Assembly (NCBI GenBank): GCA_017619275.1
Contig: JAFZSR010000109.1
Location: 1-44,967 of the forward strand
Direction: 5' to 3'
DNA: 44,967 nucleotides
Source: Prevotella sp.
GTDB lineage: Bacteria; Bacteroidota; Bacteroidia; Bacteroidales; Bacteroidaceae
Positions 1 to 44,967 of this stretch are shown here, in pieces. Both the position numbers and the translations under genes were made by a program. Every line of letters begins with the position of its first letter. The stretch's first letter is position 1. The notes beneath the pieces were generated by a model that searched no databases, was not told where the DNA came from, and saw nothing but the letters and a program-made list of their open reading frames with translations.

Positions 1-167
1 GACTTTGTGACATTAAGCACCTCCGCTATGCGTGCGCCCCTCCCTACCACATAACTATATATAAATAATATATAATTATTATTAATAATATATAAAATTC
101 AATACCCTCTTTTTCTCCCCACCATATTCAACCTCCTTAATGTCACAAAGTCACATGTCACAAAGTC
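1..167. repeat. Inverted repeat with AT-rich core at window edge
   Basis: Positions 1-17 (GACTTTGTGACATTAAG) are the exact reverse complement of 136-152. A further direct copy of TGTCACAAAGTC follows at 156-167. The centre (about 50-110) is almost pure A/T. The layout, short perfect inverted repeats around an AT-rich core of about 120 bp, resembles a small non-autonomous element or a recombination or phage-type site. The window starts exactly at the repeat, so the true left boundary cannot be seen. No protein-coding content is visible here. Confidence 0.45.
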
Positions 168-179
168 GCATATCTGTGT

Positions 180-263
180 ATGGAGAGCAAGCCCACTGTC
201 GCGTTTCACGACGGTGGTTATGAGACCCGAGCCGGGGCTGCGCAAAGTACTTGCGAAACTTGA
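180..263 (+). other. Short open frame on both strands, status unclear
   Basis: A 27-codon plus-strand frame (ATG at 180, TGA at 261-263) is overlapped by a 39-codon minus-strand frame (ATG at 270, stop at 151-153). Neither has a recognisable domain. The GC-rich composition differs sharply from the AT-rich DNA on both sides, which suggests this stretch is a unit of its own, perhaps part of a mobile element or a non-coding RNA. I cannot choose a strand or a function. Confidence 0.2.
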
Positions 264-278
264 CTAACATAACTATTT

Positions 279-566
279 ATGATGCACACATACAAATGGA
301 TAGATTATAGAACACTTTCGTCTGTTACAAACGAAGATGCCAGTTACTTGTATATAAATGAAGCGGCACGCGAGATGTGAAGTGTTAGCAATGTATGTTC
401 GCAGTATTATCATCAGTTGTTACAATCGCCCAAGAAAGAGACTTTAATTGCAGAAATGCAACAACTAACTAATCCGTTACAAGAGGATACTCGAACCTTT
501 ATGAAAGATCCAGCAGTAGCAGAGTTCCTACAACTGCTAACAAAAACCGATTTTTCAGAAAGTTAA
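279..566 (+). pseudogene. Broken small ORF with internal TGA
   Basis: From ATG 279 a frame runs 95 codons to TAA at 564-566, interrupted once by TGA at 378-380 (codon 34). The half after the stop is fully open and protein-like, rich in Gln, Leu, Thr and Lys with helix-forming character. That supports an ancestral product of about 95 residues truncated by one nonsense mutation rather than random DNA. No family is recognised. The two pieces would be 33 and 61 residues. It could be the remnant of an accessory gene linked to the inverted repeat at the window edge. Confidence 0.35.
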
Positions 567-596
567 CTAGAAAAAAACTATCATCAAGCGCCACTG

Positions 597-667
597 AAAA
601 AAATCTCGTACGAGATTTTTTCAAAAGTCGTTAACTTTTTTCAAAAAGTCGTTACCAAAATTTCGGG
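597..667. repeat. Dispersed 71-bp repeat, copy 1, with palindromic terminator
   Basis: This copy is nearly identical to 21628-21698. Both start with A7-TCTCGTACGAGA-T6, continue with TCAAAAGTCGTT and end CCAAAATTTCGGG. The palindrome at 598-621 (A6, a self-complementary 12-mer, T6) would act as a bidirectional intrinsic terminator in RNA. It lies about 95 bp beyond the uvrA stop on the minus strand, so it probably ends the long housekeeping transcript. The second half repeats an AAGTCGTTA-like motif twice. Confidence 0.6.
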
Positions 668-714
668 AGGTGGCACCTGGCTGAAAAAGGGCGTTTTCAA
701 ACACTGAAACGGGG

Positions 715-3700
715 TTACGATTCGGCAGGTGCTGAGAGGTCTTTGGCGATGGCACGGGCGAGGTATTGACCGGTGATGCTCTCTTTGCACTGGGCCACCT
801 CTTCGGGGGTGCCGGTGCATACCAGTGCCCCACCCTTATCGCCACCTTCGGGTCCGAGGTCGATGATATGGTCGGCCTGGCGAATCACGTCCATGTTGTG
901 CTCGATGATAACAATGGTGTGCCCTCGCTCGATGAGAGCGCTGAGCGATGCCAGCAGCCGCTGGATGTCGTGGAAGTGCAAGCCCGTGGTAGGCTCGTCG
1001 AAGATGAACATGGTGGGTTCCTGCCGTCCCGACGTTCCGTCGCCTACCCGTGGCCTTTCTTGCCCGATGAAATAGGCCAACTTCACACGCTGGTTTTCGC
1101 CACCCGACAGGGTTGATGAGCTTTGCCCCAGCTTGATATAACCCAGCCCTACATCGGAGAGGGTTTTCAACCGCTTCACGATGGTGGCCTCCAGCGAGCC
1201 CTTGGGCAGTTCCGCTCCCTCTTTTAGCTGACGGGGATTGCTGAAGAACTCAATGGCCTCGTCGATGGTCATGTTGAGCACGTCGTCGATGTTTTTCCCC
1301 TGATAGCGCACGTCGAGGATGTCGCGTTTGAAGCGGTGTCCGTGGCATGCCTCGCACTCCAGCACCAGGTCGGCCATGAACTGCATCTCAACGGTGATGG
1401 TGCCGGCGCCCTTGCACTCGTCGCAACGGCCACCGTCGGTGTTGAACGAGAAGTATTGCGAGGTGAAGCCCATCTGTTGTGCCAGGGGCTGCTCGGCAAA
1501 GAGGTCGCGAATGGCATCGTAAGCCTTCACGTAGGTAGCGGGATTAGAGCGGCTGCTCTTGCCTATGGGGTTCTGGTCGACAAACTCCACGCGGCTGATG
1601 GCGTCGATGTCGCCAGCCAGACCGCTGTATTCGCCTGGTGCATCGGCCACCTCGCCCAGATGGCGTATCAAGGCAGGATGGAGAATGCCTTTGATGAGAC
1701 TCGACTTGCCCGAGCCGGATACGCCTGTGACGACGGTGAGCACATTGAGGGGGATGCGCACGTCGATGCCCCGCAGATTGTTCATGCGTGCGCCCTTCAC
1801 CTCAATGTAGTGGTTCCATGGTCGGCGCGAGGTGGGTGTGGGTAGCTTGTCGAGGCCCATGAGATAGCGGAGGGTGTGGGAACGTTGAACGTTGAACGTT
1901 GAATGTTGAACGTTGAACGTTGCGCTCGACCTCTGGTCGCTTGCTACCGAAGGGACGCAAGAACGTTGAACGTTGGGACTCCCTGCATACACGATTTCGC
2001 CGCCCAGTCGACCGGCATCGGGGCCTACGTCGACGAGATAGTCGGCGGCGCGCATCATCTCCTCGTCGTGCTCCACCACCACCACCGTGTTGCCCATGGC
2101 TTGCAGCTCCTTGAGCACATGGATGAGGCGGGCGGTGTCGCGGCTATGCAGCCCAATGCTGGGCTCGTCGAGGATGTAGAGCGACCCCACGAGGCAGCTG
2201 CCCAGCGAGGTGCAGAGGTTGATGCGCTGGCTCTCGCCACCCGACAACGAGCTGGACTGGCGGTTGAGTGTGAGGTAGCCCAGCCCCACATCAAGCAAGA
2301 ACTGCAGTCGGTTGTTGATCTCGATGAGCAGACGCTTGCCCACGCTGGCATCATGCTCGGATAGTTGCAGCTGGGCGAACCACTCGCGAAGCCGAACCAC
2401 GGGCATCTGCACCAGGTCGGTGATGCTACGGCCAGCAATCTTCACGTAGTCGGCCTCAGGCTTCAGGCGTGTGCCGTGGCAGGTGGGACAGGTGGTCTTT
2501 CCGCGATAGCGGCTCAGCATCACGCGATACTGAATCTTGTATTGGTTCTCGCGCACCATCTGGAAGAAATTGTCGATGCACGGCTTTTCCTTCGATTTGC
2601 GGTCGCTGGGCAGCCCGTGCCACAACCAATCTTTCTGCTGCTGGGAAAGGGCATAGTAGGGTTCAAAGATGGGGAAGTCGTCCTTGACGGCATGCTGGAC
2701 AAACCAGTTCTTCCACTCGCCCATCTTCTCGCCATGCCAGGGCTGGACGCAACCATCATAGACGGAGAGCGACGTATTGGGGATGACCAAGTGATCGTCG
2801 ATGCCGATGACCTTGCCGAAGCCTTGACACTCGGGACAGGCTCCTACCGGCGAGTTGAACGAGAAAGTCTGATCGGTAGGCTCCTCGAAGGTGATGCCAT
2901 CGGCTTCGAAACGCGTGGAGAAATCGTAGCAAAGGCCTGCGGGGAGCACCATCAGGCGCAACTGCCCTTGGCCCTCGTAGAAGGCCGTCTCGGCAGAGTC
3001 GACCAGGCGGTCGATGGTTTCTTTTTCGGAGGAGGCGGATAGACGGTCGATGACGAGGTAACAAGCCCCCCCTACGGCCCCCGAGGGGGCTTCAATAGTT
3101 TTGTGGGCGGAGAGGGTGGAGAGATAATCGTCGATACGGACTATCGTAGACTCCTCGGGGGAAGATGGGGTTAATGTGGATTGTTGTACATCTTCCTTTG
3201 GGGCTAATATCCTGCTGTAGCCTTGCAACATGCTGGCCTTGAGTTGCTGCTCAAGGGTGCGCCCTTTGGGCACCACAAGCGGAGCCAGCACCAGGAAACG
3301 GGTGCCGGCCGAGAACTCGAGCATCTTCTGCACCACATCCTCGGTGCTGTGTTTCTTCACCTCCTGTCCGCTGACGGGCGAGAAGGTGTGGCCTATGCGC
3401 GCAAAGAGCAAGCGCAGGTATTCGTAAATCTCGGTGCTGGTGCCTACGGTGCTTCGCGGGTTGCGAGCTATAACCTTTTGTTCGATGGCGATGGCGGGCG
3501 GTATGCCCCGGATGAAGTCGCATTCGGGCTTGTTCATTCGCCCCAGGAACTGGCGTGCATAGCTGCTCAGGCTCTCCACATAGCGGCGTTGTCCCTCGGC
3601 ATAGAGCGTGTCGAAAGCCAGCGACGACTTGCCGCTACCGCTCACGCCCGTGATGACGATGAGCTTGCCGTGGGGCAACTTCACGTCGATATTCTTCAGA

Positions 3701-3744
3701 TTGTTGACGCGGGCACCTTTGACTTCAATATAATTATTCTCCAT
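715..3744 (-). CDS. uvrA: Excinuclease ABC subunit A
   Basis: DNA-damage recognition ATPase of nucleotide excision repair; it dimerises, loads UvrB and acts in the cytoplasm. Two ABC cassettes are visible: Walker A GVSGSGKS near residue 33 and again near 675, signatures LSGGESQR and LSGGENQR, and Walker B ILDEP and IFDEP. Zinc-finger cysteine pairs are CPECQGFG, CPTCHG and CDECKG...CEACHG. I chose the ATG at 3744 (MENNYIEVKGARVNN) because it fits the family N-terminus; an in-frame ATG 12 codons upstream overlaps the preceding gene. At 1009 residues it is longer than the usual 940 or so. Two extra segments come from repeats: about residues 214-227 in the UvrB-binding region (GC-rich palindrome) and about 590-622 in the linker between the ATPase halves (AACGTTG heptamers). 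A further extra stretch of about 10 residues precedes the last Walker B. It is the last gene of the minus-strand cluster, 11 bp after the GNAT gene. Confidence 0.97.
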   Translation of the reverse strand: MENNYIEVKGARVNNLKNIDVKLPHGKLIVITGVSGSGKSSLAFDTLYAEGQRRYVESLSSYARQFLGRMNKPECDFIRGIPPAIAIEQKVIARNPRSTVGTSTEIYEYLRLLFARIGHTFSPVSGQEVKKHSTEDVVQKMLEFSAGTRFLVLAPLVVPKGRTLEQQLKASMLQGYSRILAPKEDVQQSTLTPSSPEESTIVRIDDYLSTLSAHKTIEAPSGAVGGACYLVIDRLSASSEKETIDRLVDSAETAFYEGQGQLRLMVLPAGLCYDFSTRFEADGITFEEPTDQTFSFNSPVGACPECQGFGKVIGIDDHLVIPNTSLSVYDGCVQPWHGEKMGEWKNWFVQHAVKDDFPIFEPYYALSQQQKDWLWHGLPSDRKSKEKPCIDNFFQMVRENQYKIQYRVMLSRYRGKTTCPTCHGTRLKPEADYVKIAGRSITDLVQMPVVRLREWFAQLQLSEHDASVGKRLLIEINNRLQFLLDVGLGYLTLNRQSSSLSGGESQRINLCTSLGSCLVGSLYILDEPSIGLHSRDTARLIHVLKELQAMGNTVVVVEHDEEMMRAADYLVDVGPDAGRLGGEIVYAGSPNVQRSCVPSVASDQRSSATFNVQHSTFNVQRSHTLRYLMGLDKLPTPTSRRPWNHYIEVKGARMNNLRGIDVRIPLNVLTVVTGVSGSGKSSLIKGILHPALIRHLGEVADAPGEYSGLAGDIDAISRVEFVDQNPIGKSSRSNPATYVKAYDAIRDLFAEQPLAQQMGFTSQYFSFNTDGGRCDECKGAGTITVEMQFMADLVLECEACHGHRFKRDILDVRYQGKNIDDVLNMTIDEAIEFFSNPRQLKEGAELPKGSLEATIVKRLKTLSDVGLGYIKLGQSSSTLSGGENQRVKLAYFIGQERPRVGDGTSGRQEPTMFIFDEPTTGLHFHDIQRLLASLSALIERGHTIVIIEHNMDVIRQADHIIDLGPEGGDKGGALVCTGTPEEVAQCKESITGQYLARAIAKDLSAPAES
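1881..1975. repeat. AACGTTG heptamer array inside uvrA
   Basis: Six tandem units of AACGTTG (one is AATGTTG) lie at 1881-1922. About 40 bp follow with potential hairpins (CGACC-TCT-GGTCG, and CTTGC/GCAAG), then two more units at 1962-1975. The block is translated in uvrA as a repetitive FNVQ(H/R)ST peptide in the inter-domain linker. The same heptamer on the opposite strand is found in the CotH gene at 27852-27885, and a single unit sits just upstream of the uvrA start (near 3746). Confidence 0.85.
3063..3103. repeat. GC-rich palindromic box inside uvrA
   Basis: A 41-bp copy starts AAGCCCCCCCTACGGC, continues CCCCGAGGGGGCTT and ends AATAGTTTTG. It is almost identical to 40864-40904 in the beta-galactosidase gene. 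The inverted arms AAGCCCCC and GGGGGCTT can form a hairpin. It is translated as TIEAPSGAVGGA in both proteins, so it is read in the same frame and orientation in two unrelated genes. Confidence 0.8.
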
Positions 3745-3755
3745 TGAACGTTGTG

Positions 3756-4277
3756 TTATAGCTCTTTTTGCATGAGGCAAGCATCTTCGTAGTTTCTTCC
3801 ATTATAAAGCCAGTGCTTCAACATGCCCGATTCCACATAACCCATGGCCGAAAACAATTGGCGGGCGGGCGTGTTGCCCTCTGCGATGATGGCATAGAGC
3901 TGGTGCATGTGCAACACATTGTGGGCATAGCGATGCAACTCTCCGAGGGCGGCGAGGGCAAAGTGTTGCCGTCGGGCTGGTTTTTCTACCACGATGCCCA
4001 CCTCGGCGCGCGAGTGTTGTGGGTCGAAGTTCACCAAGTCCACGATGCCCACCGTGCGATGCGCCTCGTCGTCGATCATCATCCTCACCTGCTTGTCGGC
4101 GTAGATGTCGCCCGTGGAGGTGGCGATAAAGCCTTGGAGGGCAAAGCGCGAATAAGGCACGTTGGTGGCCCCCACATCCCACAACGAAGAGTCGTTCTCT
4201 ATGCGATAGAGAAAGTCGAGGTCCTCGGGCTCCATGGCGCGAAGGATGATATTGGGAACCGCCATGCTGTCTGTCAT
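3756..4277 (-). CDS. GNAT-family N-acetyltransferase
   Basis: Probable acetyl-CoA-dependent N-acetyltransferase of the SpeG/RimJ-like GNAT type, 173 residues, cytoplasmic. The N-terminus has the typical NIILRAMEPEDLDFLYRIEN pattern. The middle has the conserved VGIVDLVNFDPQHSRAEVGI strand region, and the acetyl-CoA-binding segment continues through ALGELHRYAHNVLHMHQLYA and GNTPARQLFSAMGY. The start at 4277 overlaps the stop of the upstream glycosyltransferase gene (ATGA, 4274-4277), which indicates translational coupling. A methionine at 4265 is an alternative start. The substrate (polyamine, ribosomal protein N-terminus or other) cannot be told from sequence. Confidence 0.88.
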   Translation of the reverse strand: MTDSMAVPNIILRAMEPEDLDFLYRIENDSSLWDVGATNVPYSRFALQGFIATSTGDIYADKQVRMMIDDEAHRTVGIVDLVNFDPQHSRAEVGIVVEKPARRQHFALAALGELHRYAHNVLHMHQLYAIIAEGNTPARQLFSAMGYVESGMLKHWLYNGRNYEDACLMQKEL

Positions 4278-5422
4278 TTGATGATGTTGTGCTGGGTGAT
4301 GATGGTTTTGGAGGTCGAGGTGTAAGTGCCAATCTTCATCTTGGCCGAACTGGGCATTGACGCCGCATGGTTGATAACCTGGGCAAAGGAGATGGAGTCG
4401 GTGTCGTAGACGACATACGACTCGGGCTGAAGCTGGTCGGCGATGGCATCCAATTGGGAACCATCGACGAAGCTGGCCTCCAGTCCCTTGCGCATGGCCA
4501 GCTGGCGGCACTCGGCGAGCATGGTGGGCGACCCCACAAAGCAATAGCGTTCGTCGGCATACCACCTGTCGAGACCCAGCATCTGACGCACCCGCCAGTA
4601 GAGCGTGTGCATCAGCGCAATGAAGGCCCGGAAATAGATGGCAAACGTGATGGGCAGGGTGACGAGGAACGACAGATGGCCATAATGCTTGCGGAAGAAG
4701 ATGAGCATGGCCTGATAGAACACGTGCACATAGCCATAGCTCGACTTGCTGGTCGATTCGCCCTTGTAGTGCACGATGTCAGCCGGCACATACCAATTCT
4801 CATAGTCACCCTTCAAGATGCGATAGCTGAGGTCGATGTCTTCACCATACATGAAGAAGTCGGCATCGAGCAGACCCACCTTGTCGAGTGTTTCTCGACG
4901 CAACATGCAGAAGGCTCCACTCATCACATCGATGCGCCCAGGCTCGTCCCACGACAGGTCGCTCAGGTAATAGCGGCGTGAGAAGCCCATCATCTTTAGG
5001 AGCGACACCCACGGCGTGGGCAAGCCACGGCGCGATTCGGGAGCCAGCGTGCCGTCGGCATTGTGCATCCTCACCCCCACTCCACCAGCCTTTGGATGCT
5101 GGTCCATGAAGTCGAGCACCTGCTTCAGGGCGTCTTCGGCCACAAACGTGTCGGGGTTGAGCAACAATACATATTCGCTCTGGGACTGGCGGATGGCCAG
5201 ATTATTTGCCCGCGAGAAGCCCAGGTTGTTCTGGCTCTCGATGAGATGGACGGCCTCGCCAAACCTTTCGTGGATAAAGCTCACGGTATCGTCGGAAGAA
5301 GCATTGTCGACCACGTAGATTTCGTAGTCGATGCCCTGGGCAGCACGTTGTGCACTGACAATGCACTGCTCCAGATAGTGGCGCACGTTATAGCTGACTA
5401 TGACTATCGTTAGCTTCTTCAT
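4274..5422 (-). CDS. Family 2 glycosyltransferase
   Basis: Inverting sugar transferase, GT-A fold, 382 residues, probably acting on cell-envelope glycans. The N-terminal GT2 signature is LTIVIVSYNVRHYLEQCI, followed by VVDNASSDDT (nucleotide-sugar site) and LLLNPDT (metal-binding DXD equivalent). Later come the acceptor-side GAFCMLRRETLDKVGLLD and FFMYGEDIDLSYR, typical of rhamnosyltransferase-like WbbL relatives. A hydrophobic stretch near residues 245-265 may be a membrane anchor. The last 100 residues form an extra C-terminal domain I do not recognise. It overlaps the upstream membrane-protein gene by 35 bp and the downstream GNAT gene by 4 bp, so the three are probably co-translated. Confidence 0.92.
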   Translation of the reverse strand: MKKLTIVIVSYNVRHYLEQCIVSAQRAAQGIDYEIYVVDNASSDDTVSFIHERFGEAVHLIESQNNLGFSRANNLAIRQSQSEYVLLLNPDTFVAEDALKQVLDFMDQHPKAGGVGVRMHNADGTLAPESRRGLPTPWVSLLKMMGFSRRYYLSDLSWDEPGRIDVMSGAFCMLRRETLDKVGLLDADFFMYGEDIDLSYRILKGDYENWYVPADIVHYKGESTSKSSYGYVHVFYQAMLIFFRKHYGHLSFLVTLPITFAIYFRAFIALMHTLYWRVRQMLGLDRWYADERYCFVGSPTMLAECRQLAMRKGLEASFVDGSQLDAIADQLQPESYVVYDTDSISFAQVINHAASMPSSAKMKIGTYTSTSKTIITQHNIIK

Positions 5423-5894
5423 CGGGGGTTTCGGTGATGTTTTCGTCGGCTGGTTTCTCTTCGCTCACCTCGGCCATGCAACGCTCTTTCGTGGGCACCA
5501 CGAAAGGCATGCACAACAATGCCACCACGGCCAGATAGCCATAGGTGGCCTCGAAGCCGAAGGCAAAATAGAGGAAGGTGTTGACAACAAGGAGCAGCCC
5601 CATGACCACCAGCCTGATGCTTCCCCAACGCAACAGGGCGGGTGCCTTGCGGGTAAGGAGGTCGGCATTGATGGCTTTGAACCGGAACAAGCGTAAGGAG
5701 AGGGGCAACAAGCCAATGGTGAGCAGAATCATCAAGGTGGACCAGACGAAACGCTGCTGACGGCTGGCATCCGCGAGGAAGCACATGTCGACCTTGGCAA
5801 ACTCTCCGCAAACGTAGAGGGCGGCAGCCACCAGCAGAATGGCGATGAAGAGCACCATCAACCGGCGCTGGGTTTTTATCATTGACGTATCCAT
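5388..5894 (-). CDS. Four-helix integral membrane protein, unknown function
   Basis: A 168-residue protein with about four predicted transmembrane helices: LMVLFIAILLVAAALYV, LMILLTIGLLPLSL, LVVMGLLLVVNTFLYFAF and YLAVVALLCMPFVV. A charged, acidic cytoplasmic tail of about 35 residues follows. No catalytic motif or named family is recognised. It sits between recR (19 bp upstream) and the GT2 gene (35-bp overlap), so a role in envelope glycan assembly is possible by context only. Methionines at codons 1 and 5 are both plausible starts. Confidence 0.75.
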   Translation of the reverse strand: MDTSMIKTQRRLMVLFIAILLVAAALYVCGEFAKVDMCFLADASRQQRFVWSTLMILLTIGLLPLSLRLFRFKAINADLLTRKAPALLRWGSIRLVVMGLLLVVNTFLYFAFGFEATYGYLAVVALLCMPFVVPTKERCMAEVSEEKPADENITETPDEEANDSHSQL

Positions 5895-5913
5895 TTTTAT
5901 GCTTTTTTCCTAT

Positions 5914-6525
5914 TTATCCGACGAAGGGCGTGCGGTTCAGGATGGAACGGCCCAGCGTCACCTCGTCGGTATACTCCAGTTCATTGCCCACGGCGATGCC
6001 TCGTGCGATGGCGCTGACATCTATGCCCAAAGGCTCCAGCTTGCGGAAGATGAAGAAGTTGGTGGTGTCGCCCTCCATCGTGGAGCTCAACGCCAAGATC
6101 ACCTCACGAATGTTGCCCTGCTTCACGCGCTCCACCAGCGAGTCGATTTGCAAGTCGGCGGGGCCGATGCCATCCATGGGCGAGATGAGTCCTCCCAGCA
6201 CATGATAGAGGCCGTGGAACTGTTGGGTGTTCTCGATGGCCATCACATCCTGAATGTTTTCCACCACACAGATGATGGAGGCATCGCGCCGATGGTCGCT
6301 ACAGATGGGGCACACCTCTTCGTCGCTGATGTTATGGCACGAGCTACAATACTTCACATTGTGCCGCATGGTGGCAATGGCCTCGGCAAAGCGATCCACG
6401 TCGACAACGGGCTGGCGCAACATGTGAAGCACCAAACGCAAGGCGGTCTTGCGCCCGATGCCCGGCAACGTGGCAAATTCTTGCACGGCACGCTCCAGCA
6501 GTTGTGAGGGGTATTGTTGATTCAC
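5914..6525 (-). CDS. recR: Recombination protein RecR
   Basis: Recombination mediator that works with RecO (and RecF) to load RecA on gapped DNA. All expected parts are present in 203 residues: helix-hairpin-helix LPGIGRKTA at 20-28, a zinc finger with Cys 60, 63, 72 and 75, and a Toprim domain starting [15 protein letters not shown] and continuing [16 protein letters not shown]. The C-terminal Walker-like segment follows. Length is normal for the family. It sits 10 bp after the ABC-F gene. Confidence 0.98.
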
Positions 6526-6535
6526 GTTCTATTCT

Positions 6536-8320
6536 TCATTTTTCAATTTCCGACAACTCCAGCCATCGCATGGATTTCTCGTCGAGCTCGTCGGTGAGCA
6601 ACGGTAGGCGTTTGCTCATCTTTGTGATGTCGTCGACCGAAAGCGAGCCAGAGCTTAGCGCCTCTTCTATCTGCTTCTTCTCGGCTTCCAGCGCCTCGAT
6701 GTCCTTCTCCAATTGTTCAAATTCGCGCTTTTCCTTGAACGTCATGCGCCTACGGGATGAGGATGAGGGCTCCCTTGGGGCCTCCGGCTTTTTGGTCTCT
6801 TTCGCTTCCTTCTGCTCGCGGGGTTTCAGCGACAACCATTCACGGTATTGCGTGTAGTTGCCAGGGAAATCCTTTATCGTGCCTTGACCTTTGAACACCA
6901 GCAGGTGGTCGACCACCTTGTCGGTGAAATAACGGTCGTGGCTCACCACGATGACGCACCCGGGGAAGTCCTGAAGATATTCCTCCAGAATTTGCAATGT
7001 TACGATATCGAGGTCGTTGGTAGGCTCGTCGAGGACGAGGAAGTTGGGATTGCGCATGAGCACGATGCAGAGGTAGAGCTTCCGGCGCTCGCCTCCGCTC
7101 AGCTTATACACGTAGCTATGTTGCTGGTCGTTGCTGAAGAGGAAATGCTGCAAGAGTTGGCTGGCCGAGAGATGGCGCCCTTGTCCCAAATCGACGTATT
7201 CAGCAATGTCGCGCACCACATCGATCACCTTTTGTTGCTCGTCGAACTTCAGGCCTTCTTGCGAGAAATAGCCGAAGCGCACGGTGTCGCCGATGACGAT
7301 ACGTCCGCTATCGGGTTGCATTTGGCCCAACAACATCTTGAGGAAGGTGGTCTTCCCTGTGCCATTGCTGCCCACGATGCCCATCTTCTCGAAGCGGGAG
7401 AAATTGTAGTAGAAATCGCGCATGATGACCACATCGTCGGCAAATTGCTTCGAGATATACTGGCACTCAAAGATTTTCGACCCGATGTAGACGTTGCTGG
7501 CCTTGAGGCGGATGGCTCTTTCCTCCACGCGGGCCTTGGCGGTCTTCTCCAGTTCGTAGAAGGCATCCTCGCGGGCACGGGCCTTATGGCCACGGGCCTG
7601 GGGCATGCGGCGCATCCACTCCAACTCGGTGCGATAGAGGTTATTGGCACGGGCAATCTCGGCGCGTCGGTTGTCGATGCGCTCCTGGCGTTTCTCTAAA
7701 TAGTAGGAATAATTGCCTCGATAGGTGTAGATGGTGTGGTCATCGAGTTCGAGGATGAGATTGCACACCCGGTCGAGGAAATAGCGGTCGTGGGTGACCA
7801 TGAGGAGCGTCTTGTTGCCCCGCGAGAGGAAACCTTCGAGCCATTCAATCATCTCCAAGTCGAGATGGTTGGTAGGCTCGTCGAGGATGAGCAGGTCGGG
7901 CTCCAGGATGAGCACATTGGCCAGTGCCACGCGCTTCTGCTGGCCACCACTCAGTTGCCCCATGGGCTGATTCAGATTGCGAATCTTCAGCTGGGTCAGG
8001 ATTTGCTTGGCCTTCAACACACGCTCGGGGTCCCCCTGGTGGTTGAAGCAAGCGTCGAGGACGCTCTCTTCGGGGTCGAAGGTGGGCGATTGCTCCAGAA
8101 ACCCCACTTTCAGGTCGCGCTTGAAGATGATGGAACCATCGTCATACCCCTCCTTGCCCGTCAAGATGGATAGCAGGGTCGACTTACCCGTGCCGTTCTT
8201 GGCTATCAGCCCCACCTTCTGCCCTTCGGCGATGGAGAAGCTGATATGCTCGAACAGCACCAACGCCCCGAACGATTTCGTCAGGTTTTGAACGTCGAGG
8301 TATGGGATTTCCTTGGCCAT
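6536..8320 (-). CDS. ABC-F family ATPase (Uup-like)
   Basis: Soluble duplicated ABC ATPase of 594 residues without membrane segments, of the ABC-F class that acts on ribosomes or, for Uup, in genome stability. Walker A motifs are AKNGTGKS and GSNGTGKT, signatures LSGGQQKR and LSGGERRK, and Walker B LLILDEPTNHLD and FLVLDEPTNDLD. The linker between cassettes is long and charged. The C-terminal 80 residues form a Lys/Glu-rich coiled coil (starting near RRMTFKEKREFEQLEKDIEA), as in the Uup C-terminal DNA-binding domain. A true antibiotic-resistance function is unlikely given this coiled coil and the housekeeping context. Confidence 0.95.
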   Translation of the reverse strand: MAKEIPYLDVQNLTKSFGALVLFEHISFSIAEGQKVGLIAKNGTGKSTLLSILTGKEGYDDGSIIFKRDLKVGFLEQSPTFDPEESVLDACFNHQGDPERVLKAKQILTQLKIRNLNQPMGQLSGGQQKRVALANVLILEPDLLILDEPTNHLDLEMIEWLEGFLSRGNKTLLMVTHDRYFLDRVCNLILELDDHTIYTYRGNYSYYLEKRQERIDNRRAEIARANNLYRTELEWMRRMPQARGHKARAREDAFYELEKTAKARVEERAIRLKASNVYIGSKIFECQYISKQFADDVVIMRDFYYNFSRFEKMGIVGSNGTGKTTFLKMLLGQMQPDSGRIVIGDTVRFGYFSQEGLKFDEQQKVIDVVRDIAEYVDLGQGRHLSASQLLQHFLFSNDQQHSYVYKLSGGERRKLYLCIVLMRNPNFLVLDEPTNDLDIVTLQILEEYLQDFPGCVIVVSHDRYFTDKVVDHLLVFKGQGTIKDFPGNYTQYREWLSLKPREQKEAKETKKPEAPREPSSSSRRRMTFKEKREFEQLEKDIEALEAEKKQIEEALSSGSLSVDDITKMSKRLPLLTDELDEKSMRWLELSEIEK

Positions 8321-8329
8321 TATGTGTGC

Positions 8330-8935
8330 TTACTGGCTAAGGAGCGACTTGTTGATTTGCTCGATATAGTCGAGCACCTCGTCGCGCCCTGTGCCTTTCT
8401 CGGCCGAGGTGATGAAATAAGGGGGCATCTCTTCCCAGGTCTCCAGCATCTTGGCCTTGTAGGCCTCAATGTTCTGCATCACCTTCGTGTGCGAAATCTT
8501 GTCGGCCTTGGTGAAGACGATGGAGAAAGGAACACTCGAAAGCCCCAGCCAGTTCATAAAGTCCATGTCGCTTGCCTGAGGCTCGAGCCTGACATCGACA
8601 AGGACAAAGGTGTTCACCAGCTGTTCGCGGCCAAGGATGTAGCCACGAATCATCTGGTCGAGCTTCTGCACCTCCTTCTTCGAGCGCTTGGCATAGCCAT
8701 AGCCCGGCAGGTCGACCAGGTACCACTCCTTATTTATAATAAAGTGATTGATGAGTAGCGTTTTTCCCGGGGTTGCCGAGGTCTTGGCCAGCCCTTTATG
8801 ACGGCACAACATGTTGATGAGGCTCGACTTGCCCACGTTACTTCGTCCGATGAAGGCGTATTCGGGCTTGGTGTCGGCAGGGCACATCGACACCATGGGT
8901 GAAGAAATCACGAAATCGGCGCTTTTTACTTCCAT
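8330..8935 (-). CDS. engB: Ribosome biogenesis GTPase EngB/YihA/YsxC
   Basis: Essential GTPase of large-subunit assembly, 201 residues, single G domain. Visible motifs: G1 GRSNVGKS (residues 30-37), the SATPGKT switch region, G3 DLPGYG, G4 TKAD and G5 SAEKG. Length and motif order match the family. The gene lies 9 bp upstream of the ABC-F start, in the middle of the minus-strand cluster. Confidence 0.97.
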
Positions 8936-8962
8936 CGGGCCGTCAAGAGAGTGTGTTTGTGT

Positions 8963-9310
8963 TTATCTTATTCTATCGAGCGAGCGCACCACCTTCTCGT
9001 CGTGCACGATGCCCTTCCGTGCCATGACAAGTGCCAAGATGGCAACGGCGGGTAGCGCATAGTTCCAGTGCATGATTTCGGGAACGGCATAGAGCGCCAG
9101 CAGCACATACCACGCCAACAGGACCACGATGGGTAACAGGGTAAGCGCGGCCTGCAGGCGACGGTTCTTAAAGAGGGGAATGATGGCCAACGAAGCCACC
9201 GTTGCCACGATGAGCAACACAATCTGAAGGGTGGTGCCACCGCCGGCAATGATGCACACCAGGGCGCACAGGGCGGCCAGCAACAGATACCAAGTTTGTG
9301 GTCTTAGCAT
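8963..9310 (-). CDS. DUF4293-family membrane protein
   Basis: Small four-helix membrane protein of 115 residues matching the Bacteroidetes DUF4293 pattern: an N-terminal WYLLLA, four hydrophobic segments, and a C-terminal DEKVVRSLDRIR close to the family ending. The start at 9310 (MLRPQTWYLLLA) is preferred over an upstream ATG inside rpoZ, because the family begins directly with the first helix. It follows the rpoZ stop by 4 bp. Function is unknown; genomic pairing with rpoZ and bamD is common in this phylum. Confidence 0.85.
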   Translation of the reverse strand: MLRPQTWYLLLAALCALVCIIAGGGTTLQIVLLIVATVASLAIIPLFKNRRLQAALTLLPIVVLLAWYVLLALYAVPEIMHWNYALPAVAILALVMARKGIVHDEKVVRSLDRIR

Positions 9311-9314
9311 AGTC

Positions 9315-9659
9315 CTACATCTCCTCGGTTTGAGCGGCGGCTTCCCGCTGGGGGTCGCGCCAATAGACCTTGCCATCAACAAATTCCTGGGTGGCCAGCA
9401 ACGTGGGCTTGGGCAACTTTTCGTAATAGCGCGAAATTTCTATCTGCTCGCGATTCTCGAACACCTCTTCGAGCGAATCGTTGTAGCTAGCAAACTCGGC
9501 CAGCTTCTTCGACAGGTCTTCCTTAATCTGCACCGAAATCTGATTGGCACGCTTGGCAATGATGGCAACCGTCTGGTAGATGTTGCCCGTCTCATCGCAC
9601 AAATCCATAATGTTGCGCGTCACGGTATTCACCGGAGCCTTTGACTTTTTGTAATCCAT
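9315..9659 (-). CDS. rpoZ: RNA polymerase omega (Rpb6-like) subunit
   Basis: A 114-residue protein resembling the Bacteroidetes RNA polymerase Rpb6/omega subunit: an N-terminal segment containing the TGNIYQTVAIIAKRANQIS helix, then a helix with KEDLSKKLAEFASY and an acidic C-terminus. The family helps RNA polymerase assembly. It is encoded between bamD and DUF4293, the usual Bacteroidales arrangement. A 129-bp inverted-repeat element separates it from bamD, and I see no convincing separate promoter there. Confidence 0.88.
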   Translation of the reverse strand: MDYKKSKAPVNTVTRNIMDLCDETGNIYQTVAIIAKRANQISVQIKEDLSKKLAEFASYNDSLEEVFENREQIEISRYYEKLPKPTLLATQEFVDGKVYWRDPQREAAAQTEEM

Positions 9660-9669
9660 TTTTTTCTTT

Positions 9670-9798
9670 GCCCCCTAAGTTAGGGGGTTGAGGGTCTGAA
9701 CAAGCGAAAATACAAACCCATTTTTGTTCATTTATATCATATTCAGGGGATTGGCAGTCTGCGCTTGTTCAGACCCCCAACCCCCTAACTTAGGGGGC
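9670..9798. repeat. Composite inverted-repeat (REPIN/MITE-like) element between bamD and rpoZ
   Basis: A 37-bp arm at 9670-9706 is the reverse complement of 9762-9798 with one mismatch. Each arm itself contains the palindrome CCCCCTAAGTTAGGGGG (or its equivalent), followed by GTCTGAACAAGCG. The 55-bp centre is AT-rich. The element fills almost the whole bamD-rpoZ gap (9660-9804) within the operon. Box-spacer-inverted-box architecture matches the elements inside CCA transferase and beta-galactosidase, although the box sequence is different. Confidence 0.85.
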
Positions 9799-9804
9799 TT
9801 AGGT

Positions 9805-10632
9805 TCAATCCCCCACCACCTTCTTGCACTTGGCGATGAACTTCTGCGCCATCGTCACGTTCTTGGAATCGGGAAATTCGTTGATGAAGCCATAGCACTC
9901 GTCCTCGGCGTCGCGATAGCGTTCCAGGCGCTTGTCGGTGGAGGAGTTCTCGGCCAGCTCGAACTTGCTCTTCATCACAATCACCGAGAAGTCCTCGCGC
10001 CACTTCGAGTAGGGATAGTCCTTCAGGGCGTTCTGGGCGGTGATGATGCTGGCAATGTAGTTGCTCTCATTGTTCGAGTTGATGTTGCCGAAATAGCCTC
10101 CCAGATTGTAGTAGAGCTGTGCCGAGAGCAGTTCCTTCTGCACCAGCTTGTCCTGCAACTCAAAGAGGCGCTCCTGTGCCTTGGGTCGGAGTTCGCTCTC
10201 GGGGAAGAAATCGAGGAATTGCTGATAGGCGTTGATGGCACCGATGGTGGGCGTCTGGTCGAGTCGAGGCTCGGGCGCTCCTTCATAGAGCGACTGGCCC
10301 ACATAGAAAGACGCCTGCTCGGCATAGTCGCCCTTAGGATAGGTCTGGTAATACTTCTTGAAGGTGGCCGATGCCGACTCGTAGTCGGCGTTCATATACT
10401 CGCTCATGGCCAGCATATAAAGAGCTTCCTCGGCATCGTCGTGACCTTTCTTTTGCGTTATGAGTTCGAGCAGGAGCGTAGAGGCACGACCATACTTGCC
10501 CTCGGCAAAACTCTGCTTGGCATATTCATAGCGATAATCCATGTCTGTGGTCTTGTAAACCTTGTTGAACTCGGCAGCACAACCCGTGAGCAAGAAGGCC
10601 AAAAGCCCCACAACAATTATTCCTTTGTTCAT
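9805..10632 (-). CDS. bamD: Outer membrane assembly lipoprotein BamD
   Basis: BamD/YfiO-type component of the beta-barrel assembly machinery, 275 residues, anchored in the outer membrane from the periplasmic side. The signal peptide MNKGIIVVGLLAFLLTGC ends in a lipobox with Cys18. It is followed by TPR-like helix pairs (YEYAKQSFAEGKYGRASTLL, ALYMLAMSEYMNADYESASA, AYQQFLDFFPESELRPKAQE). The start at 10632 gives the proper lipoprotein signal; an ATG 11 codons upstream lies in the promoter. It is the first gene of the ten-gene minus-strand cluster. Confidence 0.95.
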   Translation of the reverse strand: MNKGIIVVGLLAFLLTGCAAEFNKVYKTTDMDYRYEYAKQSFAEGKYGRASTLLLELITQKKGHDDAEEALYMLAMSEYMNADYESASATFKKYYQTYPKGDYAEQASFYVGQSLYEGAPEPRLDQTPTIGAINAYQQFLDFFPESELRPKAQERLFELQDKLVQKELLSAQLYYNLGGYFGNINSNNESNYIASIITAQNALKDYPYSKWREDFSVIVMKSKFELAENSSTDKRLERYRDAEDECYGFINEFPDSKNVTMAQKFIAKCKKVVGD

Positions 10633-10651
10633 GTTCTTTGAATTTCGGAGT

Positions 10652-10683
10652 GCAAAATTAGCCATTTTTGTTCAAATGGCAAA
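10652..10683 (-). promoter_or_regulatory. Promoter of bamD cluster
   Basis: On the minus strand TTTG (10683-10680) is followed after 19 bp by TAATTTTGC (10660-10652). This matches the Bacteroidetes primary sigma consensus TTTG-N19-21-TAnnTTTG. The start codon is about 20 bp downstream. Confidence 0.75.
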
Positions 10684-10836
10684 AAGTTTATCACTTTTTT
10701 TACAGCACGTTACCAAGTTTTCACAGTTACCAATACGATAAGTAACCGTTAAATAATGACTTGGGACGATTAAGGAGGTCGTGCGTCAAAGCATGACACC
10801 CGGCAGCAGATTAACGCCCGACGGCTCAAAATGTCT
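10684..10836. other. Intergenic, no feature seen
   Basis: This stretch lies between the bamD promoter and the 21-bp repeat array. I see no ORF, hairpin or promoter of note. It contains only two loosely similar GTTACCAA copies (near 10709 and 10726). Confidence 0.5.
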
Positions 10837-10920
10837 AAACTACGTCGTAAAATACATAAATCATGTCGCAAGCTTTATAAACTACGTCGTAAAATATAAA
10901 AACCACGTCGTAAAATGAAA
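10837..10920. repeat. Array of four 21-bp tandem units (copy A)
   Basis: Four consecutive units of exactly 21 bp start at 10837, 10858, 10879 and 10900. Each begins AAAC or AAAT, has a TACGTCGTAAAAT-like core, and ends in A/T. The core CTACGTCGTA is close to a palindrome. An array with the same unit length, unit number and core is found at 34147-34230. A period of two helical turns would put each copy on the same face of DNA, as expected for cooperative protein binding. A terminator follows directly. Confidence 0.85.
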
Positions 10921-10922
10921 AA

Positions 10923-10980
10923 TTGGAGCGCGAGCGTTTTTCAAAAGGGATTGGCTTTTTGAAAAACGCTCGCGCTCCAA
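10923..10980 (-). terminator. Long perfect hairpin, terminator of first outer-membrane barrel gene
   Basis: A 24-bp perfect stem (10923-10946 with 10957-10980, loop of 10) contains GGAGCGCGAGCG and its complement plus TTTTTCAAAA arms. On the minus strand it lies 48 bp after the stop of the outer-membrane gene and is followed by AATTTTTC, so it fits an intrinsic terminator. Its size could also make it an RNA processing site. Confidence 0.7.
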
Positions 10981-11028
10981 ATATCTGCGAATAAATCTTG
11001 TTCTGTAGCGTATTAAGGAGAAAGGGGA

Positions 11029-14000
11029 TTAGAAGCGTCCGGGGCCACCGAAGCCACCGCCACCGCCAAAGCCGCCGCCTCCGCCGAAGCCACCGCCGCC
11101 ACGGTTGCCACCACGGCCGCCACCGCCGCCGAAGCCGCCACCAGGCATTCCCATGCCCATGCCGCCCATCATGCCATTGCGCATGCCACGGCGAGCCTCG
11201 CGTGTTCCAAAGAGATTCAGACGATAGCTGGCGCGGAACATGATGTAGCTGGTGATGGCGTTGTACTCGTTATCGGTACGGGCCATGGCGCTGATGGTGC
11301 GCGAGAAGTTCGACTGCCTACCCAGGATGTCGAAGAACTGGAGCATGAGCGTGAGGGGCTTGCCCTTAAGGAGACTATGCGAGATCTGAGCGTTCCAGAT
11401 GAGCTCGTTGGTGTTCATCGAGGCATCGGAGTAGCCACGACGGCTATTCATGCCCATGTCGGTGGCAATCTGCGTACCCCAAGGCATGTAAATCGTGGTA
11501 TTGAAGCCGTAGGCAAAGCTCCAGGTGTCGAGGTCCGACTTGGGCTGCAGCTTGTTGCGGGTGTGGTTGTAGCTAAACGAACCGTTGAGTTCCACTTCCA
11601 ACCAGTCGTTGCGGAAGGTAAGGCCGAGACGGCTACCGATGTTGTTCGAGTTGGTGACATTCTTCACGGCCTCCTTGTTCTGGTCGAGATAGCTCACACG
11701 GTGGTTGTAGTTGTCGTTGAGCGAAATGCTGTAGCTGAAGAGGCCCAGCGAGTCGATGGCCGAGTTCCACATGATGTTGGCGCCGGCGTTCCAGTTGCCA
11801 TTGATGTTTTCGGGCCTCGATGTGCGTCCACCCGTCTTCAGGTCGTAAGTCACCTTGTTGGCGATGCTGTTTGCCGTGGTCGAGAAGTTGGCGTTGGCAT
11901 TGATCATCTGCTGGCGTGCCATAAAGTAGTCGTTGTAGCGCAGGTTGAAACTCTGTGTGAACGAGGGCTTCAGGTCGGGGTTACCGGTAGTCTTGTTCAG
12001 GGGGTCGGTATCGTCGTTGATGACGAGCAGCTGATCTATCGACGGCTGGCTGGTGCTGCCTCGGTACTCGAAGCGCATGTTACCCTGTTGCGAGATGCGC
12101 CAGCGGAAATTGGCCGTAGGACTCCAGTTGGTCACATTGCGCTTCACGATGGTGTCGACGCCCAGATAGCGCTGGGTGTACTCCGACGTCTGGGGAATGA
12201 ATTGCACGCCCACGTTGAAGTCGTAGGTGTTGCGGATGAAGCGCAACATCACCTCGCCCGTGTGGATGTAGTTCTCGTAGGCCGAGTAGCGGCTCTGGTC
12301 CTTGCTATAATAGCTGTCGCCAACCTCAGGGTTATAGCCTCTGTTCACCAGGTTGAAGTATTCGCTCCACGAGCGGTAGTGGGGATAGGCAACCATGTTG
12401 TTGAAGTCGAATTTCTTTGTGGGGTCGGAGAGGAGCGGGTCGGAGTAGTCGAAGGTGGCACGGTCGTTCTCGTTGTTACGATACTGGAAGGTGTAGCTGA
12501 ACTGGAGGAACGTGGCGTAGGCGATGGGCTCACTATAGGTGGCTCGCACACTGTAGTCCCATGACTTGGTGGGGGTCAGGTTATAGCGGTTAGTTTGGTA
12601 ATCAGAAATACCGCTAACGCCATTGAACGTGGCTGTTCCCTGGAAAAGGTGTGTCCAGCTGCTCGACAGCTGCTGGTTTTCATTGTTGCTGTAGTTACCA
12701 GTAAACTGCAGGGTGAGGTTGCGCCCCGTGCCGCTCAGCAGTCGATTCACCATGAGCGTACCACCCAGTCGTTTGTTCTCGCCGTAGGAGAGCGTCTTGT
12801 TGTTGCTTCCGTTGACAATGATACTGCTCAGGTCGCCACCAGTCTTCACAATCTCGTTCATGATGGCAGACGTCAACTGGTAGTCGACACGGCCATAGGG
12901 GTCCTCGTTGAACGTGGCCGAAGTGTTCCAGCTGCGACCGTCGTTGGTGGAATAGCTCCACTGCGGACGGAAGCTGATGTTCCAAAGCGTGTCGGGGGTC
13001 CACTCGATGCGTCCGTTTGCGCTCCAGCTATTGGAACGCGAGAAGCTCTGGTTCACCGAGTTCTGGAACGAAGAGGTATTCTCTCCCACGAAGTTCTCGC
13101 TGGAGCGACGCGACCAGGTGTCGCCATCGCGGTGGTTCCAGTTCACGCTGGCCTGTGCAATCACCTTGTTGGTCTTCTCATAGTTCAGGTTCACCATGCC
13201 GGTCTTGGTGGCGTTCAGTCCGCCGCCTCCCATACCGCCGCCACCGCCATAGCGTCGGCCACCGCCACCCATGCCCTCGTTGGCGTTGGCGGCATTGCCC
13301 ATAGCCATAATGCGGTAGTCGTTTTTCATATACATACCGAAGAGGCGGCTGGTGTAGCGGTCCTTCGTGCCCACGCCCAGGTCGATGTTGACCATTGTAC
13401 CACGGTTCATGCCAGCACGCAGACCGAAGTCGAGCACCGTCTGCTCATTGCCGTCGTCGATACCGGTGATACGGGCCAGGTCGCTCTTCTCATCGTAGGC
13501 GCGGATGCGCTCCACAATGTTGGCGGGCAGGTTCTTCAGGGCTGTCTGGGCATCGCCAAACTCCTTATTGTCCACCTTAATCTTACTCACCTGCTTGCCG
13601 TTGATCTTGATGTTGCCACTCTCGTCGACCTCGGCACCGGGGAGGCGCTTTACCAGCTCCTCAACGACGGAGCCTTCAGGGGTCTTAAAGGCGTCGGCAT
13701 TATAAATCAACGTGTCGCCCTTCGTCTGCACGCGGGCGATGTTCTTCACCACCTCGATGCCCTTCAGCATCTTCGAGTCGGTCTCAATGGTAAGGGTTCC
13801 CAAGCGCTGGGGTTGTCCGCTGACGGTGATGTTACGGAACAAGGGCTTGTAGCCCACGTAGGTGACGCGCAACACAAATTGTCCATCTCTGGGGGCGTTG
13901 ATCGAGAACTGTCCACTCAGATTGGTCACGCCATTGCTCACCAAAGCACTGTCCTGCCTGTTCAGCAGGGCAACGGTGGCTTGGATAACGGGTTCTTGCA

Positions 14001-14097
14001 ATTCTTTGTCAATGACGGTACCACTAACGGTGCGCTGCGCTTGAACGGAGAGGGCCGCCTGCAGCATTACGGCCATCACGAGTAATAATCGTTTCAT
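11029..14097 (-). CDS. Outer-membrane beta-barrel protein with carboxypeptidase-like N-domain and Gly-rich tail
   Basis: TonB-receptor-like outer-membrane barrel (OMP_b-brl_3 type), 1022 residues. A signal peptide (to about QAQ at 21) precedes a carboxypeptidase-regulatory-like Ig fold (RTVSGTVIDKELQEPVIQAT, residues about 22-105). A plug-like segment follows with GDTLIYNADAFKTPEGSVVE, LPGAEVDESG and INGKQV, then a long barrel. Unusual are a Gly-rich loop near residues 265-290 and a C-terminal tail of about 50 residues made almost only of Gly, Arg, Met and Phe (MGMGMPGGGFGGGGG...), encoded by GCC/ACC-rich tandem DNA at 11035-11150. The very last residue is still Phe, as is usual for barrel recognition. 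It is a paralogue of the plus-strand barrel at 16007. The substrate is unknown; no SusD partner is present. Confidence 0.9.
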   Translation of the reverse strand: MKRLLLVMAVMLQAALSVQAQRTVSGTVIDKELQEPVIQATVALLNRQDSALVSNGVTNLSGQFSINAPRDGQFVLRVTYVGYKPLFRNITVSGQPQRLGTLTIETDSKMLKGIEVVKNIARVQTKGDTLIYNADAFKTPEGSVVEELVKRLPGAEVDESGNIKINGKQVSKIKVDNKEFGDAQTALKNLPANIVERIRAYDEKSDLARITGIDDGNEQTVLDFGLRAGMNRGTMVNIDLGVGTKDRYTSRLFGMYMKNDYRIMAMGNAANANEGMGGGGRRYGGGGGMGGGGLNATKTGMVNLNYEKTNKVIAQASVNWNHRDGDTWSRRSSENFVGENTSSFQNSVNQSFSRSNSWSANGRIEWTPDTLWNISFRPQWSYSTNDGRSWNTSATFNEDPYGRVDYQLTSAIMNEIVKTGGDLSSIIVNGSNNKTLSYGENKRLGGTLMVNRLLSGTGRNLTLQFTGNYSNNENQQLSSSWTHLFQGTATFNGVSGISDYQTNRYNLTPTKSWDYSVRATYSEPIAYATFLQFSYTFQYRNNENDRATFDYSDPLLSDPTKKFDFNNMVAYPHYRSWSEYFNLVNRGYNPEVGDSYYSKDQSRYSAYENYIHTGEVMLRFIRNTYDFNVGVQFIPQTSEYTQRYLGVDTIVKRNVTNWSPTANFRWRISQQGNMRFEYRGSTSQPSIDQLLVINDDTDPLNKTTGNPDLKPSFTQSFNLRYNDYFMARQQMINANANFSTTANSIANKVTYDLKTGGRTSRPENINGNWNAGANIMWNSAIDSLGLFSYSISLNDNYNHRVSYLDQNKEAVKNVTNSNNIGSRLGLTFRNDWLEVELNGSFSYNHTRNKLQPKSDLDTWSFAYGFNTTIYMPWGTQIATDMGMNSRRGYSDASMNTNELIWNAQISHSLLKGKPLTLMLQFFDILGRQSNFSRTISAMARTDNEYNAITSYIMFRASYRLNLFGTREARRGMRNGMMGGMGMGMPGGGFGGGGGRGGNRGGGGFGGGGGFGGGGGFGGPGRF

Positions 14098-14170
14098 ATT
14101 AACTAATATTGTAATTTCTACGCTTTATGACGAAAGGAGTATAAGAAGGTTTAAAAATTGCCAAAATAAA

Positions 14171-14203
14171 TTTGGCTTTTCAAGCTTTTCTTCGTACCTT
14201 TGC
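14171..14203 (+). promoter_or_regulatory. Promoter of uxaB
   Basis: TTTG (14171-14174), 20 bp, TACCTTTGC (14195-14203): an excellent match to the Bacteroidetes promoter. It leaves a leader of about 35 nt before ATG 14246. The string TTTCTTCGTACCTTTGCA is repeated exactly at 15983-16000 in front of the second barrel gene. Confidence 0.8.
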
Positions 14204-14245
14204 AGCTACATTTCAATTAACTTACAAACTAATAAGCATTAGAAA

Positions 14246-15688
14246 ATGTTGAAACCACTTAACAAGCACTTCGCTCCCAAGAGTGTGATGCCCGAAAAGG
14301 TCATCCAGTTTGGTGAGGGAAATTTTCTCCGCGCATTCGTGGATTGGATCATCTGGAACATGGACCAGAAGACAAATTTCAACGGCTCCGTCGTAGTGGT
14401 GCAGCCCTTGGCCAACGGCATGGTTGACTGGCTCAATGGGCAAGACTGCCTCTATCACGTGAACTTGCAGGGACGCGAGAACGGCAAGCCGGTGAACACC
14501 CTTGAGCGCATCGATGTCATCAGCCGTTGCCTCAACCCCTATTCGCAGAACGACGCGTACATGGCCCTGGCCGACCAGCCCGAGATTCGCTTCGTCATTA
14601 GCAACACCACCGAGGCCGGCATCGCCTTCGACCCCGAGTGCAAGCTCGACGACAAGCCCGCCGCCTCCTACCCCGGCAAGCTGGTGCAACTGCTCTATCG
14701 CCGCTATCAGACCTTCAACGGCGACCCCACGAAGGGACTCATCATCTTCCCGTGCGAACTTATCTTCCTCAACGGACACGTGCTGAAGGATTGCATCCGC
14801 AAGTACATCGACCTATGGCAGCTGCCCGAGGGCTTCCGCCAGTGGTTCGAGAATGCTTGCGGCGTCTATGCCACGCTCGTCGACCGTATCGTGCCGGGCT
14901 TCCCCCGCAAGGAGATTGCGCAGATTCAGGAGAAGATTGGCTATCGCGATAACCTGGTGGTTCAGGCCGAGAACTTCCACCTATGGGTCATCGAGGCCCC
15001 GAAGAGCGTGGAGCAGGAGTTCCCCGCCGACAAGGCTGGCCTGCATGTGCTCTTCGTGCCATCCGAGGAACCCTACCACAAGCGGAAGGTCACTCTCCTC
15101 AATGGCCCGCACACCGTGCTCTCGCCTGTGGCCTTCCTCAGCGGCGTGAACATTGTGCGCGATGCTTGCCAGCACGAGGTCATCGGCAAGTACATCCACA
15201 AGGTGCAGTTCGACGAGCTGATGCAAACGCTCGACCTGCCCATCGAGGAGCTGGAGAAATTCGCCAGCGACGTGCTGGAGCGCTTCGATAACCCCTTTGT
15301 CGACCACGCCGTTACGAGCATTATGCTCAATAGTTTCCCGAAGTTCCAAGCACGCGACCTACCCGGCGTGAAAACCTATCTGGAGCGCAAGGGTGAGCTG
15401 CCTCGTGGACTGGTGTTCGGACTGGCCGCCATCATCACCTACTACAAGGGAGGAAAACGGGCCGACGGTACCGAGATCACACCCAACGACGACCCGAAGA
15501 TCATCGAATTGCTTCAGCAACTCTGGGCTACGGGCGACACGCAGAAGGTAGCCGACGGCGTGCTCGGCGCATCGTTCATCTGGCAGGAAGACCTCAACAA
15601 GGTGGCAGGCCTTAACGCCCTCGTGAAGCAGTATCTCGACCTCATTCAAGACAGAGGCATGCTGGAGGCCGTCAAAGCCATTCTTTGA
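14246..15688 (+). CDS. uxaB: Tagaturonate reductase (altronate oxidoreductase)
   Basis: NAD-dependent reductase converting tagaturonate to altronate in the galacturonate branch of pectin catabolism; cytoplasmic, 480 residues, normal length. Family signatures seen: IQFGEGNFLRAFVDWII (dinucleotide-binding N-terminus), VISNTTEAGIAF, GLIIFPCELIFLNGHVLKD, DRIVPGFPRKE and HKVQFDELM. The stop codon TGA at 15686-15688 lies where the heptamer repeats begin, followed by a strong terminator. The rest of the galacturonate pathway (uxaC, uxaA, kdgK) is not in this window; the neighbouring GH105 enzyme supports a pectin role. Confidence 0.96.
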   Translation: MLKPLNKHFAPKSVMPEKVIQFGEGNFLRAFVDWIIWNMDQKTNFNGSVVVVQPLANGMVDWLNGQDCLYHVNLQGRENGKPVNTLERIDVISRCLNPYSQNDAYMALADQPEIRFVISNTTEAGIAFDPECKLDDKPAASYPGKLVQLLYRRYQTFNGDPTKGLIIFPCELIFLNGHVLKDCIRKYIDLWQLPEGFRQWFENACGVYATLVDRIVPGFPRKEIAQIQEKIGYRDNLVVQAENFHLWVIEAPKSVEQEFPADKAGLHVLFVPSEEPYHKRKVTLLNGPHTVLSPVAFLSGVNIVRDACQHEVIGKYIHKVQFDELMQTLDLPIEELEKFASDVLERFDNPFVDHAVTSIMLNSFPKFQARDLPGVKTYLERKGELPRGLVFGLAAIITYYKGGKRADGTEITPNDDPKIIELLQQLWATGDTQKVADGVLGASFIWQEDLNKVAGLNALVKQYLDLIQDRGMLEAVKAIL

Positions 15689-15808
15689 CTATAGAGCGAG
15701 GACTATAGACTGTAGACTGTAGACTATAGACTGTAGACTGTAGACTATAGACTGTAGACTATAGACTGTAGACTATAGACTGTAGACTGTAGACTATAGA
15801 CTATAGAT
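15685..15808. repeat. TAGACTR heptamer array 1
   Basis: A run of 7-bp units TAGACTG or TAGACTA, continuous from about 15701 to 15808 (roughly 15 units), with degenerate copies from 15685. It starts at the uxaB stop codon and ends just before the terminator, so it would form the 3-prime untranslated region of uxaB. Confidence 0.9.
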
Positions 15809-15813
15809 ATTTT

Positions 15814-15849
15814 AAAAAGATGGGAAGTCTTGATGGCTTCCCTCTTTTT
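15814..15849 (+). terminator. Terminator of uxaB
   Basis: AAAAAGA-T-GGGAAG (15814-15827) pairs with CTTCCC-TCTTTTT (15837-15849) around a 9-nt loop: 13 bp with one bulge and a U-rich 3-prime arm. This is a classic intrinsic terminator, also usable from the other strand. Confidence 0.85.
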
Positions 15850-15874
15850 GTTTTCGCGCGTACGCGCATAATTA

Positions 15875-15952
15875 ATGTCTAAAGTCTATCGTCTACAGTC
15901 TAAAGTCTATAGTCTAAAGTCTAGTCCATCATCTAAAGTCTATAAGGTTTTT
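15875..15952. repeat. TAGACTR heptamer array 2, opposite orientation
   Basis: Units of AAAGTCT, ATAGTCT, ACAGTCT (reverse complement of the TAGACT family) fill 15875-15952 upstream of the second barrel gene. Together with array 1 it forms large imperfect inverted repeats around the uxaB terminator. It is in frame with the downstream gene but upstream of the likely start. Confidence 0.8.
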
Positions 15953-15989
15953 TATGGGATAGGTGCTTCGTTATTCCAGCATTTCTTCG

Positions 15990-15998
15990 TACCTTTGC
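15990..15998 (+). promoter_or_regulatory. Promoter -7 element of second barrel gene
   Basis: TACCTTTGC at 15990-15998 within TTTCTTCGTACCTTTGCA, identical to the uxaB promoter core. No clear TTTG -33 element is seen upstream, only heptamer-array sequence. Transcription would start only a few bases before ATG 16007, giving a nearly leaderless mRNA. Confidence 0.6.
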
Positions 15999-16006
15999 AC
16001 CCAATT

Positions 16007-18856
16007 ATGAAAAAGACATTGATTTTAGCGTGTCTTCTTGCCTTCATCCACACCTCGCTGTGGTCGCAAAATGATTCTACAAAGACCAAGAAGAAAGAAC
16101 GCACGGTGGAACTGAGCGGCGAAGTCTACGACTCGTTCACCAAGGCAAAGGTGAAAGCCTTCATGACCCTGATGCGCCAAGAAGACAGCACCGTGGTCGA
16201 CACGATGACGTGCTGGACCTGGAGCACCTCGTCGTACTACGAGTTCAAGGTGCCCGCCCGGAACGACGACTTTCTCATTCACGCCAAGGCCGAAGGCTAC
16301 AACGACACCACGGTGGTGTACCATCTGCGACATATCGCCCGCAACTCATGGTTTGAGTTGCCCCGCATCCTCATGAAAAAGAAGCAACGCTCCGACGACG
16401 ACATCTACAAAGATGTCGACCTGAACGGCGTGGTCATCACGGGCACGAAGGTGAAGCTGGCCTATCGTGGCGACACCCTCGTCTACAACGCCTCGGCCTT
16501 CAACATGCCCGAAGGCTCGATGCTCGACGGACTCATCCGCCAAATGCCCGGCGCGGAACTGAAGGATAACGGCGACATCTACATCAACGGCCGAAAGGTG
16601 GACTACCTCACCCTGAACGGCAAGGATTTCTTCAAAGGCCAGAACAAGGTAATGCTCGACAACCTACCCTACTACACCGTGAAGGAGCTGAAGGTCTTCG
16701 ACAAGTCGACGAAGCAAAGCGAGCTCATTGGGCACGACGTGCAGAAGAAGGACTACGTGATGGATGTGCAACTGAAGCGTGAGTACAACCGTGGCATCAT
16801 GGGCAACATCGAGGGAGGCATCGGCACCGACCGCCGCTATCTGGGGCGCCTATTCAGCCTCTATTACGATGACCACTCGCGCGTCTCAATCTTTGGAAAC
16901 ACCAACAACGTGAATGAGACTCACCCCCCAGGAAGCGAGGGCGAGTGGAGCCCCTCGGCGATGCCCCAGGGTCTGCAATCGAGCAAACAGACGGGCCTTC
17001 ACCTGGCCACGGAAGACGAGGACAAGAACTGGGAGGATGGCCTCGACGCCACCTTCGATTGGAACGATGCCGACGACTGGAGCCGCACCACCAGCGAGCG
17101 CTTTGCCTCGGGCGGCAACATCGTGAGCGGCTCGGAAACGTGGAGCCGCCAAAAGAGTTTCAACTTCTCGGTCAACAATTTCTTCCAGGCGAGAAAGCCC
17201 ATAACCCTCTGGGGTAGTCTGAACGCCAACTATAGCAATGGCCACCGAAACACCAACCGACAGGACAGCACCTATCGTGACGCCATCATCAACCGCACGC
17301 TCAACGATGGTCTGAACCGCTATCGCACGCTCAACCTCAGTGGCGACATCGGCATCTACCATAAGTTCGCATGGGGCGACTACCTCTCGTTCAACTTCTC
17401 GGGAAACTACTCACGTCAGAAGCCGAGCGAAAGTTGGAGCCTGAACCGCACCTACTATGCCGTGAACGACTCCACCGACGTGCGCCATAACTACAACGAC
17501 AACCACTCGGAGAGCTACAACTACCAGGCCAGCTTCGGCTATACCCTGCAGCTGCTCAACAGGTGGTTCATCAGCACCAATGCCAGGTATTCCCAGTCGC
17601 TCAACAAGAACAACAACGACCTCTACCGCCTCGACTGGCTCAGCCCCTCTCAATCCTCCCAAAATGGAGAAGCGAGGGCACTCGACTGGTTGCCCTCCAC
17701 CTTCGACGCCCTGCTGATGGCCCTCGACCACGACAACAGCGACCGTCAAACACAGCTCGACCGCACCTTCAGCGGCAGCATCAATCTGGACCATTCGGGC
17801 GAGAAGGATTTCTTCAGCATCTCGCTCCGCACAAGCAATCCCCACGAGCGCCTGCACTATCGCGACCGCGAGCTTGACACCATTGCCAAGCGTAGTTACG
17901 TCGACATCCAGCCCAGCATCAACTGGCATCGCTGGGGAATAAAGAAAGGACTCAACCAGCTGGGCTACAACATGAGCATGAGCCGCCCCTCGCTGTCGAG
18001 CCTCATGCCCGTTGACGACACCACCAACCCGCTCATCACGCGCATCAACAACCCTGAACTGAAGAACACCCTCAACCACTTCGCCAACATGGGGTTCCAG
18101 TTCAACAACGACTCCACGCGCCACTTCCTGAACATCATGCTGGGCGGCGGCCTCACCCAGCACGCCATCGGCACGCGCACCATCTACAACACCACCACGG
18201 GCGCCTACACCTTCAAGCAAGACAATATCGAGGGCAACTGGAACGGGACGCTCAGTACTTCCTACGAGCAGCCCCTCGACAGTGCCAAGCGCCTCACCCT
18301 GCAGCAGCACTTCGATGTGAACTATAATCACTCGGTCGATTTCCCCGTGCAGTATGTTGTGGCGGTGCCACAACACACCCAACCAGAAAAGAGCACCGTG
18401 CACAATTGGAATGTTCATGAGAAACTGGGGCTGGAGTACCAGCGCGACAAGCTCACCGTGGGCATCAGCGGCGAGGTGAACTGGCGACGCTCCACCAGCA
18501 GCCGCGAGGATTTCGAAAGCATCTCGGCCTTCGACTACAGCTACGGCGGACGCCTGCGCTACACCATCCCCTGGCTAAAAGTAAACTTGGCCACCGACAT
18601 CCGCATGTTCAGCCGACGCGGCTACCAGAGCGAGATGATGAACACCGACGACTTGGTGTGGAATGCCGAGTGCTCGCGCTCGTTCTTCAAAGAGAAGTTC
18701 ACACTGAAGCTCACCGCCTTCGACCTCCTGCACCAGCTATCCTCAACCCAGTACAGCGTGAACGCCCAGGGACGCACCGAGACATGGAACAACTGCATCC
18801 CCCGCTACGTCATGCTGTCGGCCATCTACCGTTTTACTGGGAAAAAGAAACAATAG
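16007..18856 (+). CDS. Outer-membrane beta-barrel protein, paralogue of the 11029-14097 barrel
   Basis: TonB-receptor-like outer-membrane barrel of 949 residues. I chose ATG 16007 because it gives the signal peptide MKKTLILACLLAFIHTSLWSQ. The same frame is open 44 codons further upstream, but that stretch is only translated TAGACT repeats. The N-terminal carboxypeptidase-like domain spans about 35-130. The plug-like segment has GDTLVYNASAFNMPEGSMLD, MPGAELKDNGD and INGRKVDYLTLNGKDFF, aligned motif by motif with the minus-strand paralogue. The Gly-rich loop and tail of that paralogue are absent. The 3-prime end overlaps the convergent MGMT gene by 23 bp. Likely transports or binds a large ligand, perhaps a pectic glycan by context, which is inference. 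Confidence 0.9.
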   Translation: MKKTLILACLLAFIHTSLWSQNDSTKTKKKERTVELSGEVYDSFTKAKVKAFMTLMRQEDSTVVDTMTCWTWSTSSYYEFKVPARNDDFLIHAKAEGYNDTTVVYHLRHIARNSWFELPRILMKKKQRSDDDIYKDVDLNGVVITGTKVKLAYRGDTLVYNASAFNMPEGSMLDGLIRQMPGAELKDNGDIYINGRKVDYLTLNGKDFFKGQNKVMLDNLPYYTVKELKVFDKSTKQSELIGHDVQKKDYVMDVQLKREYNRGIMGNIEGGIGTDRRYLGRLFSLYYDDHSRVSIFGNTNNVNETHPPGSEGEWSPSAMPQGLQSSKQTGLHLATEDEDKNWEDGLDATFDWNDADDWSRTTSERFASGGNIVSGSETWSRQKSFNFSVNNFFQARKPITLWGSLNANYSNGHRNTNRQDSTYRDAIINRTLNDGLNRYRTLNLSGDIGIYHKFAWGDYLSFNFSGNYSRQKPSESWSLNRTYYAVNDSTDVRHNYNDNHSESYNYQASFGYTLQLLNRWFISTNARYSQSLNKNNNDLYRLDWLSPSQSSQNGEARALDWLPSTFDALLMALDHDNSDRQTQLDRTFSGSINLDHSGEKDFFSISLRTSNPHERLHYRDRELDTIAKRSYVDIQPSINWHRWGIKKGLNQLGYNMSMSRPSLSSLMPVDDTTNPLITRINNPELKNTLNHFANMGFQFNNDSTRHFLNIMLGGGLTQHAIGTRTIYNTTTGAYTFKQDNIEGNWNGTLSTSYEQPLDSAKRLTLQQHFDVNYNHSVDFPVQYVVAVPQHTQPEKSTVHNWNVHEKLGLEYQRDKLTVGISGEVNWRRSTSSREDFESISAFDYSYGGRLRYTIPWLKVNLATDIRMFSRRGYQSEMMNTDDLVWNAECSRSFFKEKFTLKLTAFDLLHQLSSTQYSVNAQGRTETWNNCIPRYVMLSAIYRFTGKKKQ

Positions 18857-19184
18857 TCGGCTCCCACAGATGTCGGTCCATGTCCACGTTTCCGTTGGGC
18901 TTGAACGTCACCCCTTCCTCTTCCAGCAATGTGCGCTGGCGACTCCATCCCGGTGCCGTGCGCCCCGCTATGGTCACCACGCGGTGACAGGGCAGCTGCT
19001 CGGCGCCTGGTGTATAGCGCAGCGTGCGACCCACCATGCGCGGATGACTGGGCCAGCCCGCCAGCGCGGCGATGATGCCGTAGGTGGTGACGCTGCCACG
19101 GGGAATCTGCGCCACGATGTTCAGCACGTCGTCGCGAAAAGCGCGTGCCTGCTCGGGCGTCATCCTGTCGGGATAGTCGTGCAT
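18834..19184 (-). CDS. MGMT-family DNA alkyl repair protein, short form
   Basis: Single-domain protein of 116 residues like the DNA-binding domain of O6-alkylguanine alkyltransferases. The helix-turn-helix region is followed by RMVGRTLRYTP and the active-site motif PCHRVV with Cys66. Because Cys is present (not Trp, as in most alkyltransferase-like proteins), catalytic methyl transfer is possible, although the usual N-terminal domain is missing. The start at 19184 overlaps the upstream GH105 stop as TGATG, so it is translationally coupled. It converges on the barrel gene with a 23-bp overlap. Confidence 0.88.
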   Translation of the reverse strand: MHDYPDRMTPEQARAFRDDVLNIVAQIPRGSVTTYGIIAALAGWPSHPRMVGRTLRYTPGAEQLPCHRVVTIAGRTAPGWSRQRTLLEEEGVTFKPNGNVDMDRHLWEPTIVSFSQ

Positions 19185-21490
19185 CACTTCACCGTCACCT
19201 TCAATGGCTGGCGCACCTGTCGCAACGTCCAATCTATGCGCTGCTGCCACTCAGCCATGGTGCGCACGTCGAATTTCGACCATGCCGAGCCGAAATAATA
19301 CGTGTAGCGCTCTCCTTTATAGTTATTGGCAATGCCCACGGCGTGACCCTCGTTGCCCCCGCCGGGCTGAGCCAAGGGCATCAGCTTCGTCTCCACGCCT
19401 CCCTTGGGATAAAGCGTAGCCACGAAGAGCTGACAGTTGTTCACACGGGGATTGTCGGTGGGGTCGGCGTATGCCACGTAGTCATTCTTCAACACCACGC
19501 TCGTCTTGTCTTCCGAATGAATCACCACACCCGATGCCAGCGGAGCAGGCTGGCGCAGATTGGTGTACCAAACGGTGCAGCGGTTGAAATTCTGCCCCTT
19601 GTCGAGCGAGATGATACGGTGCTCGGTAATACTATCATTTCCAAAGAGTTTCTTCTCGTAGTTGAGCAACACCGTGGTGCGCAGCGGACCGTTATCGAGC
19701 ACCTCATAGTCTTTAAAGCAATAGGGATACACCAGTTCGCCACCCTGCATCAGCGCCGGTGTGCCACATCCCAGCGTAGCCCCCACCTTGTAGAGGTCCA
19801 TGCCGCGGCCATGGTCATGATGGTACGAGATGGTGCGATAGAGCGAGTCGCCCTTCTGCCTGTTTTCGCGGCGCAGCTGCTCCACGGTGGGCATCATCAC
19901 CACATCCTCGGTCCAGTAGCGTTGCTCCACCACCAGTTCGGGCGTGTTCTTCGACCATACGTCGATGCCATAGCTGCGCTCGCCAGTGCGTTGCAGGGCA
20001 GGGCCATAAACGCGATAGGCGCCGCGGTCGTTCTCCCAGGCATAGTCGTCCTTGCGCTCAGGATAGATGCGCCCATAGCACACCGTGCGGTAGTTCTGGG
20101 GCATACCCTTGCGGATGACGAGCGTGAGCGTAGCATGCGGACTCACCCCTGCTTCGACGAGCAGCTTGCCGTCGTAGCTCAGCTGATAGGGAATCTCCAG
20201 CCCCGCAGGATCGCTCACGATGAACTGGCGACCGCCCTTTATGCCCAGACGTGCAAAGATGTCCTCGGCATCCAGCTCCACCACCTGATGGCGGAACTCA
20301 TCGCTCTCATTGCTGATGGCGACAGTGACGGTAGCCCCTTCGGAGGCCGTCTCATACCTCAGATGCTCACAGGCTGCCAGCAGGAAAGCACCCACGCCGA
20401 AGTTGGCTTGCGAATGGGCGTCGACGGTTTTCGTGGGGTCGGGCTTCTCGCCAATGGGCTGCACAAAGCCCACGCTACCATCCTCTTGCAAGGCCGTCGT
20501 CGTCAGATAGTTCCACGCCTTCTCAATCACGGGCACAAAGGTGTCGTGGTCGAGCAAGCCGTTGTTCACGCCCCACAGCATGCCGTAAGTGAAGAAGGCG
20601 GTGCCGCTGGTCTCGGGGCCTGGTGCATCCTCCTCGCAGAGCATCGACCGGCTCCAGTAGCCGCCAGGACGCTGCACACGGGCCACGCCCTGTGCCAGCT
20701 CGCGGAAGCGCTGCACAAAGAAGTCGCGGTGGCTATAGTCCTTTGGCATATCGGCCAGCACCTTGGCCAGGCCGGCCAGCACCCAGCCGTCGCCACGTGC
20801 CCAGAAGCTCTTGCCGCCACTGGTGGTCTTCACCTTGGGGAAGATATACTTGGCATCGCGGTAGTAGAGCTGCTCGTCCTTGTCGTACATCAGCTCGTCG
20901 GCCCACCAGTAGTTGTCGTAGAGCTTGTCGAGATACTTCACCTCGCCCGTGGTCTTGTAGAGCTTGGTGAAGACGGGCATCACCATGTAGAGCGCGTCGG
21001 CCCACCACCAGAAATCGTTCTGTGGCTGGCGCACCTCATAGTCCATCACCTCCAAAGCTCGCTCAATGCGGAAGGGTTGGGGGTTGATTTCATACATGTC
21101 CAGATAAGTCTGGAAGCAAATCTGCCAGTCGCCGAAGAGCACGTAGTCCATGCCCTCTCCATACTGCTTGTACTTCCACTTCGAGGGGTCCTTCTCGCGT
21201 GCGCCCATCCACTTGTTGTGACGCGCCCACTGCTCGCTGTAGTCCATCCAGCGTGCCACGCCCAACAGGCGATAGGCCTCCATGTTGCCGGTGTGATAGG
21301 CGGCCTCGTCCCAGAACGAGCGCACTCGCGGCGAGTGCGTCCGCTGCCAAAAGTCGTTCACCTTCGTAATCATCTCAATGGTGCTCATGGGGCGCGGTTC
21401 GGGGCGCTTCTTGCGGGCACGTGCCGAGGCGGCGGTGGCCATCAGAGCCATCACCAGCACCAGCAGAATCAGTCTTATTTGTCTCATCAT
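19184..21490 (-). CDS. Secreted GH105-DUF4861 fusion, unsaturated glycuronyl hydrolase
   Basis: A 768-residue exported enzyme with signal peptide IRLILLVLVMALMATAASA near residues 5-23. Residues about 35-370 match the GH88/GH105 alpha/alpha barrel of unsaturated rhamnogalacturonyl hydrolases (MITKVNDFWQRTH, NDFWWWADALYMVMPVF, FWARGDGWVLAGLAKVL, GTAFFTYGMLWGVNNGLL). These remove the unsaturated uronic acid left by pectate or rhamnogalacturonan lyases. Residues about 395-768 match DUF4861 (AISNESDEFRHQVVELDAED, WENDRGAYRVYGPAL, YHHDHGRGMDLYKVG). The fusion is known in Bacteroidetes pectin loci. It fits with uxaB nearby. It has its own promoter and is coupled to the MGMT gene. Confidence 0.92.
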   Translation of the reverse strand: MMRQIRLILLVLVMALMATAASARARKKRPEPRPMSTIEMITKVNDFWQRTHSPRVRSFWDEAAYHTGNMEAYRLLGVARWMDYSEQWARHNKWMGAREKDPSKWKYKQYGEGMDYVLFGDWQICFQTYLDMYEINPQPFRIERALEVMDYEVRQPQNDFWWWADALYMVMPVFTKLYKTTGEVKYLDKLYDNYWWADELMYDKDEQLYYRDAKYIFPKVKTTSGGKSFWARGDGWVLAGLAKVLADMPKDYSHRDFFVQRFRELAQGVARVQRPGGYWSRSMLCEEDAPGPETSGTAFFTYGMLWGVNNGLLDHDTFVPVIEKAWNYLTTTALQEDGSVGFVQPIGEKPDPTKTVDAHSQANFGVGAFLLAACEHLRYETASEGATVTVAISNESDEFRHQVVELDAEDIFARLGIKGGRQFIVSDPAGLEIPYQLSYDGKLLVEAGVSPHATLTLVIRKGMPQNYRTVCYGRIYPERKDDYAWENDRGAYRVYGPALQRTGERSYGIDVWSKNTPELVVEQRYWTEDVVMMPTVEQLRRENRQKGDSLYRTISYHHDHGRGMDLYKVGATLGCGTPALMQGGELVYPYCFKDYEVLDNGPLRTTVLLNYEKKLFGNDSITEHRIISLDKGQNFNRCTVWYTNLRQPAPLASGVVIHSEDKTSVVLKNDYVAYADPTDNPRVNNCQLFVATLYPKGGVETKLMPLAQPGGGNEGHAVGIANNYKGERYTYYFGSAWSKFDVRTMAEWQQRIDWTLRQVRQPLKVTVK

Positions 21491-21514
21491 TCAGGGGTTT
21501 TTAGTTGTTATGGT

Positions 21515-21523
21515 GCAAAGGTA
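21515..21523 (-). promoter_or_regulatory. Promoter -7 element of GH105-DUF4861 gene
   Basis: On the minus strand TACCTTTGC (21523-21515), 24 bp before the start codon, with a TTTCG at the right distance (about 19 bp) as a weak -33 element. Confidence 0.6.
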
Positions 21524-21627
21524 CGAAAAGGCAGGCAAAAAACGAAATAAAAACACGACAAAATGATGGCACCGACAGATTTTTCTAAGCCGTGCGCACA
21601 GCATGATTTCAAACGGTGCCGCTTTTC

Positions 21628-21698
21628 AAAAAAATCTCGTACGAGATTTTTTCAAAAGTCGTTGACTTTTTTCAAAAAATCGTTACCAAAATTTCGGG
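21628..21698. repeat. Dispersed 71-bp repeat, copy 2
   Basis: Nearly identical to 597-667, including the palindrome A6-TCTCGTACGAGA-T6 at 21629-21652. Here it sits between two divergent genes rather than after a gene. A weak inverted repeat GGCACCG/CGGTGCC (21568-21574 and 21614-21620) lies just before it. The rest of the intergenic region holds only the two promoters. Confidence 0.65.
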
Positions 21699-21733
21699 GG
21701 GCACCCGGAAATGAAAAGAAAAGCAACTTTCCC

Positions 21734-21765
21734 TTTGCATTTCCCTTGTTTTTTCGTAATTTTGC
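21734..21765 (+). promoter_or_regulatory. Promoter of CotH operon
   Basis: TTTG (21734-21737), 19 bp, TAATTTTGC (21757-21765): a full match to the Bacteroidetes consensus. The leader to ATG 21821 is about 50 nt. Confidence 0.8.
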
Positions 21766-21820
21766 AGCGTCATCCCGGAGTATTACGCGAATTTCAGTTT
21801 ATAGAAAAAAGAAACAGAAT

Positions 21821-24800
21821 ATGAAAATAAAAAAAACTACGCTCGGAAGGCCCCTCGCGCTGTTCCTGGCACTATTCCTGTGCGCCGCCGCCTCGGCTGC
21901 ACGCCTGGTGGACTATACCGACAAAGTGGGCGGCGCCTGGTGCGACGATGCCGCCTTCTGGGCCATCTCCGGCAATCATGGGAGCGGCCTGCTGCAGTGC
22001 GACACCTGGTCGTCGCGCGGCAGTCGCGATGGCAGCGACATGGAAACACCTTTCATGGAGTACTGGATTGACAATGGCGCGGGGCCGCTGGCCGACGCGC
22101 AGATACGCCATCTGCCCATCAGTGGTCTGCCAGCAGGACAGTACACGGTGCGCATGCGGGTGCGCTGCTACGACGAGAGTGGAACGGGCACCCCCGCTGG
22201 CGACATCAAGCTGGTGGCCAACGGCGCCAGCATCAGCGTGATGGAAGGGGCCGACATAGGCGACTATAACGGTCAGCAGTACACCTGCGGCGATTTCGCC
22301 CTGGAGTGCACCGTAGACGAGGGGGGACAGCTCGACTTCGGCATCGACGTGGCCAATGCCACCTACTGCAACTGGGTGGCGTGGAAGGATGTGGAACTCT
22401 ATTATCACGACACCACCGAGAAGCCCAAGGTGATTGCCACGGGCACCTACTACCTGCGCCACCACGCCACAGGACGCTATCTCATCGGCGGCGGCATCTA
22501 TGGCACCCATGCCGTGCTGGGAGAGCACGCCCTGCCGATAGAGTTTACACAACTGGATGAGAACGTCTTTGCCATCGACTGCGGATTCAGCAATACCGGC
22601 AGCACAGGCTACCTGGCCATCACTGACGAGGGTGACGTCTTTACCGACATCGACTTCCAGCAGCCATGGATCATTGAGAAAGGCAACGATGGTGCCTACA
22701 CCTTGAGCTCGGAATGGGGAACCTATCTGGGGAGCGACGTAGATGAATTTTATGTGATGGGCGTGATTGAGGATGGCACCGACGAGGCCGTGCAATGGGA
22801 CCTGCTCACCAAGGAGGAAATGCTCACTGCCCTGCTCACCGCCAACACCGACAATCCCGCCGACGCCACCTTCCTCATCAGCAACGCCCGCTTCGACCGC
22901 AACTACAAGAACAGCGAGTGGGAAGGGAGCCGCATCGACCTGGGAGGCTTGGAAGAGAACTGGTGCGCCGAAGCATGGAACAGGAACTACGACATCTACC
23001 AAATACTGGAGAACATTCCCAATGGGCGCTACCGCCTGACGGTGCAGGGCTTCTACCGCTGGAACAACAACGGCCAGAACACCAACTGGACGGCTCGCCA
23101 AGCTTATGAAAACGGCACTGAGCAGCTGTATGCCATGCTCTATGCCGGCGACCAGAGCACTCCCTTGCAGAGCATTGCCAGCGAGCTGGAGCAGATACAG
23201 CTTTGGGGACTGCCAGGAGGCGACGCCGACCTGCCCTACAGCATGACCGAGGCATCGTGGGCCTTCAGTTACGGACTCTATGCCAAGAACAGGGTGGAGG
23301 TGGACGTGACCAACCACGAACTGAAGATAGGACTGCGCAAGGAGCAGCAGGACGGCGTGGACTGGACCATCTGGGACAACTTTGAACTGACGCTGCTGCA
23401 GGCGGGCAACAACGCCGACTACAACCCCAGCGGCAAGGATGACGATGACGAGCTGGACTACGACAAGGCCACATGGGACAATCCCCTCGACGTGACAAGC
23501 CTCATCACGAATGCCAACTTCAACAGCCAGCGGGGATGGAAGGGCTATCCAGGCATTGGAGGCAACAGCGAGAACCCCTGCGCCGAAGCATACAACAAGA
23601 CTTTCGACGTGTATCAGACGCTGAACGACGTGCCCGACGGCTGGTACAGACTGCGGGCACAGGGCTTCTATCGCTACGGGTCGTATGAGTACGAGCAGCA
23701 CAAGTCGTACTATGGCGGCGGTTGGGAAGAGAACGATGCCAACAACGTCTACGCCATGTACACCATCCCCTATGCCATCATCAGCCATCAACTGGGCATA
23801 GAGCGAGGGTTGGCACACCTCTATGCCAACCATGTGGAGCAGGAACTGCCATCGCCCTTCAGCAGCGCCCACGAGGAATACACCCATGCCGATGACATGG
23901 AGACCGAGTTCGGGTGGGTGGTCAACTCACAATGGGGAGCCAGCGAGGCTTTCACGGCCGGAGAGTTCCCCGTGGAGCTGATGGTGCCCGTGGTGGGCGG
24001 CCAGCTGCGACTCGGCGTGAAGAAGGGCCTGGGCTATAAATACGACTGGAGCGTCTGGGACAACTTCCAGTTGGAATACCTGGGAAAGGACAGGTTTGAA
24101 TATGTCGCCGAGCTAAACGCAGAACAGACCAGTATCACCATGGCCCGTGGCGAGGAGCGACAGCTGACGGTGGAGGTGCTGCCCGCCAACGCTTCGAACT
24201 GTCAGCTGCAATGGACATCGAGCAACCCGGGCGTGGTAAGCATCGACAGTAAGGGCGTGGCCACCGCCAAGGGCGACGGACAGGCCACCATCACCGTGCG
24301 CGCACTGGGCAGCCAGGGACAGATGGTGACGACGACCATCAACGTGCAGGTGAGCACCGCCAGCGTCACGGCTGCCCGCCTGGTCATCAACGAGATTCAG
24401 GTGTCGAACCTCGACATGTTCCTCGACCGCTCGCTCAACTACGGTGGCTACGTGGAACTCTACAATCCCACCAGCCGAGGCATCTCGCTCGATGGACTCT
24501 ACGTGAGCGACGATGCCAGCGACCTGACGAAGCATCGGCTGACCAGCTACAGTGGTGCCGTGCCCGCCAAGGGCTTCGGCATCATCTGGTTCGACCACGC
24601 TACAAGTAATAACGGGCAGGTGGACTTCAAACTCAACATGGACGGCGGCACCATCTACATCAGCGACAGCAGCGGCAAGCTGCTGGCCAGCCAAAGCTAT
24701 CCCCCAGCTGTGAGCCGCACCAGCTATGCACTTACCACCGACGGAGGCAATGAATGGGGAGTGACGGCCCACCCCACCCCTGGAGCCAGCAATGCGGGAA

Positions 24801-27800
24801 GCGGCACATTCCTCAGCCCCGACAACTTCGAGCGTCTGCCCATGCCCGAGCTGAGCCACGAGTCGCAAGTGTTTACCACGCCCTTCACGCTCACGGCCAA
24901 TGTTCCTGCTGGTGCCACACTGCGCTACAGCACCGACGGCACCACGCCCACCGACAGCAACGGACAGCTATATACCGACGGCATCAACATCGCGGGCACC
25001 ACCGTGGTGCGCATGCGTCTCTTCCAGGATGGACTGCTGCCCAGCGCCGTGAAGACGTGCTCCTACATCCTGCGCGACAAGGACTACATGCTGCCCGTGC
25101 TCTCTGTGGTGGCCAACCCCGACCATCTCTACAGCGATTCCATTGGCGTCTTCGTCACGGGCGAGAATGGCGTCAATGGCAGCGGCATCGACTTCCCCTG
25201 CAACTGGAACATGGACTGGGACCGCTTGGCCGCCTTCAACTACATCACCGCCAGCGGCGACTCGGTGCACAGCCAAGAGGTGGCGCTCACGCGCTTTGGA
25301 GGATGGAGCCGCTCGTGGTATCCCTACAACTTCAAGCTGAAGGCGCAGAGTCTCTATGAAGGACAGAGCTATCTCACCTTCCCGTTCTTCCCCAACAAGC
25401 CCTACCAGCGCAACAAGGTGCTGCAGGTGCGCAATGGTGGTAACGACCTGCTATGCCGTATCAAGGATGCTGCCCTGCACAACATCATCATCAGCAGCGG
25501 TCTGCATCTCGACTGTCAGGACTATATGCCCGTGCACACCTTCATCAACGGACGGTACATTGGCATGCTCAACATACGCGAGCCGAGCAATAAGCACATG
25601 GGCTATAGCAACTACGGACTCGACACCGACGAGATGGACCAGATGCGTCTGGGCGGAGGCGTTGAGGTGAACGTGGGCTCGGCCGAAGCCTTCACGCGTT
25701 GGCGCGAACTTTCCCGTCAAGCGGCCAACGAAAACGTGTACCAGCAGATTTGCGACATGGTTGACATCGACGAGTTCGTCAACTACATGGCCACGCAGAT
25801 GTTCCTGGGCGGCGACGACTGGCCCGGCAACAACTGCAAAGCGTTCAAAGGATGGGACAGCAAGTTCCACATCGTGCTCTTCGACATCGACCAGGCCCTG
25901 CGCTACGATACCTACGCTTTCCAGCACATCATGAACAACCGCAATGTGCCGCTGGTGTCGATCTTCCTCAACATGCTCAACAACGACCGCTTCCGCCGAC
26001 AGTTCGTTGACACGTACAGCATCGTAGCCGGCAGCGTCTTTGACCCCGACCGCTGCGCAGCCATCATCGACCGCATCTCGGCCGAGATGGACCCCGCGCT
26101 GGCATTCGAGAACCTGTCGACACAGCCCACCGCCGACTACATGAAGCAAGTCCTCACAGCACAGCGGCGCGACAAGATGATGGAAGGACTGCGCAACTGG
26201 TCGAGGGCACAAATCAATACGCCCGCCCAGCGCGTAGTGCTGAATAGCAATATCGGCGCCGCACAGCTGCAGGCCAACGGGCTGGTGATCCCGATGGCAC
26301 GATTCAACGGCACCCTCTTCGCCCCCTGTACCCTCACCGCCTCGGCTCCCGAAGGCTACGTCTTCAAAGGATGGCAGGAGGCCGACGGCACCATGCTGGC
26401 CACTACGCCCAATCTCACCATCGACCACCGTGGCGACCTGACGCTAACAGCCGTCTTTGAGCGGATGGATTCCGACGCCGACCTGCTGCAGCAGTTGGCC
26501 ATGCCCGTGAAAGTGAACGAGGTGAGCGCCGGAAACGACATCTATGCCAACGAATACTTCAAGCGCAACGACTGGCTGGAACTCTACAATAACACCGATC
26601 AGCCCATCGACGTGGCCGGCCTCTACGTGAGCGACGACCTGGACGAGCCGCTGAAATTCCAAATTCCACAGAGCAGTCTGCTCAACACCGTCATCCCCGC
26701 TGGCAGTCACCTAATCCTTTGGGCCGACAAGCTGGAGAGCCAATCGCAAATCCACGCTAATTTCAAGCTGGGCAACGACGACGGTCAGATGGTGGTGGTG
26801 AGCAGTAGCGATGCCTTTGTGGCCAACAACAGCAGCTACTTCAGCCAGCATCCCAGCATGCATGCCTTCGTGGACGGTATGACCTACAATGCCCATAGAG
26901 GCGATGAGAGCGTGGGACGATTCCCCGATGGCGGTGCCGATTTCTACTTGATGACGCGCCCCACCATCGAACGCACCAACCGAGTGCTCACTACCGACCA
27001 GCTCATAGGCCACGACCAGAATCTGATGAAGACCCAAACCGCCTCGTTCCAGCTGCAGCTGGCAAAGGGATGGAACTGGACGTCGCACATCCTGCAAGCG
27101 CCCATCGCCGTCGACGACCTGAGCAGCCATGCAGAGCGCATCGTGGGCCAGCAGCATGAGGCCATCCGCGAGGAGCGGCTCGGCATGACCGGCACGCTGC
27201 GCCAGCTGGTGGCTGGAAATCTGTATAAGGTGCAGATGAGCCAGACTGACACCTTCGACAGCGATGCACCACAGTGCACAGGCCAGCAGCCGCTGACCCT
27301 GCAAACGGGCTGGAACTGGATTGGCTATCCCTGCAACGGCATGCAGACCCTGACGGCAGCGTTGGCTGGCAGTCCCGTGGAAGAGGGCGACCAGCTGATC
27401 GGTCAGGACGGATTCGCCACCTACGGAAAGAACGGATGGACGGGCACCCTCTCGGCCTTTGAAACCGGAAAGGGATACCTCTACAAGTCGGCATCGGTCA
27501 AGAGCTTGCGCTTCAACGCCCCCAGCGTGGCAGTGAACATGAGCCGCCAGCTTGCCCCCAGCGCCTTGGCTCAGCGCTATGGCGTTGACAAGCATGCCCA
27601 CCCCAATGTGATGGGACTGATAGCCCAACTGCAGACCGAAGACGGCCAACCACTCGACGCCGACCGCTTCACCCTTTTGGCCTACAGCGCCGACGAGTGC
27701 AGAGGATTCAGCAAGACGGCCGACGGCCTGCTCTGGCTGACCACCTACGGACAGGGTGGCGAGGACATCGTCTACCGCGCCGTCGACCGCCTCGACGACA

Positions 27801-28129
27801 CCGTCTACGCGTTGAACGTCACGACGAACGACAATAGTAACAACGCGCAGCCCACGTTCAACGTTCAACGTTCAACGTTCAACGTCTTCACTCCTGGCAT
27901 CAACGGAACCGTGGAGCAGCCAGTGGTGCTCAGCCTGGCTGGCGAAGTGCTGGTGGAACCCACCAACATAGGCGAAATAGCTTTGAACGCCAAAGGCTCG
28001 GCCACAGCCGTGGGCTACTACAGCCTCAGCGGCGTCTTCCTTGGTTGCCATGCCGCCAAACTGCCAGCTGGCATCTACATGGTGAAATACGACAACGGCA
28101 ACTATCGTAAGCTCAAGATTGAAAATTGA
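21821..28129 (+). CDS. Giant secreted CotH-kinase/lamin-tail multidomain protein
   Basis: A 2102-residue exported protein. ATG 21821 gives signal peptide KIKKTTLGRPLALFLALFL...ASA (1-27). Order seen: an N-terminal beta-rich region; two similar modules at about 350-540 and 555-755 (LISNARFDRN.../LITNANFNSQ..., each with CAEA(W/Y)N and a GFYR motif); a bacterial Ig-like domain at about 764-850 (SWNPGV-type WTSSNPGVVSIDSKGVATAKG); a lamin-tail domain at about 853-985; a chitobiase C-terminal-like domain at about 1007-1075 (LRYSTDGTTPT). Then a CotH kinase-like domain at about 1090-1440 (GRYIGMLNIREPSNKHMGY; HIVLFDIDQALRYD); a second lamin-tail near 1560-1700; and a C-terminal tail ending AGIYMVKYDNGNYRKLKI like type IX secretion signals. 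An AACGTTG array at 27852-27885 is translated before the tail. CotH relatives phosphorylate proteins; here the target is unknown. Surface display and glycan contact are inferred. Confidence 0.88.
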   Translation: MKIKKTTLGRPLALFLALFLCAAASAARLVDYTDKVGGAWCDDAAFWAISGNHGSGLLQCDTWSSRGSRDGSDMETPFMEYWIDNGAGPLADAQIRHLPISGLPAGQYTVRMRVRCYDESGTGTPAGDIKLVANGASISVMEGADIGDYNGQQYTCGDFALECTVDEGGQLDFGIDVANATYCNWVAWKDVELYYHDTTEKPKVIATGTYYLRHHATGRYLIGGGIYGTHAVLGEHALPIEFTQLDENVFAIDCGFSNTGSTGYLAITDEGDVFTDIDFQQPWIIEKGNDGAYTLSSEWGTYLGSDVDEFYVMGVIEDGTDEAVQWDLLTKEEMLTALLTANTDNPADATFLISNARFDRNYKNSEWEGSRIDLGGLEENWCAEAWNRNYDIYQILENIPNGRYRLTVQGFYRWNNNGQNTNWTARQAYENGTEQLYAMLYAGDQSTPLQSIASELEQIQLWGLPGGDADLPYSMTEASWAFSYGLYAKNRVEVDVTNHELKIGLRKEQQDGVDWTIWDNFELTLLQAGNNADYNPSGKDDDDELDYDKATWDNPLDVTSLITNANFNSQRGWKGYPGIGGNSENPCAEAYNKTFDVYQTLNDVPDGWYRLRAQGFYRYGSYEYEQHKSYYGGGWEENDANNVYAMYTIPYAIISHQLGIERGLAHLYANHVEQELPSPFSSAHEEYTHADDMETEFGWVVNSQWGASEAFTAGEFPVELMVPVVGGQLRLGVKKGLGYKYDWSVWDNFQLEYLGKDRFEYVAELNAEQTSITMARGEERQLTVEVLPANASNCQLQWTSSNPGVVSIDSKGVATAKGDGQATITVRALGSQGQMVTTTINVQVSTASVTAARLVINEIQVSNLDMFLDRSLNYGGYVELYNPTSRGISLDGLYVSDDASDLTKHRLTSYSGAVPAKGFGIIWFDHATSNNGQVDFKLNMDGGTIYISDSSGKLLASQSYPPAVSRTSYALTTDGGNEWGVTAHPTPGASNAGSGTFLSPDNFERLPMPELSHESQVFTTPFTLTANVPAGATLRYSTDGTTPTDSNGQLYTDGINIAGTTVVRMRLFQDGLLPSAVKTCSYILRDKDYMLPVLSVVANPDHLYSDSIGVFVTGENGVNGSGIDFPCNWNMDWDRLAAFNYITASGDSVHSQEVALTRFGGWSRSWYPYNFKLKAQSLYEGQSYLTFPFFPNKPYQRNKVLQVRNGGNDLLCRIKDAALHNIIISSGLHLDCQDYMPVHTFINGRYIGMLNIREPSNKHMGYSNYGLDTDEMDQMRLGGGVEVNVGSAEAFTRWRELSRQAANENVYQQICDMVDIDEFVNYMATQMFLGGDDWPGNNCKAFKGWDSKFHIVLFDIDQALRYDTYAFQHIMNNRNVPLVSIFLNMLNNDRFRRQFVDTYSIVAGSVFDPDRCAAIIDRISAEMDPALAFENLSTQPTADYMKQVLTAQRRDKMMEGLRNWSRAQINTPAQRVVLNSNIGAAQLQANGLVIPMARFNGTLFAPCTLTASAPEGYVFKGWQEADGTMLATTPNLTIDHRGDLTLTAVFERMDSDADLLQQLAMPVKVNEVSAGNDIYANEYFKRNDWLELYNNTDQPIDVAGLYVSDDLDEPLKFQIPQSSLLNTVIPAGSHLILWADKLESQSQIHANFKLGNDDGQMVVVSSSDAFVANNSSYFSQHPSMHAFVDGMTYNAHRGDESVGRFPDGGADFYLMTRPTIERTNRVLTTDQLIGHDQNLMKTQTASFQLQLAKGWNWTSHILQAPIAVDDLSSHAERIVGQQHEAIREERLGMTGTLRQLVAGNLYKVQMSQTDTFDSDAPQCTGQQPLTLQTGWNWIGYPCNGMQTLTAALAGSPVEEGDQLIGQDGFATYGKNGWTGTLSAFETGKGYLYKSASVKSLRFNAPSVAVNMSRQLAPSALAQRYGVDKHAHPNVMGLIAQLQTEDGQPLDADRFTLLAYSADECRGFSKTADGLLWLTTYGQGGEDIVYRAVDRLDDTVYALNVTTNDNSNNAQPTFNVQRSTFNVFTPGINGTVEQPVVLSLAGEVLVEPTNIGEIALNAKGSATAVGYYSLSGVFLGCHAAKLPAGIYMVKYDNGNYRKLKIEN
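27852..27885. repeat. AACGTTG-family heptamer array inside CotH gene
   Basis: About five units of CAACGTT (the reverse-complement frame of AACGTTG), the outer two degenerate. They are translated as TFNVQRSTFNV, the same peptide sense as in uvrA although the two genes lie on opposite strands. It falls in a linker ahead of the C-terminal sorting-like domain. Confidence 0.85.
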
Positions 28130-28159
28130 TGTTTTAAAGCCAGAAGAGAAATTACTGAT

Positions 28160-29794
28160 ATGAAGCACATCCTTATATCCCTTGTCATCAGCCTTTCGGC
28201 TTTTAGTGGCGCCACGGCGCAAGACGTCATTGACATCGTCTACTCGTCGGGCCTAGCCAAGGTGACTATCCCTTCCAATGTGACTGACGTGACTTACACC
28301 GTCGAAGGCGCCCATGTGGTGGTGAACTCGGGCACTACCAGCCGCGAGTACACCTACCGTCTGTCGGGGAGTTCCAGCAACGGTTCCTTTACCCTGAACG
28401 GCTCTTATAAGCTCACCCTCCAGCTGGCGGGTGTCAAGCTCACCAGTATCAAGGGCGCTGCCATCGACATCGAGTGCGGCAAGCGCATCGCCGTGGAACT
28501 GGTGGACGGCACCGAGAACACCTTGGTCGACAAGGTGGACGGCACGCAGAAGGCCGCGCTCTACTTCAAAGGACATCCCGAGTTCAAGGGCGGCGGCACG
28601 CTCAACGTCACGGGGCGCACCAAGCACGCCATCGCCGCCAAGGAGTACATTGAGCTGAAGAAATCGACTGGTTTCATCAACGTGCTCGGCGCCGTCAGCG
28701 ACGGCATCCACTGCGGCAAGGGCATCCCCGATGCCGAGAAGAACTATTTCCTGATGCAGGGCGGCACGGTGAACATGCAGTCGGTACAGGGCGATGGCAT
28801 CGATGCCGACGACTATGGCACCGTGCGCATCGAGGGCGGTGCACTGAGCATCAACCTGGGTGCCGATGCCACTGGACTCGACGCCGACAGCATCGTGGCC
28901 ATCAGTGGCGGCGCCGTGAACATCAGCATCGACGGAGCCGACAGCGAGGCCATCCGTGCCTGTCATTCCGTTAACATCAGTGGCGGCAGCATCAACGTGT
29001 TGGTGAATGGCGACGGCTCCAAAGGCATCAAGGCCAAGAAGGCCGAGGGCGACGCCACCGTCGTCGATGGAGGTTTGCTCGCCATCAGTGGCGGCACCAC
29101 CAGCATCGAGGTGGCGGGAGGTAATTTCACCGATGCCGATGGCGAGCAAAACAGATGCATGGCCGTCAGTGTCGATGCCAACATGACGCAGACTGGCGGC
29201 AGTGTGAGCCTCACGGCTATGGGACCGCAAGCCAGCACTTTCAACGTGAAGGGAACCGACGACCGCCGTGCCGGCGAGTGGTTGGCCATCCGCACGCCTT
29301 GGGTGGTCAACGCACGCAACTACCAGTACGACATGAGCGTCTATGCCGTGGTGGAGGATGAGGACGGGCAGCGCCTCAACGCTTACGACCAGGTGGCCGT
29401 GGGAGCCTTCCAGGCCGACGATTGCGTGGGCTATGGCGTGTTCCAAACTACGGCTTACGGCGTGCTGCGCATCCACAGCAATAGCGTCGAGGCCACGCCC
29501 ATCAGTTTCCGCCTCTACAACTATGCTGCCGATGGCACTATCACCGAGCTGGAGGTGAACCAGACCGTTGTCTTCGCCCCCGATGCACTTGTAGGTTCGC
29601 CCTCCACTCCCCTCGTACTGAAGATGAAAAAAGAAGAGCAAAACGCCATCAACGACGTGCTACGCTCACCGGTCTTCAACGAGCGAAAAACAATCAACGT
29701 GAATGGACAGCGCATCGGTTCCGCTCGGCGCGGCATCATCATCGAGAGAAGCGCCGACGGCACTGTGAGGAAAATAATAAGTGATAAGAAATAA
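28160..29794 (+). CDS. Cthe_2159-like carbohydrate-binding beta-helix protein
   Basis: A 544-residue exported protein with signal peptide MKHILISLVISLSAFSGATA. The body is a right-handed beta-helix-like run of Gly/Asp-rich strands (AIDIECGKRIAVELVDGTEN, KAALYFKGHPEFKGGGTLNV, VSDGIHCGKGI, GDGIDADDYGTVRIEGGALS, VAISGGAVNISIDGADSEAI). This matches the carbohydrate-binding family named after Clostridium thermocellum Cthe_2159, whose founder binds cellulose and polygalacturonate. Its gene is 30 bp after the CotH gene, a pairing also seen in Firmicutes. The C-terminus is basic and contains NGQRIGSARRGIIIERSADG, similar to a type IX tail. It probably works with CotH at the cell surface. Confidence 0.85.
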   Translation: MKHILISLVISLSAFSGATAQDVIDIVYSSGLAKVTIPSNVTDVTYTVEGAHVVVNSGTTSREYTYRLSGSSSNGSFTLNGSYKLTLQLAGVKLTSIKGAAIDIECGKRIAVELVDGTENTLVDKVDGTQKAALYFKGHPEFKGGGTLNVTGRTKHAIAAKEYIELKKSTGFINVLGAVSDGIHCGKGIPDAEKNYFLMQGGTVNMQSVQGDGIDADDYGTVRIEGGALSINLGADATGLDADSIVAISGGAVNISIDGADSEAIRACHSVNISGGSINVLVNGDGSKGIKAKKAEGDATVVDGGLLAISGGTTSIEVAGGNFTDADGEQNRCMAVSVDANMTQTGGSVSLTAMGPQASTFNVKGTDDRRAGEWLAIRTPWVVNARNYQYDMSVYAVVEDEDGQRLNAYDQVAVGAFQADDCVGYGVFQTTAYGVLRIHSNSVEATPISFRLYNYAADGTITELEVNQTVVFAPDALVGSPSTPLVLKMKKEEQNAINDVLRSPVFNERKTINVNGQRIGSARRGIIIERSADGTVRKIISDKK

Positions 29795-29797
29795 TCG
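29775..29797. repeat. AAGTGAW heptamer repeats, copy 1
   Basis: AATAAGTGATAAGAAATAATC contains two to three degenerate 7-bp units (AAGTGAT, AAGAAAT) spanning the end of the carbohydrate-binding protein gene, including its stop codon. The family recurs at 30544-30576. Confidence 0.5.
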
Positions 29798-29803
29798 GAC
29801 AAG

Positions 29804-30556
29804 ATGAAATTCATTGCCATCATTCCAGCGCGCTACGCTTCGACGCGCTTCCCTGGAAAGCCCCTGGCCATGCTGGGCGGCAAGCCAGTGATACAAAGAG
29901 TTTACGAGCAGGTGAGCAACATGTCACTTGAGGCATGGGTGGCCACCGACGACGACCGCATCCGCCAGGCTGTGGAGGCCTTTGGCGGTCGCTGCGTGAT
30001 GACGCGTTCCGACCATAAGAGCGGCACCGACCGCATAGAAGAGGCGGCTCAACTCATCGGCACCGATGCCGACGTCATCATCAATGTGCAGGGCGACGAG
30101 CCTTTCATACAGCCGTCGCAGTTGCATACGCTTATGCACCTCTTCCTCAACGACCCACAGACGCAGATTGGCACCATCGGCAAACCCTTCGACACGATGG
30201 AGGCCGTGGAGAACCCCAACTCGCCCAAGATCGTGACCGACGTCAATGGCTATGCCCTCTACTTCAGCCGCAGCATCATTCCCTTTGTGCGCGGCAGCGA
30301 GCGCAGCCAGTGGCTCGCAGAGTTCCCCTTCGTCAAGCACCTCGGCATCTATGCCTACCGCCGCGAGGTGCTCCACGCCATCACCCAGCTGCCGCAGAGT
30401 CCGCTCGAAAAGGCCGAGAGCCTGGAGCAACTGCGCTGGCTGCAAAACGGGTTCCGCATCAAAGTGGGACTCACCGACGTGGAGACCGTAGGCATCGACA
30501 CCCCCGACGACCTGCGCCGTGCCGAGGAATGGCTCGCCAAGAAAAATGATAAGTGA
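29804..30556 (+). CDS. kdsB: CMP-KDO synthetase (3-deoxy-manno-octulosonate cytidylyltransferase)
   Basis: Activates KDO with CTP for lipopolysaccharide inner-core synthesis; cytoplasmic, 250 residues, usual length. Signatures: IIPARYASTRFPGKPLAML at the N-terminus, CVMTRSDHKSGTDRIEEA, and INVQGDEPFIQP. It starts 9 bp after the preceding stop. The stop codon TGA at 30554-30556 lies inside AAGTGA repeats. Confidence 0.97.
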   Translation: MKFIAIIPARYASTRFPGKPLAMLGGKPVIQRVYEQVSNMSLEAWVATDDDRIRQAVEAFGGRCVMTRSDHKSGTDRIEEAAQLIGTDADVIINVQGDEPFIQPSQLHTLMHLFLNDPQTQIGTIGKPFDTMEAVENPNSPKIVTDVNGYALYFSRSIIPFVRGSERSQWLAEFPFVKHLGIYAYRREVLHAITQLPQSPLEKAESLEQLRWLQNGFRIKVGLTDVETVGIDTPDDLRRAEEWLAKKNDK

Positions 30557-30576
30557 AAAGTGATCAATGATGAAAG
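30544..30576. repeat. AAGTGAW heptamer repeats, copy 2
   Basis: Units AAGTGAA, AAGTGAT, CAATGAT span the kdsB stop codon and the queC start codon, so the whole intergenic junction is made of this repeat. Confidence 0.55.
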
Positions 30577-31232
30577 ACTGCATTCTCATCCTTAGCGGCG
30601 GCATGGACTCGGTGACGCTGCTCCACGACTACCAAGCGCGCATCGCCCTGGCCGTGACCTTCGACTATGGCTCGAAGCACAACGCCCGCGAGATTCCCTT
30701 CGCCCGTCTGCACTGTCAGCGGCTGGGCATCGAGCACATGGTGCTCCCTCTGTCCTTCATCGGGCAATACTTCGAAAGCTCGCTGCTCATTGGCGGCGCC
30801 GACATCCCCGACGGCCACTATGCCGACGACAACATGCGCAGCACCGTGGTGCCCTTCCGCAACGGCATCATGCTTAGCGTGGCCGTGGGCCTGGCCGAGA
30901 GCCGGGGGCTGCAGCACGTGATGATGGCCAACCACAGCGGCGACCACACCATCTATCCCGACTGCAGACCGGAGTTTGTGGAGGCCTTCAGCACTGCCGC
31001 ACAGGCTGGCACCTTCCCTGGCATCACCCTGCTCACGCCCTACACGCATTTGACGAAGGCCGACATTGCTCGCCGAGGCAAGGAACTGGGCATCGACTAC
31101 AGCGAGACTTGGTCGTGCTACAAGGGCGGCGACCACCACTGCGGCACCTGCGGCACCTGTGTGGAGCGCCGTGAGGCATTGGCCGAGGCTGGCGTGGACG
31201 ACAAAACCGTTTATATTGAAATTGAGAGTTGA
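30567..31232 (+). CDS. queC: 7-cyano-7-deazaguanine synthase QueC
   Basis: Converts 7-carboxy-7-deazaguanine to preQ0 in queuosine biosynthesis; 221 residues, cytoplasmic. The PP-loop ATP site is SGGMDS at residues 10-15. The middle has VPFRNGIMLSVAVGLAE and NHSGDHTIYPDCRPEFVEA. The C-terminal zinc site is CYKGGDHHCGTCGTC. Two adjacent ATGs (30567, 30570) are possible starts. It is 10 bp after kdsB and 7 bp before the tRNA nucleotidyltransferase gene. Confidence 0.96.
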   Translation: MMKDCILILSGGMDSVTLLHDYQARIALAVTFDYGSKHNAREIPFARLHCQRLGIEHMVLPLSFIGQYFESSLLIGGADIPDGHYADDNMRSTVVPFRNGIMLSVAVGLAESRGLQHVMMANHSGDHTIYPDCRPEFVEAFSTAAQAGTFPGITLLTPYTHLTKADIARRGKELGIDYSETWSCYKGGDHHCGTCGTCVERREALAEAGVDDKTVYIEIES

Positions 31233-31239
31233 GAAACAA

Positions 31240-32802
31240 ATGAAACTATACAGCGACAAAGAGCTGGCCGCCATCCTCGACCAGCCCATCTTCCACCAGA
31301 TTGGCCAGGTAGCCGACGAGATGGGTGTGGAATGCTATGTGGTGGGCGGCTATGTGCGCGACATCTTCCTGCAGCGCCCCAGCAACGACATCGACGTGGT
31401 GGTGGTGGGCAGCGGCATTGAGGTGGCCACGCGCCTGAAGAAGCTGCTGGGCCGCCGCGCCCATCTGAGCGTATTCAAAAACTTTGGAACGGCACAAGTA
31501 AAAATGGGAGAGATGGAGGTGGAGTTCGTGGGCGCTCGCCGCGAGAGCTACAGCCACGACTCGCGCAAGCCCATCGTGGAGGACGGCACGCTGGAGGACG
31601 ACCAGAACCGCCGCGACTTCACCATCAACGCCATGGCCATCTGCCTGAACAGCGAGCGCTTCGGCCAACTGGTGGACCCCTTCAACGGACTGGCCGACCT
31701 GGAGGACGGCATCATCGCCACGCCCCTCGACCCCGAGGTGACCTTCAGCGACGACCCCCTGCGCATGATGCGCTGCGTGCGCTTTGCCACGCAGCTCAAC
31801 TTCCAGATTGAGGATGCCACCTTCGAGGCGCTGGAGCGCATGGCCGACCGCATCACAATCGTCAGCATGGAGCGCATCTCAGTAGAGCTGAACAAAATCA
31901 TGCTCTCCCCCACCCCCAGCCGCGGCTTCGTCGACTTGCAGCGCGCCAGTTTGCTGCAACTCATCCTACCCGAGGTGGCCGCCCTCGACATCGTGGAGCA
32001 GAAAAACGGCCGCGCCCACAAGAACAACTTCTACCACTCGCTGGAGGTGCTCGACAACGTAGCTAAAAAAGAACCCACCCCCAACCCCTCCCGTACGGGA
32101 GGTGAGCTTGGTCAGATTGCTCCGCAGCAGGACTATACAAACGCCCCTCCCGTTCGGGAGGGGTTGGGGGGGGGTTCCATTCTCTATCTCCGCTGGGCTG
32201 CCCTGCTGCACGACATTGGCAAGACGAAGAGCAAGCGCTGGGATGCTTTAGCCGGATGGACCTTCCACAACCATAATTATTTGGGCATGAAGATGGTGGC
32301 TCCCCTCTTCCGCCGCCTCAAGCTACCCATGGGCGCAGAGATGCACTATGTGGAGAAGCTGGTGGAGCTGCACATGCGCCCACAGGCCATTGCCGACGAC
32401 GAAGTGACCGACTCAGCCGTGCGCCGTCTGCTCAGCGATGCCGGCGACGACATCGACGACCTGATGACGCTCTGCGAGGCTGACATCACCAGCAAAAACG
32501 AGGTGAAAAAGAAAATCTTCTTGGAGAATTTCCGCCTGGTGCGCGAGAAGCTGGCCGACCTAAAGGAGAAGGACTACAAGCGACTGCTGCAGCCCGTCAT
32601 CGATGGCAACGAAATTATGCAGCTCTTCAATCTGAAGCCCTCGCGCGAGGTGGGCGTGCTGAAGCAGTTCCTCAAAGATGCCGTCCTCGACAACCGCGTA
32701 CCCAATGAGCGCGAGCCCCTCATGCAGCTGCTGATGGAGAAGGCAGAGGAAATGGGGCTACCCACCCCCATCCCCTCCCGTGCGGGAGGGGGGCTTATAT
32801 AG
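31240..32802 (+). CDS. cca: CCA tRNA nucleotidyltransferase with HD domain, repeat-extended
   Basis: Adds or repairs the 3-prime CCA of tRNA; class II nucleotidyltransferase plus HD phosphohydrolase domain, 520 residues. Start 31240 gives the right N-terminus. The catalytic region has VVGGYVRDIFLQRPSNDIDV (GG and DxD) and DGTLEDDQNRRDFTINAMAI, then DDPLRMMRCVRFATQL. The HD domain has FYHSLEVLDNVAKK and, after an extra segment, LRWAALLHDIGK. The extra segment (about residues 278-313, PTPNPSRTGGE...PPVREGLGGG) is encoded by a 108-bp palindromic element and lies between the two metal-binding helices, where relatives have a short loop. The C-terminus (PIPSRAGGGLI) and its stop codon also come from the same repeat family. 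Confidence 0.95.
   Translation: MKLYSDKELAAILDQPIFHQIGQVADEMGVECYVVGGYVRDIFLQRPSNDIDVVVVGSGIEVATRLKKLLGRRAHLSVFKNFGTAQVKMGEMEVEFVGARRESYSHDSRKPIVEDGTLEDDQNRRDFTINAMAICLNSERFGQLVDPFNGLADLEDGIIATPLDPEVTFSDDPLRMMRCVRFATQLNFQIEDATFEALERMADRITIVSMERISVELNKIMLSPTPSRGFVDLQRASLLQLILPEVAALDIVEQKNGRAHKNNFYHSLEVLDNVAKKEPTPNPSRTGGELGQIAPQQDYTNAPPVREGLGGGSILYLRWAALLHDIGKTKSKRWDALAGWTFHNHNYLGMKMVAPLFRRLKLPMGAEMHYVEKLVELHMRPQAIADDEVTDSAVRRLLSDAGDDIDDLMTLCEADITSKNEVKKKIFLENFRLVREKLADLKEKDYKRLLQPVIDGNEIMQLFNLKPSREVGVLKQFLKDAVLDNRVPNEREPLMQLLMEKAEEMGLPTPIPSRAGGGLI
32071..32178. repeat. Composite palindromic element, in frame inside cca
   Basis: Ends GAACCCACCCCCAACCCC and its near reverse complement (GGGGTTGGGGGGGGGTTC). 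Each end carries a box CCTCCCG-TA/TT-CGGGAGG (32087-32102 and 32146-32161) around a spacer containing GCTCCGCAGCAGGACTATAC. Its length of about 108 bp is a multiple of three, so the gene stays open. Confidence 0.85.
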
Positions 32803-32997
32803 TCTTGCAGCAACAAAGTCTAACAAAACTCTCCCGTGCGGGAGGGCCCTTATATAGTCATACATCGGCAAAGTCTAACCAAACTCCCCCGTGCGGGATG
32901 AGGATAGTCTTGCAGCGGCAAAGTCTAACCAAACTCCCCTCCCGTACGGGAGGGGTTGGGGGTGGGTTTGTTGGGGCTGGGTTTGTAGGGGGTGGGG
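32762..32997. repeat. Tandem cluster of the cca palindromic repeat at the 3-prime end
   Basis: Four boxes of CTCCCG-TG/TA-CGGGAG type (near 32774, 32831, 32886 and 32938) occur every 50-59 bp. The spacers between them are alike, carrying TATAGTCTTGCAGC followed by AAAGTCTAAC. The block fills the space between the cca coding end and the stop of the convergent lipoprotein gene and supplies the cca stop codon. It could also work as a bidirectional terminator. Confidence 0.85.
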
Positions 32998-34053
32998 TTA
33001 TTCCGCCGCCTCGTCGTAGAGGCGCTCCACTTCGTCCATCCACACCTTGCCATCCACCACTACGCACTTCACGCGGTTCTTGCCTTTCCAGCTACCGTCG
33101 TAGAACTCATATTCATACCACAGGCCGTCCTCGGTACTTACGCTCACTACCCTCGTGCCCTCGCCCAGGCCGTCGTTCGAACTGGTGCGGAAGAGCCAGA
33201 CGGCATAGCCCTCGCCATCGTACTCGTAGGCCTCGCGCAACTGATTGAGCAGCCGCTCGGTGCAGTGTTCCTTTAGGAAATCTTCCTCGCCATACTTGTA
33301 GTTGTTATACATGTCGGTGATGAAGGCTTTCACTTTCTTCTGCTCCTTGTCGAGAGCGTCCTGCAGTTTCGAGCCGTCGTCCTTGATGTACTTGATGCTG
33401 CGCGTGATGATGTTCTTTCCATAATCCTCCTCGTCGATGGTGCACTTCAGCCAATTGTCGTGGCTGTCCTTATTGGCAAAGCTGATTTTCACGGCGGGTC
33501 CTCCTTCCACCTCGTCGAAGTGTACCACCTCCGTACGCTTGGTGTGGGTGATACGGCCGTCTTCGCCACGGGTGAACTCATAGGTGATGGAGTTGCCCGT
33601 GCGGTTGGTCGAGATGTACTGTTCGGGCCGGGGCATAATGTCTTGGCCATAGTCGAACATCGTCACCCAGGGGTCGTCGCTATACCACTGAATCTCGGTG
33701 ATGCGGCCAACGGCATCGCGCGGCAGGTTGGCCACCTCGGGCTTGCCGTTAACGATGCGCGTCATGCTGATGAGGTATGCTTCATTGTCGAAGCTGAAGG
33801 TGACGTCGGGCCGGTTCTTCTCTGAATAGACAACGGACTGAACCTTTCCGTAGAGGTCGAAGAGGGCCATATCGGGCGAGCGATAGAAATGTTCGACTTC
33901 CTCAACTTCCTCCTCGTCCGCTTCCTCCTCGTCTACTTCTTCTTCCATTGCCTCAGCCTGTTCCTTATTACTCTTGTCTTTGTTGCCGCAAGAAGTTGCT
34001 GTGGCCAAAGCGAATATGGCGGCCACGGCCATCACGTAGTACTTCTTTTTCAT
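32998..34053 (-). CDS. Acidic lipoprotein of unknown function
   Basis: A 351-residue predicted lipoprotein. Signal peptide KKKYYVMAVAAIFALATAT is followed by a lipobox Cys at 22. A strongly acidic stretch (about 35-55, EEEVDEEEADEEEVEEVE) comes next and then a globular region without recognised catalytic motifs. The last 110 residues (KKVKAFITDMYNNYKYGEED, then WYEYEFYDGSWKGKNRVK) resemble small periplasmic DUF3828-like folds, but this is a weak impression. The stop codon abuts the repeat cluster. The 21-bp array lies upstream of the gene, but no clear promoter was found. Confidence 0.7.
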   Translation of the reverse strand: MKKKYYVMAVAAIFALATATSCGNKDKSNKEQAEAMEEEVDEEEADEEEVEEVEHFYRSPDMALFDLYGKVQSVVYSEKNRPDVTFSFDNEAYLISMTRIVNGKPEVANLPRDAVGRITEIQWYSDDPWVTMFDYGQDIMPRPEQYISTNRTGNSITYEFTRGEDGRITHTKRTEVVHFDEVEGGPAVKISFANKDSHDNWLKCTIDEEDYGKNIITRSIKYIKDDGSKLQDALDKEQKKVKAFITDMYNNYKYGEEDFLKEHCTERLLNQLREAYEYDGEGYAVWLFRTSSNDGLGEGTRVVSVSTEDGLWYEYEFYDGSWKGKNRVKCVVVDGKVWMDEVERLYDEAAE

Positions 34054-34146
34054 CGTTCCGTTATGTTGTTTTTTCTTTATTAACGAACCAACAGCAGATT
34101 TATTGCACTTCGCCCCCTTTTGTGACCCAAAGCCTTTTATTTGTTT

Positions 34147-34230
34147 AAACTACGACGTAGTTTATAAAAACCGTGACGCAGTTTATATAGATTACGACGT
34201 AATTTATAAAAACTACGACGTAGTCTAAAG
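34147..34230. repeat. Array of four 21-bp tandem units (copy B)
   Basis: Units of exactly 21 bp start at 34147, 34168, 34189 and 34210, with cores CTACGACGTAG, CGTGACGCAG, TTACGACGTAA and CTACGACGTAG. Three of the cores are perfect palindromes. Unit number and length equal those of 10837-10920, 23 kb away. The array lies between divergent genes, 94 bp upstream of the lipoprotein start and about 100 bp upstream of the restriction-island promoter. Confidence 0.85.
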
Positions 34231-34331
34231 AATGTCTGCACAGGTCGAACGAATTTTAAAACTCGCTACGTGCTTTGCTTAGAAAAACACAAGTTTTTTT
34301 GTTGCCATGATTGATTTCCTCCCTTTTTTCT
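34231..34331. other. Intergenic, AT-rich, no feature seen
   Basis: Between the 21-bp array and the island promoter I see no ORF or hairpin of note. The base composition becomes clearly more AT-rich here, marking the left side of the accessory island. Confidence 0.4.
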
Positions 34332-34362
34332 ATTGCGATAACGATTTTTTTTGTACTTTTGC
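34332..34362 (+). promoter_or_regulatory. Promoter of structured leader and restriction island
   Basis: ATTG (34332-34335), 18 bp, TACTTTTGC (34354-34362). It fits the Bacteroidetes promoter pattern with a slightly weak -33 element. Transcription would begin near 34369, leaving a leader of about 330 nt before ATG 34700. Confidence 0.7.
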
Positions 34363-34368
34363 AACAAG

Positions 34369-34699
34369 TATCGGCTAATCGTCGTGACGCGACGCTGTTT
34401 CGGCAGACAAGGCCAGAGCCTCAGCGGAGGTGCCGGTATGACTTTCGTGGGTTATCAATAACAGCATGAGCAGTTATCTTGGAGAACATAGAAACCTGAC
34501 AAATTTCTAAAGCAAGTTAAATACAGATAATTGTGAATGTCTGCGCTTATAGCGTGGACGTCACTTATCTTTAACTGGGCTTTGTCAGGGCCTCTATGTT
34601 CGGTAAGGAGCGGACACGCTTCTTACGTTCATAGAGGTCTTGATGTTTCGAGCCTATAAAATCCGATAAGTGCTTTTGCCTAAAGCTATAAGCGCAAGA
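34369..34699 (+). ncRNA. Highly structured leader RNA with predicted large pseudoknot
   Basis: Helices read directly from the sequence. S1: CCTGACAAA (34495-34503) with TTTGTCAGG (34581-34589), and AGTTAAA (34515-34521) with TTTAACT (34570-34576). S2: GCGCTTATAGC (34543-34553) with GCTATAAGCGC (34685-34695), and CACTTATC (34562-34569) with GATAAGTG (34665-34672). Hairpin: CCTCTATG (34591-34598) with CATAGAGG (34630-34637), capped by GTAAGGAGCG (34603-34612) with CGCTTCTTAC (34617-34626). S1 and S2 cross, so they form a pseudoknot. Smaller hairpins lie at 34380-34394 and 34401-34435. An alternative helix GACAAGGCC (34406-34414) with GGCTTTGTC (34578-34586) would compete with S1. The last helix ends 4 nt before ATG 34700, so folding could control translation. 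No known RNA family is recognised. It could be a regulatory leader or a functional RNA of the system. Confidence 0.6.
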
Positions 34700-35728
34700 A
34701 TGTCCAACAAAGAAACGGGCGTTGATGCGAATTTGAAATCCGCAACTCAGGAGTCGGGGATTTCAAATCACCTCCAACGCGATGACGACCTGTGGGCATT
34801 GCCGGCGGTGCTTGACACACTGCTGCGCGACCATACCACAGGACGCAACATCTTCTGGGCGACGCACGACTATGAGGCGCTCGGCCCAGAGTATGGCTAC
34901 CATTCCGAAATTCTTCCCCATCTGATTACGGGTAAGCATGGAATGGTCGTCCGTCCGCGTGTGCTGAAATCAAAAGAGGAACAAACTGACCGTTCCAAGG
35001 ATATGGCCGAGGTTTTTACTCCTTCATGGATTTGCAATGCGCAAAACAACCTTGTAGATGAAGCGTGGTTTGGAAGAAAAGACGTGTTCAATATTGAGGA
35101 CACAACTAACCATACATGGAGAACCAACACAAACAAAATCGAATTCCCAGAAGGAAAGACATGGAAAGACTATGTTCGCGCCACTCGTATGGAGATGGCG
35201 TGTGGCGAAGCTCCTTATCTTGTGAGTAGATACGATGCTACAACTGGCGAGCCTATCCCCATAGAAGAGCGAATAGGGCTACTTGACCGTAAACTCCGAA
35301 TTGTCAGCGAAAATGTAGACAACAGCGGTGAGTGGCTGAGATGGGCCCAGACTGCCTACATGAACACCTATGGATTTGAGTGGCAGGGCGACAGTCTTTT
35401 GTTGGCTCGTGAAGCTTTGCTGTGGACCTTTGTTGAATACTATCAAGCGAAGTTCCTGAAAGCTCCGCTCATTAAAAGCATCAATTACATTGCCTACATC
35501 ATTTCTTGGAATCTCTGGCAAATGGACGGCTTGAAGGGCGTTGTCCCCGACAGTTGCAAGAACGGTGTAAGCGAGAAAATACAAACCCTTTTTGGTGAAG
35601 TAGAAAAGGTGGTACATTGTACCGGCTGTCAGCAGGAAGACATCCGTAGGCACAACGGCACATATTGCCTCATCCGTGACTGGCCCAACGACAAGAAGAA
35701 AATCCGATTCATAGACTTAATGAAATAG
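34700..35728 (+). CDS. DNA methyltransferase-like subunit of restriction island, lacks NPPY
   Basis: A 342-residue protein resembling the SAM-binding half of N6-adenine methyltransferases (annotated in relatives as restriction subunit M). Seen: a motif X-like KDMAEVFTPSW (about 101-110), a motif I-like MEMACGEAPYLVSRYD (164-179), and a motif III-like YGFEWQGDSLLLARE (224-238). No NPPY/DPPY catalytic motif is present, so on its own it should not methylate DNA. The ATG at 34700 is preferred; an in-frame GTG at 34670 would start inside an RNA helix. It ends 6 bp before the large helicase-methylase gene. More AT-rich codon use than neighbours suggests horizontal transfer. Confidence 0.75.
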   Translation: MSNKETGVDANLKSATQESGISNHLQRDDDLWALPAVLDTLLRDHTTGRNIFWATHDYEALGPEYGYHSEILPHLITGKHGMVVRPRVLKSKEEQTDRSKDMAEVFTPSWICNAQNNLVDEAWFGRKDVFNIEDTTNHTWRTNTNKIEFPEGKTWKDYVRATRMEMACGEAPYLVSRYDATTGEPIPIEERIGLLDRKLRIVSENVDNSGEWLRWAQTAYMNTYGFEWQGDSLLLAREALLWTFVEYYQAKFLKAPLIKSINYIAYIISWNLWQMDGLKGVVPDSCKNGVSEKIQTLFGEVEKVVHCTGCQQEDIRRHNGTYCLIRDWPNDKKKIRFIDLMK

Positions 35729-35734
35729 AGACCT

Positions 35735-38700
35735 ATGGCTACATTCGAATCATCCCTGAAGTCAAAACTCATTTATGTCTTTGCCATCAACGACGAGCGA
35801 CATAAGGACTGTTTGAAGATAGGAGAGACCACTATTGACGAAGACGATGGTAGTGATCTCTTCAATAATGCTGAGACGCTTCAAAAAGCAGCCCACAATC
35901 GAATACGGCAGTATACCAAGACGGCAGGCATAGCATATCAGTTGCTCTACACCGAGGTTAGCATCTTCGTGCGAAGTGGCATGATTATGACCTTCAACGA
36001 CAAACAGGTGCATAAGGTGCTGGAGCGTAGCGGTATCAAGCGCAAAGAGTTCGAGGGTGTCAGTGGTGCCGACGAGTGGTTCTGCTGCGACCTGGAAACG
36101 GTGAAGAAGGCCATTAGTGCTGTGAAACGAGGCGAGGCGAGTTTGCACCCTTCAGACATTACCCAGAAACAGTCGCCCATCATCTTCCGCCCGGAGCAGG
36201 AAAGTGCCATTAACAAGACTCGCAAGCGATTCCGCAAAGGTAATCAGATGCTTTGGAATGCCAAGATGCGGTTCGGCAAGACGCTCTCCGCCCTTCAGGT
36301 TGTGAAAGAAGAAGAGTTTACGCGTACCATAATATTAACGCATCGTCCTGTTGTAGATAAAGGCTGGTTTGAGGATTTCGCCAAGATTTTCTACGACAGG
36401 AAGGATTATCATTATGGCTCGAAAGGCAACGGTGAATTGTTTGAGAAACTTGAAGAGTTGGCAAACAAAGGCTGCAAGTATATTTATTTCGCCTCCATGC
36501 AAGACCTTCGTGGTTCTGAGCAGGTGGGAGGTAAGTTCGACAAGAACAACGAGATATTCTTTACCCCTTGGGATTTCGTCATTGTAGACGAGGCACATGA
36601 AGGAACAAAAACAGAACTTGGGCAGAACGTTCTGAAGGAACTAATAAAGCAGGATACAAAGGTACTACAACTGTCGGGTACGCCCTTCAATCTCTTCGAC
36701 GACTACAGCGAGGAAGAGATCTTTACGTGGGATTACGTGATGGAACAGAAGGCCAAGCTGGCTTGGGAAACTGACAACCCGTATGAGCCGAACCCTTACG
36801 CCTCGTTGCCTGCCATTAATATCTATACCTACGACTTGGGCACACTGATGTCGGAGTACCTAGAAGATGAAAAGGCTTTCAACTTCCGTGAGTTCTTCCG
36901 GACCAAGGACGATGACACTTTTATTCATGACAAGGATGTAGATTGTTTCTTGAATCTCCTTTGCAAGGAAGACAAGGACAGTCTCTATCCCTATAGTAAT
37001 GATAGATTCCGTCGTATTTTCCGACACACACTGTGGGTAGTACCTGGTGTAAAGGCTGCAAGGGCATTGAGTGCCAAACTCAAGAATCATCCTGTATTCG
37101 GAAAGTTTCAGCCAGTCAATGTGGCAGGTCAGGGCGATGAAGACGAGGAGAATGCAGAGGCTTTGCAGATGGTGAACAAAGCCATAGGCAAAGACCCTGA
37201 TGAGACTTATACCATCACATTGAGTTGCGGACGTCTGACAACGGGCGTGAGCATCAAACCTTGGACAGCAGTGTTCATGATGGCTGGCTCGTTCAGCACC
37301 TCGGCTGCCCAGTACATGCAAACCATCTTCCGCGTGCAGACACCGTTTACTTCTCATGGGCGCATGAAGGAACAGTGTTACGCCTTTGACTTTGCACCCG
37401 ACCGCACACTGAGGGTGCTGGCTGAGACTGCAAAGGTTTCAGCAAAGGCAGGAAAACAAACAGAAGAAGATCGTCGCATCTTGGGTGACTTCCTAAACTT
37501 TTGTCCTATCATCAGCATTGAGGGTTCACGTATGAAAGAGTACGATGTCGATAAGATGATGGGCCAGCTGAAGAAAGCCCAGATAGAAAAGGTGGTGCAG
37601 TGTGGCTTTGAGGACGGAGCACTCTACAACGATGAACTGCTAAAGCTGACGGATGTGGAACTGCGCGATTTTGACGACTTGAAGAAAACTATTGGCACCA
37701 CGAAGGCAATGGCAAAGACGGGCGATATCGATGTCAACAACCAAGGTTTCACGAACGAGCAGTATGAGGAGAAAAAGAAACTGGAGAAGAAGAAAAAGAA
37801 AGACCTCACACCCGAAGAGAAGGCACGCTTAGAAGAACTGAAAGCAATGAGCAATCAGCGGCGCAATGCCATCAGCATCCTGCGAGGCATTTCTATTCGT
37901 ATGCCGTTGCTCATCTATGGTGCAGAATTGAAGAATGAGGAAAAAGAAATCACCATCAACAATTTTGCCTCGCTTATTGATGACCAATCGTGGGAGGAGT
38001 TTATGCCCAAGGGGGTCGACAAGGAGAAATTTGAAAAGTTCAAGAAGTATTACGACCCAGACGTCTTCCGAGAGGCTGGCAAGCGCATCCGTGAGATGGC
38101 GCGTGCCGCAGACAAGTTTACGATAGAAGAGCGTATTGAACGTATCTCTGCCATCTTCAACACCTTCCGCAACCCAGACAAGGAAACAGTATTGACTCCT
38201 TGGCGGGTGGTGAACATGCACATGAGTGATTGTCTCGGCGGCTGGTGCTTCTATAACGAAGGGTTCAAACAGACGTTGTCGCTGCCACGCTATGTATATC
38301 AGGGTCAGGTGACGAAAGATGTGTTCCGTACCGATAGCCATATCCTTGAAATCAATTCAAAGAGCGGTCTCTATCCGCTGTATGTAGCATACAACATCTA
38401 TCGCTCTCGTGTAGAGGCAGCCAAAGCCAAGTATGGCGAAGTATCTCACGGCTTTGCCATGAACTTATGGGATGCCACCATTGAAGAAAACATACTTGTG
38501 GTTTGCAAGACCCCAATGGCCAAAAGCATTACCAAGCGCACACTTGCTGGATTCCGCAACACTCGTGTGAATGCTCAATATTATCCCGACTTAATCCAAA
38601 ACATTACAGAACGTCCAGAAGCTGTCGTCAACACCTTCCGCGACGGCAAACGATTCTGGAAGATAAACGAAAATACGAATATGAAATTTGATGCAATTGT

Positions 38701-39655
38701 AGGAAATCCGCCGTATCAGGTTATGGATGGAGGAACAGACAGAGGGGCCGTCCCCGTATATCAGTACTTGGTTGAAATTGCCAAAAAGTGCAAACCCAAC
38801 TATATCTCTATGATTATGCCTGCTCGTTGGTATGCAGGAGGAAGAGGACTCGATGAGTTTAGAGAATGTATGCTCTCTGACAAACGAGTACAATATCTGT
38901 ATGATTTCGAAACAAGTAAGGATTTGTTCCCTACAGTTGACATTGCTGGCGGATTGTGCTATTTCTTATGGCATAAAACAAACGTCGCCCCATGTAAGGT
39001 ATATAATGTAAATCCTTTAGGTTCTTGCTGTGTAGAACGTTATCTTGACGAATTTCCTGTATTTATACGTTCCAACACATCAATACCTATCTTAAAGAAA
39101 GTGACCAACAAATCTACAGAGTATCTCAATAGCCTTGTTCTCTCTATCAATCCGTTTGGATTTAGAACATATTATAGAGGAAGAAAAGAAAAAAAAGATG
39201 GAGATATTAAGATACTTACCAGTGAAGGATGGGGGTACGTTAGCCGCTCTGAGATTACAAAAGGCATTGTAAACGTAAACAAATATAAAATCATCGTTGG
39301 AAGATTTGTTCCTAGTAATGGTGAGTTAAATGTTAAGCCTGGCGAGGGATATAGAGTACTCACTACACCAAGAATCCTGAAAACAGACGAGATAAATACA
39401 GAAACATATATAGACACAGCTGTATTTGATACGCTGAACGAAGCAACGAACTACAGAAACTATCTGTGTACGAAGTTTGCCCGTTATCTGCTGAGGCAAG
39501 CAATCACGTCTGTCAATGTTACACGGGAATGTTTTGCTTTTGTCCCCATGCAAGACTTCAGTCGCCCATGGACGGATGCGGAACTCTATGCTAAATACGA
39601 ACTAACGGACGAAGAAATCGCTTTTATCGAGTCAATGATTAAACCAATGGAATAG
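35735..39655 (+). CDS. GIY-YIG-like nuclease, SF2 helicase and Eco57I-type methylase fusion
   Basis: A 1306-residue restriction-type enzyme. Residues about 11-130 look like a GIY-YIG/T5orf172 nuclease (KLIYVFAI, LKIGETT, HNRIRQY, VHKVLE). A superfamily 2 helicase follows: RPEQESAI near 152, Walker A AKMRFGKT near 177, DEAH at 285-288, LSGTP at 313-317, and TIFRVQTPF near 530. A Lys/Glu-rich coiled coil spans about 667-712. The C-terminal methylase has a divergent motif I, ILEINSKSGLYPL (from 870), and FDAIVGNPPY with the NPPY motif at 991-994, then a probable target-recognition region to the end. The order nuclease-helicase-methylase-recognition resembles Type ISP enzymes such as LlaBIII, but with a GIY-YIG-like module instead of Mrr. 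Target sequence unknown. Confidence 0.85.
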   Translation: MATFESSLKSKLIYVFAINDERHKDCLKIGETTIDEDDGSDLFNNAETLQKAAHNRIRQYTKTAGIAYQLLYTEVSIFVRSGMIMTFNDKQVHKVLERSGIKRKEFEGVSGADEWFCCDLETVKKAISAVKRGEASLHPSDITQKQSPIIFRPEQESAINKTRKRFRKGNQMLWNAKMRFGKTLSALQVVKEEEFTRTIILTHRPVVDKGWFEDFAKIFYDRKDYHYGSKGNGELFEKLEELANKGCKYIYFASMQDLRGSEQVGGKFDKNNEIFFTPWDFVIVDEAHEGTKTELGQNVLKELIKQDTKVLQLSGTPFNLFDDYSEEEIFTWDYVMEQKAKLAWETDNPYEPNPYASLPAINIYTYDLGTLMSEYLEDEKAFNFREFFRTKDDDTFIHDKDVDCFLNLLCKEDKDSLYPYSNDRFRRIFRHTLWVVPGVKAARALSAKLKNHPVFGKFQPVNVAGQGDEDEENAEALQMVNKAIGKDPDETYTITLSCGRLTTGVSIKPWTAVFMMAGSFSTSAAQYMQTIFRVQTPFTSHGRMKEQCYAFDFAPDRTLRVLAETAKVSAKAGKQTEEDRRILGDFLNFCPIISIEGSRMKEYDVDKMMGQLKKAQIEKVVQCGFEDGALYNDELLKLTDVELRDFDDLKKTIGTTKAMAKTGDIDVNNQGFTNEQYEEKKKLEKKKKKDLTPEEKARLEELKAMSNQRRNAISILRGISIRMPLLIYGAELKNEEKEITINNFASLIDDQSWEEFMPKGVDKEKFEKFKKYYDPDVFREAGKRIREMARAADKFTIEERIERISAIFNTFRNPDKETVLTPWRVVNMHMSDCLGGWCFYNEGFKQTLSLPRYVYQGQVTKDVFRTDSHILEINSKSGLYPLYVAYNIYRSRVEAAKAKYGEVSHGFAMNLWDATIEENILVVCKTPMAKSITKRTLAGFRNTRVNAQYYPDLIQNITERPEAVVNTFRDGKRFWKINENTNMKFDAIVGNPPYQVMDGGTDRGAVPVYQYLVEIAKKCKPNYISMIMPARWYAGGRGLDEFRECMLSDKRVQYLYDFETSKDLFPTVDIAGGLCYFLWHKTNVAPCKVYNVNPLGSCCVERYLDEFPVFIRSNTSIPILKKVTNKSTEYLNSLVLSINPFGFRTYYRGRKEKKDGDIKILTSEGWGYVSRSEITKGIVNVNKYKIIVGRFVPSNGELNVKPGEGYRVLTTPRILKTDEINTETYIDTAVFDTLNEATNYRNYLCTKFARYLLRQAITSVNVTRECFAFVPMQDFSRPWTDAELYAKYELTDEEIAFIESMIKPME

Positions 39656-39723
39656 CTTGGAGGAACTCACAGAAAAGGAATTCGGCGCAATGGGTATTGG
39701 CCCTGAAATCTAAATGTTAGGAA
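39656..39723 (+). other. Possible coding remnant after restriction gene
   Basis: In the +1 frame relative to the end of the large restriction gene, an open stretch reads SLEELTEKEFGAMGIGPEI and stops at the TAA near 39713. It looks protein-like and may be a leftover C-terminus of another island gene, but it is too short to be sure. Nothing else is seen up to the stop of the B3/4 gene. Confidence 0.2.
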
Positions 39724-40386
39724 TCAGTACATCAGCACGCTGCCCCCATCGCTCTGGGCGTAGCGCTGCAGCAGCTCCTGGATGAAACGGGCGTTGGCCT
39801 CCACGCGCTCACGGTTGCCGTCGTAGCCATTGATAAGCACTACGAGGTGGCGGGTGGCAAGGGTGATCTTGGTGCGCTCGTGGTCGCTGGTGGGTGTCCC
39901 CACCCCACCCTCAGCGTCACGGTAGACGGGCAGCCCCGCAATGTTGAGCGGGCCGCGCCCGATACCCTCGTAAGGCTCGCCCTCGCGTCCGATGCCCAGC
40001 GTGAGCGTGTCGCCCACGAAGTGGTCGGCATCAAAGCCGCCTATGCTGTAGCCATAGACGATGGACGCCAGGTTGATGAGGTCTACAAGCGTGTCTATCT
40101 GGTAGAGTTCCTTCCCCTGCAGCATGCGACGGATGAGTTGCTCGCTGGCCGGCCGATAGCGCGAGGGATCTTTCCCACATTTCTTATATATCGCGCGCGT
40201 GGCGGCTATCGACGGCAGCTCCTTCAGGCTCTCGGTAGTCAGCTCACTGCGGAAACGTTCTTCGGCTTGATGGATGTCCTGCCACAGCGCTTCGCTATAG
40301 GGACTGTTCACCACTTGGGCATCGACACAGGCTCCCACAAACGGAGGGCACACGTTTTTTATTTCGTTTGAAACTATAATGTTCAT
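39724..40386 (-). CDS. B3/4 (tRNA-binding-like) domain protein
   Basis: A 220-residue protein of the B3/4 domain family, related to the editing domain of phenylalanyl-tRNA synthetase beta chain. Seen: CGKDPSRYRPASEQLIRRML, IDTLVDLINLASIVYGYSIG, FDADHFVGDTLTLGIGREGE and LPVYRDAEGGVGTPTSDHER. Stand-alone members are thought to act in tRNA or amino-acid editing, but the exact role is not settled. It is the last gene of the minus-strand run after beta-galactosidase, separated by heptamer repeats. Confidence 0.88.
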   Translation of the reverse strand: MNIIVSNEIKNVCPPFVGACVDAQVVNSPYSEALWQDIHQAEERFRSELTTESLKELPSIAATRAIYKKCGKDPSRYRPASEQLIRRMLQGKELYQIDTLVDLINLASIVYGYSIGGFDADHFVGDTLTLGIGREGEPYEGIGRGPLNIAGLPVYRDAEGGVGTPTSDHERTKITLATRHLVVLINGYDGNRERVEANARFIQELLQRYAQSDGGSVLMY

Positions 40387-40388
40387 AA

Positions 40389-40468
40389 ACTATAGACTTG
40401 GGACTGTAGGGTTTTGACTGTAGACTATAGACTGTAGACTTTAGACTTTAGACTGTAGGCTATAGATT
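40389..40468. repeat. TAGACTR heptamer array 3
   Basis: Degenerate and perfect units TAGACTG, TAGACTA and TAGACTT between the B3/4 start codon and the 3-prime end of beta-galactosidase. The beta-galactosidase stop codon (40460-40462) is made by the repeat sequence CTATAGATT. Same family as 15685-15808 and 15875-15952. Confidence 0.85.
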
Positions 40469-43084
40469 GATTACTGCCGAGGGCAAGTTGTAACCCTGGG
40501 CCTTCAGCTTTCCCTTTCCGCGCACCACAGCCATGCACTTGCCGAAGAAGGCCTTGCGGCTGGGCGACGTGAACCGCTCCATCGACGTCTGACAGCCGTT
40601 ATCGGTGGCGATGACCTGTGCGCCGTCCTCGGTGGTGAAGAAGAGCTGGTCGTCGGCCCACGGACAGAGATTGCCCTGGGCATCCACTACCTCGGCGTTG
40701 ACAAAGGTGAGGTCACACCCGGCATAGTCCACCGTCAGGCGTATGTGATGGGGAGCGCCGGCCGTACGGATAGTCTGCTCAGCTACCACTAGCCCGTTCT
40801 TGCGGCTCACGGCCTTTATCTCGCCCGGCTCAAACTGTACACGCCAAGCAACATGGTAGGAGGAAGCCCCCCCTACGGCCCCCGAGGGGGCTTCTATAGT
40901 TTTGCTGGCTTCAGATGGCAGGTCTATTGTAGCCCCCTCGGGGGCTGAAGGGGGGGCTTCGGAGGCTTTGGCAGCTTTCCCCATGCTCTTCCCATTGACG
41001 AACAGCTCCACCTCGTCGGCCTGGTTATAATAGCACCAGAGGTCGATGGTCTGTCCGGGCAGCCAGTTCCAATGAGGGAAGAGATGGAGCACGGGCTTGT
41101 CGTGCGTCCATTCGCTCTGATACATATAATACACGTCCTTGGGGAAGCCCGCCAAGTCGATGATACCAAAGTAACTGGAGCGGGCGGGAAAACCATCGGG
41201 GGTGGGCTCGCCGAGATAGTCGAAGCCCGTCCAAATGAACTGTCCACCCACAAACTGGTTGTGCTTCACCGCGTCCCACATCGCCTCGTGCGTTGAACTC
41301 CAAGAGGCGTGCATATTGTCGTAGGCCGAGCACATGAACGTGGGGTCGGTGTAGGGCAGCCACCACTGCACGGGAGCCTTGTAGACGGAGTCGCTGGGCA
41401 TCATGTAGTAGCCGCGCGTCTGCAGGGCGCTGACGCTCTCGCTGAAGAGGAATGGCTTGCCAGGGAAGTTGCGGGGCACGCCCTTCACCCATTCATGGTG
41501 ATAGTTGAAGCCGATGATGTCGATGACTCCGCTCTTGAAGAGATGATTGTTGGGGTTAGGCTCGTTGCAGCCCGCCGTGATGGGGCGCGAGGTGTCGTAG
41601 CGGCGCACAATCTCAGCCAAGTGCTGTGTCAGGAGACTTTGCACCGACGTCGTGCCGTCTTTCGCCAGCGTCGAAGGGTCGCGACCAGCGTTCAGGATGA
41701 GGTTAGCCTGCTCCAAAGAGAGCGTGTCGGCCTCGGCGCTACTCCACTGCTCCAGCACCTCGTTGCCTATCGACCACATCAAAATGCAGGGATGGTTGCG
41801 GTCGCGAAGCACCAAGTCGGTGAGGTCGCGCTCGTGCCACTCGTCGAAGAAGCGGGCGTAGTCGTTCTGCGTCTTACGGCGTCGCCACATGTCGAAGCTC
41901 TCGTCCATCACAATGAAGCCCATGGTGTCGCACATGTTCAGCAGCTCAGGCGCTGGGGGGTTATGACTGCTGCGGATAGCGTTCACACCCATGGCCTTCA
42001 GCTTGGTGAGCTTGCGGTACAGGGCATCCTCGTGCAAAGCGGCTCCCAGACAGCCAAAGTCGTGGTGCTCGCAGACGCCATTGATCTTGATGTTCTCCCC
42101 GTTCAGGCTGAAGCCCGTCTCGGGGTCGAAGCGGAACCGACGGAAGGCCGTCGGCGTGTCGTAGGTGTCGACCACGCGACCGCCCACCAGCACTTCCGTG
42201 CGTACATTATACATATATGGATGGTCGATGCCCCAGCTGAAGGGACGCCTCACCTCCATCTTCGAATGCAGTCCTTTCGAGCGGGCCACGACGCGCCCCT
42301 CGCGGTCGGTCAGGGTGTTGCGCACCTGTGCCTTCACGCCATTGGGGTTCTCCAGTTCCACATCGACGAGCACCTCGCCCTTGTACATCAGCATCTCGGT
42401 CTGCACATGGGTGCCCCAATGCTTCACATGCACGGGATGCACCTTCGTGAGCCACACATGGCGGTAGATACCGCAGCCGCTATACCAGCGCGAGTTGGGC
42501 TGGTCGCTGTTGTCCACACGCACAGCCACCACGTTGTCGCCATCATGCAGATAGGGCGTGATGTCATACTCAAAAGAGCTGTAGCCGTAGGGCCGATGCC
42601 CCACCTCGTGGCCATTGACGTAGACGGTACTGTTCATGTAGATACCGTCGAACTCAAGGAGAAAAGCCTCACCCTCTGCAGACCCTCCCCCGACCCCTCG
42701 CTGTGAGGGAGGGGTATATATAGACTTGCCGTCGGTTGTGGAGTCGGCAGAACTATCCACACCCCTCCCTGACAGTGAGAGGTTGGGGGAGGGTCTGCTG
42801 GGGGTGAGGCTGAAAGTCTTCCTGTACCATCCGCACCCTCCGGGCAGTGCACCGCCACCCGCCCCACTGGGATTGCCGGCCGAGAAGTCGCCCTCGATGG
42901 CCCAGTCGTGGGGAAGATTGAGGCGGCGCCAATGGCCGTCGTTATACCCGGGCTGTGCCATCCCTGCCGAGTCGGCCAAGATGAAGCGCCAACCCTTGTC
43001 GAAGCTCTCCCGCTCACGGGCACTGGCCGGCAGGAGCACCGCCAGCATCAGCAGCAAAACAGCGGTTCGTCTTATCGTCATCAT
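40460..43084 (-). CDS. GH2 beta-galactosidase, exported, with repeat-derived insertions
   Basis: An 874-residue glycoside hydrolase family 2 enzyme with signal peptide TAVLLLMLAVLLPASA, probably periplasmic. Order: sugar-binding jelly roll (FDKGWRFILADSAG, LNLPHDWAIEGDF, VYVNGHEVGHRPYGYSSFEY), Ig-like domain, TIM barrel (NGVCEHHDFGCLGAALHED, IRSSHNPPAPELL), then DUF4982-like and C-terminal beta domains. Catalytic acid/base is Glu442 in SIGNEV and nucleophile Glu549 in FLFSESVSA. Two extra segments are repeat-encoded: about 92-139 (PSRPSPNLSLSGRG...TPPSQRGVGGG) in the first domain, and about 709-741 (EAPPSAPEGATIDLP...TIEAPSGAVGGA) in the DUF4982-like region. Both are far from the active-site motifs. 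The substrate is probably a beta-galactoside of a plant glycan; this is inference. Confidence 0.95.
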   Translation of the reverse strand: MMTIRRTAVLLLMLAVLLPASARERESFDKGWRFILADSAGMAQPGYNDGHWRRLNLPHDWAIEGDFSAGNPSGAGGGALPGGCGWYRKTFSLTPSRPSPNLSLSGRGVDSSADSTTDGKSIYTPPSQRGVGGGSAEGEAFLLEFDGIYMNSTVYVNGHEVGHRPYGYSSFEYDITPYLHDGDNVVAVRVDNSDQPNSRWYSGCGIYRHVWLTKVHPVHVKHWGTHVQTEMLMYKGEVLVDVELENPNGVKAQVRNTLTDREGRVVARSKGLHSKMEVRRPFSWGIDHPYMYNVRTEVLVGGRVVDTYDTPTAFRRFRFDPETGFSLNGENIKINGVCEHHDFGCLGAALHEDALYRKLTKLKAMGVNAIRSSHNPPAPELLNMCDTMGFIVMDESFDMWRRRKTQNDYARFFDEWHERDLTDLVLRDRNHPCILMWSIGNEVLEQWSSAEADTLSLEQANLILNAGRDPSTLAKDGTTSVQSLLTQHLAEIVRRYDTSRPITAGCNEPNPNNHLFKSGVIDIIGFNYHHEWVKGVPRNFPGKPFLFSESVSALQTRGYYMMPSDSVYKAPVQWWLPYTDPTFMCSAYDNMHASWSSTHEAMWDAVKHNQFVGGQFIWTGFDYLGEPTPDGFPARSSYFGIIDLAGFPKDVYYMYQSEWTHDKPVLHLFPHWNWLPGQTIDLWCYYNQADEVELFVNGKSMGKAAKASEAPPSAPEGATIDLPSEASKTIEAPSGAVGGASSYHVAWRVQFEPGEIKAVSRKNGLVVAEQTIRTAGAPHHIRLTVDYAGCDLTFVNAEVVDAQGNLCPWADDQLFFTTEDGAQVIATDNGCQTSMERFTSPSRKAFFGKCMAVVRGKGKLKAQGYNLPSAVINL
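40863..40960. repeat. Composite GC-rich palindromic element in beta-galactosidase (3-prime part)
   Basis: Left box at 40863-40904 begins GAAGCCCCCCCTACGGC and continues CCCCGAGGGGGCTTC. The right box (about 40929-40960) is its inverted near copy, with a spacer of about 25 bp. In-frame length is about 99 bp. The left box equals the single box in uvrA (3063-3103). Confidence 0.85.
42666..42810. repeat. Composite palindromic element in beta-galactosidase (5-prime part)
   Basis: Inverted arms of about 49 bp: GCCTCACCCTCTGCAGACCC and onward at the left match the reverse complement of the right end (GGGTCTGCTGGGGGTGAGGC) with few mismatches. Each arm contains a CCCCTC...GAGGG box. The spacer carries TATATAGACTTGCCG, similar to the TATAGTCTTGC spacers near cca. 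It adds about 48 residues in frame. Confidence 0.85.
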
Positions 43085-43109
43085 TTCGTGTCTTCAGTGT
43101 TTTCCTTTT

Positions 43110-43154
43110 CTTCTGTATCCTCTATATCTTCTGAGTCCTCTGTGTCCTCTGTGG
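43110..43154. repeat. 9-bp tandem repeats between C69 peptidase and beta-galactosidase genes
   Basis: Degenerate units CTGTATCCT, CTATATCTT, CTGAGTCCT, CTGTGTCCT fill much of the 80-bp gap between the two minus-strand genes. No promoter or terminator is evident in the gap. Confidence 0.6.
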
Positions 43155-43164
43155 ACAAAAACCA

Positions 43165-44823
43165 CTACTCCGCCTCGTAGCGCTTGCCAGTCTGCTTGAT
43201 GAGCAGTCGGGCATATCGCTTGGAATAGCCGGGACGCTTCACAGTGGCTCCCAGTCCATACTGAGTGCGCAGGAAGCGGCCCTGCTCGTCGGTGGGCTTC
43301 GAGATCATGTCGTTGAACTTCACGATGAGATAGGTGCCCAACTGTTTCCAACGGGCCAGCATCTGGTCGGCTTTCTCAGCGGTATAGGCGGTGAGGAACT
43401 TCACGCGGTCGGCCTCGTTGAGGGCCAGCGCACGGTCTTCCACCTCTTTCTGCAGGTGGAAATAGCTCTGGTCGAGCGAGTCGCGCACCTGCTGCAAGGT
43501 GGGGAAGAGCATGGAATAGCGCGGATAAACCATGTTCGACACCCAGTTCTGCACCCAGAAGGCATTGTCGAACGAGAAGTTGAGGTCGTCGGCACCCGGT
43601 GTGTTATAAGGGCGCGGCGCCTCGTTGGTGCAGCAATAGACGGGCGTGAAGGGCACCATGTTGCCGTCGTCGTTGGCAAACCAGAAGCAGCCGCCCACCT
43701 CGCGTGGCAACCACGAACGCATCTGACTGACGTAGACGAAGCCAGCTTGCTGGGTGCTCACGGGGCGCTCGTTGAAATATTTCTTTCCGTCCACCTCGAA
43801 ATAGAGGGGCGTAGGCCTGTAGGGCATCTCCCAGATACCCCCGCCAATGTCGGTGCTGTCGCCGTCGATGGCCACGCTGAAGGGCGTTCCCTCAAAATGG
43901 TCGCGCATGGCGGCCTGCACGTCGGCCACACCAAGCAGTCGGTTGGGCTTCACCCACAGCGGCAGCGGCTCGGCATCCTTGTCACGACCCTCGGCCCAGG
44001 GCAGATAGCGGTTCATACCGTCGGCATAGCGGTTGAAGAAACTCCACACACGGGCATCGCAGATGCGGCGACCCGAGAAATCGGGAGCAGCGTAGGCGGC
44101 GTTATAGCTGAAATCCTCGTCCTTGCCGCTGAACCATCCCATCTTGCGGGCATAGCTCACCACGTTCTTCGAATAGCGCACGTCGCCCGTCTTGTCCTTC
44201 ATGTTGAAACGGGTGATACGACTCTGGTTGGCGTGGCCGCAAATCATGTCGTCGGGCACGCGCAGGGCCACCCACACCGTGCGTCCCTTCTCCAGCTTGC
44301 GGTCGCTGGCCGTGCCCATCATCTCCATTATCCAGGCCTCGTTGGGGTCGCAGATGGTGAAGGTCTCGCCCTCCGAGCAGTAACCATACTGCTCCACCAG
44401 CGTGGTCATCACGTCGATGGCCTCGCGGGCGTTCTTGGCACGCTGCAGGGTGATGTAGATGAGCGAACCGTAGTCGATGATGCCAGTGGTGTCCACCATC
44501 TCCTCGCGCCCGCCGAAGGTGGTCTCGCCGATGGTGAGCTGCCACTCGTTGATGTTGCCGATGACGTTCCACGTCTGCTCTGCCTGTGCAATCTCGCCCA
44601 AATAGCGGTTGGTGTCCCAGTCATATACTTTCAGCATCTCGCCCTTCTGGTGCTTGGCGGCAGGGAAATGCGCCAGCCCTTGGAACATGCCGTAGCTGTC
44701 GGCCGAATAGGAACAGATGACGGAGCCGTCTTTCGAGGCCTTTTTGCCCACGATGAAGTTAGTACATGCCATAGCACCCACGGCAGCTATGGTCAGCAAG
44801 GTTGTAGTGAATAGTCGTTTCAT
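43165..44823 (-). CDS. C69-family dipeptidase (Ntn hydrolase)
   Basis: A 552-residue exported peptidase of the U34/C69 family, which cleaves dipeptides with an N-terminal nucleophile. The signal region ends ...AVGAMA and the next residue, Cys20 (CTNFIVGKKASKDGSVI), is the expected catalytic nucleophile after processing. Further family blocks: GETTFGGREEMVDTTGIIDY, CSEGETFTICDPNEAWIMEM and ICGHANQSRITRF. The Cys could be mistaken for a lipobox, but its context fits the Ntn family. It lies upstream of beta-galactosidase on the same strand. Confidence 0.93.
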   Translation of the reverse strand: MKRLFTTTLLTIAAVGAMACTNFIVGKKASKDGSVICSYSADSYGMFQGLAHFPAAKHQKGEMLKVYDWDTNRYLGEIAQAEQTWNVIGNINEWQLTIGETTFGGREEMVDTTGIIDYGSLIYITLQRAKNAREAIDVMTTLVEQYGYCSEGETFTICDPNEAWIMEMMGTASDRKLEKGRTVWVALRVPDDMICGHANQSRITRFNMKDKTGDVRYSKNVVSYARKMGWFSGKDEDFSYNAAYAAPDFSGRRICDARVWSFFNRYADGMNRYLPWAEGRDKDAEPLPLWVKPNRLLGVADVQAAMRDHFEGTPFSVAIDGDSTDIGGGIWEMPYRPTPLYFEVDGKKYFNERPVSTQQAGFVYVSQMRSWLPREVGGCFWFANDDGNMVPFTPVYCCTNEAPRPYNTPGADDLNFSFDNAFWVQNWVSNMVYPRYSMLFPTLQQVRDSLDQSYFHLQKEVEDRALALNEADRVKFLTAYTAEKADQMLARWKQLGTYLIVKFNDMISKPTDEQGRFLRTQYGLGATVKRPGYSKRYARLLIKQTGKRYEAE

Positions 44824-44872
44824 TTATTTAAGGGATGTTCTATAAATTAATTCATTAACGATCAAAAAGTTA

Positions 44873-44905
44873 CTTGTACAATTCGAGAAAAAGTCGTATC
44901 TTTGC
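44873..44905 (+). promoter_or_regulatory. Promoter of right-edge gene
   Basis: CTTG (44873-44876), 20 bp, TATCTTTGC (44897-44905), a good Bacteroidetes promoter leading to ATG 44923. It is divergent from the C69 peptidase gene. Confidence 0.7.
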
Positions 44906-44922
44906 GGCGCAAATCGGGAAAA

Positions 44923-44967
44923 ATGATGGATAAACCGACAATATACCGCAAGCCGATGGGCGAGAAC
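44923..44967 (+). CDS. Start of a truncated gene at window edge
   Basis: Only 15 codons are inside the window (MMDKPTIYRKPMGEN), with two adjacent ATGs and a proper promoter 18 bp upstream. The product cannot be identified from this fragment. Confidence 0.55.
   Translation, partial: MMDKPTIYRKPMGEN

Follow-up and report, generated by a model that had tools for sequence, protein, structure and literature searches.

Protection of a cell's own DNA from restriction enzymes is for the most part attributed to controller proteins and promoters. A locus of Prevotella sp. (GCA_017619275.1, contig JAFZSR010000109.1) raises the question whether the folding of a messenger RNA takes part in the control of a restriction operon as well. 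Within the 44,967 nucleotides analysed (the window), a strongly structured 5′ leader of about 330 nt (34369–34699) lies between a promoter box and two restriction genes. The −7 box TACTTTTG (34354–34361, plus strand), read from the sequence, is of the Bacteroidota TAnnTTTG type and bears out the good promoter that the sequence-only reading had seen in front of the leader; from its position the transcript is predicted to start at about 34368. A −7-type pattern (T[AT]NNTTTG) was found 40–200 nt 5′ of the leader core in 94 of 99 relatives, a plain count with no shuffled control. The first gene (34700–35728, plus strand) encodes 342 amino acids and is recognised by the PADLOC MTase_II model PDLC03390; no Pfam or NCBIfam family matched it. 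The second gene (35735–39655, plus strand) encodes 1306 amino acids with a ResIII helicase domain and an Eco57I-type methylase domain according to domain scans. The upstream neighbour gene (32998–34053) is located on the other strand, and just 5′ of the promoter a spaced, partly palindromic unit of 21 bp (ACTACGACGTAGT-like) is present in four tandem copies (34140–34244).

Three helices had already been described in the leader, and each is found to the base where it had been placed. S1 is composed of P6 (34495–34503 with 34581–34589, 9 bp) and P7 (34515–34521 with 34570–34576, 7 bp), S2 of two segments (34543–34553 with 34685–34695, 11 bp; 34562–34569 with 34665–34672, 8 bp) and the 18-bp 3′ hairpin likewise of two (34591–34598 with 34630–34637, 8 bp; 34603–34612 with 34617–34626, 10 bp). 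S2 ends 4 nt before the ATG of the 342-aa gene at 34700. That such pairing exceeds chance was also correctly judged: the minimum free energy (MFE) of the whole leader is −123.5 compared with −90.2 ± 4.6 in 100 shuffles (z −7.2), and that of the core region 34483–34702 is −82.6 (z −7.5), a value equalled by none of 200 shuffles. Additional structure comprises P5, P8, P9 and a 5′ domain (34369–34438, plus strand). The latter consists of P1 (34369–34375 with 34432–34438), recognised by eye from relatives, and of P2 (34380–34385 with 34389–34394) and P4 (34419–34422 with 34427–34430, AGCG loop), both taken from the fold; its inner hairpins are optional among relatives. The whole-leader MFE structure pairs the 5′ strand of P1 with 34663–34668 instead, which is predicted by neither of the two states described below. 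Downstream follows the hairpin P5a (34458–34477, plus strand), assigned by eye; a hairpin of the AAGC-NNNN-GCUU type occupies the same place in relatives throughout the phylum.

The comparison of homologous loci started from 80 genes collected by protein similarity to the 342-aa gene. A leader match was obtained by blastn at 54 of these loci and with a covariance model at 59. Among the other 21, two are cut by a contig end, four look divergent by eye and 15 are seemingly leaderless. The sequence-only reading had named homologous genes lacking the leader as an observation that would speak against it; most homologues do carry a model match nearby, and those 15 form the part of the family for which the objection holds. 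Because of these seemingly leaderless homologues, the leader is an exchangeable regulatory module and not an obligate part of the restriction system in the window. A divergent, longer leader with an enlarged P9 arm occurs at six loci, two of which (L059, L093) are weak model matches, the rest (L070, L083, L087, L088) being recognised by eye.

Of 72 core sequences collected, 42 went into the model R1, i.e. 45 non-redundant ones minus the divergent L008, L016 and L022. In the R1 alignment 84.4 % of the cells are paired (73.4 % after shuffling), double changes occur in 35 of the 53 pairs, and covariation reaches 0.372 compared with 0.190 for shuffled and at most 0.112 for slid alignments. Matches not used to build the model gave even higher values: 0.532 (shuffled 0.228, slid at most 0.153) for 100 later matches of the genus (A2), a few of which are perhaps the same places as training sequences, and 0.504 (shuffled 0.183, slid at most 0.107) for 48 matches of the order and phylum samples (A3). 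These scores are to be read with the reservation that the alignments A2, A3 and A5 are fitted to the model structure and that the shuffles ignore relatedness; the slid versions of A2 and A3 all stay far below the real score. On 576 kb of 100 fetched stretches R1 produced 100 matches, one per stretch. Furthermore, one-sided changes which keep the pairing through G-U are frequent in P9. Judged from these substitution patterns, the leader is conserved as RNA. The check proposed at the outset, a covariance model together with an Rfam search, has thus revealed abundant compensatory changes and no Rfam family for the core.

S1 and S2 cross each other and had been taken for a single pseudoknot. Both helices are real; as far as predicted folds can tell, they are better read as two alternative folds, since for 34483–34702 the MFE structure represents one of them (state A) and the centroid the other (state B). 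The element common to both is a middle arm (34543–34601, plus strand; covariation, partner swaps and folds), for which a 5′ arm and a 3′ arm are the alternative partners. In state A it provides the 3′ strands of P9, P8, P7, P6 and P5, the 5′ strands of P5 (34484–34492), P6, P7 and P8 (34526–34530 and 34533–34535) being located in the 5′ arm (34484–34536, plus strand); P9, defined by covariation, is a hairpin (AUGUCUGCGC-UUAUA-GCGUGGACGU; 34537–34561, plus strand). In state B it provides the 5′ strands of S2 and of an extended P10. The corresponding strands of the 3′ arm (both plus) are 34630–34643 for the extended P10 (partner 34585–34598) and 34665–34695 for S2 (partners 34543–34553 and 34562–34569). 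That each of the crossing helices belongs to one of two rival folds would explain the arrangement in the window, and a pseudoknotted intermediate may exist between the folds.

Both folds were scored on 56 leaders aligned from the core to the start codon (A6). State A (P5–P9) shows 87.9 % paired cells and a covariation of 0.401 (shuffled 0.176, slid at most 0.104). State B (S2 and extended P10) has 83.8 % paired cells compared with 80.3 % after shuffling and double changes in 25 of 46 pairs; its covariation of 0.169 passes both controls (shuffled 0.117, slid at most 0.094) by a smaller margin than that of state A, and the S2 helices themselves are 93.3–95.5 % paired. In addition, partners were swapped between loci, using those 83 out of 99 at which an ORF begins 40–95 nt past the core. 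The own partner was better than the swapped mean in 83 of 83 cases for P5/P6, in 81 for the extended P10 and in 74 for S2, and the median share of swaps pairing equally well was 1, 10 and 23 %, respectively. The mean energy of S2 is −20.1 and with a shuffled partner −14.1; within the 342-aa family the S2 strands are largely invariant. The end of S2 has a median distance of 4 nt to the ATG and lies within 15 nt of it in 68 of the 83 genus loci. State energies, computed by masking one arm and ignoring loop-loop contacts, are −82.2 kcal/mol (A) and −80.9 kcal/mol (B) for the window leader; over 84 leaders the mean difference B − A is −3.3 ± 6.3 kcal/mol, with 48 leaders within 5 kcal and state B lower in 57. 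By these estimates the two states are nearly equal in energy.

On comparative grounds, two mutually exclusive helix sets with a common strand are thus conserved and both covary, state B more weakly. A promoter and the position next to the AUG are kept in Prevotella, as traced by sequence pattern, whereas the position is not fixed in the order and phylum sample. The two-state character suspected from the sequence is supported by this, but not the helix that had been proposed as the competitor: the pairing of 34406–34414 with 34578–34586 does exist, yet its 5′ strand is part of a linker which by eye is variable or absent among relatives, so that it is probably due to chance.

How far is this RNA distributed? 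R1 matches were obtained in 232 of 299 genus genomes; the order sample yielded 101 of 295 and the phylum sample 26 of 296, the own genome being included in each tally. R2, a model made from 48 distant members, matches 38 of the 296 phylum-sample genomes, nine of them outside the class; its matches are partly its own training sequences, and 12 of the 38 genomes are without an R1 match. These tallies are probably underestimates because just 9–10 candidates per genome were scored. Several matches in G075, G368, G377 and G472 lie about 200–400 nt from contig ends, as if upstream repeats had broken the assembly. Besides the copy in the window, the own genome contains two more: G000:C72 has one in front of a type I-like methylase gene, and G000:C30 has one in front of a lipoprotein-like gene. 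At the last of these (L307, G000:C30:1–3600) the lipoprotein-like gene adjoins, by eye, excisionase-like and tyrosine recombinase-like genes. With regard to phage or plasmid carriage, the single exact-pattern match in viral contigs (L306) turned out to be unrelated G+C-rich DNA, and a second pattern gave none.

None of the families in Rfam 15 matched the whole window at its gathering threshold, and at E ≤ 5 the leader produced one chance snoRNA match and nothing else. A scan of 20 relatives detected just a DUF805 RNA outside the core (L257) and a tRNA, and 18 further loci at E ≤ 1 contained an rteR in L284, again outside the core, plus two chance matches. The DUF805 RNA (L257, 1399–1467, minus strand) and the rteR sRNA (L284, 46–128, plus strand) are located beside, not inside, members of the class. 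A known Rfam RNA, SAM riboswitches included, could therefore be rejected as an explanation for the core, which has no match to any family. The leader had been called an unrecognised RNA on restriction genes; this description holds, and the same leader recurs before other restriction systems.

The genes behind the leader were surveyed at 100 places taken from the ranked genus listing from rank 34 downward; not every place was included, and the sample favours well-scoring leaders. Following ORFs of at least 100 amino acids were counted, and two places, which remain in A2, were taken out of the census (L169, wrong side fetched; L146, no ORF of 100 aa). The genes were sorted into types by BLASTP clustering (single linkage, E ≤ 1e-8), with Pfam and PADLOC applied to one to four representatives per large cluster. 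According to this census 89 of 98 leaders precede restriction-modification genes of unrelated types: 34 genes of the PLD/SNF2-helicase type (with a type IIG-matching gene next in both loci tested, L140 and L184), 21 MmeI/Eco57I-type IIG enzymes, 12 EcoRI-family methylases, ten HsdM type I, three D12 methylases, three C5 methylases, two relatives of the 342-aa gene (by resemblance), two type III-like methylases, one other N6 methylase and one of ResIII type. Beyond these 89, L158 and L220 appear by eye to be truncated remnants. The remaining seven differ: two PAP2, one AMP-binding, one HIRAN, one of unknown type and two further ones, of which one is a TPR gene with MazG-like and helicase genes behind it and the other has HerA- and Hsp90-like genes behind it (by eye). 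The first ORF starts 41–75 nt past the core in 80 of the 98 loci. At L199, L208 and L213 the C5 methylase ORF starts 331–586 nt past the core, and related small ORFs (MSSIQDI...) are found between leader and methylase at L199 and L213.

The reverse check, starting from restriction genes of the genus, detected the leader before 11 of 75 loci (6 of 30 for EcoRI-type methylases, 3 of 15 for the MmeI type and 2 of 30 for HsdM), which is a lower bound because fragments and loci cut off by a contig end are among them; the HsdM loci are 30 of the 44 places listed. A twelfth, weak match (L346) is located 3′ of its gene. Most restriction genes of these three families in the genus hence do without the leader. 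Outside the genus an ORF was chosen in 46 of 48 loci: 26 are secreted-like by eye and include BspA-type repeat and TonB-receptor proteins, 12 are others and eight are restriction-like (by Pfam L249, L250 and the ResIII-type helicase L266; by resemblance L238, L239, L240, L242 and L255). The distance from core to gene varies there from 23 to several hundred nucleotides. A similar mix of genes was encountered at 20 more loci from copy-rich genomes. In view of the secreted and surface proteins behind the same RNA class and of the 11 in 75 restriction loci, it is unlikely that the leader belongs, as had been suggested, to the defence system as its RNA component.

We consider it probable, with odds of about 60 %, that the leader is a cis-acting bistable switch in the 5′ UTR of the operon mRNA and a member of a broadly distributed Bacteroidota RNA class. 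State A, with 5′ and middle arm paired (P5–P9), could form first during transcription; it would leave the sequence before the start codon free and allow translation of the first restriction gene. In state B the 3′ arm would take over the middle arm by the extended P10 and S2, mask the region up to about 4 nt before the AUG and thereby reduce translation. A signal acting on the 5′ part, e.g. a ligand, a protein, the ribosome or the transcription rate, would set the balance. Both the effect on translation and its direction (A on, B off) are inferred. Because the core-to-gene distance outside the genus varies, translational masking cannot be the whole story, and transcription attenuation may come in addition throughout the phylum.

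Attenuation could also be the primary event. The 3′ strands of P9 and P8 are able to pair, as a third alternative, with a downstream strand (GAUAAG...CCACGC) followed by a U-tract, which would represent an intrinsic terminator with P5–P9 as antiterminator; in Prevotella, the masking of translation would then come on top. Within the genus the own strand forms this helix better than swapped ones in 98 of 99 members, a median of 15 % of the swaps pairing equally well; for the order/phylum members the values are 43 of 48 and 13 %. Anchoring succeeded for 71 of the 99 and 38 of the 48 sequences, and among these a U-rich tail (at least six T of nine) occurs in 66 and 36, respectively, so that this reading would apply phylum-wide. 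However, the loop of such a terminator would measure about 50 nt, and in several members the complementary sequence by eye runs on past the U-tract. In the window itself the P10 inner hairpin (34603–34612 with 34617–34626) and the terminator-like strand GGUAAGGAGCGGACACGC (feature 34603–34626, plus strand; placed from relatives) precede a U-rich stretch, but the helix is weak (GGACACGC), and the single site of a terminator scan is P9, with 0.5 expected by chance. Attenuation as the primary event is a tentative proposal, at somewhat less than even odds. In seven members (L267, L269, L271, L272, L274, L297, L305) a GGGACU-like segment or hairpin 3′ of the U-tract is by eye complementary to AGUCCC before it, which suggests yet another alternative pairing.

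Other proposals concern what might set the balance. All 148 matches have the AA before P6 and the GG of a GGY motif, and the CC of RCC is kept in 147–148 of them. Conservation of this degree across a phylum, the layout of a core (AA/RCC, AAUUU/GGY around P6) followed by 3′ arms, and the methylases downstream would suit an aptamer with its expression platform, and the ligand might be S-adenosylmethionine or a related signal. On the other hand, many of the invariant nucleotides lie within two short stems and are largely accounted for by them. GGY:RCC forms a 3-bp stem that encloses the 3′ strand of P6 in its loop (in the window GGC-loop-GCC, 34578–34580 with 34590–34592, feature 34578–34592, plus strand), and its third pair covaries (U-A in 56 and C-G in 40 of 100 in A2; 45 of 48 including three U-G in A3). 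A GAAA:UUUC hairpin carries the 5′ strand of P6 in its loop; in the extension of this hairpin the own partner is preferred in 91 of 100 genus members and in 33 of 48 elsewhere. Since both P6 strands are situated in hairpin loops, P6 is probably a loop-loop contact between the two hairpins. Considering, moreover, that restriction systems, secreted proteins and TonB receptors share no metabolic pathway and that not even SAM riboswitch models match the core, a ligand riboswitch appears unlikely. The putative kissing hairpins together with P5a are plausible protein sites, and a short reading frame (MTFVGYQ*, 34438–34461, read from the sequence) is present in the leader; a trans-acting RNA-binding protein or translation of this frame could thus shift the balance. 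But an ATGAY start at that site is found in just 38 of 99 relatives, so there is no conserved short reading frame and a conserved upstream peptide is unlikely, which leaves control by protein or ribosome possible, though on the less probable side. Finally, common leaders might serve at the DNA level as recombination or transposition sites by which restriction cassettes are swapped. Unrelated restriction systems behind the same leader, the copy beside excisionase- and integrase-like genes and the matches near contig ends would fit this, but the G-U-preserving changes in P9 fit RNA, the promoter-like box and the spacing to the start codon speak against it as well, and the window leader, the one sequence used as query, has no blastn match in phage and plasmid collections. 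A DNA element is accordingly highly improbable.

Starting from the bistable switch, one may ask whether a single phylum-wide class gates a subset of the unrelated Prevotella restriction systems and one kind of signal, for instance phage infection, arrival in a new host or the methyl-donor state, would flip all of them as an RNA-controlled defence regulon. As only 11 of 75 restriction loci carry the leader, this extension is doubtful. A conserved RNA leader common to unrelated restriction systems would nevertheless constitute a new layer of defence control; the class would add a large regulatory RNA to a major phylum of gut, rumen and environment, and it would give leads on the control of surface proteins in Bacteroidota.

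Structured RNAs directly upstream of a defence gene are known from ToxI/ToxN-type partners; the present class differs from them by preceding unrelated genes, whether of defence or not. The closest likeness in mechanism is with riboswitch expression platforms, such as the strand exchange treated in the available part of a fluoride riboswitch study (PMC13273304): a middle strand is common to two exclusive helices and an effect on the start site or on a terminator is expected, and in the leader both helices covary. Unlike these platforms, the leader has no known aptamer, is about 300 nt long, contains a putative kissing-loop core and stands in front of unrelated types of restriction system. Flavo-1 (RF01705) and other Bacteroidetes motifs (Weinberg et al. 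2010, PMC2864571, as far as its accessible text goes) are likewise structured RNAs of unknown role found by comparison, but their Rfam models match neither the window nor the cores of the 38 loci scanned. For Flavobacterium psychrophilum the accessible part of PMC9723704 lists 64 structured 5′ regions, some without Rfam match, which could include members of the class; the genes named in that part are amino-acid, tRNA-synthetase and other genes, with no restriction leaders among them. In the open full-text literature, including the accessible portions of PMC9723704, PMC8040213, PMC2864571, PMC11109978, PMC7160235, PMC13273304 and PMC8632094 (subscription journals, preprints and supplements being outside this scope), no prior description of the leader was found. 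An unlabelled entry may stand in a large candidate list such as that of PMC8040213, of which a part was available. The class is thus apparently undescribed: as a cis-acting switch leader it is known in kind, and nothing was found like its sequence family, its architecture and its link to unrelated restriction systems.

Another form of control is familiar from the same gene family. Restriction operons of Bacteroides are known to be gated by invertible promoters, and in six homologues of the 342-aa gene from other Bacteroidales (L096, L098, L099, L101, L103, L105) the leader is missing and short repeats by eye flank a promoter-like segment near integrase-like sequence. This gating differs from that proposed for the leader in using DNA inversion instead of RNA folding. 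Between L098 and L099, both without RNA leader, the promoter-like segment is found by eye in opposite orientations, suggesting an invertible promoter.
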